This document shows, one piece after another, positions 1 to 64,000 of a stretch of 64,000 bases of DNA; within the stretch, counting starts at the first letter, position 1, and every line of letters begins with the position of its first letter. Position numbers and translations under genes: made by a program. The DNA comes from Bdellovibrionales bacterium (GTDB taxonomy: Bacteria > Bdellovibrionota > Bdellovibrionia > Bdellovibrionales > UBA1609). The notes beneath the pieces were generated by a model. It was given only the letters and a program-made list of their open reading frames with translations. It ran no database searches and was not told the DNA's origin. The stretch is from positions 62,001-126,000 of the forward strand of contig DAIDIG010000003.1 in the NCBI GenBank assembly GCA_027459485.1. The letters run 5' to 3'.

Positions 1-1
1 C

Positions 2-1849
2 TATGACACCTGCCATGCCAATAGTTTAGCTGCGGACGCCGATATTCTTAAGCGCCTTGACCGTATGCGGTCGGATGTCGATCCCATTTTATTAGCACGC
101 GTCAAACAGGCGAGTGATTTGAATCCAATTTTAATTAGCTTGGTACAACCTGAAACATTCGCTCAATATTGTGACCTGGCCACAGATGATGACCCTGAAA
201 TTAAGCAAACTGTAGTAAGCATGGAGAAATGGGCGGTCGCTCGCGAAGCTAAGGCGAAAACAGGAAAAACATTTGGCCAGGGCGATGTATGTGCCAATTT
301 TCAATCCTACTTCGAGCAAATCAAGAATCTCACTCTTACGAACGACGGCTCCGCCTCGGACAATCTACCGATTGGCAGCTTAGCCCCCATTGCCATACTT
401 AAAAACCTCGTATCACTGAATCTGTCGGGCCAGGTGATTCAAGACGTGACGGATTTACAATCTCTGCAAAATCTCACTTCGCTTAAATTAGATCGTGATT
501 TAATAAAAAATGTTTGCCCGCTCGCCGGCCTTCGAAATCTTGAACGCCTAAGCGTAGAAAATAATGGAATTGACAGTCTTAAATGTTTAAGTGCGGCACC
601 CAAGCTTATAGCGTTAGATGCGCGGGGTAATTCTAACCAACTTGTTTGTCCGTTGGCTCATATCTCAGGATGTAAACTGAAAGACTTCAGTAAATCCGTA
701 ACTGTATTTGATCGAACTGACAATTGCGGCGTGCATGTCGGGTCAGAGGCTCTTGCGGTGAGCGGCCATCGTGTATTGGTTGCCGGAGGCGCTACGCCCG
801 CGTTCGGTTTACAGGCGACAACAGCGCTTGATGTATATGATGAAGATAGTTGTAGTTCCAGTGGTGCACAATTGCAGATTCCGCGAACTAACTTTACGTT
901 GACGCGCTTGAAAGATGGTCGAATTCTTGCGGTTGGCGGATACACCGACACGCTTGAGGTTATTGATCCAGTTACGTTCAAATCTCGCCTGCTTAAAGCG
1001 CGGATGATGTCGGCTCGCAGTTTTCACACGGCAACGCTCTTGAACGATGGCCGTGTCCTCATCGTAGGTGGCTACACAGACGAGATTTCGATAAATCTTC
1101 GCTCAAACAATATTTCATCAAGTTACGAGATTTTCGATCCGAAGACGGAGCAAATTGAAGTTCGCGGAAGGTTATCTGTTCCGCGTGCCGAGCACACTGC
1201 CACGTTGCTGCCGGATGGGCGCGTGTTGATTATAGGCGGCTATGAAGGGACACGAAATCTTTCACTCGCTGAGATTGTAGACCCTATCGCAAACACAGTT
1301 ACAACACTCGAGCATCGTCTCAACGTTGGGAGGTTCGGTCAGTCCGCTGTTTTGCTACCGAATGGAGATGTTTTAATTGCCGGCGGGTTTCAATGGGCAC
1401 CTCAAGATAGCAAGGGGCAGGTGTCATGGCGGTTGGCAGGCGTAAAATCGCTCGAAATCTTTGATCCGAAGACAGAGACCTTTAGCTTGGTACACGATCA
1501 GCTGTCTGTAGGGCGCGGATTAATGGGTTTGCAACTCATGTCCGACGGGCGAGTTCTGCTATTCGGCGGAAATACAAAAGGTCAATTGTTTGATCCGACT
1601 GCGGCGTTCGCTGGGCAAAACGGCACCGATCATGAGCAGGCTCTCGCATCTGCGTCGTCGGTCATTGAAATCTTTGACCCTATGAACAATGGAGTGTTTG
1701 ACGTCGGCAACCTCATTCAGAGGCGTTCACAACTTACTTTTGCACCCGTCACTGCGGATTCAATACTGGTGGTTGGTGGCATGGGGAGTGACCTATCTCT
1801 GCTCACTGGGGAGCTCATGGTGTATAATCCGCCTGAATTGAAAGAATAA
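2..1849 (+). CDS. LRR and kelch-repeat surface protein, 5' truncated by window edge
   Basis: The frame is open from base 2 without a stop, so the gene begins outside the window and the first ATG at 65 is probably internal. The visible part has about four internalin-like leucine-rich repeats (roughly residues 105-200 from that ATG, pattern LxxLxxLxLxxNxI). Six or so kelch-type blades follow, each with a hallmark such as LLNDGRVLIVGGYTD, LLPDGRVLIIGGYEG or LLPNGDVLIAGGF. Kelch blades form a beta-propeller and LRRs bind protein partners, so a secreted or surface binding role is likely. No signal peptide can be judged because the start is missing. It ends 9 bases before the convergent thioesterase-like gene. 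The partner is unknown. Confidence 0.8.
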   Translation, partial: YDTCHANSLAADADILKRLDRMRSDVDPILLARVKQASDLNPILISLVQPETFAQYCDLATDDDPEIKQTVVSMEKWAVAREAKAKTGKTFGQGDVCANFQSYFEQIKNLTLTNDGSASDNLPIGSLAPIAILKNLVSLNLSGQVIQDVTDLQSLQNLTSLKLDRDLIKNVCPLAGLRNLERLSVENNGIDSLKCLSAAPKLIALDARGNSNQLVCPLAHISGCKLKDFSKSVTVFDRTDNCGVHVGSEALAVSGHRVLVAGGATPAFGLQATTALDVYDEDSCSSSGAQLQIPRTNFTLTRLKDGRILAVGGYTDTLEVIDPVTFKSRLLKARMMSARSFHTATLLNDGRVLIVGGYTDEISINLRSNNISSSYEIFDPKTEQIEVRGRLSVPRAEHTATLLPDGRVLIIGGYEGTRNLSLAEIVDPIANTVTTLEHRLNVGRFGQSAVLLPNGDVLIAGGFQWAPQDSKGQVSWRLAGVKSLEIFDPKTETFSLVHDQLSVGRGLMGLQLMSDGRVLLFGGNTKGQLFDPTAAFAGQNGTDHEQALASASSVIEIFDPMNNGVFDVGNLIQRRSQLTFAPVTADSILVVGGMGSDLSLLTGELMVYNPPELKE

Positions 1850-1858
1850 AGGGGTTCT

Positions 1859-2368
1859 TCACGGTTGATGGTGGACCCGACAACTGATCTTTTTTCGTTT
1901 TATGTAAACAACTTTATGGATTTCGGCCACGGTCTCACCAGAAGAATCCGTCACGATGACATCCTTTTCAAAATCCATTTTAGGTTCGGAACCTAGACGA
2001 TTGCGTATGTCAGCCAGTTCTTGCTCGGTAATTTCAAATTTCGCATAAAGATCGGTCTTGCCAGGTTTTCGAAAGCGAATATTCGCGGCCTTGTCCCACA
2101 CAATGTAGTCATGACCCAAATTCTCGATCAACATCAACATATAAAACGGATCGGTCATGGCGTAAATTGACCCGCCAAACTGCGTGCCGACATAATTTTC
2201 GTTGTACCATCGCTTTTTAAGTCGAACAGTAATCCGCCTCAAGTCTTTTGACATTTCTTTGATTTCAATTCCAGCCCCGAGATAGGGCCCCCAAATATTG
2301 CCGAGTAACCTGAGCGCCCAAACCGGCGCTTTCTCACCGGCAAGTTTACGTATGATCGTGGCTGACAC
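1859..2368 (-). CDS. DUF4442 / hotdog-fold thioesterase-like protein
   Basis: The protein of about 169 residues looks like the DUF4442 group of hotdog-fold proteins, relatives of acyl-CoA thioesterases. The central stretch with VGTQFGGSIYAMTDPFYMLM, followed by a WDKAANIRF strand, matches the helix-then-strand core of that fold. I chose the GTG at 2368 because a GGAG ribosome site lies six bases upstream. A longer ATG form from 2443 exists, but its extra residues look like untranslated leader. The substrate cannot be read from sequence. It converges with the LRR/kelch gene. Confidence 0.65.
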   Translation of the reverse strand: MSATIIRKLAGEKAPVWALRLLGNIWGPYLGAGIEIKEMSKDLRRITVRLKKRWYNENYVGTQFGGSIYAMTDPFYMLMLIENLGHDYIVWDKAANIRFRKPGKTDLYAKFEITEQELADIRNRLGSEPKMDFEKDVIVTDSSGETVAEIHKVVYIKRKKISCRVHHQP

Positions 2369-2596
2369 TATGCACTCCGTGGTCGCAGAACCCCTGCGTC
2401 TGATATTGTACGAATTCAATAGCAGAAGAGTCAAAGAGGTCACGATATGAAGCGTCTACTTGGGCGGCTTGCGCACCAATCGATAATTTGCACAAACCAG
2501 AATGGGGTTTGTGGCCGAAGCATGATGAGTCGCTGTTTCAAGAATCAAAAATAGTTTTGAGATTCAATCGGATATGCATAGAAATTAAGGTCGGCA

Positions 2597-3553
2597 CTAG
2601 GGGGTAAAGATCCAGACGGCGCCTGCGCTTGAGTTGTCGTCATTCCCGCCAATCATAGCCGTGCTAGAATCGGCACTCAACGCCACGGATATGCCTTGTA
2701 GTGCAGCACCAACGGCACCGCTGCCAACAAGTTTAGAACCTTGTTGAGTCCAACTTGTTCCTGAACGAGTGAACGCCCAAACAGCACCAGCTCCTGAGTT
2801 GTCATTGGAGCCGCCAATGACCGCCGTAGTTCCATCTGCACTGATGGCAACGGAACCTCCTTGCCAGTCTGAACTGCCACCACCACTGCCGACGAGTTTA
2901 GAGCCTTGTTGAGTCCAAGTTGCGCCCGAAAGTGTGAATACCCACGTCGCCCCAACACCAGAGCTATCCTGATCACCACCGATTAGCACTGTATTGCCGT
3001 CCGCACTTATAGCGACTGAGGTGCCCTGACGGGCAGACCCAACGGCACCGCTGCCGACAAGTTTAGAACCTTGTTGAGTCCAATTTGCTCCCGAACGACT
3101 AAAAACCCACGCGGCTCCAGCCCAAGAGTTGTCTTCATTGCCACCAACAATTGCAGTATTACCATCCGCACTTATTGCGACTGAGGTGCCTTGATTCGAT
3201 GACCCGGAAGCTCCTGTGCCAACGAGCTTTGCTTGTTGTGACCATGTCGAGCCAGATCTTACAAAGGTCCACGCTGCTCCGACGCCAGAGTTATCTCCGT
3301 ATCCTCCGACTATTGCAGTATTTCCATCTGCACTTAAAGCGACGGAACTTCCTTGGCATGCAGAACCTATAGCGCCGGTTCCAATAAGTTTTGCTTGTTG
3401 TGTCCACGTAGATCCAGATCTTACAAATACCCACGCGGCTCCGTTATTGTAGTTGTCAACATAACCCCCAACTATTGCGGTGTTGCCGTCGGCACTTAAT
3501 GCAATCGATGCGCCTTGAAAAGCTGTCCCAATGGCGCCCGAGCCAACTAACTT
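2597..3553 (-). repeat. six tandem coding repeats of about 162-165 bp
   Basis: The C-terminal two thirds of the lipoprotein gene is a tandem array with a 54-55 codon period. Short segments are nearly identical at the DNA level between units (for example the gttgagtccaa and ccaacaagtttagaacc blocks on the plus strand). This suggests recent unit duplication or gene conversion, so copy number may vary between strains. Confidence 0.75.
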
Positions 3554-3958
3554 CGAGCCTTGTTGAATTGTCGGGGCGCTGGTTGGTGTGACTAGGTAAT
3601 TTGAAGTAACAGTTACGCTACCAGTGGGCGTTGTCAAAACTACAGGACCTGAAGGGGTGCCGGGCATTACAAGCACTTGTGCTGAAGTAGCTCCCTTATT
3701 GATAACGACTGTTGAAGCGCCATCCACAGTTACCGATTGAAGGGTCGATAAATTGATTCCACCGCCCGCGATAGTCAGCAATGAACCGATTGGTCCTGAC
3801 GATTGCGACAGCGTGAGTGGGCTAGCAACAACAGGATTAGAACCACTTCGCAAGTTGAGCTGCACCCAAACCCTGCCGCAGCCGGAGAGAATAATTCCCA
3901 GTGCTAAAAATATTAAACTTATAACGAGTTTAAATTGTTGCGGCCGTGCTGAACTCAT
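2597..3958 (-). CDS. FG-GAP-type repeat lipoprotein with IPT/TIG-like domain
   Basis: An exported lipoprotein of 453 residues. The signal peptide ends at a lipobox LSGC with Cys27. Residues about 45-125 resemble an IPT/TIG immunoglobulin-like domain (SGPIGSLLTIAGGGI). From residue 136 to the end there are six repeats of 54-55 residues, each with KLVGSGA, ALSADGNTAIVGG and GAAWVF elements, typical of FG-GAP/integrin-like propeller repeats; the last is cut to 45. The six units suggest a closed propeller on the cell surface. The function is unknown, but binding or adhesion is the usual inference. It stands alone, with 228 bases downstream to the start of the thioesterase-like gene in which I see nothing clear. 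Confidence 0.8.
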   Translation of the reverse strand: MSSARPQQFKLVISLIFLALGIILSGCGRVWVQLNLRSGSNPVVASPLTLSQSSGPIGSLLTIAGGGINLSTLQSVTVDGASTVVINKGATSAQVLVMPGTPSGPVVLTTPTGSVTVTSNYLVTPTSAPTIQQGSKLVGSGAIGTAFQGASIALSADGNTAIVGGYVDNYNNGAAWVFVRSGSTWTQQAKLIGTGAIGSACQGSSVALSADGNTAIVGGYGDNSGVGAAWTFVRSGSTWSQQAKLVGTGASGSSNQGTSVAISADGNTAIVGGNEDNSWAGAAWVFSRSGANWTQQGSKLVGSGAVGSARQGTSVAISADGNTVLIGGDQDSSGVGATWVFTLSGATWTQQGSKLVGSGGGSSDWQGGSVAISADGTTAVIGGSNDNSGAGAVWAFTRSGTSWTQQGSKLVGSGAVGAALQGISVALSADSSTAMIGGNDDNSSAGAVWIFTP

Positions 3959-4092
3959 AGATTCTTATCGGCTTAAGTCTTGTCTTGCTAAATAACGCGT
4001 ATAAAAGTAAGACAATTTAGGGCCCGTTTCTCAATTTGAAACGAGACCTCGTCGAAGTGACATGCAAAATGAGAATCGCCCTCTAAGGTCTT

Positions 4093-4755
4093 ATGGGTGA
4101 TAAAGCAAAAGCCATTGAAAAAATAAATAAACGTGGGATTCTTCTGGTCTTCCCACGCGCCAATCGGAAGGAGCCGCTCTCGCTCTGGAGCGAATTTCAT
4201 CCCCGCACGAAGATGATATGGGAATGGGATGAAGGCGGCGACGACCGCGTCTTTAAAATGTGGACGCTCATGAAAGAGCTCTCCGACTGTCGCGAAGTTG
4301 TTTATTCAAAATGGTATCAGGGCCGGGCCACTTTCTTTTCTCGAGACGTCTTTACGGCGATGCTGGCGAGGTTGAAGCAAACGCACAATTTGAAAATGGG
4401 TTTAAGCGCAACCGCCCGCCTTCTTCTCGACGAGCTTGAAATGGATTCGCCTCTTTCAACTCGCGACCTGAAAACGAGAACCGATTTACGCGGCAGATTT
4501 CATGAACCGACCTACCAACGGGCGCTTAAAGATTTGTTTTTGCGGATGCTCGTTGTTGCCTTCGGCGAAGTGGACGACGGTGCCTTTCCGTCTCTAGCCG
4601 TCGGCTCGACAGCCCACATTTATGAGGATCTCTGGCAAGACGCCGACCGACTCACTTCTTCTGACGCCCAAAGCACGGTCGACAAATATCTGCCCTCAGG
4701 GTCGGCGTTTCGAACATTTTTCGATAGGGTTGTGGGTTACCTCACAAAAATCTGA
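4093..4755 (+). CDS. AlkZ-related protein (winged-helix, DNA glycosylase-like relative)
   Basis: A 220-residue protein that I tentatively place with the AlkZ-related proteins, short relatives of the AlkZ/YcaQ HTH_42 superfamily. Recognisable stretches are RGILLVFPRANRKEPLSLWS near the N-terminus, WEWDEGGDDRVFKMW, and YSKWYQGRATFFSRDVF. The AlkZ family unhooks alkylated or crosslinked bases, but this short group lacks most of the catalytic scaffold and its activity is unknown. No signal peptide or membrane segment is seen. It converges with the helicase gene 27 bases away. The family call comes from memory of the sequence pattern. Confidence 0.5.
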   Translation: MGDKAKAIEKINKRGILLVFPRANRKEPLSLWSEFHPRTKMIWEWDEGGDDRVFKMWTLMKELSDCREVVYSKWYQGRATFFSRDVFTAMLARLKQTHNLKMGLSATARLLLDELEMDSPLSTRDLKTRTDLRGRFHEPTYQRALKDLFLRMLVVAFGEVDDGAFPSLAVGSTAHIYEDLWQDADRLTSSDAQSTVDKYLPSGSAFRTFFDRVVGYLTKI

Positions 4756-4782
4756 GGTCAACCACTCGCGCGATTAAGTTTC

Positions 4783-5991
4783 TCAGCGTGCGCGGTGGCC
4801 GTGCTGGTGTGACCCACGTTGCACCTGTCGACCGCGTCGACCATGTTGGCTATTTTGAGGCTTTTTCTGTTTTTTAGCCATTGCGGGCAAAGCGGGCAAC
4901 GGTAAACCCATTTTGCGCGCGATGTGCGCCCAATCGTGAACTTCTTCTGGTGTCACGAGAGTAGATGCTTGCCCGTTTTGGCCGGCACGACCCGTGCGGC
5001 CAATGCGGTGAACGTAATCTTCGGCTGTCATCGGGATGTCGTAGTTAATCACGTCAGAGATCTCGGACACATCAATACCGCGAGCCGCGATATCCGTCGC
5101 GACCATCACGCGATACTCACCGGATTTGAAACCCGAGATCGACTTATTGCGCTGACCTTGGCTGCGATCGCCATGGATGTGAGTCACCTTGACGCCATAC
5201 TCTTCGAGATAGCGTGCAAGTCGATTCGTACGATGTTTTGTGCGAGCGAAGACAATCACCGAACCTGTCGCCGCGTTGATGAGATCGAGCGTGCGGTCGT
5301 TCTTATTGCCTTGCCCGACCGGTATCATTTTTTGCAGTATCACTGTCGGCGGCAGTTCGTTTTTTCGAACTTCGATCTCAATCGGGTTTCGCAGAACGCG
5401 CCCGGCAAGTTCGCGAATTTCTTTCGGAAAGGTCGCCGAAAAAAGGAGCGTCTGTCGCTCAGTCGGAATTCTCCGTATCACTTCGTTCACTTGCGGAGCA
5501 AACCCCATGTCGAACATGCGATCGGCTTCATCCAAAATCAAATGGCTTACTTGGTTGAGCATGACCGAACCGCGGCGAATGTGATCGACCAAACGGCCGG
5601 GTGTTGCGATGATGATTCGAGGTCGGCGCCCGAGATGCTTCAGTTGCTTGAACATCGGAGCGCCGCCGATCACGACGGCATAATTAATTTCTTGCGCAAA
5701 GTGGGTGAACTCTTTCACGACATCGCCGATCTGAGTCGCCAGTTCGCGAGTGGGCGCTAAAATCAGTGCCTGTTTTTCTTTGTCGATTAAAAGCTGCGAT
5801 ATCACCGGTATTAGATACGCTGCGGTTTTGCCCGAGCCCGTTTCAGCCAGTGAAATTGTATCCGAGCCATTCATTATGGTCGGGATTGCCTTTTCTTGGA
5901 TGGGGGTCGGTGTGTTAAATCCCATCTTGGCAATTGCCTTATTGAGTCGCGCGTCCAGTGATATGTTTGCAAAACTCGAAGAATCGTTCAT
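4783..5991 (-). CDS. rhlE: DEAD-box ATP-dependent RNA helicase, RhlE type
   Basis: A 402-residue RNA helicase with the full set of superfamily 2 motifs. These are the Q motif near residue 30, Walker A AETGSGKT at 49-56, PTRELATQ at 80-87, TPGR at 130, DEAD at 154-157, SAT at 185-187, IVFART at 247, ATDIAARGIDV near 300 and HRIGRTGR at 329-336. The short basic tail rich in K, Q, R and H is typical of RhlE proteins. It unwinds structured RNA in ribosome assembly or mRNA decay. It is a single gene with an AT-rich upstream spacer. The RhlE subgroup is inferred from length and tail. Confidence 0.92.
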   Translation of the reverse strand: MNDSSSFANISLDARLNKAIAKMGFNTPTPIQEKAIPTIMNGSDTISLAETGSGKTAAYLIPVISQLLIDKEKQALILAPTRELATQIGDVVKEFTHFAQEINYAVVIGGAPMFKQLKHLGRRPRIIIATPGRLVDHIRRGSVMLNQVSHLILDEADRMFDMGFAPQVNEVIRRIPTERQTLLFSATFPKEIRELAGRVLRNPIEIEVRKNELPPTVILQKMIPVGQGNKNDRTLDLINAATGSVIVFARTKHRTNRLARYLEEYGVKVTHIHGDRSQGQRNKSISGFKSGEYRVMVATDIAARGIDVSEISDVINYDIPMTAEDYVHRIGRTGRAGQNGQASTLVTPEEVHDWAHIARKMGLPLPALPAMAKKQKKPQNSQHGRRGRQVQRGSHQHGHRAR

Positions 5992-6090
5992 TCATTAGCC
6001 CTTAAATTATAAGTTGAAATTTAAAAAGAAATGCCGAATGTGCTTAAATATGTAGCATGTGCCGCGTTTGAGAACAAGTAAATATGCTCG

Positions 6091-6720
6091 TTACCGCGAA
6101 AGTTGACCCTTATAACCGGCTAGATAGTCACGGATTTGTTGTAGCACGGTCTTCATGTCTTGCAAATTTTTGGCCCCATAGCGATCAGGATTCAAATCCG
6201 CTTGGCTTGCAGGCGGGCCGTAAACAAATCGATTGGTGAAAAATGTTCGATCAATCGTCGTGTTCGGATTGGTCCTCACGAGATTCAGCCACTCTTGATA
6301 CGTAACGAGCTTAGGCGAAAGAAATGGGTCGATAACGTAGGGTCTCACTTGTCCCGCCATCGTGACAAGTATCAGGGGAGCGACGTGAAAGGTCCAAAAC
6401 GAAGGCCCCCAATGCGACTGATAATAAATCTGCCCTTCGACAAAAGCTTTGCCGGCAATGATGCCTTTCTGTTCTAGAAAGATATCCGCCTTTTCCGCTT
6501 TCGCGTAACACCCGTCGGGGTAATCAAAAGGTATCCCCGAATCGTTTGCAACTTCACGAAACAATGTCTCAGCTGCACTTTCAGAAACGACAGTAAGACC
6601 GCGCGGGTAAATGGGGGCTGTCGGTTCGGCGGCAAAAACCGTGGCACTGCCGAGCGCAATGAGAACGATGTGAAATGCGAGCATCCGCTTAAGGCCGCAT
6701 GGGCAACCGTCAAAGCGCAT
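6091..6720 (-). CDS. exported protein-glutaminase-like enzyme
   Basis: A 209-residue exported protein that looks like the protein-glutaminase (glutaminyl deamidase) family, which hydrolyses glutamine side chains in proteins using a papain-like Cys-His-Asp triad. The candidate triad is Cys71 in DGCYAKA, His112 in FHVAPLI and Asp131 in YVIDP; the HVAP and VIDP blocks are family hallmarks. The start may be ATG 6720 or ATG 6684; the latter gives a clean signal peptide (MLAFHIVLIALG to VFA). Its 5' end overlaps the end of the upstream subtilase gene by 11 bases, so the two are co-transcribed. Together they suggest attack on external protein. Confidence 0.65.
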   Translation of the reverse strand: MRFDGCPCGLKRMLAFHIVLIALGSATVFAAEPTAPIYPRGLTVVSESAAETLFREVANDSGIPFDYPDGCYAKAEKADIFLEQKGIIAGKAFVEGQIYYQSHWGPSFWTFHVAPLILVTMAGQVRPYVIDPFLSPKLVTYQEWLNLVRTNPNTTIDRTFFTNRFVYGPPASQADLNPDRYGAKNLQDMKTVLQQIRDYLAGYKGQLSR

Positions 6721-7918
6721 ATTGCTCCGGAGTTCGCTCGCCGTCGCAGATACTGGGCGCGGCGAATGAGGTGCCGTAATTCACGTTTCGGTACTGACGG
6801 CCGTCCGGCGTTTGCACTCCCTGTTGAATCAAAAGCAGATTCGAAAATGGATCGTTATGCAAATAAACAAGCGGAAGCGGATGAACGCCGTCCATGTAGA
6901 AATAATCGCCTAAATATTTTTTGATGTAGTGCGCCTGATCGGGATTCGTCGCGAGAGAGTGGTCCTCGACATCGGAGGTGTTGTAAAGACCCTTCGGCAG
7001 CTTTGCCGCGAGGTCAAAAAACGTCGACGCGTCGTCGTTGTTTGCGGCTTCGATTTTGTCGGGGATTTGCCGCGCAACGGTTGAGGGGTCCTTACCATTA
7101 AACTCGCTCAAAAGCGATTGCGGCACTTGAGGAGTGGACAAAATAAAATCCGATTTTTCATGATTGCCGAGAGCGATGCCCGTGCCGCCGTCGACTGAAT
7201 AGGTGAGAATTCCGCCCCGCCGCCAAATTGTAACGGTGGAGTTATCAGCCGAATACGAAGCCTTTTCGCCCTTCAAATTCAGTGCACCCACCGTATGTAC
7301 ATCGGGCAGAAGCGAGTACACATTGACTTCACGGAACGTGGAATTGCCGGCCGCCGCAAAGACAGGTACGCCGAGCTTCTCGAGCTCTTGAAACGCGTGG
7401 GCGAGCTCCATCAGATGAAAAGACGGATACGTCGCCGCGAGCGCCGGTAACACCTGCGCGCGCTTTTCGTAAACGTTGTTATAATTGACGGTGTCGATCG
7501 GTAGCCCCAGGACCTGGTTGATCATGTCAAATGTAACGACGAAGCCCTGAGAAAAGTTGATTCGAGATATTTTAAGTTCGCCGGATTTAATTTTGTTTAG
7601 ATACGGCTGAAGAATCGCCAGAAGATCGACGACGACGACGGGTGTTTGCGCTTTGACGACCTGATGACCGTCATACTCGATAATTTTTGCGACAAAATCG
7701 CCGTGCAGAACGTCGTACGTGCCGTCGCCGTTCAGATCGACATCAGGCTGACCGCTCGTTTTGTCGCCGGCAAAATTGTCGACTACAAGAACCGGCGCCG
7801 TCGATTGACAGACTCGAGCGATTAACTGTTCATCCGCATCGGTTCTTGCGCCCGCGTAGGCGAGACTTGAAAAGAATAAAAATAAAGCAATGACCCTTAC
7901 CCATCCCATTTTCCCCAT
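6710..7918 (-). CDS. exported S8 subtilase-like serine protease, unusual C-terminus
   Basis: A 402-residue protein with a signal peptide (cleavage near AYA-G) and the subtilase catalytic residues: Asp47 in VVDNFAG, His72 in HGDFVA, the oxyanion Asn192 in AAAGNS, and Ser384 in GTSFAAP. The Asn-to-Ser distance is about 190 residues against about 66 in subtilisin, so there is a large insert. The protein stops only 18 residues after the serine, where subtilases normally carry a longer helix. A reading frame shifted after GTSFAAP continues in a subtilase-like way (VSATASELRSN) into the glutaminase frame. The end may therefore be frameshifted. It is the first gene of a two-gene unit. Confidence 0.75.
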   Translation of the reverse strand: MGKMGWVRVIALFLFFSSLAYAGARTDADEQLIARVCQSTAPVLVVDNFAGDKTSGQPDVDLNGDGTYDVLHGDFVAKIIEYDGHQVVKAQTPVVVVDLLAILQPYLNKIKSGELKISRINFSQGFVVTFDMINQVLGLPIDTVNYNNVYEKRAQVLPALAATYPSFHLMELAHAFQELEKLGVPVFAAAGNSTFREVNVYSLLPDVHTVGALNLKGEKASYSADNSTVTIWRRGGILTYSVDGGTGIALGNHEKSDFILSTPQVPQSLLSEFNGKDPSTVARQIPDKIEAANNDDASTFFDLAAKLPKGLYNTSDVEDHSLATNPDQAHYIKKYLGDYFYMDGVHPLPLVYLHNDPFSNLLLIQQGVQTPDGRQYRNVNYGTSFAAPSICDGERTPEQYAL

Positions 7919-8094
7919 CCCCCCTGAAACCCGCTTTGATCTAAGGTAATCTGTCGATTATAGAAGACGTTGCGAAAACTCAAGTTTCACGACAAAACGG
8001 TGAAGTAATTTTGACGCACCCCATGGCGAACTTGCAAATTGTTGTACCGCGCGTTCGATGCTAAATCGTCGGCAGGTTCGGTAAGGGGGGGGTA

Positions 8095-8979
8095 ATGAGA
8101 TTCATTATTATAGCTTTTGTATTATTCTTCAGTTGCGTGTCGTTGTCTCTCGTCGGCGGCACAAATACAAATGCCGACGCGATCAAAACGGCGCTCGGCC
8201 TGAATTCACTTTCATATGTGAGTCAACGAGACATGCCCGAAATACCGATCGGCCCGAGAGTGGCGATAACTTGTGGCCACTGCGCGGCTGAAAACGGGGG
8301 ATTGTTCGGCAGTTATGATAGCGATTATCAAGTTGTGTACCCGCCGCAGATGCAGGCATTCACTCAGCAGACGGGCGAGGTCGAAAGCGGTCTGCCAGCC
8401 GGCACGTATGGGCTCTCACTTTTTGAGAAGGCCAATTACTCGTACGACTTGGCGCTCGTGATCTTGAACGGTGACGGCGGGTATTTTGGTCCTTATATGA
8501 CGATTGCAAAAGATCGAGTGCAAATTCAGGAGGTGCTCACATTTGTGGGGCAAGATATGAGCAGCTCTTCAACGGATTTTTGCGGCGGTCAAAGCGGCAG
8601 TTTCGCCTATGCTCCTTTTCATGTCGTCGATCTCTACAGTCAGAATGTCGGGTTCATATTGACGGGTAAACCCGCGGCGACGTGCGACCGCGACTCGGGC
8701 GGCTATTATTTTCGCACATTACCCAACGGTACCATTCAGCTTGCCGGTATTAACAGTTGGGGCACCGAAAACGGTCTCACTGAAACATCCACGTACGGAG
8801 TTAAACGGACCTATCAAGGGTATTTAAGCGGCGCAAACGATCTGACGTCGCCCGGGGTTCGCAACTGGCTCTCGCAAGTGGCGGCTCAGTACAAACTTGA
8901 TATTTGCGGGCTCAATAAGAATTGCCCGCCGGTGAAATCGCCGTTTGCTAAATCGCTGGGGCAAGGACAGAGAATGTAA
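8095..8979 (+). CDS. exported trypsin-like (S1) serine protease, divergent motifs
   Basis: A 294-residue exported protein with a signal peptide at residues 1-20 and a chymotrypsin-fold triad: His62 in TCGHCA, Asp118 in YDLALV and Ser201 in CDRDSGGYY. The usual TAAHC and GDSGG motifs are altered to TCGHC and RDSGG, but all three catalytic residues are kept. NSWG near residue 225 matches the S1 substrate-pocket strand. A run of G before ATG 8095 serves as ribosome site. It is divergent from the subtilase/glutaminase pair over 176 bases. Specificity cannot be stated. Confidence 0.75.
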   Translation: MRFIIIAFVLFFSCVSLSLVGGTNTNADAIKTALGLNSLSYVSQRDMPEIPIGPRVAITCGHCAAENGGLFGSYDSDYQVVYPPQMQAFTQQTGEVESGLPAGTYGLSLFEKANYSYDLALVILNGDGGYFGPYMTIAKDRVQIQEVLTFVGQDMSSSSTDFCGGQSGSFAYAPFHVVDLYSQNVGFILTGKPAATCDRDSGGYYFRTLPNGTIQLAGINSWGTENGLTETSTYGVKRTYQGYLSGANDLTSPGVRNWLSQVAAQYKLDICGLNKNCPPVKSPFAKSLGQGQRM

Positions 8980-9001
8980 ATCGTTCGGGGGAGGGGATAA
9001 G

Positions 9002-9118
9002 ATCATCGTCAACGCCTCGGAACCCTTACTCGATTCAGCCGGCATTGTCGTTCGCGGCGAACCCGACGGCAATGTAATTCAAAAATTGAAAGATCACTTG
9101 CCGCAGGCTATACACTAA
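9002..9118 (+). other. short open frame without a normal start codon
   Basis: Between the protease and the OsmC gene a frame of 38 codons reads like protein (IIVNASEPLLDSAGIVVRGE near its start, then a lysine-rich helix) and ends with TAA at 9116. No ATG, GTG or TTG lies at its beginning. A purine-rich GGGGAGGGG stretch stands just upstream of two ATC codons. It may be a gene remnant, an ATC-started peptide or chance. Confidence 0.2.
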
Positions 9119-9138
9119 ACCAATCGAGGGTTAGCAAC

Positions 9139-9531
9139 ATGAACACAGTTAAACTTCGCTACGAACAAGGCAAACTCCGGCAGGATCTCTACATTGGTCG
9201 CCACCATTTGATTGCGGATGAACCCGAGGCGGAGGGTGGCGAAGATTTGGGGCCGTCGCCTTTCGAATATTTGGGCGCGGCGCTCGCGGCCTGCACAGCA
9301 ATTACACTTCGAATGTATGCTCAAAGAAAAGCCTGGCCTCTCGAAAATGCCGAAGTCGACGTCTCAATAGAACGAAATAAAGACGTGACAACTATTCTCC
9401 GCACGATTCATCTTGTGGGGGAGCTCACCGAAGAGCAACGGCAGCGGCTTTTAGAAATTGCCGATCGTTGCCCCGTTCATAGAACGTTAAAAGGTAAAAT
9501 CGAAATTCAAACCACGCTTCGGGTACCATGA
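9139..9531 (+). CDS. OsmC/YhfA-family protein
   Basis: A 130-residue OsmC-type protein. The family reduces organic hydroperoxides or acts on related thiol chemistry with two cysteines. Both are present: Cys52 in the helix AACTAITLRMY and Cys111 in ADRCPVHRTL. Length and the GPSPFEYL segment fit the small YhfA-like subgroup rather than inducible Ohr. It is cytosolic with no signal. It stands alone on the plus strand and its 3' end meets the convergent LruC gene. The exact substrate is uncertain. Confidence 0.85.
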   Translation: MNTVKLRYEQGKLRQDLYIGRHHLIADEPEAEGGEDLGPSPFEYLGAALAACTAITLRMYAQRKAWPLENAEVDVSIERNKDVTTILRTIHLVGELTEEQRQRLLEIADRCPVHRTLKGKIEIQTTLRVP

Positions 9532-9538
9532 GCAAAAA

Positions 9539-9560
9539 CGGCGCAGTCGCTACGGCGCCG
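9539..9560. terminator. GC-rich hairpin between convergent genes
   Basis: CGGCGC at 9539-9544 pairs with GCGCCG at 9555-9560 across a ten-base loop, placed at the junction of the convergent OsmC and LruC genes. No T-run follows on either strand, so a bidirectional terminator is only a suggestion. Confidence 0.3.
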
Positions 9561-12435
9561 GCATAAACGGAGTGAACGGAATTTGCGGATACACGGTCGT
9601 GTTGGCAGCCGAACCGGTGACGGGATAATTGAACCAATTTATGCAAGACGGTGTCGACGCGCATGACGGGTTGGTGCCATTGAGATACTGCCGATAGGCC
9701 GCAAAATTCGGATAACCGTTATCAATTTTAACGGCCTCTTGCATCCATTGCCAGTTGGCCGGGATGATGAAGCCCCATGGGTAACCAGCACTCGTGTAAA
9801 AACTTGGGTCGACATTCACAATATCAATGTTCTCGTTGGTGTTTTTCACATGCAGAACCATTCGAAGTGTCGACACATCAAACTGGCCATTTGCAGGCAC
9901 CGGGTTTGCCGCCGGATTGGCGAGCGCCAAGTGAATGCGCGCATTTTCAGTCGCTTTAATATAATTCGATGGTGTACCCGACCCCGCGACATAGTTAGTA
10001 GGTAACGGAGTATTGATTTGGCCGCTCGTTTGACCGAACGCCCCGTGGGTACTGGAAAATACGACCACGTCTTGATTATTGTAGGCCGTAGGCGCCTGCT
10101 GAGAAACAACGTTGCCGCTCGAATCATAGTACGTGATGTCGATGTTGGCGGCTCCACTGAATAATGCCTTTGTTGTTGGCATAGAGGATGTATTGTTGGC
10201 CGGGGTGGTGACGGTACCGTTGAGAGCTAAAACGAACTCGTGATCATAGCCCGCACCCGCCGTGCGCGGATAAAAGTCGAGATAAATATCTGTTATTTGG
10301 TTGCTGGCATTTACTTTTTCGGTCACCTGAAAATCGGCCATAAAATCGTTGTAATCGTAATCGGGCGAACCTGAGCCGTACATATCTTCGTACGCCACAG
10401 CAGCGACAGAGCCGATGCTCGGGTAGGTTAAAACTGTGTGGCTAACCGTAAACGTGTCAGTTTGGGTGGATGTAAAACCGGCCGCGTTTGTAGCCGTGAC
10501 TGTAAAAGTATGCGACCCTGAAGTGAGAATCGGCAATTGCACCGTTTCGCCCGACACAGCACACGGGGTGATATTCGTTTTATCAAGAGTGCATGTGGCC
10601 GTCGTCACCGTCGAATAAGGGTCGGTAATCGTGTACGACAAAGTGCCAGGAGTCGTGTCGTTGAGGGGCGGAGTTGGCGGCTTGATCGTAATTTGTGGTC
10701 CGGCGGTTTCAACTGTCCAAGTGTAGGTTTGAATGGCTGAAAAATTGCCGGCGCCGTCTTCTGCTTGCGCTGAGAACGTGTGCGGACCGTCGGTTAACCC
10801 GGCGTAATTCGGAGTCGAACTGCACGTTGTCAATATCGATGCGCCGTCGAGGCGGCACTTGTAAGTCACCGAATCCGTCGGGTCGTACGGATCCGTGCCC
10901 AATAATTGAAACGCCGCGCTCGACGATGGCGACAACGTCGGAGGTTTGGCGACAATTTGTAATGTGGGCGTGGCGGTGTCGACATTCCAAACGTAAGGAG
11001 CCGACTGGGTCACATTGCCAGCGGTGTCGACTGCTGTAACTGTAAATGTATGTTGCATGTCGCCCGTTAAACTAGGGTAGGTCTGAGTCAAAGTCGCGCA
11101 GTTGGTCGGAGTTCCGCCGTCTAATGTGCAGTCGACCGTGGCAATCCCGCTCAAAGCGTCGGACGCCGTAAAAATAAATGTAGCGTTGGTTTGATTCGTA
11201 AGCGGATTCGGCCCCGAAGTTATTTTCACAACCGGCGGAGTCAAATCGACGAGCCAAGTGTAACTGAGGTTGCCCGAGTAGACTCCGAGAGCGTTTTCGC
11301 CGCGAACAGTAAACGTATTGTTACCTTCAGTCAGGCCGGCGAGCGCCACAGGCGATGTGCAGGTCGCAAACCCTGCGCCATTGAGACTGCATTGAAAGAC
11401 GGTGAGCGGATTGCCCATATCATCTTTGCCGGCAAAACCGAAAGTGGCCGTTGGCACATTCGTAAAGCGTTTAGGAGTTTGCGTGAAGTAAACGGTCGGA
11501 GCGGAGGTATCAACCGTCCAATCGTAAGTGACGTCTTTCGAAGCATTGCCCGCATTGTCGACGGCATGCACTGCGAAGTGGTGTTTGCCATTCGATAAAT
11601 TGGTATATGTCTGCCCGCTGACACAAGCCGCGAATGCGCTTTGATCAATCGAGCAAAAGGTGCCTTGCACGCCTGAAAGATTGTCCATCGCCGTGAACGT
11701 GAAAGCACCCGTCGTGCTACCCGTCAACGTTGGCGGCGTCGAGTTCAATGTGATGACGGGCGGAGTGGTATCGACCATGAAGGGTTGCGGTAATGGCGCT
11801 GAGACGTTACCCGCTTTGTCACTCGCGGCTATTTGCAAGATGTAACGTCCATCCGTCAAAGAATTACCTGCATAAGCACCAGCGCAAGGGACCAGAGCGG
11901 ATTGCCCTGGCAATATGCATAGAAGCTGATCGACACCGGAACCGGAGTCTGTCGCATGAAATAAAACATTCACATTATTGACGTTTGTGATCGCCGGCGC
12001 CCCCGTATCAACGACCACAGTTGGCGGGATGTCATCGTGCAAAATACTCGCTTGTACGCACGGGCTGGTTGTGAGGTTCTTATTGCGAAATTCAGCGTAG
12101 ACGGTATCGGTTTGATTCACGGCCCCCAATGTCCAGGGCGAAGAGGACGAGTAGGGTTGCCACTGGCCACCGCTTGCGCAACCGGCTGTGTTGGTAATGT
12201 ACATTTCGGATGAGCCAGCACTATTGAGCTGCAGCTGCACAGCTGTGGTGCGGGTGTATGGAGCGCCGTTGTTAATTGAAATTGTGCCGTTAGGTGTCGA
12301 CATATCAATCAGTGCATTGTCCTGGCTGTTGAAATGGACCTTCGAGCAATCGTTAAAACCAGCAAAGATCACAAGGGCGGTCACAGCTATGATTTTGCCT
12401 GTGGATCTATAAATCAGATTTTTTCGACTTAACAT
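9550..12435 (-). CDS. Ig-like repeat surface protein with C-terminal LruC domain
   Basis: A 961-residue exported protein. The N-terminal hydrophobic segment (about residues 14-27) is followed by Cys30 in an imperfect lipobox, so lipid attachment is uncertain. Residues about 130-680 hold six or so bacterial Ig-like repeats of about 90 residues. Each has a DTTPP opening, two or three cysteines, an AGNxS turn and a YTWxVDT ending. The C-terminal third, from YEDMYGSGSPDYDYNDFMAD, matches the LruC/DUF4842 domain, known from surface proteins of Leptospira and Bacteroidetes. The acidic DYDYND block probably binds calcium. A role as a long surface stalk is inferred. It is monocistronic, with a repeated GTCTCA motif about 130 bases upstream. 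Confidence 0.8.
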   Translation of the reverse strand: MLSRKNLIYRSTGKIIAVTALVIFAGFNDCSKVHFNSQDNALIDMSTPNGTISINNGAPYTRTTAVQLQLNSAGSSEMYITNTAGCASGGQWQPYSSSSPWTLGAVNQTDTVYAEFRNKNLTTSPCVQASILHDDIPPTVVVDTGAPAITNVNNVNVLFHATDSGSGVDQLLCILPGQSALVPCAGAYAGNSLTDGRYILQIAASDKAGNVSAPLPQPFMVDTTPPVITLNSTPPTLTGSTTGAFTFTAMDNLSGVQGTFCSIDQSAFAACVSGQTYTNLSNGKHHFAVHAVDNAGNASKDVTYDWTVDTSAPTVYFTQTPKRFTNVPTATFGFAGKDDMGNPLTVFQCSLNGAGFATCTSPVALAGLTEGNNTFTVRGENALGVYSGNLSYTWLVDLTPPVVKITSGPNPLTNQTNATFIFTASDALSGIATVDCTLDGGTPTNCATLTQTYPSLTGDMQHTFTVTAVDTAGNVTQSAPYVWNVDTATPTLQIVAKPPTLSPSSSAAFQLLGTDPYDPTDSVTYKCRLDGASILTTCSSTPNYAGLTDGPHTFSAQAEDGAGNFSAIQTYTWTVETAGPQITIKPPTPPLNDTTPGTLSYTITDPYSTVTTATCTLDKTNITPCAVSGETVQLPILTSGSHTFTVTATNAAGFTSTQTDTFTVSHTVLTYPSIGSVAAVAYEDMYGSGSPDYDYNDFMADFQVTEKVNASNQITDIYLDFYPRTAGAGYDHEFVLALNGTVTTPANNTSSMPTTKALFSGAANIDITYYDSSGNVVSQQAPTAYNNQDVVVFSSTHGAFGQTSGQINTPLPTNYVAGSGTPSNYIKATENARIHLALANPAANPVPANGQFDVSTLRMVLHVKNTNENIDIVNVDPSFYTSAGYPWGFIIPANWQWMQEAVKIDNGYPNFAAYRQYLNGTNPSCASTPSCINWFNYPVTGSAANTTVYPQIPFTPFMPAP

Positions 12436-12553
12436 GATACAGGTCCCCCAAACAGTTTAAGCTGCAAATCGCGTACCGTCTTATAATCGGTTACTGACTT
12501 TCAATAATTTATATTTTATCAAAGCATTCGGCCTTTTATGACCAGCCAGCTTT

Positions 12554-12574
12554 GTCTCAAGATGAGACGTCTCA
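12554..12574. promoter_or_regulatory. three alternating GTCTCA/TGAGAC half-sites
   Basis: GTCTCA (12554-12559), TGAGAC (12563-12568) and GTCTCA (12569-12574) lie within 21 bases. The last two form a perfect 12-base palindrome TGAGACGTCTCA. They sit about 120-140 bases upstream of the LruC gene and behind the end of the gltG-like gene, in a 264-base spacer with nothing else clear. This is operator-like by structure; the regulator is unknown. Confidence 0.4.
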
Positions 12575-12598
12575 AATTAGCACGAGAAACTTTTAAAC

Positions 12599-12703
12599 AT
12601 GCGTTTAGATTGGCAACACGGCCTGGGCCTTGCCGAAGATCATTCCCTTGAAGAACTCAAGCTAGCACGATCTAAGTTGACCGATTCCGAATGCACCCTC
12701 TAA
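12599..12703 (+). CDS. possible 34-residue small ORF
   Basis: An ATG at 12599 opens 34 codons ending at TAA 12701-12703, antisense to the stop of the gltG-like gene. The peptide contains a plausible amphipathic helix (EDHSLEELKLARSKL), but there is no good ribosome site and no known family. It is most likely chance or a remnant. Confidence 0.15.
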   Translation: MRLDWQHGLGLAEDHSLEELKLARSKLTDSECTL

Positions 12704-14460
12704 ATCGAACTGCTGGCGAAGCTAAACGTCTTTTTCACGGTGACGTAACCACCCTTCGGCGACGGAAAGTGAATGCCGCCGAGCACATGCAATATACAGT
12801 GATGAAGCTGCGCATTGTTGAGCTGTGACTTCAACACTTGCGAGTGCGACACGCCCCCTGAGATGGTGATATCCCACTGAACAAGCAAATTGCCCGAAAG
12901 CGACGAATCGGATAGAAGGGCCTTCTCGTAACAGTATTCAAAACGGCTCAAATACTTCTGCAGTATTTTTTCTATTAATCCATCTGAAATCGTTCCCGGC
13001 CCTGAGACAGAAATTCCGCCACCGCCGCTGAGCGCTCCGGACAGAGTGCCGCCGCCTCCGTTCAATTCAGAAAGCGAGACCCGCCCCTGTACGTGGTTAA
13101 GCCCTTTGCCGCGACGGCCGAATTTAATATTCGAGCTAATTTCTTGTGCGCTGCGAGTGTGTATAACGCCGCTACCGGGGGCGTCTTTCGCGATACGATC
13201 GAGCGCATTCGATTTACTTTGCATGCCGCCGACCATGGCGGTGTTGGCGTATTCGCCCTTTTTTGTCTTATAATACGCGACGTTTTCTTGCGGTAGACTC
13301 GACGAACTTGAAAGAAATTTCAGCGACTTCATGACTTGCGCTTGTTGCGCGGCTCTCTCGCGCGCCAATTCTTTCGCACGCGCTACGGCCGGCGAAATTT
13401 GCGGGCTCACATGATGGGGCACTATCGGTCGGGGAGCCGCCGCGACCGCCTCTTTTCTGACATGAGCCACTCGCTTACGCACACGTCGAACAATGCGCTG
13501 AGGTTTCGGGCGCGGCCGATGCACGGGGTGCTTCTTCAGCTCGATGACCCGGTGTCGCTTAACGACGATAATCTTTTTTTTCTTTTTCGGCTTTTTGACT
13601 TCCGGTTTTTTTTGCTCTTTGAACTCCGGGATTATTTTCGGCGTTTTTAAAACGACAGTCGTGCTCACGATTTTTGGCGGTGGGCGATTGAATCTAGCGA
13701 AAATATAGCCGCCGAGAATGAGAAACGAAAACAAAAACAGCGAAACCATCATGCTGCTTTGAAGGCGTTCTTTTTCTTGCAAGTCCTCTTCGGTCTCGTC
13801 GGTTTCGACCGGTTCCAGACCATCGGCGGACGGGAAGAGTCTTAAGCGCCACCAGTGTTTGCGAAGGCGAAACGTGCATCCGAAAAATTCAGCGCTCGAC
13901 AAGCGAACTTCGCTGCCTTTCGGGATTTTGACAAGACCCGCGTCTGTTTCAACTTGCAGGCCGTTCTGGTAACTTTTGACGGTAAAGTTGCCGTTCTCCT
14001 CCCGCGAATAGCTGAAAATATTGTAGCCCAGAAGAGAAATTTCGTGGGTTAGTCTAACTGGTCGATGGTGAACGAGAAGAAAATCTTGCCCGTAAAATAA
14101 AAACGGTTGTTTCGGGCCCGCATTTCGTAGTGTTTCGGCATCCGATGAGACGATATACACAGGGTCGGGCTTGATAACATGCCCGACCTCAATGGTGATC
14201 GCGCGACGCCAGCGTTCACGCGCCGAGGGAGGCAACTCGAGCGACACTCTATTGCCGGGTTGAATGGGGTCGACGACGAACCCCACGGCCGTGTCATCGC
14301 CTTCGTCGGCCGCTGAATCGTAAATGTGGATGTTCCCATCCTGCATCTCGATCACCCAACCGCCGGGTAAATCGAGGTCGGTCATTTCGCCGGATGACCA
14401 CAGCTGGCTACGCGAAGCGCCGCCGATACGGGTAGTTAGAAGGTACAGTTCAGGTGCCAC
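12700..14460 (-). CDS. gltG: GltG-like TonB-type energy transducer of the envelope motor
   Basis: A 586-residue single-pass inner-membrane protein. Residues 1-210 form a beta-rich cytoplasmic region with FHA-like features. A transmembrane helix lies at about 237-255. A strongly basic, Lys/Pro-rich periplasmic stretch follows (about 280-340), then a Gly/Ser-rich linker. The last 100 residues match the AgmX/PglI C-terminal, TonB-like domain (QKYLSRFEYCYEKAL, NLLVQWDITISG). This order is that of GltG of the Myxococcus gliding machine, which links the motor to periplasmic partners. It is the last gene of the unit read from 16113, 19 bases after the TolR-like gene. The exact ortholog assignment (GltG versus GltJ/AgmX) is inferred; no zinc ribbon or GYF domain is seen, which favours GltG. 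Confidence 0.7.
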   Translation of the reverse strand: MAPELYLLTTRIGGASRSQLWSSGEMTDLDLPGGWVIEMQDGNIHIYDSAADEGDDTAVGFVVDPIQPGNRVSLELPPSARERWRRAITIEVGHVIKPDPVYIVSSDAETLRNAGPKQPFLFYGQDFLLVHHRPVRLTHEISLLGYNIFSYSREENGNFTVKSYQNGLQVETDAGLVKIPKGSEVRLSSAEFFGCTFRLRKHWWRLRLFPSADGLEPVETDETEEDLQEKERLQSSMMVSLFLFSFLILGGYIFARFNRPPPKIVSTTVVLKTPKIIPEFKEQKKPEVKKPKKKKKIIVVKRHRVIELKKHPVHRPRPKPQRIVRRVRKRVAHVRKEAVAAAPRPIVPHHVSPQISPAVARAKELARERAAQQAQVMKSLKFLSSSSSLPQENVAYYKTKKGEYANTAMVGGMQSKSNALDRIAKDAPGSGVIHTRSAQEISSNIKFGRRGKGLNHVQGRVSLSELNGGGGTLSGALSGGGGISVSGPGTISDGLIEKILQKYLSRFEYCYEKALLSDSSLSGNLLVQWDITISGGVSHSQVLKSQLNNAQLHHCILHVLGGIHFPSPKGGYVTVKKTFSFASSSI

Positions 14461-14479
14461 GCGACCCCTTCAAATATGC

Positions 14480-14956
14480 TCATTCGGTTTCGACGACCAC
14501 TAACTGCAGATCAACAAACCCCGCGCCGGCGGCTGACGCCACCACACGCTTAATTGTGGAGTAGGGAGTTTGCTGGTCGGCCATCACAACCAAACCCGAC
14601 CCCAGATTCGGGACGGGCATGAGTTTACGTTGATGCGCGAAAATATTCTCAAGAGTCGGTGAGGCGTCGCCGTTCGAAGTTTCACTGGCTGCAAACTGAA
14701 AATTATTGAGCGAAAGAATTGGCTTATCGTCGACGACCACGACGTTGCGATTGATTTCAACTTTCAGCGACTCTTGCACCTGTTCGGTGGCTTTCATCAC
14801 TTCGGGCAGCGTAAGGCGGGTCGTCGGGGCGATACTCGTCATCGATGTCGCGTAGTTCTTCAGAAGAAAAACGAGTAGAATCATAAAAATGTCGGCCATC
14901 GACGTGATTTGCAGCGACATCTCAGTGGATTTTCGTTTTTTCTTAATCGCCTTCAT
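14480..14956 (-). CDS. aglS: TolR/ExbD-like motor subunit, AglS/AglQ type
   Basis: A 158-residue ExbD/TolR-family protein. One transmembrane helix at about 17-35 carries the conserved proton-path aspartate Asp22 (SMADIFMILLVF), and a periplasmic domain follows. TolR-type subunits pair with TolQ to turn proton flow into force on a periplasmic transducer. It is the second of two TolR-like genes behind one TolQ-like gene, as in the AglR-AglQ-AglS gliding motor of Myxococcus, and precedes the GltG-like gene. Which of the two corresponds to AglQ or AglS cannot be settled by eye. Confidence 0.75.
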   Translation of the reverse strand: MKAIKKKRKSTEMSLQITSMADIFMILLVFLLKNYATSMTSIAPTTRLTLPEVMKATEQVQESLKVEINRNVVVVDDKPILSLNNFQFAASETSNGDASPTLENIFAHQRKLMPVPNLGSGLVVMADQQTPYSTIKRVVASAAGAGFVDLQLVVVETE

Positions 14957-14977
14957 GGCGGCATCGCCTCTTTACCG

Positions 14978-15433
14978 CTAACTTGAGATGTAGACCTTCG
15001 GCATTATGGACTGCACCTTGTGAATCGTCTCCACTATGTTTTTATAAATAACAGTCGGATCGGCCGTAACGCTGGCGTCCTGAATTGCCGGCCATTTGGA
15101 TTGAAGTTCGCGTAAGCGACTTTCCAGCTCCTCAATATTTTCAGATGAGTTTTGCAATGCTTTTACATTGATATCGATTTCGTGAGTGAGGGTGCCGCCT
15201 TGAACGGCGATGGTGATATCACCGCCGGCTTTGATCTCAAGCATCATCGACATCGGTGGTTGGCCAGCAGTGACGGCCGGAGCCGCCCCTGTTTCTGACA
15301 CGTTGACGTCGACCGCGGCCAGAGTCAAAAACGAAGCGGTCACGAGCAAATAGGTGATAAGCACCGTGAAACAGTCGATAATCGGCGCGAGGTTGAGGTC
15401 GACTTCTTGCGATGAGCTACCACCGACATTCAT
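14978..15433 (-). CDS. aglQ: TolR/ExbD-like motor subunit, AglQ/AglS type
   Basis: A 151-residue ExbD/TolR-family protein with a helix at about 15-38 holding Asp20 (LAPIIDCFTVLITYLLV), then a periplasmic domain with an acidic helix (ENIEELESRLRELQ). The aspartate shows it could take part in proton flow. Its ATG overlaps the stop of the TolQ-like gene by one base (TGATG), so translation is probably coupled and the stoichiometry fixed. It differs clearly from the neighbouring TolR-like protein in its short N-terminus and longer periplasmic part. Confidence 0.75.
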   Translation of the reverse strand: MNVGGSSSQEVDLNLAPIIDCFTVLITYLLVTASFLTLAAVDVNVSETGAAPAVTAGQPPMSMMLEIKAGGDITIAVQGGTLTHEIDINVKALQNSSENIEELESRLRELQSKWPAIQDASVTADPTVIYKNIVETIHKVQSIMPKVYISS

Positions 15434-16113
15434 CAGCGAGTCCGTCGGGCTTCAGGGGTACCTTTTGAGCCGTCCTTACTTTTAGCGTTAAAATAGTTCT
15501 GCTGCAAAACATCCATGGTTCGCACCGCACTTTGCTCGATTTGTGCCGTGATCTTATTCGTGCGAGCCATCAATATCGAATACGCGATCATGCAGGGGAT
15601 GGCGACCGCGAGGCCCATCATCGTGGCGTTCATCGCGGTAGAAATACCTTCGGCCAGCAGTGCCGACCGTTGCTGTGCCACCGCGTTGCCGACGGCTTCA
15701 AACGATTGCACCAATCCGATGATCGTGCCGAGCAGGCCAAACAGGGTCGCGACGTTGGCAAGGGTCGCCAAAAATGGTGTGCGCAATTGGATTTTTTCAG
15801 TGGCCTCACCGACCGCGATTTGCAGTCCGTTTTCGATGAGGTGTTCGGGTTGATGTGCGCGTATGAGACCTTCGCGTACAACCCGCGCCAACGGTTTCGA
15901 GCGGAATCTTTCGCAAAACGCGATGGCTTCTTGAATGCTATTTCGCAATATCATGTTGCTGATGCGTTCGAAAAAGCCGTCGACATTTTCCATCGGGTAG
16001 GCCCAACCGAGTGCCGCTGACCGTTCAAAAATGATCAGGATGCCAGCCGCCCCGCATAGTAAAATGGGGAACACGTGCCAGAAATTCGCAGCAATAAAAT
16101 GCATCATGGACAT
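15433..16113 (-). CDS. aglR: TolQ/ExbB/MotA-family proton channel, AglR-like
   Basis: A 226-residue inner-membrane protein with three hydrophobic helices (about 10-28, 110-132, 155-178) and a cytoplasmic loop between the first two, the TolQ/ExbB layout. The conserved LFGLLGTIIGLVQSF segment and the following AMNATMMGLAVAIP carry the small and hydroxyl residues that line the proton path. With two TolR-like partners directly downstream, this matches the AglRQS motor that powers Myxococcus gliding better than a Tol-Pal locus, as no TolA, TolB or Pal genes are present. It is the first gene of the motor unit. Confidence 0.8.
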   Translation of the reverse strand: MSMMHFIAANFWHVFPILLCGAAGILIIFERSAALGWAYPMENVDGFFERISNMILRNSIQEAIAFCERFRSKPLARVVREGLIRAHQPEHLIENGLQIAVGEATEKIQLRTPFLATLANVATLFGLLGTIIGLVQSFEAVGNAVAQQRSALLAEGISTAMNATMMGLAVAIPCMIAYSILMARTNKITAQIEQSAVRTMDVLQQNYFNAKSKDGSKGTPEARRTR

Positions 16114-16210
16114 GGTGCCACCTCACTTCTGCTTCAGTATCGTGAGTTGGCAAAAAAGTGTCTATGATACAGGGATGAATCTGGATTTAAGTACCGGTCG
16201 GCAAAATGGG

Positions 16211-16516
16211 TCAAAATGTCGTGGATAAGACTTCGTTGTGGTAGTCTCTTCGCGGCTTAATAAAATTGATATCGTCTTTGCCGTTTTTCATGATTAGCAT
16301 CATCGAAAGGTTTCGGGTCTGGCCGCGGATTTGAACTGTGCCAGGTGTGCCGCCGAGCGAAGCCAAATTACGGATACCTGGATTATTTTGTGCGACGACA
16401 GAACTTCGCCCGCGGCGCTGTACATTTCGTGGTCGCGCGTAAGCGGCAGATGCTAGAAAAAATAGCCATGCTGTGATGACCAAGTTAATTTTTGCTCCGC
16501 ATTTTGATGAATTCAT
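16211..16516 (-). CDS. small exported protein, CglF-like
   Basis: About 101 residues from ATG 16516, chosen because AGGGG lies seven bases upstream; a longer ATG form from 16540 lacks a ribosome site. A signal peptide (INLVITAWLFFLASAAYA) is followed by a basic Arg/Gln-rich segment. A conserved-looking C-terminus (RNLSMMLIMKNGKDDINFIK, then PRRDYHNEVL) resembles the end of CglF, a small protein of the Myxococcus gliding apparatus. That similarity is remembered, not computed. It precedes the motor genes by 97 bases and is divergent from the barrel/TPR unit, which supports the idea. Confidence 0.5.
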   Translation of the reverse strand: MNSSKCGAKINLVITAWLFFLASAAYARPRNVQRRGRSSVVAQNNPGIRNLASLGGTPGTVQIRGQTRNLSMMLIMKNGKDDINFIKPRRDYHNEVLSTTF

Positions 16517-16758
16517 AAACGCCCCTAACCTTAGACTCATAAATTAAAAAGTCTGCAAAAACGGTGCCCAGGGATATGCTCTACCTACATGTAATTACAG
16601 TGGTTTTTTTGTTTCATTGTGAGACCGATTGATATCGCTGGACAGATGCTAAACAGGCGTCGTCAAATTTGACATTGAGGCTCGCGAGCGGGCGCCTCCG
16701 CACAATGTGAACCAAAAGATACCTTGCCAGAGTGAACGTTATTTTTCACACTTAACCT
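16517..16758. promoter_or_regulatory. divergent intergenic region of the Glt-like cluster
   Basis: This 242-base spacer must hold the promoters for the barrel/TPR unit on the plus strand and probably for the CglF-like/motor unit on the minus strand. It is AT-rich around 16590-16620 and contains one TGAGAC hexamer at 16620-16625. I could not identify a convincing -35/-10 pair. Confidence 0.35.
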
Positions 16759-17388
16759 ATGCGCCTTTGTGTAATGCTCACCTTGATGATGTCACTCGTG
16801 TGCGCGGCTTGCTGCGCGATGGCCCAAGAAAATTTAAAACTCACTGGAGAAAAACCTCTCGACGGCGATAAAATTCAAGCTGTCGAAACTTACGAAAATC
16901 CCAAGACCCAACAGATATTTTTCGGTTTGGGTTTGTGGCCACTCGATCCGTATTACAACGGTTTCAGCGTGAATCTAACCTACACGCGGTATCTCAACAA
17001 AACTTACTCATGGGATGTGGCCTCTCTCGACTATATTTATACGGTGGATTCGGGTCTGACTTCTCAACTGGCCGATTCATATCAAGTTCAACCGCAAAGC
17101 ATCGAGCGCCTCAATTTCGTTTTAACGTCAGACATGAATTACACATTCGCGTACGGTAAAACGATTTTTCTTAAGAAATATATTCGTTACTTTCGCAGCT
17201 CTTTGTTGGCTGGCCCCGGCCTCGTCATCACCAATCAAGAATCAGCCGTCGGAATGGATGTCGGTTGGCGCATCGAAACGTTTGTGAACGACAACTTCTC
17301 GTGGCGAGTTGAAGCCCGCTATCTCTACACCTTCGGCGCAGTAAGAAACAACCTGGCGTTTATATTCGGCACGGCGTATGCGTATTAG
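16759..17388 (+). CDS. outer-membrane beta-barrel protein, Glt-like cluster
   Basis: A 209-residue exported protein. The signal peptide ends near AMA-QE and is followed by alternating amphipathic strands ending in an aromatic C-terminus (FIFGTAYAY), as expected for a small outer-membrane barrel. It resembles the outer membrane beta-barrel domain proteins found in gliding clusters (GltA/GltB/CglE type). It is the first gene of a four-gene unit and overlaps the next by 11 bases. The likely role is an outer-membrane part of the conduit. Which Myxococcus protein it corresponds to is not decidable here. Confidence 0.7.
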   Translation: MRLCVMLTLMMSLVCAACCAMAQENLKLTGEKPLDGDKIQAVETYENPKTQQIFFGLGLWPLDPYYNGFSVNLTYTRYLNKTYSWDVASLDYIYTVDSGLTSQLADSYQVQPQSIERLNFVLTSDMNYTFAYGKTIFLKKYIRYFRSSLLAGPGLVITNQESAVGMDVGWRIETFVNDNFSWRVEARYLYTFGAVRNNLAFIFGTAYAY

Positions 17389-18721
17389 TGTCCTATTGAT
17401 ATTTTGCCTTGTCGCCGCACATCCGGTCTTCGCCGCGACGACGAAATCCAAAATCGCCTCGGGCTGGCAGAGCGCCGTACCGCCGTACGTGAACAATTCC
17501 GACTTATGGGATCAACTCATACCGGAGCTCATGAAGCGCCATATGTATTATGGAGCACTGGCTGCCGCATCGGACATGATCAATTTTTTCGACGATTTGA
17601 AAACGAAACAGCTGGCCTATCAAACTATTGTTCGACTTGTCGACCTCGGATATCCGTTTTCGACGCGCTCCTATTTCATCCCCGGTGATATTGATCCGCA
17701 ACCCGACAGTGAATTCGGGCAAAGTTATTTTCTGTACAAAGGGATCGTCAACGATGGCGCGGGTATGAAAAAATGGGCGAATTACTATTTCGATAAGATC
17801 GACAAAGATAACTTCCCCAAATACCTTTTTTATCAAGCGATGCAGGATTATGCCGGCGGGCACTTAAATAAAGCCAAAGCGTCTCTCAAGAAAATGCTTG
17901 TCTTAGTCGGTGACGCCGACGGTTTTGACTTGGCCAAAAAGGGGGCGCGCACCCTCGCGCGAATCTACTACGAGCAGAAAAAATACGATAAATCATCTGA
18001 GATTTATCAGACGTTTCTATTAAAAACGAACCCGATTAACCCGGACGATTGGCTCGAAGCCGCATGGAGCCTCTATCGTCTGAAGCAATACAATAAAGCG
18101 GTCGGGCTTCTGTACAATCTTCAATCCAAATCCGCCGGTCATCTTATTCCGCTTGAGAAGTACATTTTACGCGCGCTTATCTATCGAAAGATGTGCTCGT
18201 ATGAATCGACTCAAGAACTCATCAACACATTCAACAACGAGTACGGCAAAACAATAGAGGGCATCAAGTTCGGCGAACCCCTCGCGCATTTTCCGATACT
18301 CGAGAAGGTTGAAGGCCCCGATCAAATCAAATACCAACAAGAGCTCAAAACTATGCAAAAGCTGAAATCCGAATACGCCTCGGTAGAGCGGCTGCCTCGT
18401 AAACTTCAGCCGGTTGCGCGGTATCTCTACATCACCACCAGCCATATGCTTAATCATACCGAGGGCATTCATAAACTTCAGGCCATCGAGACCTCGGCAA
18501 AGCAACTTGTCATTTTAGGCGAAAGCCTTAAATTTTTGCAGTTTGATGTCGTCCGTTCAAAATACAACCCCGACACAGTCTTTCAAGAGAAAGCGACTTC
18601 CGACTCGACTCTGATTGATTCGAACAAAGACAACTTCGTCTTACATTGGCCGCAATGGGGCGATTATTGGCGAGACGAGCGCTTGAGCTATGAGGGGACT
18701 CTAAAAGATCAATGCGACTAA
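17378..18721 (+). CDS. periplasmic TPR protein, GltE/GltC-like
   Basis: A 447-residue exported protein. A signal peptide (MRISVLLIFCLVAAHPVFA) is followed by TPR-like helical pairs over about residues 130-300 (ARTLARIYYEQKKYDKSSEIYQ, LEAAWSLYRLKQYNKAVGLL). It overlaps both neighbours by about ten bases, so it is co-translated with the barrel upstream and the long TPR protein downstream. In Myxococcus the periplasmic TPR proteins GltC, GltD and GltE bridge the motor and the outer membrane. Length is close to GltE. The exact match is an inference from order and size. Confidence 0.65.
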   Translation: MRISVLLIFCLVAAHPVFAATTKSKIASGWQSAVPPYVNNSDLWDQLIPELMKRHMYYGALAAASDMINFFDDLKTKQLAYQTIVRLVDLGYPFSTRSYFIPGDIDPQPDSEFGQSYFLYKGIVNDGAGMKKWANYYFDKIDKDNFPKYLFYQAMQDYAGGHLNKAKASLKKMLVLVGDADGFDLAKKGARTLARIYYEQKKYDKSSEIYQTFLLKTNPINPDDWLEAAWSLYRLKQYNKAVGLLYNLQSKSAGHLIPLEKYILRALIYRKMCSYESTQELINTFNNEYGKTIEGIKFGEPLAHFPILEKVEGPDQIKYQQELKTMQKLKSEYASVERLPRKLQPVARYLYITTSHMLNHTEGIHKLQAIETSAKQLVILGESLKFLQFDVVRSKYNPDTVFQEKATSDSTLIDSNKDNFVLHWPQWGDYWRDERLSYEGTLKDQCD

Positions 18722-21700
18722 TTTGCGCAACGCTGCTTATATTTTTCAGTCTACCGAATCTGGTTCGCGCAGCTGACAGTTCAGCCGCCAACTCCACCGA
18801 TTCGATCGCCGCTTTAAAAGCCCAAAATCTTAACGATGCAGATTTTCAAAAAAAGCTGACCGAAATGCTCAAGCGGACTGACGTCTCGGCGAAAATTCTG
18901 CGTAAGCAGATCACTGAAAACCAAAGCGCACCTTTTTTGGCCAACCTTTATCTCCAGCTGGGCGACGTACTCACGACCAAATCGACGGCGCTGTATTACC
19001 TGGCGATGGAGCAAAGCAAAGACGCCAATGCCAAAACGATCAAATCCGGCAAATTCTCTCCGGTTGTGATGACCGAACAAAAGGCCATCGCGATTTATCA
19101 ACAAATTTTGCGCGACTTCCCCAAATTCGATGCTAGTAAACAAGTTTTATTTCGCCTCGCATCTGCTGAGAACGCCATCGACGACGGGCCAGCCTTCGTC
19201 TCGTACGCGACTCAACTCATTCGGCGTTTTCCCGAATCAAAAGAGGCGATTCAATCTCGATTGCTTTTGGGTCAGTACTTTTTTGATCAGCAGGACTACG
19301 CAAAATCGCGAAACTTTCTACAAGCATTGCAAGACGCCAAATACCCGTATGAACGGGATGCCGCAAAATATCGCCTCGGGTTGATCGCATTAGAACAAAG
19401 CCATCCCGCTGAAGCATTGAATTTTTTCAGTCAGGTTGCGATGGATACCGATCAAATCGACGCAGGTTCGCAGAATTCGATATTCCCGCAAAGCGCCGCC
19501 ATGGGTATCGACTTGAAACGCGAAGCGCTTGTGGATTCAATTCGGGCCTATACCGAAGTTTATCCGAAAAACCCGCATCCGGTCGCTTATTATTCAAAAA
19601 TCGCACCGACCGAAGATCTCTTTCAAGAAACGATCGAAAAGCTCGCCTACCGCTACATATTTTTACGGCAGTATAATTTCGCGATTGATTTATTAAGAAC
19701 TCTTTGCGAGCGCCTTCACGACCCACAGAGAATTGTTAACATCTACAGCGAAGTTTTAAGGCGAATTCCACTCAACGCGCGAGTGAATATCCCGGTCAGC
19801 GAAATGCGCTTTGTTATCGAGAAATATAATTATTGGGCGACTCACTATAATATGTCGCGCGAGACTCGAGCCAGCGCTTATAATTTTTTTGAAAAGCAGC
19901 TTCGCGATCTTGGTACGCACGCGCATGAACTCGCTAAGCGCGAAAGTGACCCCAAAGAACGACAGCTATTGTTTAAGAGAGCTGAAGATTTTTACGTTTT
20001 ATATCTCGGGTTTTTCGGGCGCGGCCCACAGTCCGTCAAAGTGGCGATCGATCTAGCGGACGTGTATTTCAACGAGCACGATTATTTTGCCAGCGGTTCG
20101 TATTATTTGCGGATTTATGACGGCGAGTTTGGGCCGCCCACCTCGAAAGCATCCTTACTTCAAAACGCTATACTGTCATTACAAAAGCCGGCGGACTATT
20201 CGTTTTATCGCCAACTTAGGACAAAGGGCCTTTTGATTCGCGCTATTCGTGAATACATGGACTTGGATCCTCGACAGAAGCGAAGCGCCGAGTTGAATTT
20301 CACTCTGGCGAAGACCGTTTACGAGCAGGGTTATTACCAATATGCATTGAACGATTTGTATGAATATATGAGACGCTTTCCGAATTCTCCGAATACGAAA
20401 GACGCCGCCGATTTGATTTTGAATTATTTTAATACCACCGCCGACTTTAAAAATTTGGTTTACTGGAGCCAGAAAATGCTGGCTTTGAATTTGCCGAACC
20501 CAAACTTGCGAAAATACCTCAAATCCGTGCGCTCAAAAGCCCTTCTCAATCGTTTAGATAACGACGTGGAATCGCAAGGCTACAATCTTTTTAATCAAGG
20601 CCGCAGTTATTTGCAGGCCGCCTTGTCGATGCACGACTCATCGCTACGCTCGGTGGCTCTGCAAGAAGCGCTCGGTCGCAGTAAGGCAGAGAAGGATATT
20701 CAAACTTTTTTGCGCGCCGGTTACACGATGGCAAAATCTGAACGAAATGCCGGGCAGAAGGCCGACATTCTCGGTTCAATGGCCAATGAAACTCTTGCGA
20801 TCACTCGCTTCTATGAGACGCTCACTATCTGGCGGTCGATTATGTATGACCGATCGATGCCGCCGGCGACTCAGCAGAAATATTTCGAAAAGAGTTTGAA
20901 GGTGGCGCTGATGTTGCGCGATTTTCCGCTCATTGCTCAGTTATCATCGAGTTATCTTATGAAGTCCGTGACGCCGGCGACACAAACTTTATTTCAGCAC
21001 GAAATTCGCAGTGTATTGAGTTCGCCGGTTGTCATCCCACCGGTTCTCGCCAATAGCTTTATGAACTGGTCGACGAGCGATACAGATTTGCTTGTGTTAT
21101 TCAAAGCACAATTTCGCCTGCCATCCAATTTGCGTCGAACCGTTCTCGAGCGAGTGGCCCAGCGTTGCCGATCTTCGGTCCGAAACAGTTTATGCAGATG
21201 GTACAATTGGCCGAATGTCGAACGAAACATCCAGTATTTCGAACAACAAGTTTCACGAACACCGCCGAATATGAGTACGATTTCAAATGTCGCAGCCCAA
21301 ACGCATGGCTTGCTGGCTCAAATGAATTCGTATGCTGGCGGCGGCGACCCCGAGCTGGATATTCTTGTCGCACTCGCGGATGCCCGTGTTTACTCACGAG
21401 TCGCCGCGTTTCTGCAGGCAGCAGCTCAACGAAGCCCCGCTCAGGTGCGTGGTATAATCGCCGCACAAGCAGTGCAAAGCGCTCGCGAAGCATCGGCAAG
21501 CAAAAATCAATGCCGTAAAATCATTTCAGCCGCCTCGCTAATCTCGCCAGTGAATAGCTCGTGCGCGCGAGGGGCACTGCCGACGTTACAACAGGCTTTG
21601 GATTGGCCCCGGCTTATGAGAAACAAGGGGAGGAATTCAGATCCGAGGTCGGGCAGTTTGATGACGCAAGAAAAAGATCTTTTTGCCAATCATTCGCATT

Positions 21701-21951
21701 GGCGCTCATATTATCAAATCGCGCAAACCTACTTCAAGAACGGGGATTGGAACCACGCCGCAGCCACCTCCGTTTACGGTCTGTCGCAGTTTGAAGGTGG
21801 AAAAGGCGAATTCAATTCTCTTCTCGGCTGCTCAATCTTGCATATGGGGCTTCTTGGTGAGGCCAGTTATTTGTTAAGTAGCGCCAGCGACGCCGGCGGC
21901 TACAAACAGAACTGCCAGCGTACGATTGCGCAGTTGGAGGGTGGCCTGTGA
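18712..21951 (+). CDS. gltD: long periplasmic TPR protein, GltD-like
   Basis: A 1079-residue exported protein. The signal peptide ends near VRA-AD. Many TPR-type helix pairs follow along the length (for example KQVLFRLASAENAIDDG, RLLLGQYFFDQQDYAKSRNF, VAIDLADVYFNEHDYFASGS, FTLAKTVYEQGYYQYALNDL) and again at the C-terminus. This size and composition match the large periplasmic GltD of gliding clusters, which is needed to couple motor and outer-membrane parts. The start overlaps the previous stop by ten bases. No catalytic motif is seen. The GltD name rests on size and context. Confidence 0.65.
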   Translation: MRLICATLLIFFSLPNLVRAADSSAANSTDSIAALKAQNLNDADFQKKLTEMLKRTDVSAKILRKQITENQSAPFLANLYLQLGDVLTTKSTALYYLAMEQSKDANAKTIKSGKFSPVVMTEQKAIAIYQQILRDFPKFDASKQVLFRLASAENAIDDGPAFVSYATQLIRRFPESKEAIQSRLLLGQYFFDQQDYAKSRNFLQALQDAKYPYERDAAKYRLGLIALEQSHPAEALNFFSQVAMDTDQIDAGSQNSIFPQSAAMGIDLKREALVDSIRAYTEVYPKNPHPVAYYSKIAPTEDLFQETIEKLAYRYIFLRQYNFAIDLLRTLCERLHDPQRIVNIYSEVLRRIPLNARVNIPVSEMRFVIEKYNYWATHYNMSRETRASAYNFFEKQLRDLGTHAHELAKRESDPKERQLLFKRAEDFYVLYLGFFGRGPQSVKVAIDLADVYFNEHDYFASGSYYLRIYDGEFGPPTSKASLLQNAILSLQKPADYSFYRQLRTKGLLIRAIREYMDLDPRQKRSAELNFTLAKTVYEQGYYQYALNDLYEYMRRFPNSPNTKDAADLILNYFNTTADFKNLVYWSQKMLALNLPNPNLRKYLKSVRSKALLNRLDNDVESQGYNLFNQGRSYLQAALSMHDSSLRSVALQEALGRSKAEKDIQTFLRAGYTMAKSERNAGQKADILGSMANETLAITRFYETLTIWRSIMYDRSMPPATQQKYFEKSLKVALMLRDFPLIAQLSSSYLMKSVTPATQTLFQHEIRSVLSSPVVIPPVLANSFMNWSTSDTDLLVLFKAQFRLPSNLRRTVLERVAQRCRSSVRNSLCRWYNWPNVERNIQYFEQQVSRTPPNMSTISNVAAQTHGLLAQMNSYAGGGDPELDILVALADARVYSRVAAFLQAAAQRSPAQVRGIIAAQAVQSAREASASKNQCRKIISAASLISPVNSSCARGALPTLQQALDWPRLMRNKGRNSDPRSGSLMTQEKDLFANHSHWRSYYQIAQTYFKNGDWNHAAATSVYGLSQFEGGKGEFNSLLGCSILHMGLLGEASYLLSSASDAGGYKQNCQRTIAQLEGGL

Positions 21952-22679
21952 TTATCCTCGACGGCAAAACCGCGCTTTTTGCGGCTGCAATTCTTGCGTT
22001 GTCTCTCAGTTATTCGACTTATAGTCGAGGCGACGAGACAACCATGACGACAACCACGACAGCCAAAACGGCGGCGACTAAATCGTTTCTCGATACCTTT
22101 CCGAATCTCAAGCAATACGTATTTCAAGAACCGAAGTCAGGATTTTATTTAGGGATGGGCATCAGCCCTCTCGGCGTCGGGGCGGATCGTTTTTCTATCG
22201 CTGCTGATTTTTTTCAAGTTCACTATTTATCGGATAAATTGGATTTTGAAATTTTAGACGCCTCATACGGCTTAACCGTCGCGCAATCAAGCGAGTTTGA
22301 ATCGACGGCCTTTATTTTTCGAACGTCACCCAAATATCGAATTAGCAATACCCTGAGTCTGGGCCCGCTTTTGGGGATGGAGTACATCAGCTTTCCGAAA
22401 GTGGGTTCGCGTATTACAAATCCGCTAACGAATCGCGCCACAAAAGACCAGCCTTTTTCGTCGCACGGTTTAATTTACGGAGGTATGGTTACAGAAACGT
22501 TTCCGTACAAAACCGATTACTTGATTCAGATTAATGCCATGGCTTACCAAGAAACCTATTCGACCACTCGCACGCAACAAAACTGGGTTTATTTATACGA
22601 CGATTCGAGGATCGCCGCCGACCATAACCTGATCGGCGCGAACCTTGTTTACATGTTGAGTCTGTCTTTTCTCTACTAA
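21948..22679 (+). CDS. second outer-membrane beta-barrel protein of the Glt-like unit
   Basis: A 243-residue exported protein starting at GTG 21948, overlapping the previous TGA, with a strong GGAGG about seven bases upstream. A hydrophobic signal (TALFAAAILALSLSYS) and a Thr-rich linker precede alternating barrel strands that end in LSLSFLY, a typical outer-membrane terminal strand. It looks like a distant paralog of the first barrel of the unit (both open with FxLGxGxxPLxxxxxxF). Together they resemble the GltA/GltB pair. It ends 13 bases from the convergent lipoprotein gene. Confidence 0.65.
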   Translation: MIILDGKTALFAAAILALSLSYSTYSRGDETTMTTTTTAKTAATKSFLDTFPNLKQYVFQEPKSGFYLGMGISPLGVGADRFSIAADFFQVHYLSDKLDFEILDASYGLTVAQSSEFESTAFIFRTSPKYRISNTLSLGPLLGMEYISFPKVGSRITNPLTNRATKDQPFSSHGLIYGGMVTETFPYKTDYLIQINAMAYQETYSTTRTQQNWVYLYDDSRIAADHNLIGANLVYMLSLSFLY

Positions 22680-22692
22680 AAACCCGAACCTA

Positions 22693-24075
22693 TCAAAGTT
22701 GGATCGGCACAATACCGCCGCCACCGCCGCCGCCACCGGCACAATTATCTGCGATATGGGTCAATCCATCAAATTTGCCGGTGATTTGAGCGCCACCGCC
22801 CGTGTCTGAGACGGAGCACGTGTATTGGCCCCACACTTCGACTGTGGCCGAGTTTTGGTCACCCGTCATGCCACTCGACGAACAGGGGTTGCCTTGCACG
22901 AACAAGACTCGCGCGCCTTGGTTGCTCAAGCTGCAATTCGTGCTGTTCAAAGTGACTGCAGTTTCGGCATCGCCCGCTTCGTCAGTCGAATAGCTGAGCG
23001 CTGAGATGTAGGCGTTACTTGCATTCAGCAAGCCCGACATATTCGAAAGGCTCAGGTTATCTTGAATGCCTTTGACTGTGATCTGCATGCCGAACGGCAA
23101 ACTCGAGGGCATGCCATAGTTTTGCGACGCTGTGATTTGAAAGGTCCCGTTACTGTAATGCGGCTGTACGATATTATTGCCGCCCGAGTTTGTGGCGAGA
23201 TAGTTCACGTAATTTACGCGTGAATCTTGTTGAGCCGTCCCGGTTGCGTTTGAAATCTGCCCGAATATAAAAACATTCCCAGGCATCGCGGGCACGCTAT
23301 AATTCAAATTGACGGAGTTCGAAACCGCATATTCGGTGTTACAGGCGTCTTTCACAATCACGCCGACGTTTCGCGTTCCGACGTAGTTCACGTAGAAATT
23401 GTTGAGCGCCTGTGAACAGTCGGTGAACGCCGTATCGACGATCCCTGTACCGGTCGGGTCAAACGCGCAGAGGTAAGGTTGCGTCCCGTTTGCATGCGCG
23501 ACCACTCCACTTGCAGAAAAGTTGTACAGGTTCGAATTGCTACCGGGGCTCACCGCAATTGCCGACGGGTCTAGACTATTGACCGTGAACGTCGGGTTTG
23601 TGCAGGTGACATTCGCGAGATAATACTTACTGCGCGACTGATAGCCGGTATCGGCGGCCACAAGTTGCCAAGAATAGTCTCCTTGCGTCGGCACCGAAAA
23701 CGAATTCGAGCCGGGGCTCAGCGGTACGGTGACCGTTGCACCCGACACCACATCGGTCGGAGTCATCTGCAACGAAAACTGCGTCCCGGTCGGGAAGCCC
23801 GTCGCGTTGAGATCGAGCATGTAGTTGACGCCGGCCTTGAACGTCAACGCTTGACCTGTTCCGGTGTCAGAGTAAATGGTGCGGCCTGACGCATCCATGA
23901 TGCTCATCTGAACATTCCCGCTCAGATATTGCAGGTTACTCGTTGTCGTACCCGAGCTCTGATTGACACCGTTTGATGCCATCTTATTACTACACGCAGA
24001 GGCGATTGCGGCAACGGACAACGTCAGCATGAGTTTGAACAGCCCCCTCCTTAGCGATTTGTTATTTTGTCCCAT
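22693..24075 (-). CDS. large lipoprotein with polyglycine C-terminal region
   Basis: A 460-residue lipoprotein with lipobox ASAC and Cys28. The body is rich in Ser, Thr, Asn and Gly with several cysteine pairs and short Ig-like beta segments (FKAGVNYMLDLNATGFPTG), but no domain I can name. A run of eight glycines lies just before the C-terminus (CAGGGG... then IVPIQL). It follows the VWA lipoprotein genes by 49 bases and is probably the last gene of that unit. By position it could be a surface part of the gliding-type machine. Confidence 0.6.
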   Translation of the reverse strand: MGQNNKSLRRGLFKLMLTLSVAAIASACSNKMASNGVNQSSGTTTSNLQYLSGNVQMSIMDASGRTIYSDTGTGQALTFKAGVNYMLDLNATGFPTGTQFSLQMTPTDVVSGATVTVPLSPGSNSFSVPTQGDYSWQLVAADTGYQSRSKYYLANVTCTNPTFTVNSLDPSAIAVSPGSNSNLYNFSASGVVAHANGTQPYLCAFDPTGTGIVDTAFTDCSQALNNFYVNYVGTRNVGVIVKDACNTEYAVSNSVNLNYSVPAMPGNVFIFGQISNATGTAQQDSRVNYVNYLATNSGGNNIVQPHYSNGTFQITASQNYGMPSSLPFGMQITVKGIQDNLSLSNMSGLLNASNAYISALSYSTDEAGDAETAVTLNSTNCSLSNQGARVLFVQGNPCSSSGMTGDQNSATVEVWGQYTCSVSDTGGGAQITGKFDGLTHIADNCAGGGGGGGGIVPIQL

Positions 24076-24124
24076 GTGCCCCTCCTTAGCGCGTCAGCTG
24101 CTTTCGCGGCTCGCGCATTAAAAT

Positions 24125-25783
24125 TCACTTAAAATCCCCAGGCGAAAAATTAACGCTCATAGAAGATACATCCAATTGCCGCTCGGCCGTCGTCATGAAC
24201 GGTTTACTTTGCGCCGCCGAACTGTCTTGCACCACCATCACGCGAATCGTATTGCTGAGCGATGAAAGCGCGACGTTGTTTACAGTCATTTGATAACAAT
24301 CGACATCCGGCGACGACGCCTGCTGAACAAGCGTGATCTGGCGTTGTTTAAAATTGATAAGCGTTTTTTCTGAGACCGCGAGCGGCAGACCCAATTTTAG
24401 CTTCATGTAATTGGTTACGCCGTCACCGAACGGATCGGCAAACGCTTGCGACGCGCTACCGGGTATGATCGGCAAACCGCGCTGCAAGGCAAATAAATCG
24501 GGCAGTAAATCGCCGTTGGTATTAAAAGTCGACGGGTCGGCGCCGAGTAGAAATTTCTCGCAGTCATTGAGTCCGTCGTTGCTCGAAGAGGCGTACGTCA
24601 CATTGCCGTTCGCATCGGTCGTATGGGCAAAACCGGCACAGACTGAGTAGGGATTGCGATTGGCCGAGGCACAATTCGGATCTTGGCACGGCTTACCGTT
24701 GAGCATGTATTCGACGAAATCACTGACGCCGTTGCCGTCAGAATCTTTGACCTGAGGGTTGGCGCCCATTTGTTCTTTAATCGCATCGGGCAGACCGTCG
24801 CCGGCGCTGGCTTGCATGAATTGACCGTTGCTCCACCAGATGCCGTTTTCATTTTCGACGAGAACATCCATGAGTTCATTGCGAACCGTCATCACGGGCG
24901 GCGCAAATTGCTGATACAAAATATTTTGGCCGGCGGCGAATTTCAAATATTGGCCGCTTCCGGCTTGCGCCATTTGTTGCAAAAGTGCTTCTGCCGCAGG
25001 TAGTTCAGTTGTGTTGAAATAGTAAGCCGTATCTAAAGTGATCGAGCCGATATAGGGCCCAAGCGTCGGGTCGCTTTTGAGATTTTCAATCGTCGAGATA
25101 ATCGGTTCAATGTCACCCGAAAACGTCTGTGTGTAGGTACCTGTATTGGTCGAAACCGTGGGCACGCCGTCGCTCACGAAAATAATATGATATTCAGTTT
25201 TCGTGATAGGCGTTTGCGCGAGAACCGATTGATTTTTTAAATCGCCTTGTATCAACTGTTGGGCCAATTGCAAAGCGGCCTGGTAATTTGTAAAGCCTTT
25301 ATCGGCCGGTGACGGAGCGGCGGCCGTGCCGGCACCAATCCAATCCTTCTGAGCGATCGCGATAAAATCCGCGGCATTTGAATCAAAGCTGCCGGCTGTG
25401 CCAGCTTGGTAGGCGCTGTCATTGAAATCAATCAGCGCAAACGAAGTCGTCACGCTCGGCTCGGGTGTCAAATTCTGAACGAAATTGATCATGGGCCCGT
25501 AACGTCGGCCGCCTGTTGAATCTGTATCGCTCACGTCACCCGCTACTAATGGAAAGCCCGGCTGGTTTGAAGCCGAATGATCAAGAACAAAAAGATACTT
25601 CACATTTTCTTGAACCGGCGTGGGTGGAGTTGTGCAAAAATTTGCATTCACAGTGCCGTAAGCCATCACCGAAGAAAGCGCCTGATCGAGCGGTTGAAGA
25701 TTTTTCTTCGAACATCCCAATGGGCCCAGCACCAGAATCGTGATCAACAAAATATAGTTGTTAGCGTAGAGGCGCGCGTTCAT
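24125..25783 (-). CDS. VWA-domain lipoprotein with calcium-binding-like repeats (CglB/CglD-like)
   Basis: A 552-residue lipoprotein (lipobox PLGC, Cys24). A von Willebrand A domain spans about residues 62-300; its metal-site motif is DHSAS at 68-72 (consensus DxSxS). The C-terminal half has thrombospondin type 3-like Asp/Asn/Gly segments (KDSDGNGVSDFVEYML, SSNDGLNDCEKFLLG, ADPFGDGVTNYMKLKLG) expected to bind calcium. It is a paralog of the VWA gene two places upstream and starts with an ATGA overlap. In Myxococcus the VWA lipoprotein CglB is the surface adhesin of the Glt machine, and a similar adhesin role is inferred here. Confidence 0.7.
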   Translation of the reverse strand: MNARLYANNYILLITILVLGPLGCSKKNLQPLDQALSSVMAYGTVNANFCTTPPTPVQENVKYLFVLDHSASNQPGFPLVAGDVSDTDSTGGRRYGPMINFVQNLTPEPSVTTSFALIDFNDSAYQAGTAGSFDSNAADFIAIAQKDWIGAGTAAAPSPADKGFTNYQAALQLAQQLIQGDLKNQSVLAQTPITKTEYHIIFVSDGVPTVSTNTGTYTQTFSGDIEPIISTIENLKSDPTLGPYIGSITLDTAYYFNTTELPAAEALLQQMAQAGSGQYLKFAAGQNILYQQFAPPVMTVRNELMDVLVENENGIWWSNGQFMQASAGDGLPDAIKEQMGANPQVKDSDGNGVSDFVEYMLNGKPCQDPNCASANRNPYSVCAGFAHTTDANGNVTYASSSNDGLNDCEKFLLGADPSTFNTNGDLLPDLFALQRGLPIIPGSASQAFADPFGDGVTNYMKLKLGLPLAVSEKTLINFKQRQITLVQQASSPDVDCYQMTVNNVALSSLSNTIRVMVVQDSSAAQSKPFMTTAERQLDVSSMSVNFSPGDFK

Positions 25784-26712
25784 GGAACGTTAACCTCCTG
25801 ATTATAAAAATTCGCGGGGCTAGTGGCCCAATAATTGAATTTGAGCGTTTGGCCCGCATATCCCGACTTCAGTGTGGCGTAGGCTGTATATATTGACTCG
25901 GCCTTCGTGGTCAGGTTTTGTTCAAGCATGTAAAAGACAAGAAAGTTATCCTGGCCGCCGTTAAGAACGGGTATATTCGTCACAGAAAAATCGTCCGAAC
26001 CGTCGGGGTTGGCGAGCTTCGTATATTGGTACGCGTAGAGTTGATTGGCCTGATAGCTCTCTCCGACCGGGATATGATCTTTGCACTTTTCGAGATTCGA
26101 AACGCCGTCACCTGAAGCGCTCACTTTTGCGTCGTTCGGGTCGGCCGGGTTGAGACCGCAGCGAAGCTCAAGATAATCAGGTATGCCGTCGCCGTCGAAG
26201 TCGGGCATCGCGGGGTTTAACCCTAAATACGATTTTTCGCAGTCCCGAAGGCCCAAAAATTCGGCTGGGCTGCCCGAAAGGCGCGAATCGTTGTAAATGA
26301 TCGCGTCGTTACTTGTGCTCAACATGTCATTCGGCGGGCAGTAGAGTTGCGACTGCTGGTTGAGGTCAATGCCGAGATCGTACAGAACAAGATCTGCGAA
26401 ACCGACCGTGGTCGACTCAGGTGTCAAAACCGAAAAGCCGTAATTTGGGATGAGCTGAACTTTCAACCCGTCATACAGGCCATCGCGGGCCGTGCTGTAC
26501 TCTAGCTGTGAGTTGTGAACAACAACAGAGAAATTTGAGACAAAGAAGTTGACGAGAACCTGACCGGCTTGCGGTTTGTACCCCTGAATATAGACAGCCG
26601 TCGTTTGCGGGGGTTGCGCGATCGACGCCGTGTCAAGTTGCTCGAGCGACTTGAATTTCGCGCAGCCCGTCGTCATAGAGGCGACAATGAGTAGGTAGGC
26701 GAGGTTTTTCAT
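25780..26712 (-). CDS. lipoprotein with type 3-like calcium-binding repeats
   Basis: A 310-residue lipoprotein from ATG 26712, chosen because it forms an ATGA overlap with the upstream stop and gives a clean signal peptide with lipobox TTGC (Cys17). Two Asp-rich type 3-like segments (DFDGDGIPDYLELRCG, SASGDGVSNLEKC) lie in the middle, like those of the flanking VWA proteins, but no VWA metal site is visible. It is locked between the two VWA genes by stop-start overlaps, so the three are probably made together and may form one surface complex. Confidence 0.65.
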   Translation of the reverse strand: MKNLAYLLIVASMTTGCAKFKSLEQLDTASIAQPPQTTAVYIQGYKPQAGQVLVNFFVSNFSVVVHNSQLEYSTARDGLYDGLKVQLIPNYGFSVLTPESTTVGFADLVLYDLGIDLNQQSQLYCPPNDMLSTSNDAIIYNDSRLSGSPAEFLGLRDCEKSYLGLNPAMPDFDGDGIPDYLELRCGLNPADPNDAKVSASGDGVSNLEKCKDHIPVGESYQANQLYAYQYTKLANPDGSDDFSVTNIPVLNGGQDNFLVFYMLEQNLTTKAESIYTAYATLKSGYAGQTLKFNYWATSPANFYNQEVNVP

Positions 26713-28568
26713 GGCCACACCTGCCATGTACCGGCGGCTCTTTCTGATGGGTCATTCCAATCATTGAAAATTAGGTGCGGATTGCCGGGCGAAAAACTCT
26801 TCTTGCCGACACGATACAAATAACTGTCTTGCAATAGCGGGCTAGTTTCAACCACGTCAACGCGCACGGTATTGGTGTCGCCGATTGAAGGCAGATTATT
26901 TACCGTGAGAGTGTAACAGTCTTGCGTTTGATTCGTGCTGACCATCGTGACGTTGTATTGCGCGGGAGTGAAATTAATTAACTCAGAGGCGGGGACATTC
27001 ACCGGCAAAGACAGTTTGATTTTTTCGTAGTCGCTGTACCCCGAAGCATCCGGCGTATTAATAGTCGGATTTGTACCGATCTGAAACGGAAGGCCGTTTA
27101 CAAATTCCAACCAATCGGGAATCGAATCGGAATTCGAATCGGGTACGCCGATCCCGCCGGCGTCGTTCAGCAAAATCTTCTCGCAGTCATTGAGGCCGTC
27201 TGGGTCTGAAGACACATACGTATAACCGCCGTTCGGCAAAGAGATCGTTTTAACCCCACTGCATGCGCCCGAGCGGTAGTCTATTGCGGGGTCGATACAA
27301 ATGCCTTGGGCGTTTTTATTTTTGCAAGCGGCACCGCTCGAAATCACGTAGCGGACGTAATCCGAAATGCCGTTACCTTGGGTCTCGGTATTGTTCGGGT
27401 CGCTGCCCCATGCTTTTTCAACATCATCCGGTAAGCCGTCACTGTCGCTATCGAGATGAAGCTTGCCGTCCGTCCACCAGCGGACCGAATCGTTCGTGAC
27501 GAAAACATCGGCCAATTGATCTTTAATCAATTTGGTCGGCGGTTCAAATTGTGCGTAGTTGATATTCGAACCTGACAGAGCATTGTACGCAATGCCGTTG
27601 CCAACTTTTGCCATTTGCGCAAGAAGCTGTTGCCCGCTTTGGTCCACATTACCGGGGTGATAATAATAAATCGTAAAAAGATTTACGCCGGCCACGTATT
27701 TTTTATTTGAGGTCAACGAGGCAATTGTTTGCACCTCGCCCAAAATCTGCGACGTGGGCTCTTTCGTAATTGAAATCGGGCCGGTGACAACAATTTGGCC
27801 CTGACCGTTCACGCCGACGCCGGTGATGCTCGTAATGGGCGAACCGTCGCTCATGAACACAATTACATAAGATGACGCCGTGGCCACGCCGGGTTGCGGG
27901 CACCAGCTGCCGGGCGAAGCGGAACCGACGGTCAAAGCAGCGCAGTTTTTCTCGGACTGGATATCGTTTTCGATAATGGTGTAGGCTTTTTGCAGAGCCG
28001 AAATATACGACGTCGAACCGCTGTCAGCCGGTACGCCTCCGCTCGCTGTGGCATCCTTTTGCACGTAATTGTAAAAGCCGGCGATGTCGGATGTAAAACC
28101 CGACGAGTTTGACGGGTAGGTGTTGGCGCTGCCGTTGAAATCGACAAGAGCAAAAAAACGAGTTGGGTCGGTCGGTGAGTTGGGCGGCAAATTGTACAAA
28201 TAATTGAGGAGAGTACCGGGAGTATTCACTGTACCATAGCGAGTCTGGCCGGTCGGGTCTGTCGCGTAGGTTTTATTAATTACAATGTCGCCGTTCACGA
28301 GAGCGGGAGCGCCCGAGCCATCCGCACTCATCAAGTAGTTTTCTTGATTGCTGCCCGAGTGGTCGAGGATGATGATCGTTTTCAAATATTGCTTTTGTTG
28401 ATAGGCGGGGTCTGTGCAGAAATTGACTCTCACGTCTTGGGGTGAAACGGATTGCAAATCCAACCGCCCGAGTGGAGCCAAGGGAGTCTTCGTGCAGCCG
28501 AGTAGAACTGCACCCGCGCTTGCGAGTGCGATGAGCAGAGCTGAATAAAGAGTCCTATTTTGAAACAC
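26709..28568 (-). CDS. VWA-domain lipoprotein with calcium-binding-like repeats (CglB/CglD-like)
   Basis: A 619-residue lipoprotein (lipobox LLGC, Cys25). A VWA domain starts near residue 62 with metal-site motif DHSGS at 69-73. It is followed by type 3-like repeats (DSDSDGLPDDVEKAWG, SSDPDGLNDCEKILL, DSNSDSIPDWLEF, DASGYSDYEKIKL). It is the first gene of the lipoprotein unit. VWA proteins bind ligands through a metal ion, and in Myxococcus a VWA lipoprotein is the gliding adhesin. Two such paralogs next to the barrel/TPR unit suggest heteromeric or alternative adhesins. The repeated GTCTCA element upstream may control it. Confidence 0.7.
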   Translation of the reverse strand: MFQNRTLYSALLIALASAGAVLLGCTKTPLAPLGRLDLQSVSPQDVRVNFCTDPAYQQKQYLKTIIILDHSGSNQENYLMSADGSGAPALVNGDIVINKTYATDPTGQTRYGTVNTPGTLLNYLYNLPPNSPTDPTRFFALVDFNGSANTYPSNSSGFTSDIAGFYNYVQKDATASGGVPADSGSTSYISALQKAYTIIENDIQSEKNCAALTVGSASPGSWCPQPGVATASSYVIVFMSDGSPITSITGVGVNGQGQIVVTGPISITKEPTSQILGEVQTIASLTSNKKYVAGVNLFTIYYYHPGNVDQSGQQLLAQMAKVGNGIAYNALSGSNINYAQFEPPTKLIKDQLADVFVTNDSVRWWTDGKLHLDSDSDGLPDDVEKAWGSDPNNTETQGNGISDYVRYVISSGAACKNKNAQGICIDPAIDYRSGACSGVKTISLPNGGYTYVSSDPDGLNDCEKILLNDAGGIGVPDSNSDSIPDWLEFVNGLPFQIGTNPTINTPDASGYSDYEKIKLSLPVNVPASELINFTPAQYNVTMVSTNQTQDCYTLTVNNLPSIGDTNTVRVDVVETSPLLQDSYLYRVGKKSFSPGNPHLIFNDWNDPSERAAGTWQVWP

Positions 28569-28638
28569 TTAGATTCCCCCGTTAAAGTATGAAGAAGCAA
28601 AAGGGGGGCCAAAAAATGTCTATGTGATTACAGGGTTT

Positions 28639-28659
28639 TGACACGTGTCTCACGTCTCA
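28639..28659. promoter_or_regulatory. GTCTCA direct repeats and GACACGTGTC palindrome
   Basis: A ten-base palindrome GACACGTGTC (28640-28649) overlaps two direct GTCTCA hexamers (28647-28652 and 28654-28659), 71-91 bases upstream of the first VWA lipoprotein gene. The same hexamer occurs in the array upstream of the LruC gene. The 138-base spacer shows nothing else clear. Confidence 0.4.
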
Positions 28660-28706
28660 ACTGCCGTTCATCTAATGAGCGGGTGACTAAGCTATGAACA
28701 GCCGCA

Positions 28707-30146
28707 CTATTTTGAGACGATTTGCATGCTTCTGAGCGCGGCACGGGCCGCATTGAAACCGCACATGCCATGCACAGCCGGCCCGGGCGGGGTCGACGAC
28801 GAGCAGATCCACAAACGCCCATCGTCTAATCGGTAGGGGTTAATAGATACTGTCGGGCGAAAAAATATTTGCTCGGGGTCGCCGCCGAAAATATCGCCGC
28901 CGATGAGATTCGGGTTTCGGGTTTCTAAATCACGCGGCAACAAGGCGTTTCGCTTTAATATCGTCTGACGAAAGCCCGGCGCGAACCGCTCGATTTGATT
29001 TTCGACTATTTCGGTCATATTCGTCTTCGAACCGTTAGGCACATGACAATACCCCCAAGCAATGTGTTGCCCGCGCGGAGCGCGCGAGGGGTCAAACAAA
29101 GTCGGTTGAGATAAAATAATATAGGGTCGATCGACGAATTCACCATTCTTCGCTTTGAACTCTGACTCGAGAATTTCATCGGCGCTGCCCCCAATGTGCA
29201 GGGTCGCGGCCAATGAACAGTTAGGGTTCTTCCACGGAATTGGCGCATTTAGCGCCCAATCCATTTTAAATACGCCACAACCCAACGGATATTTTTTAAA
29301 CGCTGCACGTTTTAATCGTGGCAACTTTACGCCGGTAATTTTGTCAATCTGTCGAGGTGTCAGATCGAAAAATACCGCTGACCGCGAGGGCAGTTGATCA
29401 AGCCCCTCGACCAAAAAATCGGTCTCAATCTCACCGCCGATCGAGATGAAATATGAGACAAGAGCCTCACTCAACTGACCAGCACCCCCTTTCGGGATAG
29501 GCCAACCGACCGCGTGACCAGCCGCTTGTAAAGATACGCCGATGGCCGACGAAAATCGTTTATTAAGCCGTTGTGGTGAGTGCGCCGCTATGCCGATATA
29601 TAGCGCGCGCGCTTTTTCTGATTGAAACGTGCGAAAAGCAAAAGACTGCGCGGATCGCAGCGTTTGCAAACCGAATCGAGAGAGTTTTAGCGGGTGCTTA
29701 GGCCAATGAAAAATCGGCTTCAGCATATCATCAACTAAACAATCGAAATTATCGACGATCGGCTGAAACGTCTCTACATACGACTTCGAGTCGGCATCGA
29801 GATCGTTTGCCGTTTCGGCAACTCCTCGACGAAGAAGGGCCACCTCGCCATTTTCAAAAGGGTGAGCCAATACTGCGGGGGAATGCACCCATTTGAGCCC
29901 ATGATTTTCGAGCGGCAGGCTTTTGAAAAACGGCGACGCGGCGGCAAACGGGTGAACTGCCGAATATACGTCGTGATAAAAACCAGGCAATGTTAATTCT
30001 TCAGTTTTAGCAGCACCACCGGTTTGGGAAGCCTGCTCAATTACTACCACCGACAGACCGGCATGCCGAAGCGCGATCGCGCATGCCATGCCATTGGGGC
30101 CTGAACCCACGACGACAGCATCACAATGTTTCTTAAGCGACCGCAT
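28707..30146 (-). CDS. phytoene-desaturase-like FAD/NAD(P) oxidoreductase
   Basis: About 479 residues from ATG 30146, which overlaps the upstream TAA by one base (TAATG). The N-terminus has the dinucleotide fold GSGPNGMACAIAL followed by IEQ and GGAA, typical of CrtI/phytoene-desaturase-like enzymes. A C-terminal block GVHPxx-like (PGPAVHGMCGFNAARAAL) closes the FAD site. Such enzymes desaturate or isomerise hydrophobic polyenes or retinol-like substrates. It is translationally coupled to a lipase maturation factor, so a lipid-linked task is inferred. No carotenoid genes are in the window. Confidence 0.75.
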   Translation of the reverse strand: MRSLKKHCDAVVVGSGPNGMACAIALRHAGLSVVVIEQASQTGGAAKTEELTLPGFYHDVYSAVHPFAAASPFFKSLPLENHGLKWVHSPAVLAHPFENGEVALLRRGVAETANDLDADSKSYVETFQPIVDNFDCLVDDMLKPIFHWPKHPLKLSRFGLQTLRSAQSFAFRTFQSEKARALYIGIAAHSPQRLNKRFSSAIGVSLQAAGHAVGWPIPKGGAGQLSEALVSYFISIGGEIETDFLVEGLDQLPSRSAVFFDLTPRQIDKITGVKLPRLKRAAFKKYPLGCGVFKMDWALNAPIPWKNPNCSLAATLHIGGSADEILESEFKAKNGEFVDRPYIILSQPTLFDPSRAPRGQHIAWGYCHVPNGSKTNMTEIVENQIERFAPGFRQTILKRNALLPRDLETRNPNLIGGDIFGGDPEQIFFRPTVSINPYRLDDGRLWICSSSTPPGPAVHGMCGFNAARAALRSMQIVSK

Positions 30147-31639
30147 TATTGTTCGAGCCAACCTTCTTGTAATAATATACCACGATACGTCGGGTCATCG
30201 AGCGAAAGCGGCGGCAAATATTCACCAACGTAAGTTCGCTGCCACCAATTCTTGTCGTGCCAGCTTCGCGTATAATTGTACCGGTAGAGCAGTGCGCGAA
30301 TGTATTTCGGCGGATGAGATGAGAACGGATTTTGCCCCATTAAACCCAACACTTTTTTGTCCTCTTCAAGAAGCTTCGCAACGAGGTTTAATATCCATGG
30401 ATGATAGTAATAGGGGCTCATCGCCGCGAACCACATTTGCCAGTCGAGTTTAAAATGGTAGGGGGCCACCCAGGGTGGCATACGTGAAATGTCGCCCGGT
30501 TTGGCTTTGAACTGATACTCCTGCCACGGCCCAAGCGGTGAGTCGCTTCCTTCAAGAATGATTTCGTCCCGCTCCCGAGTGACCGAACCGAAAGCTCCGT
30601 ACGTATTAACCAAATGGAGCGGATCAAAACTGCGATTCATGGCCTGCCGTGACGAGATCAGGTTCAGTGCCGGGCGAATACTCAGAAGAACAATGACGAC
30701 GATGAACGCATAAATGACCGGTGCGGGCAGGCCCGAACTCAAGCCGACCGATGGTGCAACTCCGGCCACGCCCATTTTCTGTGCCCACAACTTTACAGGC
30801 GTAACTCTCGACAAGAGACTGTCATCGAAGCAGCAGATAGCGATCACGATCGTGACGTGATTGAGCCACGAAAAATTCCCGCTTGAAATAATGAGAAGCT
30901 GAAATGCGATGGCAATCAGGCCGGCCGTCTGGCGAAATGGCCTCGGGAAAAAATAAAAAATCGGCGTCACAATTTCAGCCAAATGATTGAATAGTGCCGA
31001 AACTTTTTGAAACCAATCGGGCAGGCGGGCGAAAAACCAGCTCGTCGGCCCGGGTGACGGCATAGTTTCGTAATGGAATTTAAGACAAGTCAGCTTGCGC
31101 CAGCACGAGTCGCCGCGAATTTTGATCATCCCCGCGCCGAACATCACGCGAAACAAAAGCCATCTCAGTGCGAGGATAAGTAAAAACGGCGGCTTGGCAT
31201 TCGATGGGCCTAGAAAAATCGCGATAAACCCCGCTACGAGTAAAAGAGTCTCCCAACCGAAACCATAAAACGTTTGACCCACGTTCACAAAAGACGAGTA
31301 AATCAACCAAAGTAAAAACCAGGTAAGCACCGAAGCGATCGTGCCGAATGCGTCAGAATACCCGACGAGCGCAAAAATCGATAGCGCGAGACCCGCCCAC
31401 GCGAGAGCGCGAATAAACGCGTCGGATTGGTTGAGCCAAAATAAACTCGGGGCATCCCAGAATTTGACCTCTTTCAGATAAAGCGGCACGGGCAGTAAAC
31501 CCGTCCGCCCGCATAATGCGGGGAACTGATTGAGAGCGATCAAAAACGCGATGAAATAAATGGCCCCGAGGCCTCTTTGAAAACAAAAACGCGTGAGCCA
31601 ATAAGTTGAATCGTTCGCGGTAAATAATCCGGTTGTCAC
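30146..31639 (-). CDS. lipase maturation factor family membrane protein
   Basis: A 497-residue membrane protein with about eight to ten hydrophobic helices and the LMF1-type signatures LFRVMFGAGMIKIRGD, CWRKLTCLKFHYETMPSPGPTSWF and PPWVAPYHFKLDWQMWFAA. In animals LMF1 is an endoplasmic reticulum protein needed for lipase folding; bacterial members are common but little studied. The length is usual for the family. It shares a unit with the downstream FAD oxidoreductase through TAATG coupling. Whether it helps a secreted lipase fold here is not known. Confidence 0.85.
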   Translation of the reverse strand: MTTGLFTANDSTYWLTRFCFQRGLGAIYFIAFLIALNQFPALCGRTGLLPVPLYLKEVKFWDAPSLFWLNQSDAFIRALAWAGLALSIFALVGYSDAFGTIASVLTWFLLWLIYSSFVNVGQTFYGFGWETLLLVAGFIAIFLGPSNAKPPFLLILALRWLLFRVMFGAGMIKIRGDSCWRKLTCLKFHYETMPSPGPTSWFFARLPDWFQKVSALFNHLAEIVTPIFYFFPRPFRQTAGLIAIAFQLLIISSGNFSWLNHVTIVIAICCFDDSLLSRVTPVKLWAQKMGVAGVAPSVGLSSGLPAPVIYAFIVVIVLLSIRPALNLISSRQAMNRSFDPLHLVNTYGAFGSVTRERDEIILEGSDSPLGPWQEYQFKAKPGDISRMPPWVAPYHFKLDWQMWFAAMSPYYYHPWILNLVAKLLEEDKKVLGLMGQNPFSSHPPKYIRALLYRYNYTRSWHDKNWWQRTYVGEYLPPLSLDDPTYRGILLQEGWLEQ

Positions 31640-31687
31640 AAAAAAAGTTTAGCGAACGCTCGAGTTCGCCGTCAAACTTCGTTCTTT

Positions 31688-32434
31688 TTAAAATTTCGCG
31701 ACAATCGACGTCGTAAATTGGGTATCAAGTGCTATTTTGCCGCTCACAGGTGGACTCATATAGTACCAATCATAGGCGGCCTTAAGCGAGAACGTGTCAT
31801 CGATCGCCGAAGTCACCGACGCTTCGGCGTTCAATCGCCAGTTCGTCCAGGCATACAAGCATGGCATGTATTCGACCCATGCGCGGAACGAACTGCGGCT
31901 CGCGATCGGTCGAACCGCCTCAAAGTAGATGCGCGCGGCGTAGATGCGATTTTTGGTGCCGTCGGTGTTGTCTTGTTGGGTGTAGCGGTAACCGAGCTCA
32001 GAGAACAGCTGAATGTTTTTGTCTTGTAAGAGAATCCAGTGAGTGCCGGCGTCGGCGTTATGTTGGCGAAGATACCCGGTTTCAATGTCGGATTGAAGCA
32101 AATACGCGACAAACGGAGAGCCGGCGAGCGGGCCGATCGGTGTTCGTTTTTCAAGTCGCGCGCCGACATCCCACTTGAACGCCGTTACCACCGTTTGATT
32201 GGTGTTGGGGTCGCGCGAATCGGCGTAAAAGAAATCGCCCGTGCCGCGCACGAACTTATCTTCGAATTTGTACTCTGAAATCTGTTTGACTGTATAAGAA
32301 TCGGTGATCGCGTTACCGCCGGTCGTGGTTACACCCACCTCGGTGTCGTTGGAGTATGGGTCGGTGTGTTCCGATTGAGCGAAACCCCAATCGGCCATTC
32401 CAATTAGCGAAACGACGATGACGATCTTACGCAC
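31688..32434 (-). CDS. DUF481-type outer-membrane beta-barrel protein
   Basis: A 248-residue exported protein. The signal peptide ends at GFA-QS. It is made of alternating beta strands with the DUF481 pattern: a TGGNA-containing first strand, SEYKFEDKFVRGTGDFFYAD, then LGYRYTQQDN. It ends in a strand with terminal Phe (TTSIVAKF), as barrels require. DUF481 proteins (YdiY-like) are salt- or acid-induced outer-membrane proteins of unclear function. It is flanked by short spacers and is probably monocistronic. Confidence 0.75.
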   Translation of the reverse strand: MRKIVIVVSLIGMADWGFAQSEHTDPYSNDTEVGVTTTGGNAITDSYTVKQISEYKFEDKFVRGTGDFFYADSRDPNTNQTVVTAFKWDVGARLEKRTPIGPLAGSPFVAYLLQSDIETGYLRQHNADAGTHWILLQDKNIQLFSELGYRYTQQDNTDGTKNRIYAARIYFEAVRPIASRSSFRAWVEYMPCLYAWTNWRLNAEASVTSAIDDTFSLKAAYDWYYMSPPVSGKIALDTQFTTSIVAKF

Positions 32435-32527
32435 GCACGATTACTAAAGGCTTGCCTTTTTGATTTGGCAACCGCGGTGGGTGAGGTTTTTCGAAAACTT
32501 CACAAACATTGAAATTTACTGCGCGGC

Positions 32528-33337
32528 TTAATGGGCCCGACGAATGGCGCTCATAGCGAAGCTGACCGCGAAAATTGCCACTAAGAGCGCAACGATCGTC
32601 GACCCTGTGGGCAAATCGTACTGATAAGAGACGGCTATTCCGATCAAAGAAGCCGCCACCCCGAACAGCGTGGCCAGTTTGCCCACTCGACTCAGTCGGT
32701 TAGTCAAACAGAGGGCGCTGGCGCCGGGTGCGACGAGCATCGCGAATGTCAAGAGTGCGCCGACGCTTCGAATGGCGACCGCGACAGCGACGCCCAAAGC
32801 GCCGTAAAAGATCATGTTCCAAAGCCCCACTCGAATACCGAGCGCGCGCCCCATATCGGGGTCGTACGCCGAAATCAAAAACTCTTTCGCTGCGAAATAT
32901 TGCAAAAGCAAGAGCGCTCCGAAAACGCCCGCCATTAACCATAACAACGACACCGGCACAGTTAAGATGTTGCCGAAAAGTATGTTGAGAATTTCGGCTT
33001 CACCCCGGGGTGCCTTGGCGATCAGAAGCACCGATGCCGCCGCGCCGCCGGCGTAAAGCATGCCGACCATGGTTTCAGGCGGCAGCCTTTTCGAGTCCGT
33101 GACACGCGAGAGAGCGAGAAATGTCAGGACGGTCAGACCCAGCGCAATCGGAAACGGCGCCAGCTGAAACAGTACGGCTAATGCGACGGCGGCCGATGCG
33201 ACTTCGGCGACCGCGGCACCCGTAAAGACGATGCGGCGAAGAACGACGTAACCACTCCAAGTCGATAGGCCGATCGCCACCAACACGCCAGCGACTAAAA
33301 TGTTTCGTAAAAAGGGCTGAGTTAAAAGGTCGATCAT
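32528..33337 (-). CDS. metal ABC transporter permease (ABC-3/ZnuB family)
   Basis: A 269-residue inner-membrane protein with seven to nine helices. It is of the ABC-3 family that imports Zn, Mn or Fe with a ZnuA-type binding protein. Family blocks include TGAAVAEVASAAVAL near residue 36 and VGALLTFAMLVAPGASALCL near 190. Its start overlaps the ATPase stop by four bases. It is the last gene of the uptake unit read from 36235. Sequence does not decide the metal. Confidence 0.88.
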   Translation of the reverse strand: MIDLLTQPFLRNILVAGVLVAIGLSTWSGYVVLRRIVFTGAAVAEVASAAVALAVLFQLAPFPIALGLTVLTFLALSRVTDSKRLPPETMVGMLYAGGAAASVLLIAKAPRGEAEILNILFGNILTVPVSLLWLMAGVFGALLLLQYFAAKEFLISAYDPDMGRALGIRVGLWNMIFYGALGVAVAVAIRSVGALLTFAMLVAPGASALCLTNRLSRVGKLATLFGVAASLIGIAVSYQYDLPTGSTIVALLVAIFAVSFAMSAIRRAH

Positions 33338-34086
33338 AATTTACCCGCAACATCCGGTTGATCTTCAGCTGCACGCGCACGATACGCTCCGGCTAAAACA
33401 TCGGGCTTCAGCATCGCCTGCTTTTCGCCTACGAGGATGCGCCCATCAAAGGTAATCAAGGCGACGCGTCTCGCATATCGCTCGATCGTGCTCAAGAGGT
33501 GGGTCACAAAAACGACGGTGGTTTGCTTTGTCGTTTGAAGCTCGGTGAGAAGCTCCATAATCGCGCGTTCGGAATTCACATCCATCCCGTTAGTCGGCTC
33601 ATCCAATAACAAAATCTGCGGCTCCGAAGCGAGGGCGCGCGCAATAAGTACGCGTTGCTTTTGACCGCCCGAGAGATTGCGATAGGGCGTGTCGGCGAAG
33701 GCCTCCATCCGTGTTTGCGCGAGACTGTCGAGAGCGATTTTGCGATCAAGTGTTCGCGGTCGCCGTAGTGGCCCGAGTCGGCCATAACGGCCCATGATTG
33801 CGACCTCGACTGCCGTCAGCGGATAGTGCAGATCCAAGCTTTCTCGCTGAGGTACGTAACCGAAAAGCCCAGCACCTGGCTTAACCGACGATGCGACATC
33901 GATTCGACCGGCCAAAGGTTTCAATAATCCCAGTAGCGTCTTAAGTAACGTCGTCTTGCCAGCCCCGTTTGGCCCCATGATCCCCAAAAAATCTCCGCGT
34001 TCAATGGCGATATCAATCGAATGTAAAACCACGTGTTGACCGTAGCCGACACTCAGACTGCGCGATCGTAAAAGTTCATCCGCCAT
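33334..34086 (-). CDS. metal ABC transporter ATPase (ZnuC/MntB type)
   Basis: A 250-residue ABC ATPase with Walker A GPNGAGKTT near residue 38, Q-loop VPQRESLD, signature LSGGQKQR, Walker B ILLLDEPTNGMD and a switch His in VTHLLS. Length and the RESLDLHYPLTAVEVAIMGR stretch match ATPases of zinc/manganese ABC importers. It lies between the binding protein and the permease, sharing bases with both, so the transporter is complete. It drives import through the permease on the cytosolic side. Confidence 0.9.
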   Translation of the reverse strand: MADELLRSRSLSVGYGQHVVLHSIDIAIERGDFLGIMGPNGAGKTTLLKTLLGLLKPLAGRIDVASSVKPGAGLFGYVPQRESLDLHYPLTAVEVAIMGRYGRLGPLRRPRTLDRKIALDSLAQTRMEAFADTPYRNLSGGQKQRVLIARALASEPQILLLDEPTNGMDVNSERAIMELLTELQTTKQTTVVFVTHLLSTIERYARRVALITFDGRILVGEKQAMLKPDVLAGAYRARAAEDQPDVAGKL

Positions 34087-35030
34087 TACGATTTACCGGA
34101 GCCTCTCTTGCCGCCCGCTAAAGCCGCGGCCACATGGCTCACGATGTAATCGAGCATTGAAATATAATCGGTTTCTTTCGAATTTAGACCGATATCATAC
34201 AATGACAAACTCACGTACGGGCATCCGATGCCTTTGGCGACGGTTTGGCCGATCGAAACATTGTAGTACGGCTCGGTAATGACTAATTTCACCTTCGCGG
34301 ATTTACCCGCTTGAATCACGTTTTCAATGCGACGGGGCGACGGCACGAAACCTGGCTTCTCTTCAATCGTTCCGGGCGGGTTGGGGATGACGAACCCAAA
34401 TGCGTGGCCAAAGTAATCCCACGATTCGTGGTAGGGCAAAATCGCTTCGCTTTTGTACGGAGCCAGTTCTTTGCGCCATTTCTTTTCGGCTTTGGTCAAT
34501 TTCGACTCGAACGTGGCCAAATTCTTTTTAAATAAAGCTTTGTCGGTGGCGTCGGCAAACGCGAGCACTTTCTCAATATTGCGGGCCATGATGCGCCCGT
34601 CTTCAGGGTCGAGTTGGAAATGCGGATTGCCATACGGATGAATATCACCAAAGCTGTAATCGATTCGACCTTTGGGTTTATCAAGTAGTTGGATGCCCTT
34701 GTAAATCTGTGCCTTGATTAAATTTGGATTATTGGCCGAGGCGAGCAAATCGCGCGCCCAATCTTCGAGATTGAGACCGATCATCATGAAAACTTTGGCG
34801 CGGTGAACTTTGAAAAGATCTTGCGGCCGAGGCGAATACCCATCGGCGTCGAAACCGGCAGGTGACAACGAAATGACCGCAACTTTATCGCCACCTATGG
34901 TCCGCACCAGTGAGCCGATGTAAACAGTGGTTGCCACGACCGAAAGGCGTTCTGCTTTTGCGGTTGATGCAAGGGCCGGCGCTACAGCGGCCACAATCAG
35001 TAGAATAAAAAATTTTTTAAAGTGTAACAT
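34086..35030 (-). CDS. metal-binding solute-binding protein (ZnuA/MntC family)
   Basis: A 314-residue exported protein of cluster A-I binding proteins. The signal peptide ends near STAKA. Of the four usual metal ligands, His137 (GNPHFQLDP), His201 (PYHESWDYF) and Asp279 (LYDIG) are present. The first, normally in DPHxYEP, is replaced: the segment reads DADGYSPRP with Asp63 at the His position. There is no His-rich loop, unlike many ZnuA proteins. This may shift metal choice towards Mn or Fe. It is coupled to the ATPase gene. Confidence 0.82.
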   Translation of the reverse strand: MLHFKKFFILLIVAAVAPALASTAKAERLSVVATTVYIGSLVRTIGGDKVAVISLSPAGFDADGYSPRPQDLFKVHRAKVFMMIGLNLEDWARDLLASANNPNLIKAQIYKGIQLLDKPKGRIDYSFGDIHPYGNPHFQLDPEDGRIMARNIEKVLAFADATDKALFKKNLATFESKLTKAEKKWRKELAPYKSEAILPYHESWDYFGHAFGFVIPNPPGTIEEKPGFVPSPRRIENVIQAGKSAKVKLVITEPYYNVSIGQTVAKGIGCPYVSLSLYDIGLNSKETDYISMLDYIVSHVAAALAGGKRGSGKS

Positions 35031-35059
35031 GAGCCGCCTCCGATATATTTTTTTAGGAT

Positions 35060-36235
35060 TTACTCCAGCTGTTTCAGATTACCCATTGAGAACGTCGCTT
35101 GCAAATCCACTTCGTCAATCGGTTTTTCGCTGCCCATTGCTGTCGTGTGAGTGTATTGGATGCGAAGCCGGGTGTTATCGGATACGAACCAACTGAAATT
35201 GGGGGCAAAACTCGTGTTGCTGCCATCGGTCGGCGCGCCCGGAAAGGCGTCTGGGAAAATCCCAAGCTGTGACTGTTGTGTCAAGGGGCCGGGCGCCTGA
35301 ACCCAGTCCACCAAAAACCCGAGGTGATAAAAAAGAGCGAAATTGTAATCTAAGAAGGTGTAAAATCCTTGGCGAGATGATGCGTATGTCGAGTCTTGTC
35401 TCTGCGCAAACATGCCCTCCGCACTCCACGTGACAATCTGACGCTGCGACGGAGCAAGCTCGAGCTGAAAATAGGGGTCAATGAGAAGTTCGGTGCCGCC
35501 GTATGGGCACGGCCCCTGAGCAACGCTCGCCCCCAGCTCCAGCGATCCTGTTTCAAATACATCATGCGCATAATCCAGAGTGGCTAAGTAAGTCAGCGGA
35601 ACCGCCGAACTGTTTTGCATCGTGGCCCCCAACATATCCCCTCGGCCCACACTTAGATACGCCTTCAAATTGATATCACCCGGTGTCGGCACGACAAAGT
35701 CGAGCTGGGCGCCGTTGTCACTGAGCCCATCGCCCAAGTAGTCCGCAATCGCGCGGGGCCGATTGAACATCGCCAATTGAAACGTGTCCGTTTCGTCTAA
35801 GAGGCCAAACCTTGGCTTATACCTTCCGACTTTCAATGCAAGCCCGGCCGGTAGCTTGTTGAAATAGACCCAAGCCTCTTCGACATTTGGCACGTTCGCG
35901 GTGCTGCCGCCGCCGTTTGGCAAATCAATCGAGAGCTGGGCATCGGTAAATGGATCGATACGCGAGTTCGCAATGAACTGACCATCGCGCAAACCCGGCT
36001 GTTGCGACAAAGTACTATAGCGCGGGTCGCTCGAAGACATCGAATCGCGACTAAAGCCAAAATCACCGGCGATGCCGATATCCGGTAAGAATATTTTAGG
36101 CACACCCTGGACGGACGGCACAATTAGGCTACTGGCGTCGTCCGATGTTGGATTTGGCGCGTCTTGCGCCTGAACCAATTGGCTACTGGCAACGGCCGCA
36201 ATTAAGAAGATAAAAACAAACGTGCTGCAGTTCAT
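35060..36235 (-). CDS. porin-like outer-membrane protein of the metal uptake unit
   Basis: A 391-residue exported protein. The signal peptide ends at VQA-QD. Beta-strand-rich porin features follow, including WVYFNKLPAGLALKVGRYKPRFGL, a stretch typical of phosphate-selective-type porins, and a terminal strand TFSMGNLKQLE. It lies 29 bases upstream of the metal-binding protein gene in the same direction and is the probable first gene of that unit. An outer-membrane pore made with a metal ABC importer suggests dedicated metal entry. No plug or TonB box is seen. The 148-base upstream region has no Fur/Zur box I can name. Confidence 0.7.
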   Translation of the reverse strand: MNCSTFVFIFLIAAVASSQLVQAQDAPNPTSDDASSLIVPSVQGVPKIFLPDIGIAGDFGFSRDSMSSSDPRYSTLSQQPGLRDGQFIANSRIDPFTDAQLSIDLPNGGGSTANVPNVEEAWVYFNKLPAGLALKVGRYKPRFGLLDETDTFQLAMFNRPRAIADYLGDGLSDNGAQLDFVVPTPGDINLKAYLSVGRGDMLGATMQNSSAVPLTYLATLDYAHDVFETGSLELGASVAQGPCPYGGTELLIDPYFQLELAPSQRQIVTWSAEGMFAQRQDSTYASSRQGFYTFLDYNFALFYHLGFLVDWVQAPGPLTQQSQLGIFPDAFPGAPTDGSNTSFAPNFSWFVSDNTRLRIQYTHTTAMGSEKPIDEVDLQATFSMGNLKQLE

Positions 36236-36383
36236 AATTAGACCCCCACGCAGTTAAGTGGAAGGTAAATTGCAGTTATAGACAATCACGGTCAACAATT
36301 TATTTCAAAAGCGGGTAGCACGGCGCCGCCCTGTTAGTTATCACTTGGCCAAAACGATGCCGATCCTGTAGATTTCTAGCAGA

Positions 36384-36731
36384 ATGAAAGTGTCATTGTT
36401 TTTTTTATTGGTATTTCTCGTGCTTTCATCTTTGGCAATGACCAAAATCAACAGCCTGCCGGTCGTGGCGCCGAGAGTTTCGGTCACGCACGAAGTGACG
36501 AAACAAGATATGACCCTCACCATTAGAGGCGACGGCGCCATTTACTTAAATAAAACGGCGACAACGCTTAAGGCGCTGGGGCCGTTACTCGCCCGTGAAA
36601 TGCACAAACACCCGCAAGGAATTGTGGTAGTGAAGGCCGATGCATCCGCAAATTACGCGCTTGTTGTAAAAGCGATGAATGAAGCGCGCCAAATCGGCAT
36701 TCGTCAATTCGCGCTCGCTTCAGACGACTAG
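36384..36731 (+). CDS. orphan TolR/ExbD-like periplasmic domain protein
   Basis: A 115-residue protein with one N-terminal hydrophobic helix (about 4-19) and a TolR/ExbD-type periplasmic domain (LTIRGDGAIYLNKTATTL, GIVVVKADASANYALVVKAMNEAR). It lacks the cytoplasmic N-terminal tail and the aspartate inside the helix that proton-using TolR proteins carry, so it probably does not power a motor. No TolQ partner is adjacent. Its stop overlaps the convergent Hpt gene by four bases. It could be a peptidoglycan-binding or accessory domain. Confidence 0.6.
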   Translation: MKVSLFFLLVFLVLSSLAMTKINSLPVVAPRVSVTHEVTKQDMTLTIRGDGAIYLNKTATTLKALGPLLAREMHKHPQGIVVVKADASANYALVVKAMNEARQIGIRQFALASDD

Positions 36732-37231
36732 TGAGTATTGAGCCACTCGGTAAGAGCGGCGTTGCCTCTCGCAATTTCAATCGCTAAGAGCCGCACGGCT
36801 CGCGCAAAAACATCATCGGTCATATTGGCTTGTTCAATTTGTTGCAAAATAGCCGAAACGCGATCGAGACCCAAATTGCCGCTGCTCGATTTTAACGAGT
36901 GAATGTGGCGGGCGATGTCGCCTTGTACGGTTTCTGTGCCGGGCGATCCAAGTCGTTCGCAGAGTTGATGGATCGCATGTGCTGAAAACTCAAAGTACAT
37001 CGTAATCAGCTTCTTCGTCAGCTCACCGGTTGAATCAAGCTCATTGAGACGCTCCAACATCGAACGGTTGAGAACGGATTCTTGGCCCTCCCAATTAAGG
37101 GGTAGGACATTCTCGAGTATCACCATGCCCGGCAGGCGGTTGGCGGCTGGCTTCTGGCTCACGGGGGTTAAACTACAATTATTGAGAGTGTAGGCTCCTG
37201 TCGGCAGTTGAATCGCGTTATCGTTGAACAT
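36728..37231 (-). CDS. histidine phosphotransfer (Hpt) domain protein
   Basis: A 167-residue cytosolic protein from ATG 37231, chosen because GGAG stands seven bases upstream; a longer form from 37300 lacks this. Residues about 60-165 form the Hpt helical bundle with the phospho-accepting His111 in HIHSLKSSSGNLG. The N-terminal 50 residues are not recognised. Hpt proteins pass phosphate between a kinase or receiver and another receiver. Two receiver proteins are encoded divergently next door, which suggests one relay. No kinase gene is in the window. Confidence 0.82.
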   Translation of the reverse strand: MFNDNAIQLPTGAYTLNNCSLTPVSQKPAANRLPGMVILENVLPLNWEGQESVLNRSMLERLNELDSTGELTKKLITMYFEFSAHAIHQLCERLGSPGTETVQGDIARHIHSLKSSSGNLGLDRVSAILQQIEQANMTDDVFARAVRLLAIEIARGNAALTEWLNTH

Positions 37232-37519
37232 CGGACTTCTCCTCTGTAGGTGGTCCGTATTTAAATCCTGTCGAGCGATTATAACAGACATTTTGCTCAT
37301 GGCAGGTTCGTCGTAAACAAAACTTTACCCTGTCTTGAATTTTGACAAAAATGTCTAAACTTTTGACGACATAACTCACTTACGGTGGACCAATAATGGC
37401 ACCCTCCATGTAAAAATGGCCGCTCAACAATTTTACGTCTGTGAGGCTTTACGGTCTTAAGGTATATTGCACTTCTGTAGAGATAAAAACGCAATTCAAG
37501 CCCTAGCAAGGAGCGAAAA

Positions 37520-38236
37520 ATGCAAAAGATCTTATGCGTAGACGATGCCCCCGATGTTCTCTTAATGATGGAACAAATCTTTCAAGGCTACGATTACAGT
37601 CTCGCGAGTTCGCTCAAACAGGCCTCCGGCTTGATCGACCGCACGAAATATTCAGTGATCCTATTGGATGTGGAGTTGCCCGACGGATCGGGTTTCGATT
37701 TCATGACATCGGCGCCAGGCCGGTTAAACGGCAGCCAAGTGATTTTTTTGACGGGGCGAAACGACATTGCCAGTAAGGCGAGTGCATTTTCTCTCGGTGC
37801 CGATGATTACGTTGTTAAACCGTTCGACCCGACCGAATTGAAGTTTCGCGTCGATGCGAAGCTCAGAAAGGCGGCTTCGAGCGCCAACCAGCAGTCCATT
37901 TTGCGCGTCGGCGGTCTTACCTGTAATTTACAAGACCAAACGGTATGCAAAACAGAGTCCGGCTCATTGCTCGACCTGACATTTATTGAATTTAAAATAT
38001 TCCGCCTCTTGGCCTCGACCCCTAATAAAATCTTTTCGCGCTCTGAAATTTTGGATCGCGTCTGGGGTCATGCCGTTTCGGTGACCGATCGCGTGGTCGA
38101 CGTGCATATTTCAAATTTACGAAAGAAAATCAGTGATGGTGGAGTTACGATCGAAGCCGTCATCGGCACGGGGTATCGTGTCGTGAATGCTCCGGCTCCA
38201 ACATCGGGCGCGGACGAAGATGTCAAATTACACTAG
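37520..38236 (+). CDS. OmpR/PhoB-family response regulator
   Basis: A 238-residue regulator with a receiver domain (residues 1-118, acidic DD at 8-9, phospho-acceptor Asp50 in ILLDVELPDGSG, Lys100 in VVKPF) and a winged-helix DNA-binding domain (about 130-230, with DLTFIEFKIFRLLAS and VWGHAVSVTDRVVDVHISNL). The ribosome site AAGGAG precedes the ATG. It overlaps the next receiver gene by 17 bases and is divergent from the Hpt gene, over 288 bases. It probably controls genes on receipt of phosphate from the Hpt protein or an unlinked kinase. Confidence 0.9.
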   Translation: MQKILCVDDAPDVLLMMEQIFQGYDYSLASSLKQASGLIDRTKYSVILLDVELPDGSGFDFMTSAPGRLNGSQVIFLTGRNDIASKASAFSLGADDYVVKPFDPTELKFRVDAKLRKAASSANQQSILRVGGLTCNLQDQTVCKTESGSLLDLTFIEFKIFRLLASTPNKIFSRSEILDRVWGHAVSVTDRVVDVHISNLRKKISDGGVTIEAVIGTGYRVVNAPAPTSGADEDVKLH

Positions 38237-38621
38237 GGCTGATGAAAAACATTGCCTGTCGGGTCTGAAGGTTCTGCTAGCCGATGACTCGCCAGATAAT
38301 CAGTTGATCGTCAGTTTCATGCTCAAATCGGCGGGCGCGGAAGTGGCGGTTGTAGACAACGGCCAGGCCGCGCTCGATCAACTGCGCGAAAAAAAATACG
38401 ACGTCGTTTTGATGGATCTGCAAATGCCTGTTATGGACGGCTTCGAAGCTTTGACCCAGCTGCGCAACCGAGGCAACCGCACCCCGGTCATCGCCTTGAC
38501 CGCCCATACGATGAGCGACGAGCGGCAAAAATGTCTTGAAAGCGGTTTCACCGAACATATCGCAAAACCGATTGATCAAACCACCTTACTTGAACAGTTG
38601 TCTTCGTTTGTTGTACAATAA
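38220..38621 (+). CDS. single-domain response regulator (CheY-like receiver)
   Basis: A 133-residue protein from ATG 38220, inside the end of the previous gene. It has one receiver domain: Asp22-Asp23, phospho-acceptor Asp66 in VVLMDLQMPVMDG, Thr in ALTAHTM and Lys116 in IAKPID. The MDLQMPVMDGFEA block is typical of receivers that work with Hpt domains in hybrid-kinase relays. No output domain is present, so it is likely a phosphate carrier or protein-binding switch paired with the Hpt protein across the spacer. Confidence 0.87.
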   Translation: MSNYTRADEKHCLSGLKVLLADDSPDNQLIVSFMLKSAGAEVAVVDNGQAALDQLREKKYDVVLMDLQMPVMDGFEALTQLRNRGNRTPVIALTAHTMSDERQKCLESGFTEHIAKPIDQTTLLEQLSSFVVQ

Positions 38622-38667
38622 ATAAGTCGCCGCGAGCGGTTCATAGATCGACAGTCCGGGGGGCCAC

Positions 38668-39318
38668 ATTCACATCGAGATCGAACGGGTCACCGTCGTT
38701 TTACCGAACGGGCGTAAGCTGTACGAGATAGCCCACCATCGCTTTGAATTCGGGCAACACATTCTAGTAAAAGGCGATAGCGGCACGGGCAAGACTACGT
38801 TCTTGCATATGTTGGCTGGGCTTTTTCTGCCGACAACGGGTCGCGTGACGGTCGGCGACCATGATTTGACGGCCATGGCAGACGCGCACCGCTGTCAATT
38901 GCGCCGCCGACATGTGGGCCTCGTTTTTCAAAAGCTGAATTTGCTTGATCATCTGACGGCCACTGAAAATATCATCCTCGCTGGGGGGGTGACGCGCGAA
39001 CGTGCGACTGAGGCTCTCAAAGCCGTCCAGCTATCGGGCCGCGAAAACGATCGCGCCGCGTGGCTCAGTGTCGGCGAGCAGCAACGAATTGCCGTCGCCC
39101 GTGTGTTGGCTGGTGAGCCGGATCTTTTGTTCGCCGACGAGCCGACCTCAAGCCTCGACAATCGCAATGCGCAGTTTGTGATCGACGCGTTATTAAAGGC
39201 GGCCAAAGGTAAAACCCTCATCGTCGTGAGCCATGATCAGCGGGTGGCCTCGTCATTTGAGCACGTCATCGAATTCGATCGCTGGGCGGTTCATAGCAAA
39301 GCGAAAGGCCCCACATGA
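38668..39318 (+). CDS. LolD/MacB-type ABC ATPase, non-standard start codon
   Basis: About 216 residues if translation begins at ATT 38668. The frame has an upstream stop at 38644-38646, and no ATG, GTG or TTG stands before the essential first strand. Walker A is GDSGTGKT (36-43), the Q-loop is VFQKLNL, the signature is altered to LSVGEQQR, Walker B is DLLFADEPTSSLD and the switch is VVSHD. A G-run at 38658-38663 may be the ribosome site; ATC 38674 is an alternative start. It is coupled by ATGA to an FtsX-like permease, the LolCDE/MacB export arrangement. Confidence 0.75.
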   Translation: MHIEIERVTVVLPNGRKLYEIAHHRFEFGQHILVKGDSGTGKTTFLHMLAGLFLPTTGRVTVGDHDLTAMADAHRCQLRRRHVGLVFQKLNLLDHLTATENIILAGGVTRERATEALKAVQLSGRENDRAAWLSVGEQQRIAVARVLAGEPDLLFADEPTSSLDNRNAQFVIDALLKAAKGKTLIVVSHDQRVASSFEHVIEFDRWAVHSKAKGPT

Positions 39319-40562
39319 GCTCGATTCGACTCGCTTGGTTGAGCCTTATTCGCCGCCCGCTCTCAACAACTCTGGCGCTCGCGGCGATTGCGCTTGCCGT
39401 TGGCGGTTGCGGGGTTCTACTGCGACTTTATCAGCTTGAACAAAACCGTTTCTCGACGATCGCCCGCGGCAGCGACGCTATTATCGGGGCTAAAGCCGAT
39501 GGCCTTGATATTTTGCTCGGGGCTCTCGACGCGGAAGGGAAATACCCAGGCTTCTTACCCTACAAACTCTTTGAAACCATGCAAGCGAGGGCGAGCGTTC
39601 GATTCGAAGACGGCGCCGATGTGAATCAAAATTATCTCAAACAGGTGACACCGTTTCTTTACTGCGCCAAAGCCGGTCGCTTTCGCGTCGTTGCAACTGA
39701 CTCCACCATTTTTAGTTGGCCCAATTACAGTCTCACTTTCGCGTCAGGCCGCTTTATCGATGAACCCGATCAACCGGGCCACGTGGTTTTAGGCGCCGTC
39801 GTCGCGCGCCGTATGAATCTCAAAATCGGCGACACCGTTGATCTCACGCCTTGGGTTGGCAATACCAAAACGCCGGTGCCACAAATGGGTCAATCATTCA
39901 CCGTTTCAGGAGTGCTCAATTCGACGCACTCGAGTTGGGATCGCCTTTTATTTACGACGATTGCCGATGGGCAAAAACTGATCGCGAACGAACCAAGTCT
40001 CAGCCAACACAGCATATGGGGCAATAACGTTCTCAACTATATGTTGGTGGATTTGCCCGCCGACGGGTACGGGCCGATACAAAACCTCATCAACAAACGA
40101 ACGGTCGGCCAGGTGGTTTTCACCCGCGCTGAAAAAAAACATCTTCGCGAACTGACGGGCACGGGGCAATCGATTGGCACGATGATTTCAATTTTGGTTA
40201 TACTTCTCGGCGGATTGGCGGTGGCATCTATGCTCGTCGCGCGATTCGATGCGATGGGCGTCCAGCTCGCGGTGTTGCGAGCGCTCGGTTATAGTCGTTT
40301 TCAAGTGGCGCTCGCGCTGCTTTCTGAGGGTTTTTTATTGGGAGTCGCGGCGTGCGCTATTGGGTCTATGATTGACATGGCGACCTTTCCGATGATGCGA
40401 TGGGTACTGGGCAGTGCGCTGCCTTCACCCGATATTGTTTCGTCAACCATTTGGCAGAGCGCTCCGGTGTGGTTAGCGGCTGTTTTAGCCACCACCGCGT
40501 CGGTGTTTTTACCCGTCATTAAACTGTACAACCAAGATATTCACACTTCGCTACGAAATTAG
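39315..40562 (+). CDS. FtsX-like ABC permease (MacB/LolC type)
   Basis: A 415-residue inner-membrane protein. The first helix lies at about 17-37, a large periplasmic domain at about 40-280, and three more helices in the C-terminal third (TMISILVILLGGLAVASML, FLLGVAACAIGSM, WLAAVLATTASVFLPVI). This is the MacB/FtsX topology with four helices. The LAVLRALGYSRFQVALALLSEG segment is the cytosolic coupling loop for the ATPase. It is translated through ATGA overlap with that gene. Substrate may be a lipoprotein or peptide; no membrane-fusion gene is adjacent. Confidence 0.85.
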   Translation: MSSIRLAWLSLIRRPLSTTLALAAIALAVGGCGVLLRLYQLEQNRFSTIARGSDAIIGAKADGLDILLGALDAEGKYPGFLPYKLFETMQARASVRFEDGADVNQNYLKQVTPFLYCAKAGRFRVVATDSTIFSWPNYSLTFASGRFIDEPDQPGHVVLGAVVARRMNLKIGDTVDLTPWVGNTKTPVPQMGQSFTVSGVLNSTHSSWDRLLFTTIADGQKLIANEPSLSQHSIWGNNVLNYMLVDLPADGYGPIQNLINKRTVGQVVFTRAEKKHLRELTGTGQSIGTMISILVILLGGLAVASMLVARFDAMGVQLAVLRALGYSRFQVALALLSEGFLLGVAACAIGSMIDMATFPMMRWVLGSALPSPDIVSSTIWQSAPVWLAAVLATTASVFLPVIKLYNQDIHTSLRN

Positions 40563-40596
40563 CCCATTGACCTTTTACAGTAGCCTGCTACCGTTT

Positions 40597-41172
40597 ATGG
40601 TCATGGGCGACTCTCTGCGGATTCGTGCGGCTCGAGAATCGGATGCGTTGGCCATCCGCGAGTTCGCCGATCGAAATATCGGCGCCGATTACTTTACACC
40701 TGAAAAAGTGCAGACGATTTTACACGCCTCGCGCTGGCGCCATACAATGTGCTCATTCGTGCTCGAAAACTCCGAGACCGCGACAATCGAAGGTATTCGA
40801 CTGACCTATCCGCCGGGGCAATGGCCCGAGCGACATCCCAGCCAGCCGATTCACGCGCACCTCTGGCGAGTGCCCGTCGGCCAGACCGCTTATTTTCAAA
40901 GCTTATTCATATCAAAGCGCTATCAAAATTGCGGTTGGGGCAAGCGGCTTTCAATGGCATCAATCGAGATGCTGCGCCAAACGAATGCGCGCGCCGTGGT
41001 TTGTCACTCTTGGGACGAGTCGCCGAGCAATTCTTCGAGACGTTATTTAAATGCGCTTGGTTTTGAAGCGGTGGTTTCAATACCAAACTTTTGGCAGCAA
41101 ATTGATTACGAGTGCCCACGGTGTGGCCGGGGGTGCGAGTGTACGGCAACTGAAATGATTTTATATATTTAA
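40597..41172 (+). CDS. GNAT-family N-acetyltransferase with C-terminal Cys cluster
   Basis: About 191 residues from ATG 40597; ATG 40603 or TTG 40567 are also possible because no ribosome site is clear. The acetyl-CoA motif is FISKRYQNCGWGKRLSMASIEML (Q-x-x-G-x-G form), with the second half ARAVVCHSWD..RRYLNALGF. The C-terminus carries CPRCGRGCECTATEM, four cysteines that could hold zinc. Substrate unknown. It lies 10 bases upstream of the oxidoreductase gene and may be co-transcribed with it. Confidence 0.78.
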   Translation: MVMGDSLRIRAARESDALAIREFADRNIGADYFTPEKVQTILHASRWRHTMCSFVLENSETATIEGIRLTYPPGQWPERHPSQPIHAHLWRVPVGQTAYFQSLFISKRYQNCGWGKRLSMASIEMLRQTNARAVVCHSWDESPSNSSRRYLNALGFEAVVSIPNFWQQIDYECPRCGRGCECTATEMILYI

Positions 41173-41182
41173 GGAGTCAGCA

Positions 41183-42349
41183 ATGAGCATTTCATATTGG
41201 CAGGATCAAGCGGGAGCAAAAACAAAAACCTGCGACGTTGCGATCGTCGGAGGCGGAGTCACAGGTTTATCCGTCGCATACTGGTTAAAGCGTGAAGACC
41301 CAAGCCTCAACGTGCTTCTTCTCGAAAAAGGCGGATCGCTCGGCGCAGGTGCCACGGGGCGCAATGCAGGTTTCATCACGTGCGGTTCGGTTGAACATTT
41401 TAACCGGCTTTATGAGCGCTGGGGCGAAGAGCGAGCTCTCGATATCTGGCGATTTTCTGAGAAAAATCTCGATCTTCTGCGCGAACACATCATACAAGAT
41501 GACAGTGAGCTCGAGTTCGATGACCATGGCACATTTTCTCTTGCCTCGACGGATGAGGAGTTTCATGAGCTCAAAAAAACCTCAGAGCTAATGCAAAAAC
41601 TCGACATCGCCGTTGAAGTGTTGCACGAGCAAGACATTCTAAAACGGCTCGATGCGCGAAATTTCGTCGGTGGCATCAAATATCTGAAGGACGCATCCAT
41701 TCATCCGCTCAAACTGCTTAAAAAAATGGCCGCGCGTACCGATGTTGTCATAGTACCCGATGCCGAAGTTTTCTCGATTGAATCTATCAATGGCGGCGGC
41801 ACACGCTTACGCACGCAAAATTTCAACGTTGAATCGACTATCGCAGTCCTTACACTAAACGGGTACTCGGCGGCGCTGAACCCGTACTTTCGTGACAAAA
41901 TTTACCCGACGCGCGGGCAAATCATGGTCACCGAGCCGGTCGCCCCGTTTATGGAAGGGCCCTGCTACGCAAACTTCGTATTGGATTACTTTCGCCAACT
42001 CGAAGATGGCCGAGTGCTGATCGGGGGCTTTCGTCAACTAGAAAGGGCAACTGAAGTCGGTTATTCAGATCACATTACAGACACAATTCAAGCGGCGCTC
42101 TACGACTTTTTACAAAAGCACTTACCTAAGTTGGAAAATCGAAAAGTCACACACCGTTGGGCCGGTGTCATGGGTTTTTCGGCTGATGGGCAGCCGCTCG
42201 TGGGCTCACTCCCCGAAGAGCCATCTGTTTACTTCGCCGGCGGCTTCACGGGGCATGGCCTTGGTCTCGCGTTTCATTCGGCAAAAGTCTTGGTTGATTT
42301 GATCAACGGACGCGATATACCCTCTTTTGTTTCGGCTCGGAGGTTTTGA
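41183..42349 (+). CDS. DAO-family FAD-dependent oxidoreductase (amine/amino-acid oxidase-like)
   Basis: A 388-residue enzyme with AAGGAG before its ATG. The FAD fold is VAIVGGGVTGLSVAYWL at residues 18-34. GAGATGRNAGFITCG is typical of PuuB/DadA-type DAO enzymes, and a C-terminal FAGGFTGHGLGLAFHSAKVL closes the fold. These enzymes oxidise primary or secondary amines such as gamma-glutamylputrescine or D-amino acids. No signal peptide is seen. The exact substrate is open. The stop TGA abuts the TTG of the cold shock gene. Confidence 0.85.
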   Translation: MSISYWQDQAGAKTKTCDVAIVGGGVTGLSVAYWLKREDPSLNVLLLEKGGSLGAGATGRNAGFITCGSVEHFNRLYERWGEERALDIWRFSEKNLDLLREHIIQDDSELEFDDHGTFSLASTDEEFHELKKTSELMQKLDIAVEVLHEQDILKRLDARNFVGGIKYLKDASIHPLKLLKKMAARTDVVIVPDAEVFSIESINGGGTRLRTQNFNVESTIAVLTLNGYSAALNPYFRDKIYPTRGQIMVTEPVAPFMEGPCYANFVLDYFRQLEDGRVLIGGFRQLERATEVGYSDHITDTIQAALYDFLQKHLPKLENRKVTHRWAGVMGFSADGQPLVGSLPEEPSVYFAGGFTGHGLGLAFHSAKVLVDLINGRDIPSFVSARRF

Positions 42350-42610
42350 TTGAGCGATGACAATTCGAAAAGACCGGACGGTGCGGAGCCACGCATGGGC
42401 GCGAAGTACACGGGCACAGTAAAATGGTTCAATGAGCAAAAAGGCTACGGTTTTATCGAACAAGAAAATGGACGAGACTTGTTCGTTCACTACAAAGAAA
42501 TTCGCGGCAAATTAAACCCTGGAGACAAAGTCGAGTACGTTTTAGGTGAGGGGCGCAAAGGCCCGGCCGCCACAAAGGTGCGAGTCATCTCGCGGGCAAC
42601 ACCGGAGTAA
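42350..42610 (+). CDS. cold shock domain protein (CspA family)
   Basis: Up to 86 residues from TTG 42350, with GGAGG six bases upstream, or 71 residues from ATG 42395, with GGAG six bases upstream. The cold shock domain is intact: GTVKWFNEQKGYGFIEQ with RNP1 KGYGFI, and RNP2 LFVHY. The protein binds single-stranded RNA or DNA. The TTG follows the oxidoreductase TGA directly, so the longer form would be translationally coupled, which is odd for a Csp. The first 15 residues are acidic, hydrophilic and not part of the fold. Confidence 0.88.
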   Translation: MSDDNSKRPDGAEPRMGAKYTGTVKWFNEQKGYGFIEQENGRDLFVHYKEIRGKLNPGDKVEYVLGEGRKGPAATKVRVISRATPE

Positions 42611-42633
42611 AACAAATATCAACGGCATGCGAT

Positions 42634-43278
42634 CTAAGGCGCGAGCAGGCGATGAACATACGGGCGAAGCCCGGTAAAAAAATATTCGACCGCGATCATC
42701 ATCAAAATCAACCCCATTAGTCGAATAAACACTTTTTGGCCGCTTTCGCCGATAATTTTCATGATTCGTTTCGAGCCGATGAGAGTGAAATACGTCGCAA
42801 GTGACACGATCACAGTCGATAAAAATAGCAAGGTGCGATGAACCAGAGTGACGGACTCCTGCATCGTCACCATGATGTAAGTGATCGTGCCGGGCCCGGT
42901 GATCAGTGGAATGGCGAGAGGAGTGATCGCCTTGAGTTCGACGTCTTGAATATTTAACTTTTCAGCGGCCGACATCGATTTTGTTCGAGATTCGCGCCCT
43001 TGCAGCATGTCGTAGCCGCTTACGAAAAACAAAACGCCCCCGACGATGCGTAACCCATCGACCGAAACGTTAAAAAATGAAAATAAAAATTTGCCGGCGA
43101 TGCCGAAAAAAAGCATAGCGCAAAACGCGGCGACACTCGCGCGGCGGGCGATATTCGGGCCGATCGAGGCATCCGACCCGTCGATAAGAGAATTGTAAAA
43201 AGGCATAGCGCTGAGCGGGTTCACGATCGTGAACAAACCCGTAAGCGTGTATAGAAAATAACTAATGGAGTCTTTCAA
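42634..43278 (-). CDS. MarC-family integral membrane protein
   Basis: A 214-residue membrane protein with six hydrophobic helices and MarC/UPF0056 signatures: LFTIVNPLSAMPFYNSL near the N-terminus and ITPLAIPLITGPGTITYIMV in the middle. The acidic-basic linker DMLQGRESRTKSMSAAEK between the halves is typical. The family is widespread and the transport substrate is not established. It converges with the cold shock gene and is separated by 78 bases from the LysR gene end. Confidence 0.9.
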   Translation of the reverse strand: MKDSISYFLYTLTGLFTIVNPLSAMPFYNSLIDGSDASIGPNIARRASVAAFCAMLFFGIAGKFLFSFFNVSVDGLRIVGGVLFFVSGYDMLQGRESRTKSMSAAEKLNIQDVELKAITPLAIPLITGPGTITYIMVTMQESVTLVHRTLLFLSTVIVSLATYFTLIGSKRIMKIIGESGQKVFIRLMGLILMMIAVEYFFTGLRPYVHRLLAP

Positions 43279-43356
43279 ATTCGCCCGCCGAAATTTACTT
43301 CTACTATACGATCAGCCTGTCAAAAAGACAAATGCCTCAACGATTCTCACTGAACT

Positions 43357-44184
43357 CTACAAATGGCGAAGGAGCTCGATCCCGACCGAACCCGGCCATG
43401 TGAGCGCCGTAATACGCCCTTCTTTTGCGAATATTTTTATCGGCTTCAGTGCCGGGTGAGATTTGAGTAACGTCTCGGGAATCAATCCCATAACCCGCTC
43501 GCTGGACTCAAGCGACTTCGCGATCAAGAAATAGTCTCTCAATAACCAACGTTGACCGTATCTGAAAGACTGGACGATGCGTTCGAGGCCGAGCATGTCG
43601 GGGTGAAGAATTAAAGTCGATTGCCCGCGGCCCGAGCGCGAAGCGAGCACCACGCCTTCAACCGCGACGGGTCGGGAGATCAAGCCCGGAAACTTCGGCG
43701 CGTTGTGCGACAAGATAAAATCAACTTCACGCCGTTTAATCAATTCGACGAGTTCGAATGATGGCGACACTATAAACTCAGGGTGAAGCGACAACTCGAC
43801 AAGAGGGCCGATCCATCGTTCGCAAAAGTGAGCGTAGGCAATAGCTGAACTAAAGCCGATTCGTATTCGGCGCATCCCGCTAGTGGAGGTCGTCATCCCG
43901 CCGGAGAACGAGTTCTGGGCGCTGACGACGGCTGCGTGGAACCGTTCACCCAGGTCCGTCGGCTTTAAGCCGGTTTTATGCCTGACGAATAACTTCGCGC
44001 CGACATTTCTCTCTAGCCGCGCGATGGCGCGTGAAATGTTACCGGGGTCGAAATTGAGCTTGCGAGCCGCGCCGTTGATGCTTTTTTGCTCAAAAACAAC
44101 CAGAAAGTAAGTGATCTCGAGCGAGAGAATACCGAATTCATTTATTTTTCTTTTTGATTCCACGCTTTCACCGCCCGTCGACAT
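43357..44184 (-). CDS. LysR-family transcriptional regulator
   Basis: About 275 residues from ATG 44184. A longer open frame upstream to 44448 runs through the divergent gene and does not look like protein. The helix-turn-helix is at about residues 30-60 (SINGAARKLNFDPGNISRAIARLERNVGAKLF), and the rest is the substrate-binding domain. It is divergent from a COG4315 lipoprotein gene, and a perfect dyad with the LysR-type T-N11-A pattern covers its start codon. That suggests autoregulation and control of the lipoprotein gene. Its ligand is unknown. Confidence 0.85.
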   Translation of the reverse strand: MSTGGESVESKRKINEFGILSLEITYFLVVFEQKSINGAARKLNFDPGNISRAIARLERNVGAKLFVRHKTGLKPTDLGERFHAAVVSAQNSFSGGMTTSTSGMRRIRIGFSSAIAYAHFCERWIGPLVELSLHPEFIVSPSFELVELIKRREVDFILSHNAPKFPGLISRPVAVEGVVLASRSGRGQSTLILHPDMLGLERIVQSFRYGQRWLLRDYFLIAKSLESSERVMGLIPETLLKSHPALKPIKIFAKEGRITALTWPGSVGIELLRHL

Positions 44185-44199
44185 TGTATTTACGACAAT
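44183..44199. promoter_or_regulatory. LysR-type dyad operator ATTGT-N7-ACAAT
   Basis: ATTGT (44183-44187) and ACAAT (44195-44199) form a perfect inverted repeat with a seven-base spacer, and so contain the classical T-N11-A box of LysR regulators. It lies between the divergent lysR and lipoprotein genes and overlaps the lysR start codon. Confidence 0.55.
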
Positions 44200-44277
44200 A
44201 TAGAAATGTATAACAAGCAATATTCGAGATCGGGATTCAATGCCATCGTGGAAGGTAAATCCAAAGGGGGGATGCAA

Positions 44278-44733
44278 ATGAATAAGAAAGTGAGTCAAAT
44301 AGTTAAGATAAGCGCCGGTTTTCTTGTCGGTCTCGGGCCCATCGCCTGTGCCGCCAGTCCACACGGCAATGGTTTCGCGCCGACACAAACCAGTATTACA
44401 TCTGACACAAACCTTGTGTCTAAGATGAATACGACCGTGAACGGCCAACCCGCCACGGTGCTAACCGACTCGAACGGCATGTCGCTTTATACCTTCGAAC
44501 AAGATTCGCCGAATACGTCCAACTGCCGCGGCAGTTGTCTGACTGAGTGGCCACCGATGCATGCTCCCGCGGGTTCGACCGTCGCGTCACCGTTCGGCGT
44601 GATTAACGGCAATGACGGCCAAGCGCAACTGACTTTGAATGGCTTGCCTCTTTATCATTTTAGCGGCGATCGAAAGCCCGGCGACACATTCGGTGAATAT
44701 ACCGGCTGGGATATCGTCGAGGTTAGCAATTGA
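44278..44733 (+). CDS. COG4315-type secreted repeat lipoprotein
   Basis: About 151 residues from ATG 44278, chosen because GGGGGG stands seven bases upstream. The signal peptide has a lipobox-like IAC. Two copies of the Lipoprotein_15 repeat follow: LTDSNGMSLYTFEQDSPNTS with CRGSCLTEWPP, and LTLNGLPLYHFSGDRKPGDT with GWDIVE. Members are periplasmic or outer-membrane lipoproteins of unknown function, often under stress or regulator control. The divergent LysR gene and the dyad between them suggest its expression is inducible. Confidence 0.82.
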   Translation: MNKKVSQIVKISAGFLVGLGPIACAASPHGNGFAPTQTSITSDTNLVSKMNTTVNGQPATVLTDSNGMSLYTFEQDSPNTSNCRGSCLTEWPPMHAPAGSTVASPFGVINGNDGQAQLTLNGLPLYHFSGDRKPGDTFGEYTGWDIVEVSN

Positions 44734-44734
44734 T

Positions 44735-45508
44735 TCAGTTAATGGCTGCGGGTCTACGTTCGGCCCGCAGCTGATCATTGATTTCAACCCATTCGTCATT
44801 CAAGAATAACGATGCGGTCGGCCCAAAACGTCGATAACGGCGAATGACATTTTTAGCGGTCGGGTAGTCGTGATTTTTCATTAGAAAATGTACGTACTCT
44901 CGTGCGACCTCAAATTGCGGTTTCGGGCTTCGGCGATTCACCAAATACGCGAATTGAGTGCGTGCATCGGCAACATCCCCCATCGAAGCGAGTAAATTCG
45001 CATACTCGAGCCGCACCGCCGGGTCACTCCCACCGTCGTGTATGTAAAGGGCGTAATTTGAATTCGCTTGCTCTTGCTCATTGTGGTTCGACTGCACGTG
45101 TGCAAGCCGCGCCAGGTACCCAAGCGTCGGTTTCGCTCCAGTTGACGTTTCGTTCTCGCTTTTCTGATAGAGATCGGCCAGTGCTTGAATTTCGCACGCC
45201 CAATGTTTTTGGGTCTCGCAAATGCTTGCGATCGTCTGAAGATTTTCGAGGCTTGCGACGCCTACAAGTTGTTTCGCTTTCAACGGCAGAATATCAAAAG
45301 AATACGACCCCCACGCGATACAATGTGCGGCAATGAGGGTGCCTACGATGACAAGCAAAGCGAGTCGCTTCAAAAGAACAAGATCATTCGAAGTCTCATT
45401 TTCGACAGACAAATCGACTATATTGCCGCACTCGCAATACGCTTTGTGTTGGATGATTCGCTCAGTATCAATTGGGTTTTGGCACGTGGGGCAACTAGTT
45501 AAAAGCAT
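44735..45508 (-). CDS. zinc-ribbon, single-pass membrane protein with TPR-like region
   Basis: A 257-residue protein. The N-terminus has a zinc-ribbon pattern CPTC (Cys6, Cys9) and CEC (Cys25, Cys27). A transmembrane helix follows at about 47-66 (LALLVIVGTLIAAHCIAWG), and the remainder is a helical TPR-like region facing the periplasm (LARLAHVQSNHNEQEQANSN, RLEYANLLASMGDVADARTQF). The layout suggests a cytosolic sensor or adaptor linked to a periplasmic scaffold. No family name is offered. It converges with the lipoprotein gene, one base apart. Confidence 0.6.
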   Translation of the reverse strand: MLLTSCPTCQNPIDTERIIQHKAYCECGNIVDLSVENETSNDLVLLKRLALLVIVGTLIAAHCIAWGSYSFDILPLKAKQLVGVASLENLQTIASICETQKHWACEIQALADLYQKSENETSTGAKPTLGYLARLAHVQSNHNEQEQANSNYALYIHDGGSDPAVRLEYANLLASMGDVADARTQFAYLVNRRSPKPQFEVAREYVHFLMKNHDYPTAKNVIRRYRRFGPTASLFLNDEWVEINDQLRAERRPAAIN

Positions 45509-45660
45509 TAAACCCTCCGAGCTAATAAGGCTGCAATTTTCGTACGAGGCCGGCGCCGTTTAAATTCGAGGGGGTGAACGGGAAGTTCATAAATCATATC
45601 CACATTTTGGTCAGTGTTAATTTGCTAACAATTTCTTTATGAATTCAGTACTGTTTCAAA

Positions 45661-46809
45661 ATGACACAGTCGCAAGTTGAGTCACAAAAAGATAACACGA
45701 GCATTTCGCCCGTACTGTTCGGTTTGGAGTCTCTCGGCGCGCGAGGGCTCGGTACGATCGAGCTCAATCGCCCTTCGGTTTTGAACGCGCTTAATACTCA
45801 AGCTTACGAATTGTTGGAAGCTCGCCTGCGCGATTGGCTAATTGACGATCAGGTCGCCGCCGTTTTGTTATCCGCAACGAAAGGGGCGAAGGCATTTTGT
45901 GCCGGCGGCGACGTCAAAGGTCTTATGTTAAAGACAAAGCAGTCCGGCCTCGAGATCGCGAAAGAATTCTTCACTCGCGAATACTTCGTCGACGGATTCA
46001 TGCACCATTATAAAAAGCCCGTGGTTGCGCTTTGTGACGGCATCACGATGGGCGGAGGTCTTGGTCTCGCTGCTGGCGCGTTTTACCGGATTGCAACGGA
46101 ACGCACACTTGCGGCTATGCCCGAGCTTTCAATCGGCCTATTTCCAGATGTTGGGGCCACCCGCTTTCTACAAAACGTGCAAGCACCATATGGGCTTTTC
46201 ATGGGCCTGACGGGCGCGCGCCTGAACGGTGCCGACGCCGTCCGCATCGGTCTCATGGACGGCTTTTTACCGAGTGAAAAGATACGCCACCTGCGCGCCG
46301 ATCTCTTGCGAGTCACAGCCGGGCCCGATGTTGAGTCAATCCGCACGTCGCTTAAATCGGCAATCGATCGGCACTGCACGAAGCCGAGCTACGCTATGAC
46401 CGATGGCGACAGACGAATTATAGAGAATGCGTTTTCGCGTGAATCGCTACTTGAAATCGACGCCGCATTTATGAACGCCCGAGGGCTTTCACCTTGGCTC
46501 GAAGAAACGCGCGCCCGCTATGCTGTCGGTTCGCCGCTTTCGCGTTCGGTTTTCTTCGCGGCTTGGCACAAACACAAGGGGCTTTCGATTGTCGAAACGC
46601 TCAAACGCGAGTGGGAGATGGCGATTCATTTTTCAAAAAATCGCGAATTCGCCGAAGGCGTGCGCGCCGTCTTGATCGATAAAGATCACGCTCCCAGATG
46701 GTCGTATTCAAGATTAACCGAGGTACCGACCGAAGCGGTCGAAGCGTGTTTTCATTCGGGCGAGTCGAAGAATCTACTTGCCGAAAAGTTCAGCGAGTTT
46801 GGCTGGTAG
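45661..46809 (+). CDS. enoyl-CoA hydratase/isomerase family, HIBYL-CoA hydrolase-like
   Basis: A 382-residue crotonase-fold enzyme. The oxyanion elements are AFCAGGDVKGL near residue 80 and DGITMGGGLGLAAGAFYRIA near 125, followed by MPELSIGLFPDVGATRFL. The C-terminal domain with FAEGVRAVLIDKDHAPRWSYSRL is characteristic of 3-hydroxyisobutyryl-CoA hydrolase, which acts in valine breakdown. No other branched-chain genes are nearby. Its 3' end overlaps the convergent hisS gene by 36 bases. Confidence 0.85.
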   Translation: MTQSQVESQKDNTSISPVLFGLESLGARGLGTIELNRPSVLNALNTQAYELLEARLRDWLIDDQVAAVLLSATKGAKAFCAGGDVKGLMLKTKQSGLEIAKEFFTREYFVDGFMHHYKKPVVALCDGITMGGGLGLAAGAFYRIATERTLAAMPELSIGLFPDVGATRFLQNVQAPYGLFMGLTGARLNGADAVRIGLMDGFLPSEKIRHLRADLLRVTAGPDVESIRTSLKSAIDRHCTKPSYAMTDGDRRIIENAFSRESLLEIDAAFMNARGLSPWLEETRARYAVGSPLSRSVFFAAWHKHKGLSIVETLKREWEMAIHFSKNREFAEGVRAVLIDKDHAPRWSYSRLTEVPTEAVEACFHSGESKNLLAEKFSEFGW

Positions 46810-48033
46810 TTCACTTTGCGCCACCTGTGATTGCTCGCCCGTGTCGAGTTGTTTCAATGTGACGACGCGATTCGCGAGCTCCTGGTCGCCGATAATAACG
46901 GCGGCTTTGGCCGAGCGGGCGACCGCTTTTTTCATACGATTGCTCATGTTGCCGGAGTAGCTGAGTTCAATATGAAACCCGCGCCCGCGAAGATCATGCG
47001 CGAGCCGCACGCATTCGCGCTCGGCTTTTTCACCGACGGGGATCAACGCCACCGGCCGAACGGCGAGCGGATCTTCGAGCATGAGTAAACTCAACCGTTC
47101 GACTCCGGCCGCCCAACCGACAGCAGCGGTTCGTGAACCGCCCATCATTTCGCAAAGCCCGTCGTACCGCCCGCCCGAGAGAATCGCGTCTTGCGAACCG
47201 AGTGCATTGGTGCGGTATTCAAAGACAAGATGCGAATAGTAGTCGAGCCCGCGCACCAATCGCTCATTGACTGAATAGGTGATGCCGAGGTCGCCAAGAG
47301 ATTTCTGAATGCGATCGAATTGAGTACGCGAGAGTTCGTTCAAATCGTCGAGCAGGCGAGGCGCTCCCTCATTGATCGCGATGTCCTTGGCATCTTTCGA
47401 GTCGAGGATGCGAAGTGGGTTCACCGCCAAACGCCGGCGGCTGTCGTCGCTCAAGCTCGACTCGTGCTTTTTGTAGTACTCCACCAGTCGGGCACGGTAG
47501 ACGTCACGCGATTCTTTGTCGCCGATCGAGTTGATTTCAAGACGCGAGCTAGTTGATACGCCCAAAGCCTCGAGAAGATTTTGCGCGAGAGAAATGAGCT
47601 CAACGTCGGCATCTCCGCCTTCGGGGCCGAGAAGTTCGGCGCCGATTTGATAAAACTGCCGATAGCGGCCTTTTTGCGGCCGTTCGTAGCGAAACATCGG
47701 GCCTTCGTAAAACCATTTTATAGGGAGTTGTCGCTGCAACCCGTGCTCGATATATGCGCGCATCGCTCCGGCCGTGCCCTCGGGGCGAAGGCTCAGCATA
47801 TCGCCGCCTTTATCGGTGAACGTGTACATTTCTTTCGTTACGATATCCGAGGCGTCGCCCAGGGTGCGCGAAAAAACCGCCGACGTTTCAAATATCGGGG
47901 TTTTAAGTTCTTCAAATCCGTAGCGCGCGGCCAATGCCCGGGCAGTCTCGACGACGTAGCGATATCGTTTAACCGTAGAGCCGATCAGGTCGTGCGTCCC
48001 GCGCACGGATTGTAGATTCTGTGACATACTCAA
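46774..48033 (-). CDS. hisS: histidyl-tRNA synthetase
   Basis: A 419-residue class II synthetase that charges tRNA-His. It has motif 1 with the TPIFETSAVFSRTLGD segment, motif 2 YEGPMFRYERPQKGRYRQFYQ, the HisA-type block LVRGLDYYSHLVFEY, and motif 3 in the SGGRYDGL to AAGVERL region. The C-terminal anticodon-binding domain is present. The start codon is 25 bases from the divergent kynB-like start. The extreme 3' end is shared with the HIBCH-like gene on the other strand. Confidence 0.95.
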   Translation of the reverse strand: MSMSQNLQSVRGTHDLIGSTVKRYRYVVETARALAARYGFEELKTPIFETSAVFSRTLGDASDIVTKEMYTFTDKGGDMLSLRPEGTAGAMRAYIEHGLQRQLPIKWFYEGPMFRYERPQKGRYRQFYQIGAELLGPEGGDADVELISLAQNLLEALGVSTSSRLEINSIGDKESRDVYRARLVEYYKKHESSLSDDSRRRLAVNPLRILDSKDAKDIAINEGAPRLLDDLNELSRTQFDRIQKSLGDLGITYSVNERLVRGLDYYSHLVFEYRTNALGSQDAILSGGRYDGLCEMMGGSRTAAVGWAAGVERLSLLMLEDPLAVRPVALIPVGEKAERECVRLAHDLRGRGFHIELSYSGNMSNRMKKAVARSAKAAVIIGDQELANRVVTLKQLDTGEQSQVAQSELPAKLAELFGK

Positions 48034-48058
48034 TCGATCATAGTAGAGTCACCGCTGA

Positions 48059-48757
48059 ATGGCAAAGGTCTCTGGCCCCGACATCATCGATATTTCACCC
48101 GTTATTTCGGAGCGTACAGCCGTCTTTACCGGCGACACGAGTTTTTCGCGCCGGGTGGTGATGGATTTAATACGCGGCGATAACATCACATTATCGGACA
48201 TTACCACGACTGTTCATATTGGTGCTCACGTCGATGCGCCGAACCACTACACACGAGACGGAGTGGGCATCGGCGACCGATCGCTCGATTTCTATTTCGG
48301 CCCTTGCCAGGTCATCCGGGTGTCGTTTGAAACACGCGTCGCTCAAGCTCGGTCGAATGAAGATTTGCGCATTCGTCTGAGCGATTTTGCGGACGTTAAA
48401 ATCGAGGCCCCACGTATCCTGTTCGCGACCGAAACATTTGCCGATCCGAACAAGTGGCGCGACGATTTCGCCTCACTGTCTCCTGAAGTGATTGAAATGT
48501 TGCACGCTCGGGGAGTGCGCCTCGTCGGTATCGACACCCCCTCGATCGACCCATCCGATTCAAAAGCTCTCGAATCTCACCAAACAATTGCCAAGTATGA
48601 TATGGCGATTCTTGAAGGCATTGTACTGGCCGGAGTGGCGCCCGGGCTCTATACTTTGATCGCCCTCCCACTGCGTTTGCAAGACGTCGATGCGTCACCG
48701 GTTCGGGCTGTGCTGATTCGCGAATCCTTTGTCGAAAGAACAAAGGGAGAAATGTGA
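48059..48757 (+). CDS. kynB: cyclase-family arylformamidase (kynurenine formamidase)
   Basis: A 232-residue metal-dependent hydrolase of the KynB/cyclase family, which converts N-formylkynurenine to kynurenine. The motif HIGAHVDAPNHY (metal ligands His, His, Asp) and the C-terminal GIDTPSIDP plus ILEGIVLAGVAPGLYTLIALPL are characteristic. Tryptophan 2,3-dioxygenase is encoded convergently 80 bases away, which supports a role in tryptophan degradation over other cyclases. It is divergent from hisS over 25 bases. Confidence 0.85.
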   Translation: MAKVSGPDIIDISPVISERTAVFTGDTSFSRRVVMDLIRGDNITLSDITTTVHIGAHVDAPNHYTRDGVGIGDRSLDFYFGPCQVIRVSFETRVAQARSNEDLRIRLSDFADVKIEAPRILFATETFADPNKWRDDFASLSPEVIEMLHARGVRLVGIDTPSIDPSDSKALESHQTIAKYDMAILEGIVLAGVAPGLYTLIALPLRLQDVDASPVRAVLIRESFVERTKGEM

Positions 48758-48775
48758 GTACGCCAATTCTCGTCA

Positions 48776-48791
48776 GACCGCGTTTGCGGTC
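48776..48791. terminator. hairpin between kynB and kynA
   Basis: GACCGC (48776-48781) and GCGGTC (48786-48791) form a perfect six-base stem with a GTTT loop, just after the kynB stop and before the convergent kynA stop. No strong T-run follows, so termination is possible but weakly supported. Confidence 0.3.
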
Positions 48792-48837
48792 GTGCCCCGG
48801 CCTCTTATCTTTCCATTTCTAATGGCGGTTTTAAACG

Positions 48838-49914
48838 TCACCGGCCCGACTTAAACGCGAAGTCAAGTTGGCGGGCGAATTCATCCGGCAATTTCGGCAA
48901 ACGCGAGCGCGGTATGAAAAACGTCGTGAGCTTATAAAAATCTTCGAAAATTTTGTGCTTATCCGTCGTTTCGCGCAGGTATTTTTCGCCGACCGAACCG
49001 CCCGAACCCATGCGCATTCCGAGCATACGCTTTACCATAAGGGCATGGCGATAGCGCCATTGCGCCAAATGAGAATCGAGATTCAAGACTTCGGTAATCA
49101 ACCGAAATGGTAAGTGAAAGATGGGTTGGTCGCGATAAAGTTGAATGAGAAACGCCGCGTGGATGGCTCGGTAACTGAGGCGCCACTCCCCGCGAGCGCG
49201 CTGTTCGTCGTATGCGCGTTCGTTAAACAGATCGACGAACATTTGCCGTTGGCCGTGAACCACGCCAACGAGGCGCGATTTTTCGTCTCCGCTCAAGGTC
49301 GAGTTGTCGCGAATGAACTTCTCGTCGTGTTGAAACATGACTTCGACCGCTTTTTTGTATTCGTCCCAAAACGCGAATTCTTTTGCCGCTAAAAATGGAG
49401 TGCGGGCGAGCCAGGCGTCGAGACGGTCGAATAAAGTCGCGGCACTTTCCGAAGCTTTCACCTCGTCCGCCTTTTTAGGAGATAGATCGGACGTGTAGGG
49501 CTTTTCGTGGTACACCAGGCGATCGCCTGGACGTAAACCCAGCTTATTTTCTAACAATCGAAACTGGTAACTCTGAAAACCCGATGCCTGAAAAATCAAA
49601 TCGCGAAATTCTAAAAAGTCCATCGGGGTCATCGTCTCGAGAATGTCGAACTGCCCGGCTATCACATGAAATATTTTATTCACGCGCTCGAGACGTGCCA
49701 CGACGACATCCATTTCACGCTCTTCGACTTGCTCGCTAGATAGGCTCGCAAGAATTGAATCAAGCTCAATCAGAATCTGCTTAAACCAAATCTCGTAAGT
49801 ATGGTGAACCGTTATAAAAAGCCATTCATCATGGGCCGGGCGCTTGTTTTGTAAACTCAGCGGCCTTTGCGCCGTGAGCAATTGATCTAGACACAAGTAT
49901 GTTTCGTAATTCAT
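48838..49914 (-). CDS. kynA: tryptophan 2,3-dioxygenase
   Basis: A 358-residue haem enzyme that opens the indole ring of tryptophan to N-formylkynurenine. The active-site segment is VHHTYEIWFKQIL near residue 37, and TPMDFLEFRD follows. The C-terminal WRYRHALMVKRMLGMRMGSGGSVGEKYLRE carries the axial haem histidine and the substrate-binding loop. It is the third gene of a unit that includes an arginase-family gene and a PLP lyase, with an ATGA overlap to the lyase. The length is a little above typical bacterial enzymes. Confidence 0.93.
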   Translation of the reverse strand: MNYETYLCLDQLLTAQRPLSLQNKRPAHDEWLFITVHHTYEIWFKQILIELDSILASLSSEQVEEREMDVVVARLERVNKIFHVIAGQFDILETMTPMDFLEFRDLIFQASGFQSYQFRLLENKLGLRPGDRLVYHEKPYTSDLSPKKADEVKASESAATLFDRLDAWLARTPFLAAKEFAFWDEYKKAVEVMFQHDEKFIRDNSTLSGDEKSRLVGVVHGQRQMFVDLFNERAYDEQRARGEWRLSYRAIHAAFLIQLYRDQPIFHLPFRLITEVLNLDSHLAQWRYRHALMVKRMLGMRMGSGGSVGEKYLRETTDKHKIFEDFYKLTTFFIPRSRLPKLPDEFARQLDFAFKSGR

Positions 49915-50990
49915 GTCATTGCCTCACCGGCCGCTCGGCCACGAATTTTTTGAATGCACTCGATAAAATCGTCAATATCCGCCTTTTTTACGTCAAACGA
50001 GACCATCAACCGAACTTCGAAGGTCGGTTGACCGTTGTGCAGGTACCCAGGGCTTTCATCCCACACGTAGAAAAACACGTGGTCTCGTAACGGTTTGACC
50101 CAATCTTTCGGGAGTCGCGCAAACACGCTGTTCGCCTGCACCGCTTGAGTCACCGCCATCTCAGGGATGTCGCGCAAGCGCGTTTCAAGATAAGCCGCTA
50201 CGTCGTGAGTTTCGCGCGCGATCGTTCGCCAAAGATCATCTTTGAAAAAAGTCAAAAACTGAGCCGCGAGAAACCGCATTTTCGAGGGGAGTTGCATGTA
50301 TTGCTTGCGCAAGTACTTTAACTTTCGCGCAGCCGCCTCGTTGAAAACGAGAACCGCCTCGCCGTACAAAAGTCCGTTCTTCGTACCGCCGAATGAAACG
50401 GCGTCCACTGCCAAATCCGCCGTTAGTTCGCGCAGCGTACAATTTAAGTAAGCAGCCGCTTGCACGAGTCGAGCGCCATCAAGATGAAGCAGCAAGTTGC
50501 GTTTTCGGGTAAATTCTCGAAGCTCTCGCAGTTCGGCCAGCGAGTAGCAGGTGCCGTACTCGGTACATTGAGTGACCGATACGATTCGAGGTTGGGCGTA
50601 GTGTTGATCGCCGCCCCGAATGAGAAACGGCTCGATCTGTTCCGGCGTGATTTTGCCGTCGGTTGTCGGCACTGTGAGCACTTTACAGCCGATCGCATTT
50701 TCCGGAGCTCCACATTCGTCGAGGTGAAGATGCGCCGTCTCGGCACATAGAACCGCTTCATAACTTTCGATCAACGACCGTAGACACAAGACGTTAGCCG
50801 CCGTCCCGTTGAAAACGAAAAACGCCTCAACGCCAGAGCCGAATTGAGTTTTGAACTCGCGCATCGCCTGTTCGGTGACTTCATCCGTACCGTACGACGG
50901 AGCATGACCGACATTCGCCTCAGCCAAAGCTTGCCAAATGAGCGGATGAACACCTGAATGATTGTCGCTGCCAAGCGAGAAGCGGCTCAT
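49911..50990 (-). CDS. threonine-aldolase/beta-eliminating-lyase family PLP enzyme
   Basis: A 359-residue PLP enzyme of fold type I, close to low-specificity threonine aldolase. Signatures are the N-terminal SDNHSGVHP, LLHLDGARLVQAAAYL and DAVSFGGTKNGLLYG with the PLP lysine. Threonine aldolase cleaves threonine to glycine and acetaldehyde. Here it is coupled by ATGA to kynA and sits beside kynB, while kynureninase is missing. A role linked to tryptophan or kynurenine metabolism is therefore possible, but it is inferred only from position. Confidence 0.82.
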   Translation of the reverse strand: MSRFSLGSDNHSGVHPLIWQALAEANVGHAPSYGTDEVTEQAMREFKTQFGSGVEAFFVFNGTAANVLCLRSLIESYEAVLCAETAHLHLDECGAPENAIGCKVLTVPTTDGKITPEQIEPFLIRGGDQHYAQPRIVSVTQCTEYGTCYSLAELRELREFTRKRNLLLHLDGARLVQAAAYLNCTLRELTADLAVDAVSFGGTKNGLLYGEAVLVFNEAAARKLKYLRKQYMQLPSKMRFLAAQFLTFFKDDLWRTIARETHDVAAYLETRLRDIPEMAVTQAVQANSVFARLPKDWVKPLRDHVFFYVWDESPGYLHNGQPTFEVRLMVSFDVKKADIDDFIECIQKIRGRAAGEAMT

Positions 50991-50992
50991 TT

Positions 50993-51973
50993 TTAGAGCT
51001 CCTTGTTCATAGCACGGTTAGAAGCGTTGCTCACGAGAGCGTGGACCAGAATCGCGGCGAGTTGCGAAGTCTTATTCGAAAAGTCGAGCGGTGGAGAAAC
51101 TTCATAGACTCCAAAAACGCGAACATCGAGTCGCTTTAGCATTTCGTGCAACACGGGCAAAAATTCATTCGGGTCAAGACCTGTCGAATAAGAGGCGCTC
51201 GCGCCCGGCGCGAAGGCCGAAGAAAAAACGTCGATATCCACGCTTATATATGTGGGGCGTCTAGTTCGCATAAACGGCTTCAACCGCTTGAGTAGTTGAC
51301 CGCGCGTTTGCCGCAAATCGATAAGACTCACATTTTTATGTCGCTTGGCCCAGACCCTATGGGCGACGCTGTTGCAATGGGGTTGAAGACCGACCTCGAC
51401 AAGATCAAAATTCTCGTGAGCATTCAAAAGTTGGTAAAACGCCGAGCCGCTATTCGGGCCATCGGTATCGGGGCGCACATCCAGATGAGCGTCAAAATTA
51501 ATGATCAAAGGCCGTGCGGATTTTTTCGAGCGGCTGCCCACTATCGACTGCAAGAACCCATGACCGTCTGCGAATGCGTAGTCATGCCCGCCACCGAGCG
51601 CGATGGCAAGGTGACCGGCCGTCAGCAGGCCTTGCACCCCGGTCGCGCCATGCGCTTGCCGTTCACGCAGGTCGCCGTCCATTCGCATATTGCCAAGATC
51701 GTACAACCGCCGACGCGATCGGGCCGCTCCCGTTTCGGTTGGGGTCATCTTATACAGGGCGGTTCGAATCGCATCGGGCGCTTCAGACGCTCCCGCACGG
51801 CCGAAATTGGCGCGGATGCCCTCGTCATCGGGGTAGCCGTACAGCACAAAACCCGGCTCGAGATCGGGGAGTACACCTTCAGCCACAACTTGAACAATTT
51901 CGCCCAAACGGGCATCGCGCGGGCGCGGCGACTTGTAAAACAACTCCGGTTTTGGTGCTAGAAACGAACTCAT
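50993..51973 (-). CDS. arginase/agmatinase/formiminoglutamase-family metalloenzyme
   Basis: About 326 residues from ATG 51973; the longer 52042 form has an unconvincing N-terminus. The two-metal site is complete: GGGHDYAFADG, FDAHLDVRP and SVDIDVF. The family hydrolyses guanidino- or formimino-compounds to urea or formamide. The NFDAHLDVRP and SGSAFYQLL pattern is closest to formimidoylglutamase-like members. It leads the unit with the PLP enzyme and kynA, three bases apart. The substrate is uncertain. Confidence 0.82.
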   Translation of the reverse strand: MSSFLAPKPELFYKSPRPRDARLGEIVQVVAEGVLPDLEPGFVLYGYPDDEGIRANFGRAGASEAPDAIRTALYKMTPTETGAARSRRRLYDLGNMRMDGDLRERQAHGATGVQGLLTAGHLAIALGGGHDYAFADGHGFLQSIVGSRSKKSARPLIINFDAHLDVRPDTDGPNSGSAFYQLLNAHENFDLVEVGLQPHCNSVAHRVWAKRHKNVSLIDLRQTRGQLLKRLKPFMRTRRPTYISVDIDVFSSAFAPGASASYSTGLDPNEFLPVLHEMLKRLDVRVFGVYEVSPPLDFSNKTSQLAAILVHALVSNASNRAMNKEL

Positions 51974-52069
51974 ATATGCCTTGCCTATCTGAACCTTGCC
52001 TATCGTCGCAAGACTGATAACATAGAAGCAGTTCGTTCTCACTCAGAATTTAGTTTGTGAAGGAGCGCC

Positions 52070-52612
52070 TTGGCCCATTTGCAGTGTGCGGCGGTCATCC
52101 CCGGACCCCGCTTTGAAGTATTTGAATATATGACCTCACCAACGAACCTGACTGAACAGTTAAAGGGCCACATTGAGGTTTCATGGCAAAACCCGGGTAT
52201 CGAGCTTAAAACCGGCTCCGAGTTCTTGTTTTTGATGTCGCGCTTCGGGGTCGAGCAACCGATTCGATTCGCGGTTGATCGCATGATCCTCGGCAGTCAA
52301 TTTACGTACCGCCAAGTGAGCGGCGTCTATGCGCGCTTCATTCATACCATGAAGTTTGAAGAGCAAAACCCGAACGAAACGCTCGTCACTGATTGGCTCG
52401 ATTACGACGTCCCGTTCGGCTTGTTCGGCCGACTCGCCGACGATTTTTTCGTGCGCAAGGATTTGCGCAAACTTCTTGAAATTCGTCTTGAACGCACGCG
52501 CGAGAAGTTCGCGCGCTCCAGCGAAAACAACACAGACCAAGCAACCGCGCACGACGGCGAAACTGAAACGCCCACGCGCGAACAAGGGGGAAAAGATGAG
52601 TATATTAACTAG
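52070..52612 (+). CDS. SRPBCC (START-like) family protein
   Basis: About 180 residues from TTG 52070, with AGGAG close upstream. Helix-grip features are visible: an N-terminal strand-helix (IPGPRFEVFEYMTSPTNLTEQL), central beta strands, and a long C-terminal helix (DDFFVRKDLRKLLEIRLERTREKF). This fold binds hydrophobic ligands in a deep cavity. The charged tail after residue 150 looks disordered. It overlaps the downstream PuuD-like gene by 17 bases, so the two are co-translated. Confidence 0.7.
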   Translation: MAHLQCAAVIPGPRFEVFEYMTSPTNLTEQLKGHIEVSWQNPGIELKTGSEFLFLMSRFGVEQPIRFAVDRMILGSQFTYRQVSGVYARFIHTMKFEEQNPNETLVTDWLDYDVPFGLFGRLADDFFVRKDLRKLLEIRLERTREKFARSSENNTDQATAHDGETETPTREQGGKDEYIN

Positions 52613-53297
52613 CGAAGGCGCGCTGATGGCAGCTCGATGGGTCCATTTTATGGCCGGAATCACCTGGATTGGCCTCCTGTATTACTTTAACTTTATTCAG
52701 GGTTCGTTTTTCAATGAAATCGATGCCCAAACAAAAAACGTGGCGATTCAAAAGCTTGTGCCGCGCGCTTTGTGGTGGTTCCGTATGGGCGCGCTATGGA
52801 CGTTTATTGCCGGCGCGTACATCCTTCTGACCCGCGGTCATTTGGGCGGCTTCGCGATTTACGAAACGTCGTGGGGCACTAACATCTTGGTCGGGGCCTT
52901 GATGGGCACCCTCATGTTCCTGAACGTTTGGCTTATTATTTGGCCCAACCAGAAAGTCGTGATCGCCAATGCCAATGCCGTTCTCAGTGGGCAGGCTGCC
53001 AACCCGCAAGCCGCCGCCTGTGGCGCGCGCGCGACGGTCGCATCTCGCACCAACACTTTATTTTCGATCCCGATGCTTCTTTTCATGGGCATGGCGTCTC
53101 ATTTTTCGTATTCCGTTAACGAGTCGAACCTGAAAATATTCTGGGTCATCATCCTCGTCTTGATCGGCGCGATCGAAATCAACGCCATCAAAGGTAAAAC
53201 CGGTCCGATGACGACAGTTAAGGGAGTGATCACCTCCGGCTTTGTTTTGGCGGCGGTTTTATTCCTGGTCGTTCGACTTGTGGTGGCCATTTACTAA
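52596..53297 (+). CDS. PuuD-like urate hydroxylase membrane domain
   Basis: A 233-residue inner-membrane protein with about seven helices from ATG 52596. A longer open frame upstream belongs to the preceding gene. The N-terminal WVHFMAGITWIGLLYYFNFIQG and RALWWFRMGALWTFIAGAYIL resemble the membrane domain of PuuD, a urate hydroxylase that normally carries a fused C-terminal cytochrome c. Here the protein ends after the membrane part, and a separate cytochrome c lipoprotein is encoded 10 bases downstream. Urate activity is a family inference; no other purine-breakdown gene is in the window. Confidence 0.7.
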   Translation: MSILTSEGALMAARWVHFMAGITWIGLLYYFNFIQGSFFNEIDAQTKNVAIQKLVPRALWWFRMGALWTFIAGAYILLTRGHLGGFAIYETSWGTNILVGALMGTLMFLNVWLIIWPNQKVVIANANAVLSGQAANPQAAACGARATVASRTNTLFSIPMLLFMGMASHFSYSVNESNLKIFWVIILVLIGAIEINAIKGKTGPMTTVKGVITSGFVLAAVLFLVVRLVVAIY

Positions 53298-53307
53298 AAG
53301 GACCTAC

Positions 53308-53703
53308 ATGCACTCAGCTCAACGGCATCATTTCAGTGGCTATTTCAATTGCCTAGCTGGGTGCATTCTTTCAGCGAGCTTGATGACCGGCACTTTTCTT
53401 GCCGGCTGCACGCATAAATCGGATTCATCGGCGGTCAAAAAAGAGCCGGTGAGTCTTTACGACCGCGGCCGTATAATTTACGTCACACGGTGCATCGCCT
53501 GCCACAATCAAGATCCGCATCAGCCGGGGAGTATCGGCCCCGCCATTTACGGCAGTTCACTCGAACTTATCACGGCCCGCGTGATGCATGCCGGGTACCC
53601 TCCCGGTTACAAACCGCAGCGCGCGACTCATATCATGCCGCCGCTGCCGGATCTCAAGGGCGACATCCCGGCCATTTATGCTTTTTTAAACGGTAAGAAA
53701 TAA
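53308..53703 (+). CDS. lipid-anchored monohaem cytochrome c
   Basis: A 131-residue exported protein from ATG 53308, with AAAGGA upstream. The signal peptide ends in lipobox LAGC (Cys34), the haem motif is CIACH (62-66), and Met110 in HIMPPLPDL is the likely axial ligand. It is encoded 10 bases after the PuuD-like membrane gene, whose relatives have this domain fused, so the two probably form one electron-transferring unit at the periplasmic face. Confidence 0.85.
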   Translation: MHSAQRHHFSGYFNCLAGCILSASLMTGTFLAGCTHKSDSSAVKKEPVSLYDRGRIIYVTRCIACHNQDPHQPGSIGPAIYGSSLELITARVMHAGYPPGYKPQRATHIMPPLPDLKGDIPAIYAFLNGKK

Positions 53704-53746
53704 TCGAAAAATGGTTACCTGTTGGTCGCGAATCCACTGACTATGC

Positions 53747-54694
53747 CTAAATGATGCCACGCTTTTTTAGAGCCTCTTGCAATCCGCGCATGGCCTCTAA
53801 ATGGAGTAAGCCCATTTTTTCAATGAGCATTTTCTTGAGCGCCTCTTTAGGAGTGAGATTTTCATATAAAAGGTAATGGTCAAAGGCATTAGCGGTCGAC
53901 ACAATCATCGACAACAAGTCGAGATCGCGATCGCGCTTGCCCCGCGGGCCACTGCCATCAATGTATTCTTCGTGCTCACTGACAACAATCAATGTCAGTG
54001 GGTCATAGAGACCTGTGGCGTTCAAGCGTTCATAACCGGCCATCGCGTGTTTCTTGTGAAGCGGCTTTTCAGCTTGTGCTAAATGCGAGGCGGCGACGGC
54101 AAAATTGGTATCATTGTAAGTGTGCTCGATATCATGAAGAAGTGCTCCCATGACCATAGGGACCATTTGAAGCGCCCGCCCCTCAGCTGACGGCATTTCT
54201 CGGGCAATACCCAAAGACAAGGCGGCAACCGTGACCGCGTGGTGAGCCACATTGAAATCGGCGTTCTTCAACTCCAGAAAAACATTGAGTGCAGCCGGCT
54301 CGCTCGAGAATAACTTCACGAATCGTTCGGCACTCAACTTAAAAACTTCAAAGTACGTGCGGTCGGCAGGTGACTCCATTATATCTTCGGTCGCCGCATG
54401 TAACAAACCGTGTGCGATTTGAAGGCGCATTTCAGCCGGGCGCCCGTCACCGCCGCTGAACGCGCCCTCCATATTACGAAGAAGGTATTCTTCATAGGCT
54501 GTCTGTTGTTCAGCCGGTATAAAAATTCGTGACAGCTTTTTGCCACGCAGACGCTCGAGTCGTTCACCTTCAAAACTATCGCCCTCGCGGCACAATAAGA
54601 TCTGTTTGCCGGCGACCTTCACGTACACGTTAAATTTGATTTTTACATCGCCGCGCAGAGTGCTCACTCGAACCGGCATAAATTTTTCGCTCAT
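53747..54694 (-). CDS. HD-GYP-like domain protein with degenerate GYP motif
   Basis: About 315 residues from ATG 54694; GTG 54709 is an alternative. The N-terminal 90 residues form a small beta domain (VKIKFNVYVKVAGKQILL..) seen before HD domains in Bdellovibrio-type proteins. The HD part has NVAHHAVTVAALS, GALLHDIEH and HEEYIDGSGPRGKR. In HD-GYP phosphodiesterases, which cleave cyclic di-GMP, this last block reads HExxDGxGYP; here the Tyr is missing. The enzyme may be altered or a binding-only effector. Confidence 0.75.
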   Translation of the reverse strand: MSEKFMPVRVSTLRGDVKIKFNVYVKVAGKQILLCREGDSFEGERLERLRGKKLSRIFIPAEQQTAYEEYLLRNMEGAFSGGDGRPAEMRLQIAHGLLHAATEDIMESPADRTYFEVFKLSAERFVKLFSSEPAALNVFLELKNADFNVAHHAVTVAALSLGIAREMPSAEGRALQMVPMVMGALLHDIEHTYNDTNFAVAASHLAQAEKPLHKKHAMAGYERLNATGLYDPLTLIVVSEHEEYIDGSGPRGKRDRDLDLLSMIVSTANAFDHYLLYENLTPKEALKKMLIEKMGLLHLEAMRGLQEALKKRGII

Positions 54695-54715
54695 CGGATG
54701 TGTTCCCACCTGCTA

Positions 54716-55768
54716 CTAACAGTCAATCTCATAGAGAGCCCAAGACGCAAGTTCGCCTAGACGTGAGTCGGTAGAATAACGCGCCACGAGTTCGCGAAGT
54801 TCAATCAGTTTCAAATTGGCGCAGACGATAATGGCATTGCGTTTGAGGCCGAAACCGCGCGCGCGTGACAGGGGAGTCGCCTCGAGCGCGCGCTCAAGCG
54901 AAGTCGATGAACTTTCTAAAATCCAACGCAACTCATGAATGACGGATTTGCGTCGATCATCTTCAGTTTTGGCGTGATTTGCGCCGTTAACTGATGGAAC
55001 AACGACTTTTTGATTCCATGGGCAAACATCCTGACAAATATCGCAACCGAAAAAATGATCACCAATTTTTTTTCGCAACTCCGGTGGCGGCAGGATTTTT
55101 GATTCGATGGTCCAATAAGAAATGCACTTTCGCGCATCGAGTATTCGAGGCTCGACAATCGCCTGCGTGGGGCACGCATCGATGCATCGACGACACGTGC
55201 CACAGCGATCGGCATGCGGCACCGTCGCAATCGGCAGGCTCAATGAGGTTACAATTTCGCCAAGTAGAAAAAAACTACCGCGACGCTGGTCAATGAGGCA
55301 CGTGTTTTTACCTACCCATCCCAGCCCCGCGCGATAAGCGAGGTCTCGTTCTAAAATCGGCTGCGAATCGGTGGCGACGAGAAATTCATCATCGTTAAAA
55401 CGCAGTTTGAGTTCAGCGGCAACCTGAGCCAAGCGCTCTCGAAGCCAATTGTGATAATCGTCACCGCGGGCATAGCCGGCAATCTTAACAGCCTTCAATC
55501 GCTCGATATTTCGGCTCGGATAAGGTGCGGCGACCACGATTGCGCAGTTCGCTTTCTTGAAACCGCGTGCCTTCAACCATTCTTGAGGGTACCGCTTAAT
55601 CGGCAAGTGCCGTTCAAGATATTCCATGTCTCCGTGCCGGCCGTCTTCTATCCAAGACTGGTAGTGCATGAACGAGACGGCGGGCGAGAGTGCAGCAAAG
55701 CCAAAGTGTTCGAATCCGCTTTCGCGCAATAAAACCGTCACTAGCTCTTGAATGTCTTGTGAGGCCAT
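54716..55768 (-). CDS. queG: epoxyqueuosine reductase
   Basis: A 350-residue cytosolic enzyme for the last step of queuosine tRNA modification, reducing epoxyqueuosine with cobalamin and two 4Fe-4S clusters. The cluster motifs are CGTCRRCIDACPTQAI and CDICQDVCPWNQ. The N-terminal half has the YARGDDYHNWLRERL and GWVGKNTCLI segments of QueG. A GGGAG site precedes ATG 55768. It overlaps the divergent CCA-transferase start region by up to 17 bases. Two QueD-like genes lie 5.5 kb further right. Confidence 0.95.
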   Translation of the reverse strand: MASQDIQELVTVLLRESGFEHFGFAALSPAVSFMHYQSWIEDGRHGDMEYLERHLPIKRYPQEWLKARGFKKANCAIVVAAPYPSRNIERLKAVKIAGYARGDDYHNWLRERLAQVAAELKLRFNDDEFLVATDSQPILERDLAYRAGLGWVGKNTCLIDQRRGSFFLLGEIVTSLSLPIATVPHADRCGTCRRCIDACPTQAIVEPRILDARKCISYWTIESKILPPPELRKKIGDHFFGCDICQDVCPWNQKVVVPSVNGANHAKTEDDRRKSVIHELRWILESSSTSLERALEATPLSRARGFGLKRNAIIVCANLKLIELRELVARYSTDSRLGELASWALYEIDC

Positions 55769-57050
55769 TAAACTCCCGTTAAACTCAGAACAAATGCGAG
55801 AAATATTTGCGAAACACCCGCATTGGCAACAGGTACTTACGATCGTTGAGAAATTGAATCAACGCGGTTTCTCCGCTTTTTTGGCAGGTGGAGCTGTCCG
55901 CGACGCCCTACTTGGTCGATCTATTCACGACTTTGACGTGGCCACCGATGCCAAGCCAGATGAATTAGCCGAAATCTTTACCAACGCGCTCGATATTGGC
56001 AAACAATTCGGTATTATGATGGTTCCATTGGAGGACACTAAAACCGCTCATTCGCGCGGCGACAAAATTGAAATTGCCTCATTTCGGTCAGATGGCGAGT
56101 ACCTCGACGGCCGCCATCCTCAATCTGTCACCTTTTCGAATGCCCAAGAAGACGCGAAACGCCGCGACTTCACGGTCAACGCGCTTTTTTTTGATATCCA
56201 ACACGATCGAGTGATCGACTACGTCGGCGGGCTCAACGACTTGAAGGCTCGAATCATTCGCGCTGTCGGCGATCCGCGAACGCGTTTCACCGAAGATAAG
56301 CTGCGTCTTTTGCGCGCCGTTCGATTCTCGGCGCAGCTCGATTTTAAAATTGAAAGTGAGACGTACAAAGCAATCGGGCAGTTAGCTTCAGAAATTCAAG
56401 TCGTCTCGCGAGAACGAATCACGGCCGAGCTTGAACGATTGGCTCAAGCTCGTGATGTCGCCAAGGGTTTTGGCGCGCTGATCGACACCGGTCTTTTTGC
56501 GGCGATTTTCGAGCCCTTGCACTTTGTGAGTCAAACCGCACTCCAGCAGAAATTCGTCTTGGGGCTCACGCGACTTTCAGGCGCAGGGTCACTTGAAATG
56601 ATTCTCGCCTTGATGATTGTACTAGAAAAGGAAGGGGGCCGAACGGGTAAAAATGCCTTTGCTCGCCTGTCTTTGTCTCGCGCAGCTCAGGAACGTATCC
56701 ATTTCTTATTGCGTGGATGTGGTGTGTTGCAAGCCGAGTCAGAGGATGTGCTTCTCATGCTGAATTCAGAAGATGGCCCGCTTTTATCGGAGTTTGCCTT
56801 CGTGCTCGAAGCCATCGGGAATCTGCCTAGAGGGCGGATAGATCGCTTTCTTGAACGATTTTTAAAAATGACAGACGCGTCGGGTAAACTGCCGCGGCCG
56901 TTTTTGACCGGAGATGATTTGAAAAATATGGGCATCGCACCCGGGCCGAAATTCGGAGAAATTCTGAATGAACTCTATCGAAGACAGCTTCGCGGCGAAA
57001 TCCAATCGCGAGATGAAGCTTTGAAATCAGTCAAAAAAGATATCAATTAA
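55752..57050 (+). CDS. CCA tRNA nucleotidyltransferase / poly(A) polymerase family
   Basis: A 432-residue class II nucleotidyltransferase that adds or repairs the 3' CCA of tRNA. The catalytic region is AFLAGGAVRDALLGRSIHDFDVATDA (G-G-x-V-R-D and D-x-D), with RRDFTVNALFFD and EDKLRLLRAVRFSAQLDF following. The start could be ATG 55752, which overlaps queG divergently, or ATG 55794; neither has a clear ribosome site. CCA-adding versus poly(A)-adding specificity cannot be told from the visible motifs. Confidence 0.9.
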   Translation: MSCEAIKLPLNSEQMREIFAKHPHWQQVLTIVEKLNQRGFSAFLAGGAVRDALLGRSIHDFDVATDAKPDELAEIFTNALDIGKQFGIMMVPLEDTKTAHSRGDKIEIASFRSDGEYLDGRHPQSVTFSNAQEDAKRRDFTVNALFFDIQHDRVIDYVGGLNDLKARIIRAVGDPRTRFTEDKLRLLRAVRFSAQLDFKIESETYKAIGQLASEIQVVSRERITAELERLAQARDVAKGFGALIDTGLFAAIFEPLHFVSQTALQQKFVLGLTRLSGAGSLEMILALMIVLEKEGGRTGKNAFARLSLSRAAQERIHFLLRGCGVLQAESEDVLLMLNSEDGPLLSEFAFVLEAIGNLPRGRIDRFLERFLKMTDASGKLPRPFLTGDDLKNMGIAPGPKFGEILNELYRRQLRGEIQSRDEALKSVKKDIN

Positions 57051-58413
57051 GTAGGCGACGCTCTTCATCCACCGTTGGGATCGCAATGACCGTCGATTTT
57101 GGTCGACCGACATTAGTATCAAAGCTCTGCGCAACGTTTGAAAACTGTCCGTTTGGTCGAACGACGTAAAACTGAAAGTTGCCGTGCGCGAGCGATCCGC
57201 GCAAACCGACGAGATACGGATACGGCTCCTTTTCACTCTTGAGCGGGTATCTGGCAACTTCACCCACGCTTTGGCCGGTCGCCGGATCCCAAACGTCGAC
57301 AGCCCAAGCTTCGGCACTGCCTGCCGAAACGGGGCCAAGAGTAAGCAGTAACCCGTCATTTTTACTCCACGCCACTCGGCGCCACGGCTCGCCGGGCTTT
57401 CCGATCATCGTTACTTGTCTTGTTTCTAAGTTATAAACGCCGGTTGCACCGGTCGTGGTGCTGAACGCAAACAATTTATCCGAGTGATCCCAGTCCATTG
57501 ATTGCAAAGGCCCACCGACGTCAAGAGTGCCGTGCGTATTGCCTTCAGTATCGTAGAACGTAAGTTTTTGCCCCTGTCGAACGTAAAACCGCGTGCCCTG
57601 ACTCAGGACAATTTTATCAACTGGCGCAGAGTCCGCGGGCAGTTGAGCGATCACTTTTCGATCTCCCACCTCTTCTGGGTCACCCGAGACAGTGATGACA
57701 ACGAGGTCTTGACCGTCCAGCGCTACAATTCGACCGCGAAACGGATCCACGGCCCCCGCCCAAAACTGCGACTTGGCTGAAATGTCCGTTTCAAGTACAG
57801 CGGCTTCTACTTCGACTTTTGGTATGCGGTAAATTCGAATGCTCTTAGGCAATATGACTGCCGCACGATTGTGCAATATAAAATTGGCGTCGAGAATCCC
57901 GTGTTGCCCTTTCACGAGAGGGATTGTTGTATTGGCCTGATTTACGACCGCGGCGCTATCCCACGTAAATGCAATAAACCGTGTCGCCCTTTTGCTACTT
58001 TCGATGCCGGCACGAAGGCCTAAAACGGTGGAGTTTACTCCGAAAGGAGTATCGCCCCAAACGGATCCTCCAAAGAGGGCGACGTGGCCCGTTGACGTCG
58101 AATAGATGACACGGCCATTCGGGCCGGCATCCCTGATTTGATATATCGTACCGTAACTGAACGGGCGCAAATCCATATCGTCAAGTTTCGTAAACACGGA
58201 ATGCGCAATAGCGTCTTTCGCGAACGTTCTTAATTGCCCGGCTGCCGAGAGAATACTCCCGCAATCCGACGATGTCCTTTCGGCGATAATTTGCGACTGA
58301 GCCGGCACTTCGTCCGCCGTCGCAACAATGGATACACTCGTGAGCCCGGCCCCAAACACGGCGAGCGCTGAAAACAAGCGAGCGGCAACAGAAAATCGAT
58401 TACAATTGTACAT
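57043..58413 (-). CDS. exported beta-propeller-like protein of unknown function
   Basis: A 456-residue exported protein. The signal peptide ends near VATA-DE. The body has repeated four-strand segments with WD40-like spacing (DPFRGRIVALDGQDLVVITV, DWDHSDKLFAFSTTTGATGV, AWSKNDGLLLTLGP, VDVWDPATGQSV), so a propeller is likely. I recognise no family. It overlaps the end of the convergent CCA-transferase gene by eight bases. The 166 bases upstream contain no clear element. Confidence 0.55.
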   Translation of the reverse strand: MYNCNRFSVAARLFSALAVFGAGLTSVSIVATADEVPAQSQIIAERTSSDCGSILSAAGQLRTFAKDAIAHSVFTKLDDMDLRPFSYGTIYQIRDAGPNGRVIYSTSTGHVALFGGSVWGDTPFGVNSTVLGLRAGIESSKRATRFIAFTWDSAAVVNQANTTIPLVKGQHGILDANFILHNRAAVILPKSIRIYRIPKVEVEAAVLETDISAKSQFWAGAVDPFRGRIVALDGQDLVVITVSGDPEEVGDRKVIAQLPADSAPVDKIVLSQGTRFYVRQGQKLTFYDTEGNTHGTLDVGGPLQSMDWDHSDKLFAFSTTTGATGVYNLETRQVTMIGKPGEPWRRVAWSKNDGLLLTLGPVSAGSAEAWAVDVWDPATGQSVGEVARYPLKSEKEPYPYLVGLRGSLAHGNFQFYVVRPNGQFSNVAQSFDTNVGRPKSTVIAIPTVDEERRLLN

Positions 58414-58579
58414 TTAAACCCCTTGGCGGCTCAGTCGTAAGATCAACAGGTTTTAATCAATCATGCCGCTTTTGACAAAAAGACAGGGGAGCGTGGCAAT
58501 CAATAAGCGGTTTTTTGGTAAAAATTATTTTATCGGTTTGAATTTCGATAACAGCGACTAATGGTTGAAATTCAAAGCG

Positions 58580-58786
58580 TTAATTGCGCTTTGTGGTTGG
58601 TGCTACCGGCGTTTGGCCTGAAGTCGCCCTAACGCCCGTATGATTGCGCCAGTTGTATTCGGCGCCTTGCTGGTAGCGTGCGCCCCAGGCATCCCATTTC
58701 TCTTTGGGTAACTCGTGGCGAACACGTCCGTTTTCATCGAAAATTTTCGGGCTTTTGCCGAAAAGAAAATCGAGTATCATTCCCAT
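58580..58786 (-). CDS. small hydrophilic protein of unknown function
   Basis: A 68-residue protein from ATG 58786, chosen because GGAGAG lies eight bases upstream. The N-terminus (MGMILDFLFGKSPKIFDENG) is followed by an aromatic, charged region (LPKEKWDAWGARYQQGAEYN). No signal peptide or family is evident. The ribosome site sits in the loop of a seven-base-pair hairpin, which suggests controlled translation. It follows the small exported protein gene in the same direction. Confidence 0.5.
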   Translation of the reverse strand: MGMILDFLFGKSPKIFDENGRVRHELPKEKWDAWGARYQQGAEYNWRNHTGVRATSGQTPVAPTTKRN

Positions 58787-58787
58787 G

Positions 58788-58810
58788 ACTGGCTCTCCGA
58801 TGGAGCCAGT
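58788..58810 (-). promoter_or_regulatory. hairpin presenting the ribosome site of the small downstream gene
   Basis: ACTGGCT (58788-58794) pairs perfectly with AGCCAGT (58804-58810). On the minus strand the nine-base loop contains CGGAG, the ribosome site of the gene starting at 58786, immediately after the stop of the upstream gene. It could act as a translational switch. Confidence 0.4.
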
Positions 58811-58814
58811 TTGC

Positions 58815-59099
58815 CTATTTATTAATGCACGCGTCAATCATTAAATCGGCCGTGTCTGCGTCGGGAGTTTCGCCATTATGCCGATTCTCATAGGCGCTAA
58901 ACTGGCTATCAGCGCATTTTTCACGCGCATCGGATTCCGCCTCAATTTTGGTTCGACCTTGCCCGTCGTATTGCCCATAGCCGTCTTTGATAGTGTACGT
59001 TTGAATTCCGCCATGATTGATGGGGGGAGCATCCGCTTCGGACAAAGCGGCGACGTTTAACCCAAAAGCCAAAAGACTAAATATAATGAAAGTTTTCAT
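58815..59099 (-). CDS. small exported protein
   Basis: About 94 residues from ATG 59099, chosen for an AGGAGGG site seven bases upstream; the longer frame to 59192 lacks one. A signal peptide (TFIIFSLLAFGLNVAALS) is followed by a short mature part with tyrosine and glycine (TYTIKDGYGQYDGQG), an acidic-basic helix and two cysteines (EKCADSQ, DACIN). No family is recognised. A periplasmic role is inferred from the signal only. Confidence 0.55.
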   Translation of the reverse strand: MKTFIIFSLLAFGLNVAALSEADAPPINHGGIQTYTIKDGYGQYDGQGRTKIEAESDAREKCADSQFSAYENRHNGETPDADTADLMIDACINK

Positions 59100-59288
59100 A
59101 ATAACCCTCCTATTTTTAAGAAGGGCAAACGAAATGCCAGGTGAGCGAGGGCTATACGGCCAATCTAAAATCGACGGGCGCCGTTTTGTCATCGAACTGT
59201 AGAAAAATTTGACAATGTCGCAAACGGGCTCTTGTCTATTGCACCTTATTGTTCTACAGGCACATTGTTGAACTTTACTGGAGGATTA

Positions 59289-59753
59289 ATGGTAATCGTT
59301 CACATTCTATTAACGTTGGCACTGACATCGAAACCGAAAACAGCCCACGCCCAGTGGGTGCCGATACGGCCACTCCCCGTGCGACCGTGGGGCCCGGTGT
59401 ATCCGTGGCATCCTCCGGTGGCACCGTACCGGCCGTTTTATCCGGTGCCATATCGGCCAGTCTACGTTGCGCCAATGCCGTATGGTTGGGCGTGGAACCC
59501 CTATGCGTGGCAGCCTGGGTGGTGGGCCTGGCACAGCACGGTGATTGTACCGTGGGCGCAAATCGGGTGGGCCCCCTATATAGCACCCGGCTTATGGCAA
59601 TGCGTGGCTTTTAACGCCTACGGTGGGTGGTTTACGGGTGTTTCACCAATAGCGAATCAGGCCGCCTACAACGCTCTTTGGAGCTGCGGAGCCAACACCT
59701 GGCAGGCGGCCGGCTGTTATGTTCCGCCAGGATATTGCCAATATTATCCGTAA
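59289..59753 (+). CDS. exported Pro/Tyr/Trp-rich protein
   Basis: A 154-residue protein from ATG 59289, with GGAGG four bases upstream. The signal peptide ends at AHA-QW. The first half of the mature part is rich in Pro, Tyr, Arg and Trp (VRPWGPVYPWHPPVAPYRP, GWAWNPYAWQPGWWAW). The second half has four cysteines (WQCVAF, WSCGAN, AGCYVPPGYC) that may pair. Such composition is typical of adhesive or cell-wall-linked proteins, but no family is known to me. Confidence 0.6.
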   Translation: MVIVHILLTLALTSKPKTAHAQWVPIRPLPVRPWGPVYPWHPPVAPYRPFYPVPYRPVYVAPMPYGWAWNPYAWQPGWWAWHSTVIVPWAQIGWAPYIAPGLWQCVAFNAYGGWFTGVSPIANQAAYNALWSCGANTWQAAGCYVPPGYCQYYP

Positions 59754-59779
59754 TCGAATGGCCGTGATATAGTCGCGGC

Positions 59780-60199
59780 ATGACGGATTCACGACAAATT
59801 CAAATTCTTGAGGAGTTTTCTCATCTCATGTCGTGGGAAGACCGCTATCGCCACATCATCGACCTCGGCAAATCTCTGCCGCCGATGCGTGAAGACGACA
59901 AAACAGAAGATCTCAAGGTGCGCGGCTGCCAATCGCAAGTTTGGTTGAAAGCCGAGCTGCGACCTGACCGCACCTTACATTTCATAGCCGATAGCGATGC
60001 TCTGATTGTGAAAGGGTTGATTGCCATGTTACTTCGAATTTATTCAGATCGAACACCGCAAGAGATCCTCGCCAGCGATCCTGATTTCATTCGAGAACTC
60101 GGGCTCGCCCAGCACTTATCACCGAGTCGCGCGAACGGGCTCAATGCCATGATTAAACAAATCAAGTATTATGCACTCGCATTTCAGATGAAGTTGTAA
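59780..60199 (+). CDS. sufE: SufE-family sulfur acceptor
   Basis: A 139-residue cytosolic protein of the SufE/CsdE family, which takes sulfur from the desulfurase SufS during iron-sulfur cluster assembly. The acceptor is Cys50 in VRGCQSQVWL. The N-terminal WEDRYRHIIDLGKSLPP and the C-terminal LSPSRANGLNAMIKQIK are family blocks. The gene is alone; no other suf genes are nearby. It ends next to the convergent yebC-like gene, with no bases between. Confidence 0.93.
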   Translation: MTDSRQIQILEEFSHLMSWEDRYRHIIDLGKSLPPMREDDKTEDLKVRGCQSQVWLKAELRPDRTLHFIADSDALIVKGLIAMLLRIYSDRTPQEILASDPDFIRELGLAQHLSPSRANGLNAMIKQIKYYALAFQMKL

Positions 60200-60907
60200 T
60201 CAGCTTTTAACGGTCGCGTGGATGCGATGTGAATCGTCGAAATCTTCGATCTCTTGAAGAAGTTCATGTACTTCTTTAAGTTGGGTCTCATTCAAATCCG
60301 TCACGTTTTTCGGTAAATACGACCGTTCGGCCGCTTGAATCGCCCAACCTCGCGAGGCGAGCGCGGTGCGAATGGCATCGAGATCCGTCGGCGAGCCGTA
60401 AAATGAATACGAACCATCGATGTTCTTGTCGACCGAATTCGCATTGACCTCGATGGCTTCTTCTTCTGGGTCACCCACATTCTCTTTGCGGCCAACGACA
60501 GCTGAAACGCGTTCGAACATCCAGGCGGATGAACCCGATTCACCAAGACTGCCGTTATGACGCTTGAAAATATTGCGAAGTTCTCCGACCGTTCTGTTTT
60601 TATTGTCGGTTTGGCATTCGACAATTACGCCGACACCATACGGGCCTAGACCTTCATAGGTGAGCTCTTCGATTTGGGCCCCATCGTCAGTCAGCCCAGC
60701 GCCTTTTTTGATTGCGCGTTCAATTGTATCTTTTGGGCACGAGACATCGCGGGCCGCCGCGATCGCCAGCTTCAACCGCGAGTTACCTTCAGGGTCAGGG
60801 CCGCCGATTTTCGCAGCCACGGCGATTTCGCGTGCCAGTTTGGTGAACATTTGGCCCTTTTTTTGCGCTACCACTTCTTTAATTGAGGTTTTCCACCCAG
60901 CACCCAT
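60200..60907 (-). CDS. yebC: YebC/PmpR/TACO1-family protein
   Basis: A 235-residue protein of the YebC family, whose members bind DNA as regulators or help ribosomes through difficult sequences. It has the N-terminal KTSIKEVVAQKKGQMFTKLAREI, NSRLKLAIAAARDVSCPKDTIERAI, EGLGPYGVGVIVEC and NRTVGELRNIFKRHNGSLGESGSSAWMF. Length is usual. The next upstream gene, 3 bases away, is the second QueD-like gene, so the three may be co-transcribed from 61704. Confidence 0.93.
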   Translation of the reverse strand: MGAGWKTSIKEVVAQKKGQMFTKLAREIAVAAKIGGPDPEGNSRLKLAIAAARDVSCPKDTIERAIKKGAGLTDDGAQIEELTYEGLGPYGVGVIVECQTDNKNRTVGELRNIFKRHNGSLGESGSSAWMFERVSAVVGRKENVGDPEEEAIEVNANSVDKNIDGSYSFYGSPTDLDAIRTALASRGWAIQAAERSYLPKNVTDLNETQLKEVHELLQEIEDFDDSHRIHATVKS

Positions 60908-60910
60908 AGT

Positions 60911-61318
60911 CTACGCTCCTTCGATCTTTTCGATATTAAAACGATTTTTTCGCGTTTCAACCACCGATACACTGTGCAAACGGGAGCCAATTTCAGTTCT
61001 TTCTAAACAATTAAATATATAATTACCCAAACTTTCACCCGTGCCATGTTCGATGATGTCATTCAAATGCTGATTATTGAGCCTATTCAATACATGCGCA
61101 TTGACGATGCGATCTAGATCTTCGGCACCGCAGTCGCGCGCGCTCGTACCCGCCGATAGCCTGCAAGTTATTTCAATATACGCGTCATGCCCGTGAAGGC
61201 CGCTTTTCCCAGACAAAATAAAATCCGTCGCGAGAGCATGGGTAAAGCTCAAACGATATCTTTTCGTTAAAAATGACAAGGTCCGCATCGAATAAGTGGA
61301 TCGCGAGAAATTCGTCAT
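60911..61318 (-). CDS. 6-pyruvoyltetrahydropterin synthase/QueD-family protein, divergent
   Basis: About 135 residues from ATG 61318, which overlaps the upstream stop as ATGA. Metal ligands are kept: His27 (LSFTHAL), and His42 with His44 (GLHGHDAYIEI). The usual catalytic cysteine just before the HGH block is absent (SGKSG instead), and the late catalytic Glu is present in VVETRKN. QueD makes 6-carboxytetrahydropterin for queuosine. This copy may have changed activity or may work with the adjacent paralog. Confidence 0.75.
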   Translation of the reverse strand: MTNFSRSTYSMRTLSFLTKRYRLSFTHALATDFILSGKSGLHGHDAYIEITCRLSAGTSARDCGAEDLDRIVNAHVLNRLNNQHLNDIIEHGTGESLGNYIFNCLERTEIGSRLHSVSVVETRKNRFNIEKIEGA

Positions 61319-61704
61319 GCACGAATTACATCGACCCAGAGATCGTCCGTCTCGAGCAAGCGGATTTTCGCTAGAACAAGGTCGGGGGCCTTTTTTATTA
61401 ATATTTCGTGGAGAAATGCAAAGCAGTAATGAGCGATATTTTCGAGTGTCGGCGAAGTATCTTGAAAATAGGGCAGATCGCGATCTAAAAAGCGGTGATC
61501 AAGGGTCGAAACAACTTCTTGAACGGCCACATCCAAATCATGAAGCGGCATCACCATACCGGACTGAGGATCAACTGAACCTTCAACGAACGTATCCAGC
61601 ACGTAATTGTGGCCAACACCGCTTCGGCCGGGGTAAGGCAGGTGGGCCGCCGAAAAGTAAGCGCGCCGCACTATTTGTGTTTTAATACGCGGATTATTTG
61701 GCAT
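61315..61704 (-). CDS. 6-pyruvoyltetrahydropterin synthase/QueD-family protein, divergent
   Basis: A 129-residue PTPS/QueD-fold protein. His21 (FSAAHLP) and His32 (VGHNYVLD) remain, but the first His of the usual HGH block is replaced by Val, and no catalytic cysteine precedes it. DLDVAVQEVVSTLDHRFLD is the family's conserved middle block. It is paired with the second paralog by ATGA overlap. Each copy keeps a different part of the active site, so a mixed oligomer is conceivable. Confidence 0.75.
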   Translation of the reverse strand: MPNNPRIKTQIVRRAYFSAAHLPYPGRSGVGHNYVLDTFVEGSVDPQSGMVMPLHDLDVAVQEVVSTLDHRFLDRDLPYFQDTSPTLENIAHYCFAFLHEILIKKAPDLVLAKIRLLETDDLWVDVIRA

Positions 61705-61790
61705 GCCGTGGTTTTAGCGTAGGCGCTCTACGAAGGTCAACCACGTCTATGCGCTAAGTAGCGAAACTCGCTTGTGCGAGTCAAATTCAA

Positions 61791-62006
61791 TCACGCGGCT
61801 TTTTTACGCAACCACAACTGATGCTTTTTATCAAAATCCGAGGGGCGCTGACCGCGCTTGTTAATGAGCCCTTCTTTGTACCAGTCGAAATGCTCTTGGC
61901 AAAAGTGCATGCGCTCCACGTGTTTTTTGCATCCCTCGGCGGCGCAACTGTCAATCGTCGCGTGCGGTGTTTTGGTTTGCTGGGGAGCTTTGTTTTCTTT
62001 TGCCAT
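61791..62006 (-). CDS. small zinc-finger-like protein
   Basis: A 71-residue protein from ATG 62006, chosen for GGAGG seven bases upstream. Its centre reads SCAAEGCKKHVERMHFCQEH, with three cysteines and histidines spaced for a zinc ion, followed by a basic helix (KEGLINKRGQRPSDFDKKHQ). A cytosolic nucleic-acid- or protein-binding role is possible. No family name is offered. A pair of hairpins lies between it and the upstream solute-binding gene. Confidence 0.55.
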   Translation of the reverse strand: MAKENKAPQQTKTPHATIDSCAAEGCKKHVERMHFCQEHFDWYKEGLINKRGQRPSDFDKKHQLWLRKKAA

Positions 62007-62060
62007 TTGAATACCTCCGATAGGATCTGCTTTCTCTATCACCTCACTTATCGGCTTCAC

Positions 62061-62098
62061 TCCGGCGAAGCTTTAGTATTTCGCCGGACGTAAGTCCG
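62061..62098. terminator. two overlapping hairpins after the solute-binding gene
   Basis: TCCGGCGAA (62061-62069) pairs with TTCGCCGGA (62080-62088) around a ten-base loop, and CGGAC (62085-62089) pairs with GTCCG (62094-62098). They share bases and so exclude each other. On the minus strand they follow the stop of the solute-binding gene. No T-run is present, so attenuation or processing is as likely as termination. Confidence 0.4.
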
Positions 62099-62100
62099 CT

Positions 62101-63237
62101 TTAAGGTTTAGAACCAGCCGATTGGAGCGCGCCTTGGTACACAGATAGCCAAGTCGGTTGAATGGCCTCGGAGTTTACGTAAAGCTCAAATCGCGACAAC
62201 GGCACCTCGCGAATGTAGCGCGCCTTTTGCAACTCAGGCAATGAACTACTGTTTAACGAATTAAGGACGCTGGCAGAATGGCTCAGTTTGATCAACTGCT
62301 TATTTATTGAAGGCTGCAATATGGCATCCAGAACTTCGTCCGCCAAGTCGACATCTTCAACACCGCGGGTGATCGCTAGAAAATGAACCCACAACACGCC
62401 TTTTTCTTTAGGCAAGACGAATTTGAAGTTCGTATGGTTTTTCAAAAAATCCGCCGCTCGACCATTCGAAGTTTGTGCGACTTCGACAGAACCATTTGAA
62501 AGCAGATTCGTCGGATCGTTCGTAAACGCGGCAATCTGGCTGGCAAAGGCATGAACAGTTTTACTTAGTTCCGCCATTTGATCGGTTTGCGCCCACGTAT
62601 TCACAATTGGTTGAAGCTTCGCTATCAGGTTTAAGAATTCAATCGGGGAGTCCATCAACGATATTTTCGTACTCGCTATTGGGGTCGCTACACCGACTTG
62701 GTCGGCATCGACATTAAATAAAGAAAGAATGCTCTGGTCGTTCCATTTTGATTTGGTCGGATCGTATAAAAACCCGCCCACACCCCAGGTAACCGGAACA
62801 AAATACCGGCCGTCAGGGTCGAAGTCGAGATGTTTAAAGTCTATCGAAACCTGCCCAAGTGACGGGATGTCACTCTTGTTCAATCGCTTCAAAACATTAT
62901 TTTTAATGAATGAATGCATAACGAAGCTGGGCAATTCGACAATGTCATAGTTGTCTGAATGAGAAAGTAGTTCGCGCAAGAGATCAATTTCGGCGGGCTC
63001 TTCGGTGACTTGAAGATCGGCATTGAGCCGTCGTTGGAGGGTCTTGACCACTTCATCGGGCAGAAAGTTCTTTTCGATGAGTAAGCGTATTTCTGGTCCG
63101 TGCGATGCTTTTGTGTTCAACTTCTCGCGGCGGTAAAAGCTCCACCAGGCTCCCCAAGAAAAAGAGAAGACAACGACTAGAAGTGACATTTTCCAAAAAC
63201 GCGAATGCATCCGACTTAGGATAGGGGATGCGTTCAC
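62101..63237 (-). CDS. extracellular solute-binding protein, N-terminally anchored
   Basis: A 378-residue protein resembling family 1/PotD-type periplasmic binding proteins. After an N-terminal hydrophobic segment (about 16-33), the chain shows the pattern of IRLLIEKNFLPDEVVKTLQ, YDIVELPSFVMHSFIKNN, FVPVTWGVGGFLYDPTK and VEVAQTSNGRAADFL. No signal cleavage site is obvious, so it may stay anchored in the inner membrane. No permease or ATPase gene is adjacent. It is 15 bases downstream of a VWA-type gene in the same direction. Confidence 0.7.
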   Translation of the reverse strand: MNASPILSRMHSRFWKMSLLVVVFSFSWGAWWSFYRREKLNTKASHGPEIRLLIEKNFLPDEVVKTLQRRLNADLQVTEEPAEIDLLRELLSHSDNYDIVELPSFVMHSFIKNNVLKRLNKSDIPSLGQVSIDFKHLDFDPDGRYFVPVTWGVGGFLYDPTKSKWNDQSILSLFNVDADQVGVATPIASTKISLMDSPIEFLNLIAKLQPIVNTWAQTDQMAELSKTVHAFASQIAAFTNDPTNLLSNGSVEVAQTSNGRAADFLKNHTNFKFVLPKEKGVLWVHFLAITRGVEDVDLADEVLDAILQPSINKQLIKLSHSASVLNSLNSSSLPELQKARYIREVPLSRFELYVNSEAIQPTWLSVYQGALQSAGSKP

Positions 63238-63252
63238 GAGCGGGCAAGAGTT

Positions 63253-64000
63253 TTATTGGCCGTACGCCGCCGGCGCGAAGTTCACGTTGATTGTGGCTCC
63301 CGCTGGTGGGATCCACGCACTGCCGACAAAGATAATGCTATTGCTCGCGCTGTCGTAGGTAAAGCCGCCGTTATTGGCCGAGTTATTCGCTTCATTCGGC
63401 ACGTTCGTTCCGTTAACGGTCACGATAATCGTCGACGGGTCAGGTACACGCGACAAACTGAATGCGGTCGAAAGGGACAGTATACCATCAGCGATAGACG
63501 CAAGCTGAGTGCCGTAATTACCGCAAATATCACCTTTAAGACCCTGCACAAAACTCGGCAAACCTTGATTCACTGTATCGACCATTTGATCGTAACGTTG
63601 GCCGATAATTGATGTCTGCGAACCGGCCGCGAGGCGCGCATTCTGGCAAGTTGTGTCTTGAACCGCAATTGCCGACACGACGTAGTTTCTGGATGTGGAT
63701 GTCGAACCCGTAAGAGTATCGAGGTAGCTCACGTATGAATCAACCGAGTCGAGAGTCGTAGCTGTGTAATCATGATCGGGAATTCCGCCACCATAAAACC
63801 AGCTATATTCAGGGCGATTGGCGCCACTGAAATCGTCTTCGTCAGATAATATGATAATCGAAGTAAAAGCACCCGATCGAATGAAACCGGAATTGAGTGG
63901 GCTATTTAAAGCGTCGCGCATACTCGAGAATGCGCGTTCGTCCCCGCTACCTTCTTCGCCTTCAGTGGCGTTGTCGACGAAAACCGTATCAAGGTTGAGC
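63253..64000 (-). CDS. VWA-type exported protein, truncated by right window edge
   Basis: The frame is open from 63253 through 64000, beyond the first ATG at 63921, so the gene starts outside the window. The visible part has a VWA-like core: SGDERAFSSMRDALNSP, then FTSIIILSDEDDFSG and a SVDSYVSYLDTLTG segment, as in VWA proteins of Myxococcus-like bacteria. The C-terminus is beta-rich with an exposed-loop composition (VNGTNVPNEANNSANNGGF). It ends 15 bases before the solute-binding gene and may share its transcript. The N-terminus and any lipobox are not visible. Confidence 0.65.
   Translation of the reverse strand, partial: LNLDTVFVDNATEGEEGSGDERAFSSMRDALNSPLNSGFIRSGAFTSIIILSDEDDFSGANRPEYSWFYGGGIPDHDYTATTLDSVDSYVSYLDTLTGSTSTSRNYVVSAIAVQDTTCQNARLAAGSQTSIIGQRYDQMVDTVNQGLPSFVQGLKGDICGNYGTQLASIADGILSLSTAFSLSRVPDPSTIIVTVNGTNVPNEANNSANNGGFTYDSASNSIIFVGSAWIPPAGATINVNFAPAAYGQ

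Follow-up and report, generated by a model that had tools for sequence, protein, structure and literature searches.

Genes that begin at rare codons, AUH (AUU, AUC or AUA) among them, are already known, namely infC, pcnB, ccpN and sigR, and the locus described here would add to them the gene for the ATPase of an ABC transporter. The infC gene, which encodes initiation factor IF3, is known for its AUU, AUC and AUA start codons, and the AUU start of Escherichia coli pcnB was reportedly described by Binns and Masters in 2002. According to passages of PMC5472188 and PMC13009471, an AUU start confers low initiation, which IF3 reduces further, and a strong Shine-Dalgarno sequence aids the ribosome at such a codon; in a passage of the latter, a weak start is credited with about 10% of the expression of an AUG reporter in poor medium. 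Passages of PMC5472188 also describe the GTC start of Streptomyces sigR as repressed by IF3, and state that experimental characterisation exists for very few of the non-canonical start codons. Among the titles and opening lines of abstracts listed in a literature search, none dealt with AUH starts either in ABC transporters or in relatives of Bdellovibrio; as the search covered open-licence papers only, this is weak evidence of absence.

The locus lies in a window of 64,000 nt (the whole stretch of DNA that was analysed, C3:62001-126000) from G000, the genome of a Bdellovibrionales bacterium assembled as 2.75 Mb in 34 contigs. An ABC ATPase frame extends there from stop to stop over 223 codons (38647-39318, plus strand, as for all features below unless stated), closed upstream by an in-frame TAG at 38644-38646. 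As the first-pass annotation had stated, this stop is followed by no ATG, GTG or TTG ahead of the first strand and Walker A: the first canonical in-frame codon is the TTG at 38803, past the Walker A motif GDSGTGKTT (38773-38799). Before it stand an ATT at 38668-38670, ATC codons at 38674 and 38680, and a CTG at 38719, which is residue 18 counted from the ATT. Among 314 mechanical open frames of at least 200 codons, counted in all six frames of the window and contig C2, only three, the ATPase frame included, have at least 52 codons before their first ATG, GTG or TTG. We propose, with a probability of roughly 0.86, that this is a normal, conserved ATPase gene whose translation would start at ATT 38668, read as fMet and directed by a run of G at 38658-38663, yielding a protein of 216 residues (38668-39318, with the stop TGA at 39316-39318). 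The mechanical list of open reading frames opens the gene at TTG 38803, which deprives a conserved transporter ATPase of its first strand and Walker A, and gene callers restricted to ATG, GTG and TTG shorten or miss genes with such starts.

Pfam, AlphaFold2 and Foldseek placed the product among the ABC ATPases of the LolD/MacB/YbbA type. The Pfam family ABC_tran (PF00005) matched at 100.6 bits against a gathering cut-off of 25, and the motifs GDSGTGKTT, VFQK, LSVGEQ, LLFADE and VVSHD were found, with Walker A, signature, Walker B and H-loop all present. The top Foldseek matches were YbbA, FtsE, LolD, a heme exporter ATPase and MacB. The earlier label of LolD-like holds as a fold class but not at the level of NCBIfam: the LolD model (TIGR02211) scored 146.1 bits against a curated cut-off of 307.75, and none of the 25 matches listed, out of 184, reached its curated cut-off. 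The AlphaFold2 model, built from 22 sequences, had a mean pLDDT of 93.9 (97 in the first block) and placed strand 1 at residues 3-11, beginning two residues after the ATT, so that on this model the strand would be missing with any start from CTG 38719 onwards. A shortened protein beginning at CTG 38719 or TTG 38803 has next to no likelihood. CTG is a known weak start, and TTG is canonical and the choice of a standard ORF caller, but the TTG lies past Walker A and the CTG would remove strand 1; and every ortholog with such a late canonical codon, the congener G004 excepted, has a further one no later than the column aligned with 38668.

To judge from its sequence, the stretch before TTG 38803 is protein-like. 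Between 38671 and 38802, the congener G003 has the same residue at 26 of 44 codons, and the nucleotide differences number 15, 11 and 27 at the first, second and third codon positions. An early loss of the ATG would give a gene of the same appearance, and it might be supposed that the ATPase gene is decaying after the loss of its start. Against this highly improbable course stand the 223 open codons, the intact motifs and the retained coding pattern, as well as the open permease gene that follows, the Shine-Dalgarno sequence and the same state in G004.

The orthologs were reached through this permease: of 140 genomes from the order, 24 had a permease match at E 1e-20 or better, and the ATPase alignment comprised 23, in each of which the adjacent ATPase was readable. 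G127 was left out, as its permease lay in two frames and only 48 ATPase residues were matched, and in G066 one of two permease pieces (L035) was without an ATPase. The pair in G127:C100 (L051, L054), its permease split and its ATPase partly matched, is either broken or affected by errors of assembly. Of the 23 aligned orthologs, 19 had a canonical codon in the column of ATT 38668 (ATG in 16, TTG in two, GTG in one). For 12 of the 19 this was the first canonical codon of the aligned stretch, and in seven another was present upstream, so that the column is unproven as the start of those orthologs. G072 had ACG at the column and ATG four codons upstream, and G131 had ATC there and GTG one codon upstream; only G000 (ATT) and G004 (ATC) were without a canonical codon at or before the column. 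In G131 (L043, around 3347, minus strand) the GTG stands directly before the ATC, with a Shine-Dalgarno energy of -7.9 kcal/mol, and either could be the start.

Within the genus, the start region of G004 has the sequence ATTAAGGGGGCCACATCC in the public record CAILEP010000002.1, where the window has CCGGGGGGCCACATTC, and its ATC stands in the same GGGGGCCACAT context as in the window. Translation of G004 could also begin at a TTG 11 codons downstream, at the cost of most of strand 1, which makes the rare start of G004 a strong case but not a forced one. In the closest ortholog, that of G003, the column holds ATG and a second ATG lies three codons upstream; the rare codon is therefore dispensable for function and not fixed within the genus. 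The rare state was thus found in two of the three genus genomes that carry the gene (G000 included), G003 having ATG. No comparable ATPase was seen in the other three genus genomes, where the best E values ranged from 3e-50 to 5e-55 against 4e-87 or better, two of these three being only 76-78% complete. An alignment-based contig search gave 11 loci in named records with a related permease, nine of them of Bdellovibrio type (labelled Bdellovibrionales, Bdellovibrionaceae, Pseudobdellovibrionaceae or Bdellovibrio), one titled 'bacterium' and one Streptomyces griseus; among the viral contigs searched, no relative was confirmed. The record titled Streptomyces griseus (CALQIT020000004.1, L088) carries a transporter pair of the type found in Bdellovibrio relatives, and its title looks wrong.

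The G-run seen before the ATT in the first-pass annotation proved to be an unusually strong site. The duplex of GGGGGG (38658-38663, 4 nt upstream of the ATT) with CACCUCCUU amounts to -8.9 kcal/mol, the anti-Shine-Dalgarno sequence having been confirmed only in G001, the sole genome in which the 16S 3' end was found; in G000 that end gave no exact match to the search pattern. This value and that of G004 (-8.3 before the column) were the two strongest of the 23 column energies; the next was that of G131, and the other 20 were weaker than -6, although energies taken at the column are understated for orthologs that start upstream, such as G003, whose upstream ATG follows GGGGGC at a spacing of 10 (-9.3). 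In a sample of 6000 ATT, ATC or ATA triplets, 39 reached -8.4 or better and 20 reached -8.9. Two traits of genes with AUH starts were found at this locus: an AUH codon at the start position of the orthologs behind a strong Shine-Dalgarno sequence, and no canonical codon that gives the full-length conserved protein.

Both ATT 38668 and ATC 38674 had been put forward as starts, and the ATT is preferred because it is at its column that 19 of the 23 orthologs are canonical. A start two codons downstream at ATC 38674, or four codons downstream at ATC 38680, is unlikely. The 4-nt spacing between the G-run and the ATT is short and that to ATC 38674 is 9-10 nt, with an energy of -8.4 at a spacing of 9, a distance comparable to that of the upstream ATG in G003. 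However, only two orthologs have a canonical codon at the 38674 column, both of which also have ATG at that of 38668, and the Ile or Val encoded at 38674 forms part of the conserved first strand, so that no other reason for this codon is required.

A base-call or assembly error, either in a true ATG at 38668 or through an indel that hides the start, would also account for a missing ATG, and we regard it as very unlikely. The assembly is a 34-contig draft and G-runs are prone to errors, but none of the three forward frames contains an ATG, GTG or TTG that begins within 38612-38743; a one-base indel could not, therefore, expose an existing start, and a frameshift or missing base was rejected. 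In addition, G004 likewise lacks a canonical codon up to and including the column, and in both genomes the rare codon is accompanied by an unusually strong Shine-Dalgarno sequence. The occurrence of a rare codon in both G000 and G004 points to a real unusual start and against a sequencing error. The frameshift or sequencing error that had been offered as an alternative was in this way not borne out, and the comparison with orthologs, set beforehand as its test, brought to light no ATG that one missing base in the window could restore. A change in the initiator tRNA was rejected as well: GGGCTCATAACCC was found in all six genus genomes, and at its place in G000 and G004 ARAGORN reported a tRNA-Met with an initiator-type stem and the anticodon CAT. 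Run on nine loci of a looser pattern (five of six places in G000, four of ten in G004), ARAGORN gave no tRNA in the other seven.

The ATPase gene leads directly into that of its partner. A permease of the MacB_PCD/FtsX type (415 residues, 39315-40562; Pfam PF12704 and PF02687), for which no PDB sequence match was found at E 0.01, follows with an ATGA overlap between the ATPase stop and the permease start (39315-39318), an arrangement seen in 19 of 23 orthologs, and the Shine-Dalgarno sequence before the permease ATG of the window is weak (-2.6). Together, the overlap and the weak site suggest that permease translation depends on that of the ATPase, in which case the weak codon would set both. 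Upstream neighbours differ between the genomes looked at, two response-regulator genes preceding the ATPase in the window, and the downstream genes (GNAT-like by Pfam; FAD-oxidoreductase-like and MarC-like by eye from translations) recur in G004, interspersed with other genes but in unchanged order. A promoter-like TTGAAC-18-TACAAT at 38590-38619, which would give a leader of about 40 nt, came from a consensus scan that found five such sites in 37300-42500 against 4.1 expected, within chance. The leader folded no better than shuffled sequences (z +1.28), and Rfam, over 36500-41500, gave a single match, to a lncRNA family far below the gathering score and inside the permease. Elsewhere in the window (34086-36235, minus strand), a gene for a ZnuA-like metal-binding protein adjoins an outer-membrane porin-like gene, both read by eye from translations.

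By analogy with other rare starts, throttling through IF3 would be the natural reading for the ATPase. The weak ATT would lower initiation and render it sensitive to IF3, strong Shine-Dalgarno pairing would offset the weak codon in part, and coupling at ATGA would hand the low rate on to the permease, so that both subunits would be kept scarce and in step. We infer that a low, IF3-sensitive synthesis, passed to the permease via ATGA, is the likely effect of the ATT start.

The ATPase may not be the only gene of the genus with such a start. The parallel with infC drawn in the first-pass annotation is apt: infC was found in three of six genus genomes (G000, G004 and G001), and in all three the shared Ile-Lys-Pro N-terminus, which lies behind a Shine-Dalgarno sequence, is without a canonical codon. 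The apparent starts are AAGGAGATTTTCT-ATC in G000, AGGAGTACAATT-ATC with an ATT just before it in G004, and AAGGAGAAAAAGT-ATA in G001, so that infC of these genomes seems to start at ATC (or ATT in G004) or ATA (loci L055-L057). Given a TTG 22 codons in (G000) or three codons in (G001), these are starts that we infer, and they are consistent with the known habit of infC. Self-control, which such a start serves in infC, is not expected of an ABC ATPase.

A survey by codon statistics and Shine-Dalgarno match covered 861,552 bases (31%) of G000 and 726 gene candidates; in six, an ATT, ATC, ATA or CTG preceded any canonical start by more than 10 codons and had a Shine-Dalgarno energy at least as strong as -6.0. 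Four of the six were judged real: the ATPase, infC, a receiver/PilZ-like gene and a lipoprotein-like gene with CTG. The gene at C2:223076 was rejected, as a canonical start with a Shine-Dalgarno sequence fits and the stretch ahead of the first canonical start has a negative coding score, and so was that at C1:407113 for a negative score in the same stretch; this score is negative for infC too. The lipoprotein-like gene (G000:C1:382708-384957, L139) encodes a signal peptide with no ATG, GTG or TTG before a TTG at the lipobox; CTG CTG stands behind AAGGGGG, and by eye an ATG lies nearby in G003 and G004.

The receiver/PilZ-like gene (G000:C1:299107-301557, minus strand, 816 codons; L133, relatives L134 to L138) is possibly a stronger case of a non-canonical start kept in the genus. 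Over its first 760 codons the only Pfam match was to PilZ, slightly below cut-off, 'receiver-like' having been read from the sequence. Its start column holds ATC in G000, G004, G002 and G001, ATA in G003 and GTG in G005; in each of the five genomes with ATC or ATA a Shine-Dalgarno hexamer precedes the codon by exactly 6 nt, and the stretch from the upstream stop to the column is free of canonical codons. The next one follows 16 (G000), 20 (G003), 16 (G001), four (G004) and five (G002) codons later, so that the rare start is unforced in G004 and G002. A start-codon regulon of the genus can be proposed tentatively, and with more doubt than confidence: infC, the ATPase/permease pair (in some species) and the receiver/PilZ-like gene would share AUU, AUC or AUA behind a strong Shine-Dalgarno sequence, and their output would be set jointly by the IF3-to-ribosome ratio. 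Were this true, growth state would, through that ratio, set the output of all three together. The value added by the comparison is that ATG, ATC and ATT at one column within one genus are natural controls; these, together with a second gene with ATC or ATA in five of six genomes, make IF3 control beyond IF3 itself directly testable in a non-model clade.

Set against described systems, the ATPase shares fold and motifs with those of LolD, YbbA and MacB (9ge6_B, 7v8i_D and 5lj9_B; 33-35% identity), and differs in falling under the NCBIfam cut-offs (25 of 184 matches listed), in having a single MacB_PCD/FtsX permease partner and in its start codon. With infC, whose case seems present in the same genomes, it would have in common an AUH start behind a strong Shine-Dalgarno sequence; infC, however, encodes IF3 and hence controls itself, which the ATPase cannot do. 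Like E. coli pcnB, unrelated in function, it would be a chromosomal gene besides infC limited by AUU. According to passages of PMC13009471, AUH starts also occur in Staphylococcus aureus ccpN (AUA), cvfC1 (AUU) and citZ (AUA), and ccpN and cvfC1 resemble the ATPase in their extended Shine-Dalgarno sequence and perhaps, given ATC in G004 but ATG in G003, in conservation among relatives. These S. aureus genes encode a regulator, a small protein and an enzyme, whereas the window gene encodes a transporter, and their starts were shown, in the same passages, by ribosome profiling and reporters, whereas that of the ATPase is proposed from sequence. Streptomyces sigR, as described in passages of PMC5472188, differs in its GTC start and in that its second gene has a promoter and a ribosome-binding site of its own, but it offers the parallel of a coupled pair whose first gene has a non-canonical start repressed by IF3, as would be the case for the ATPase and its permease.
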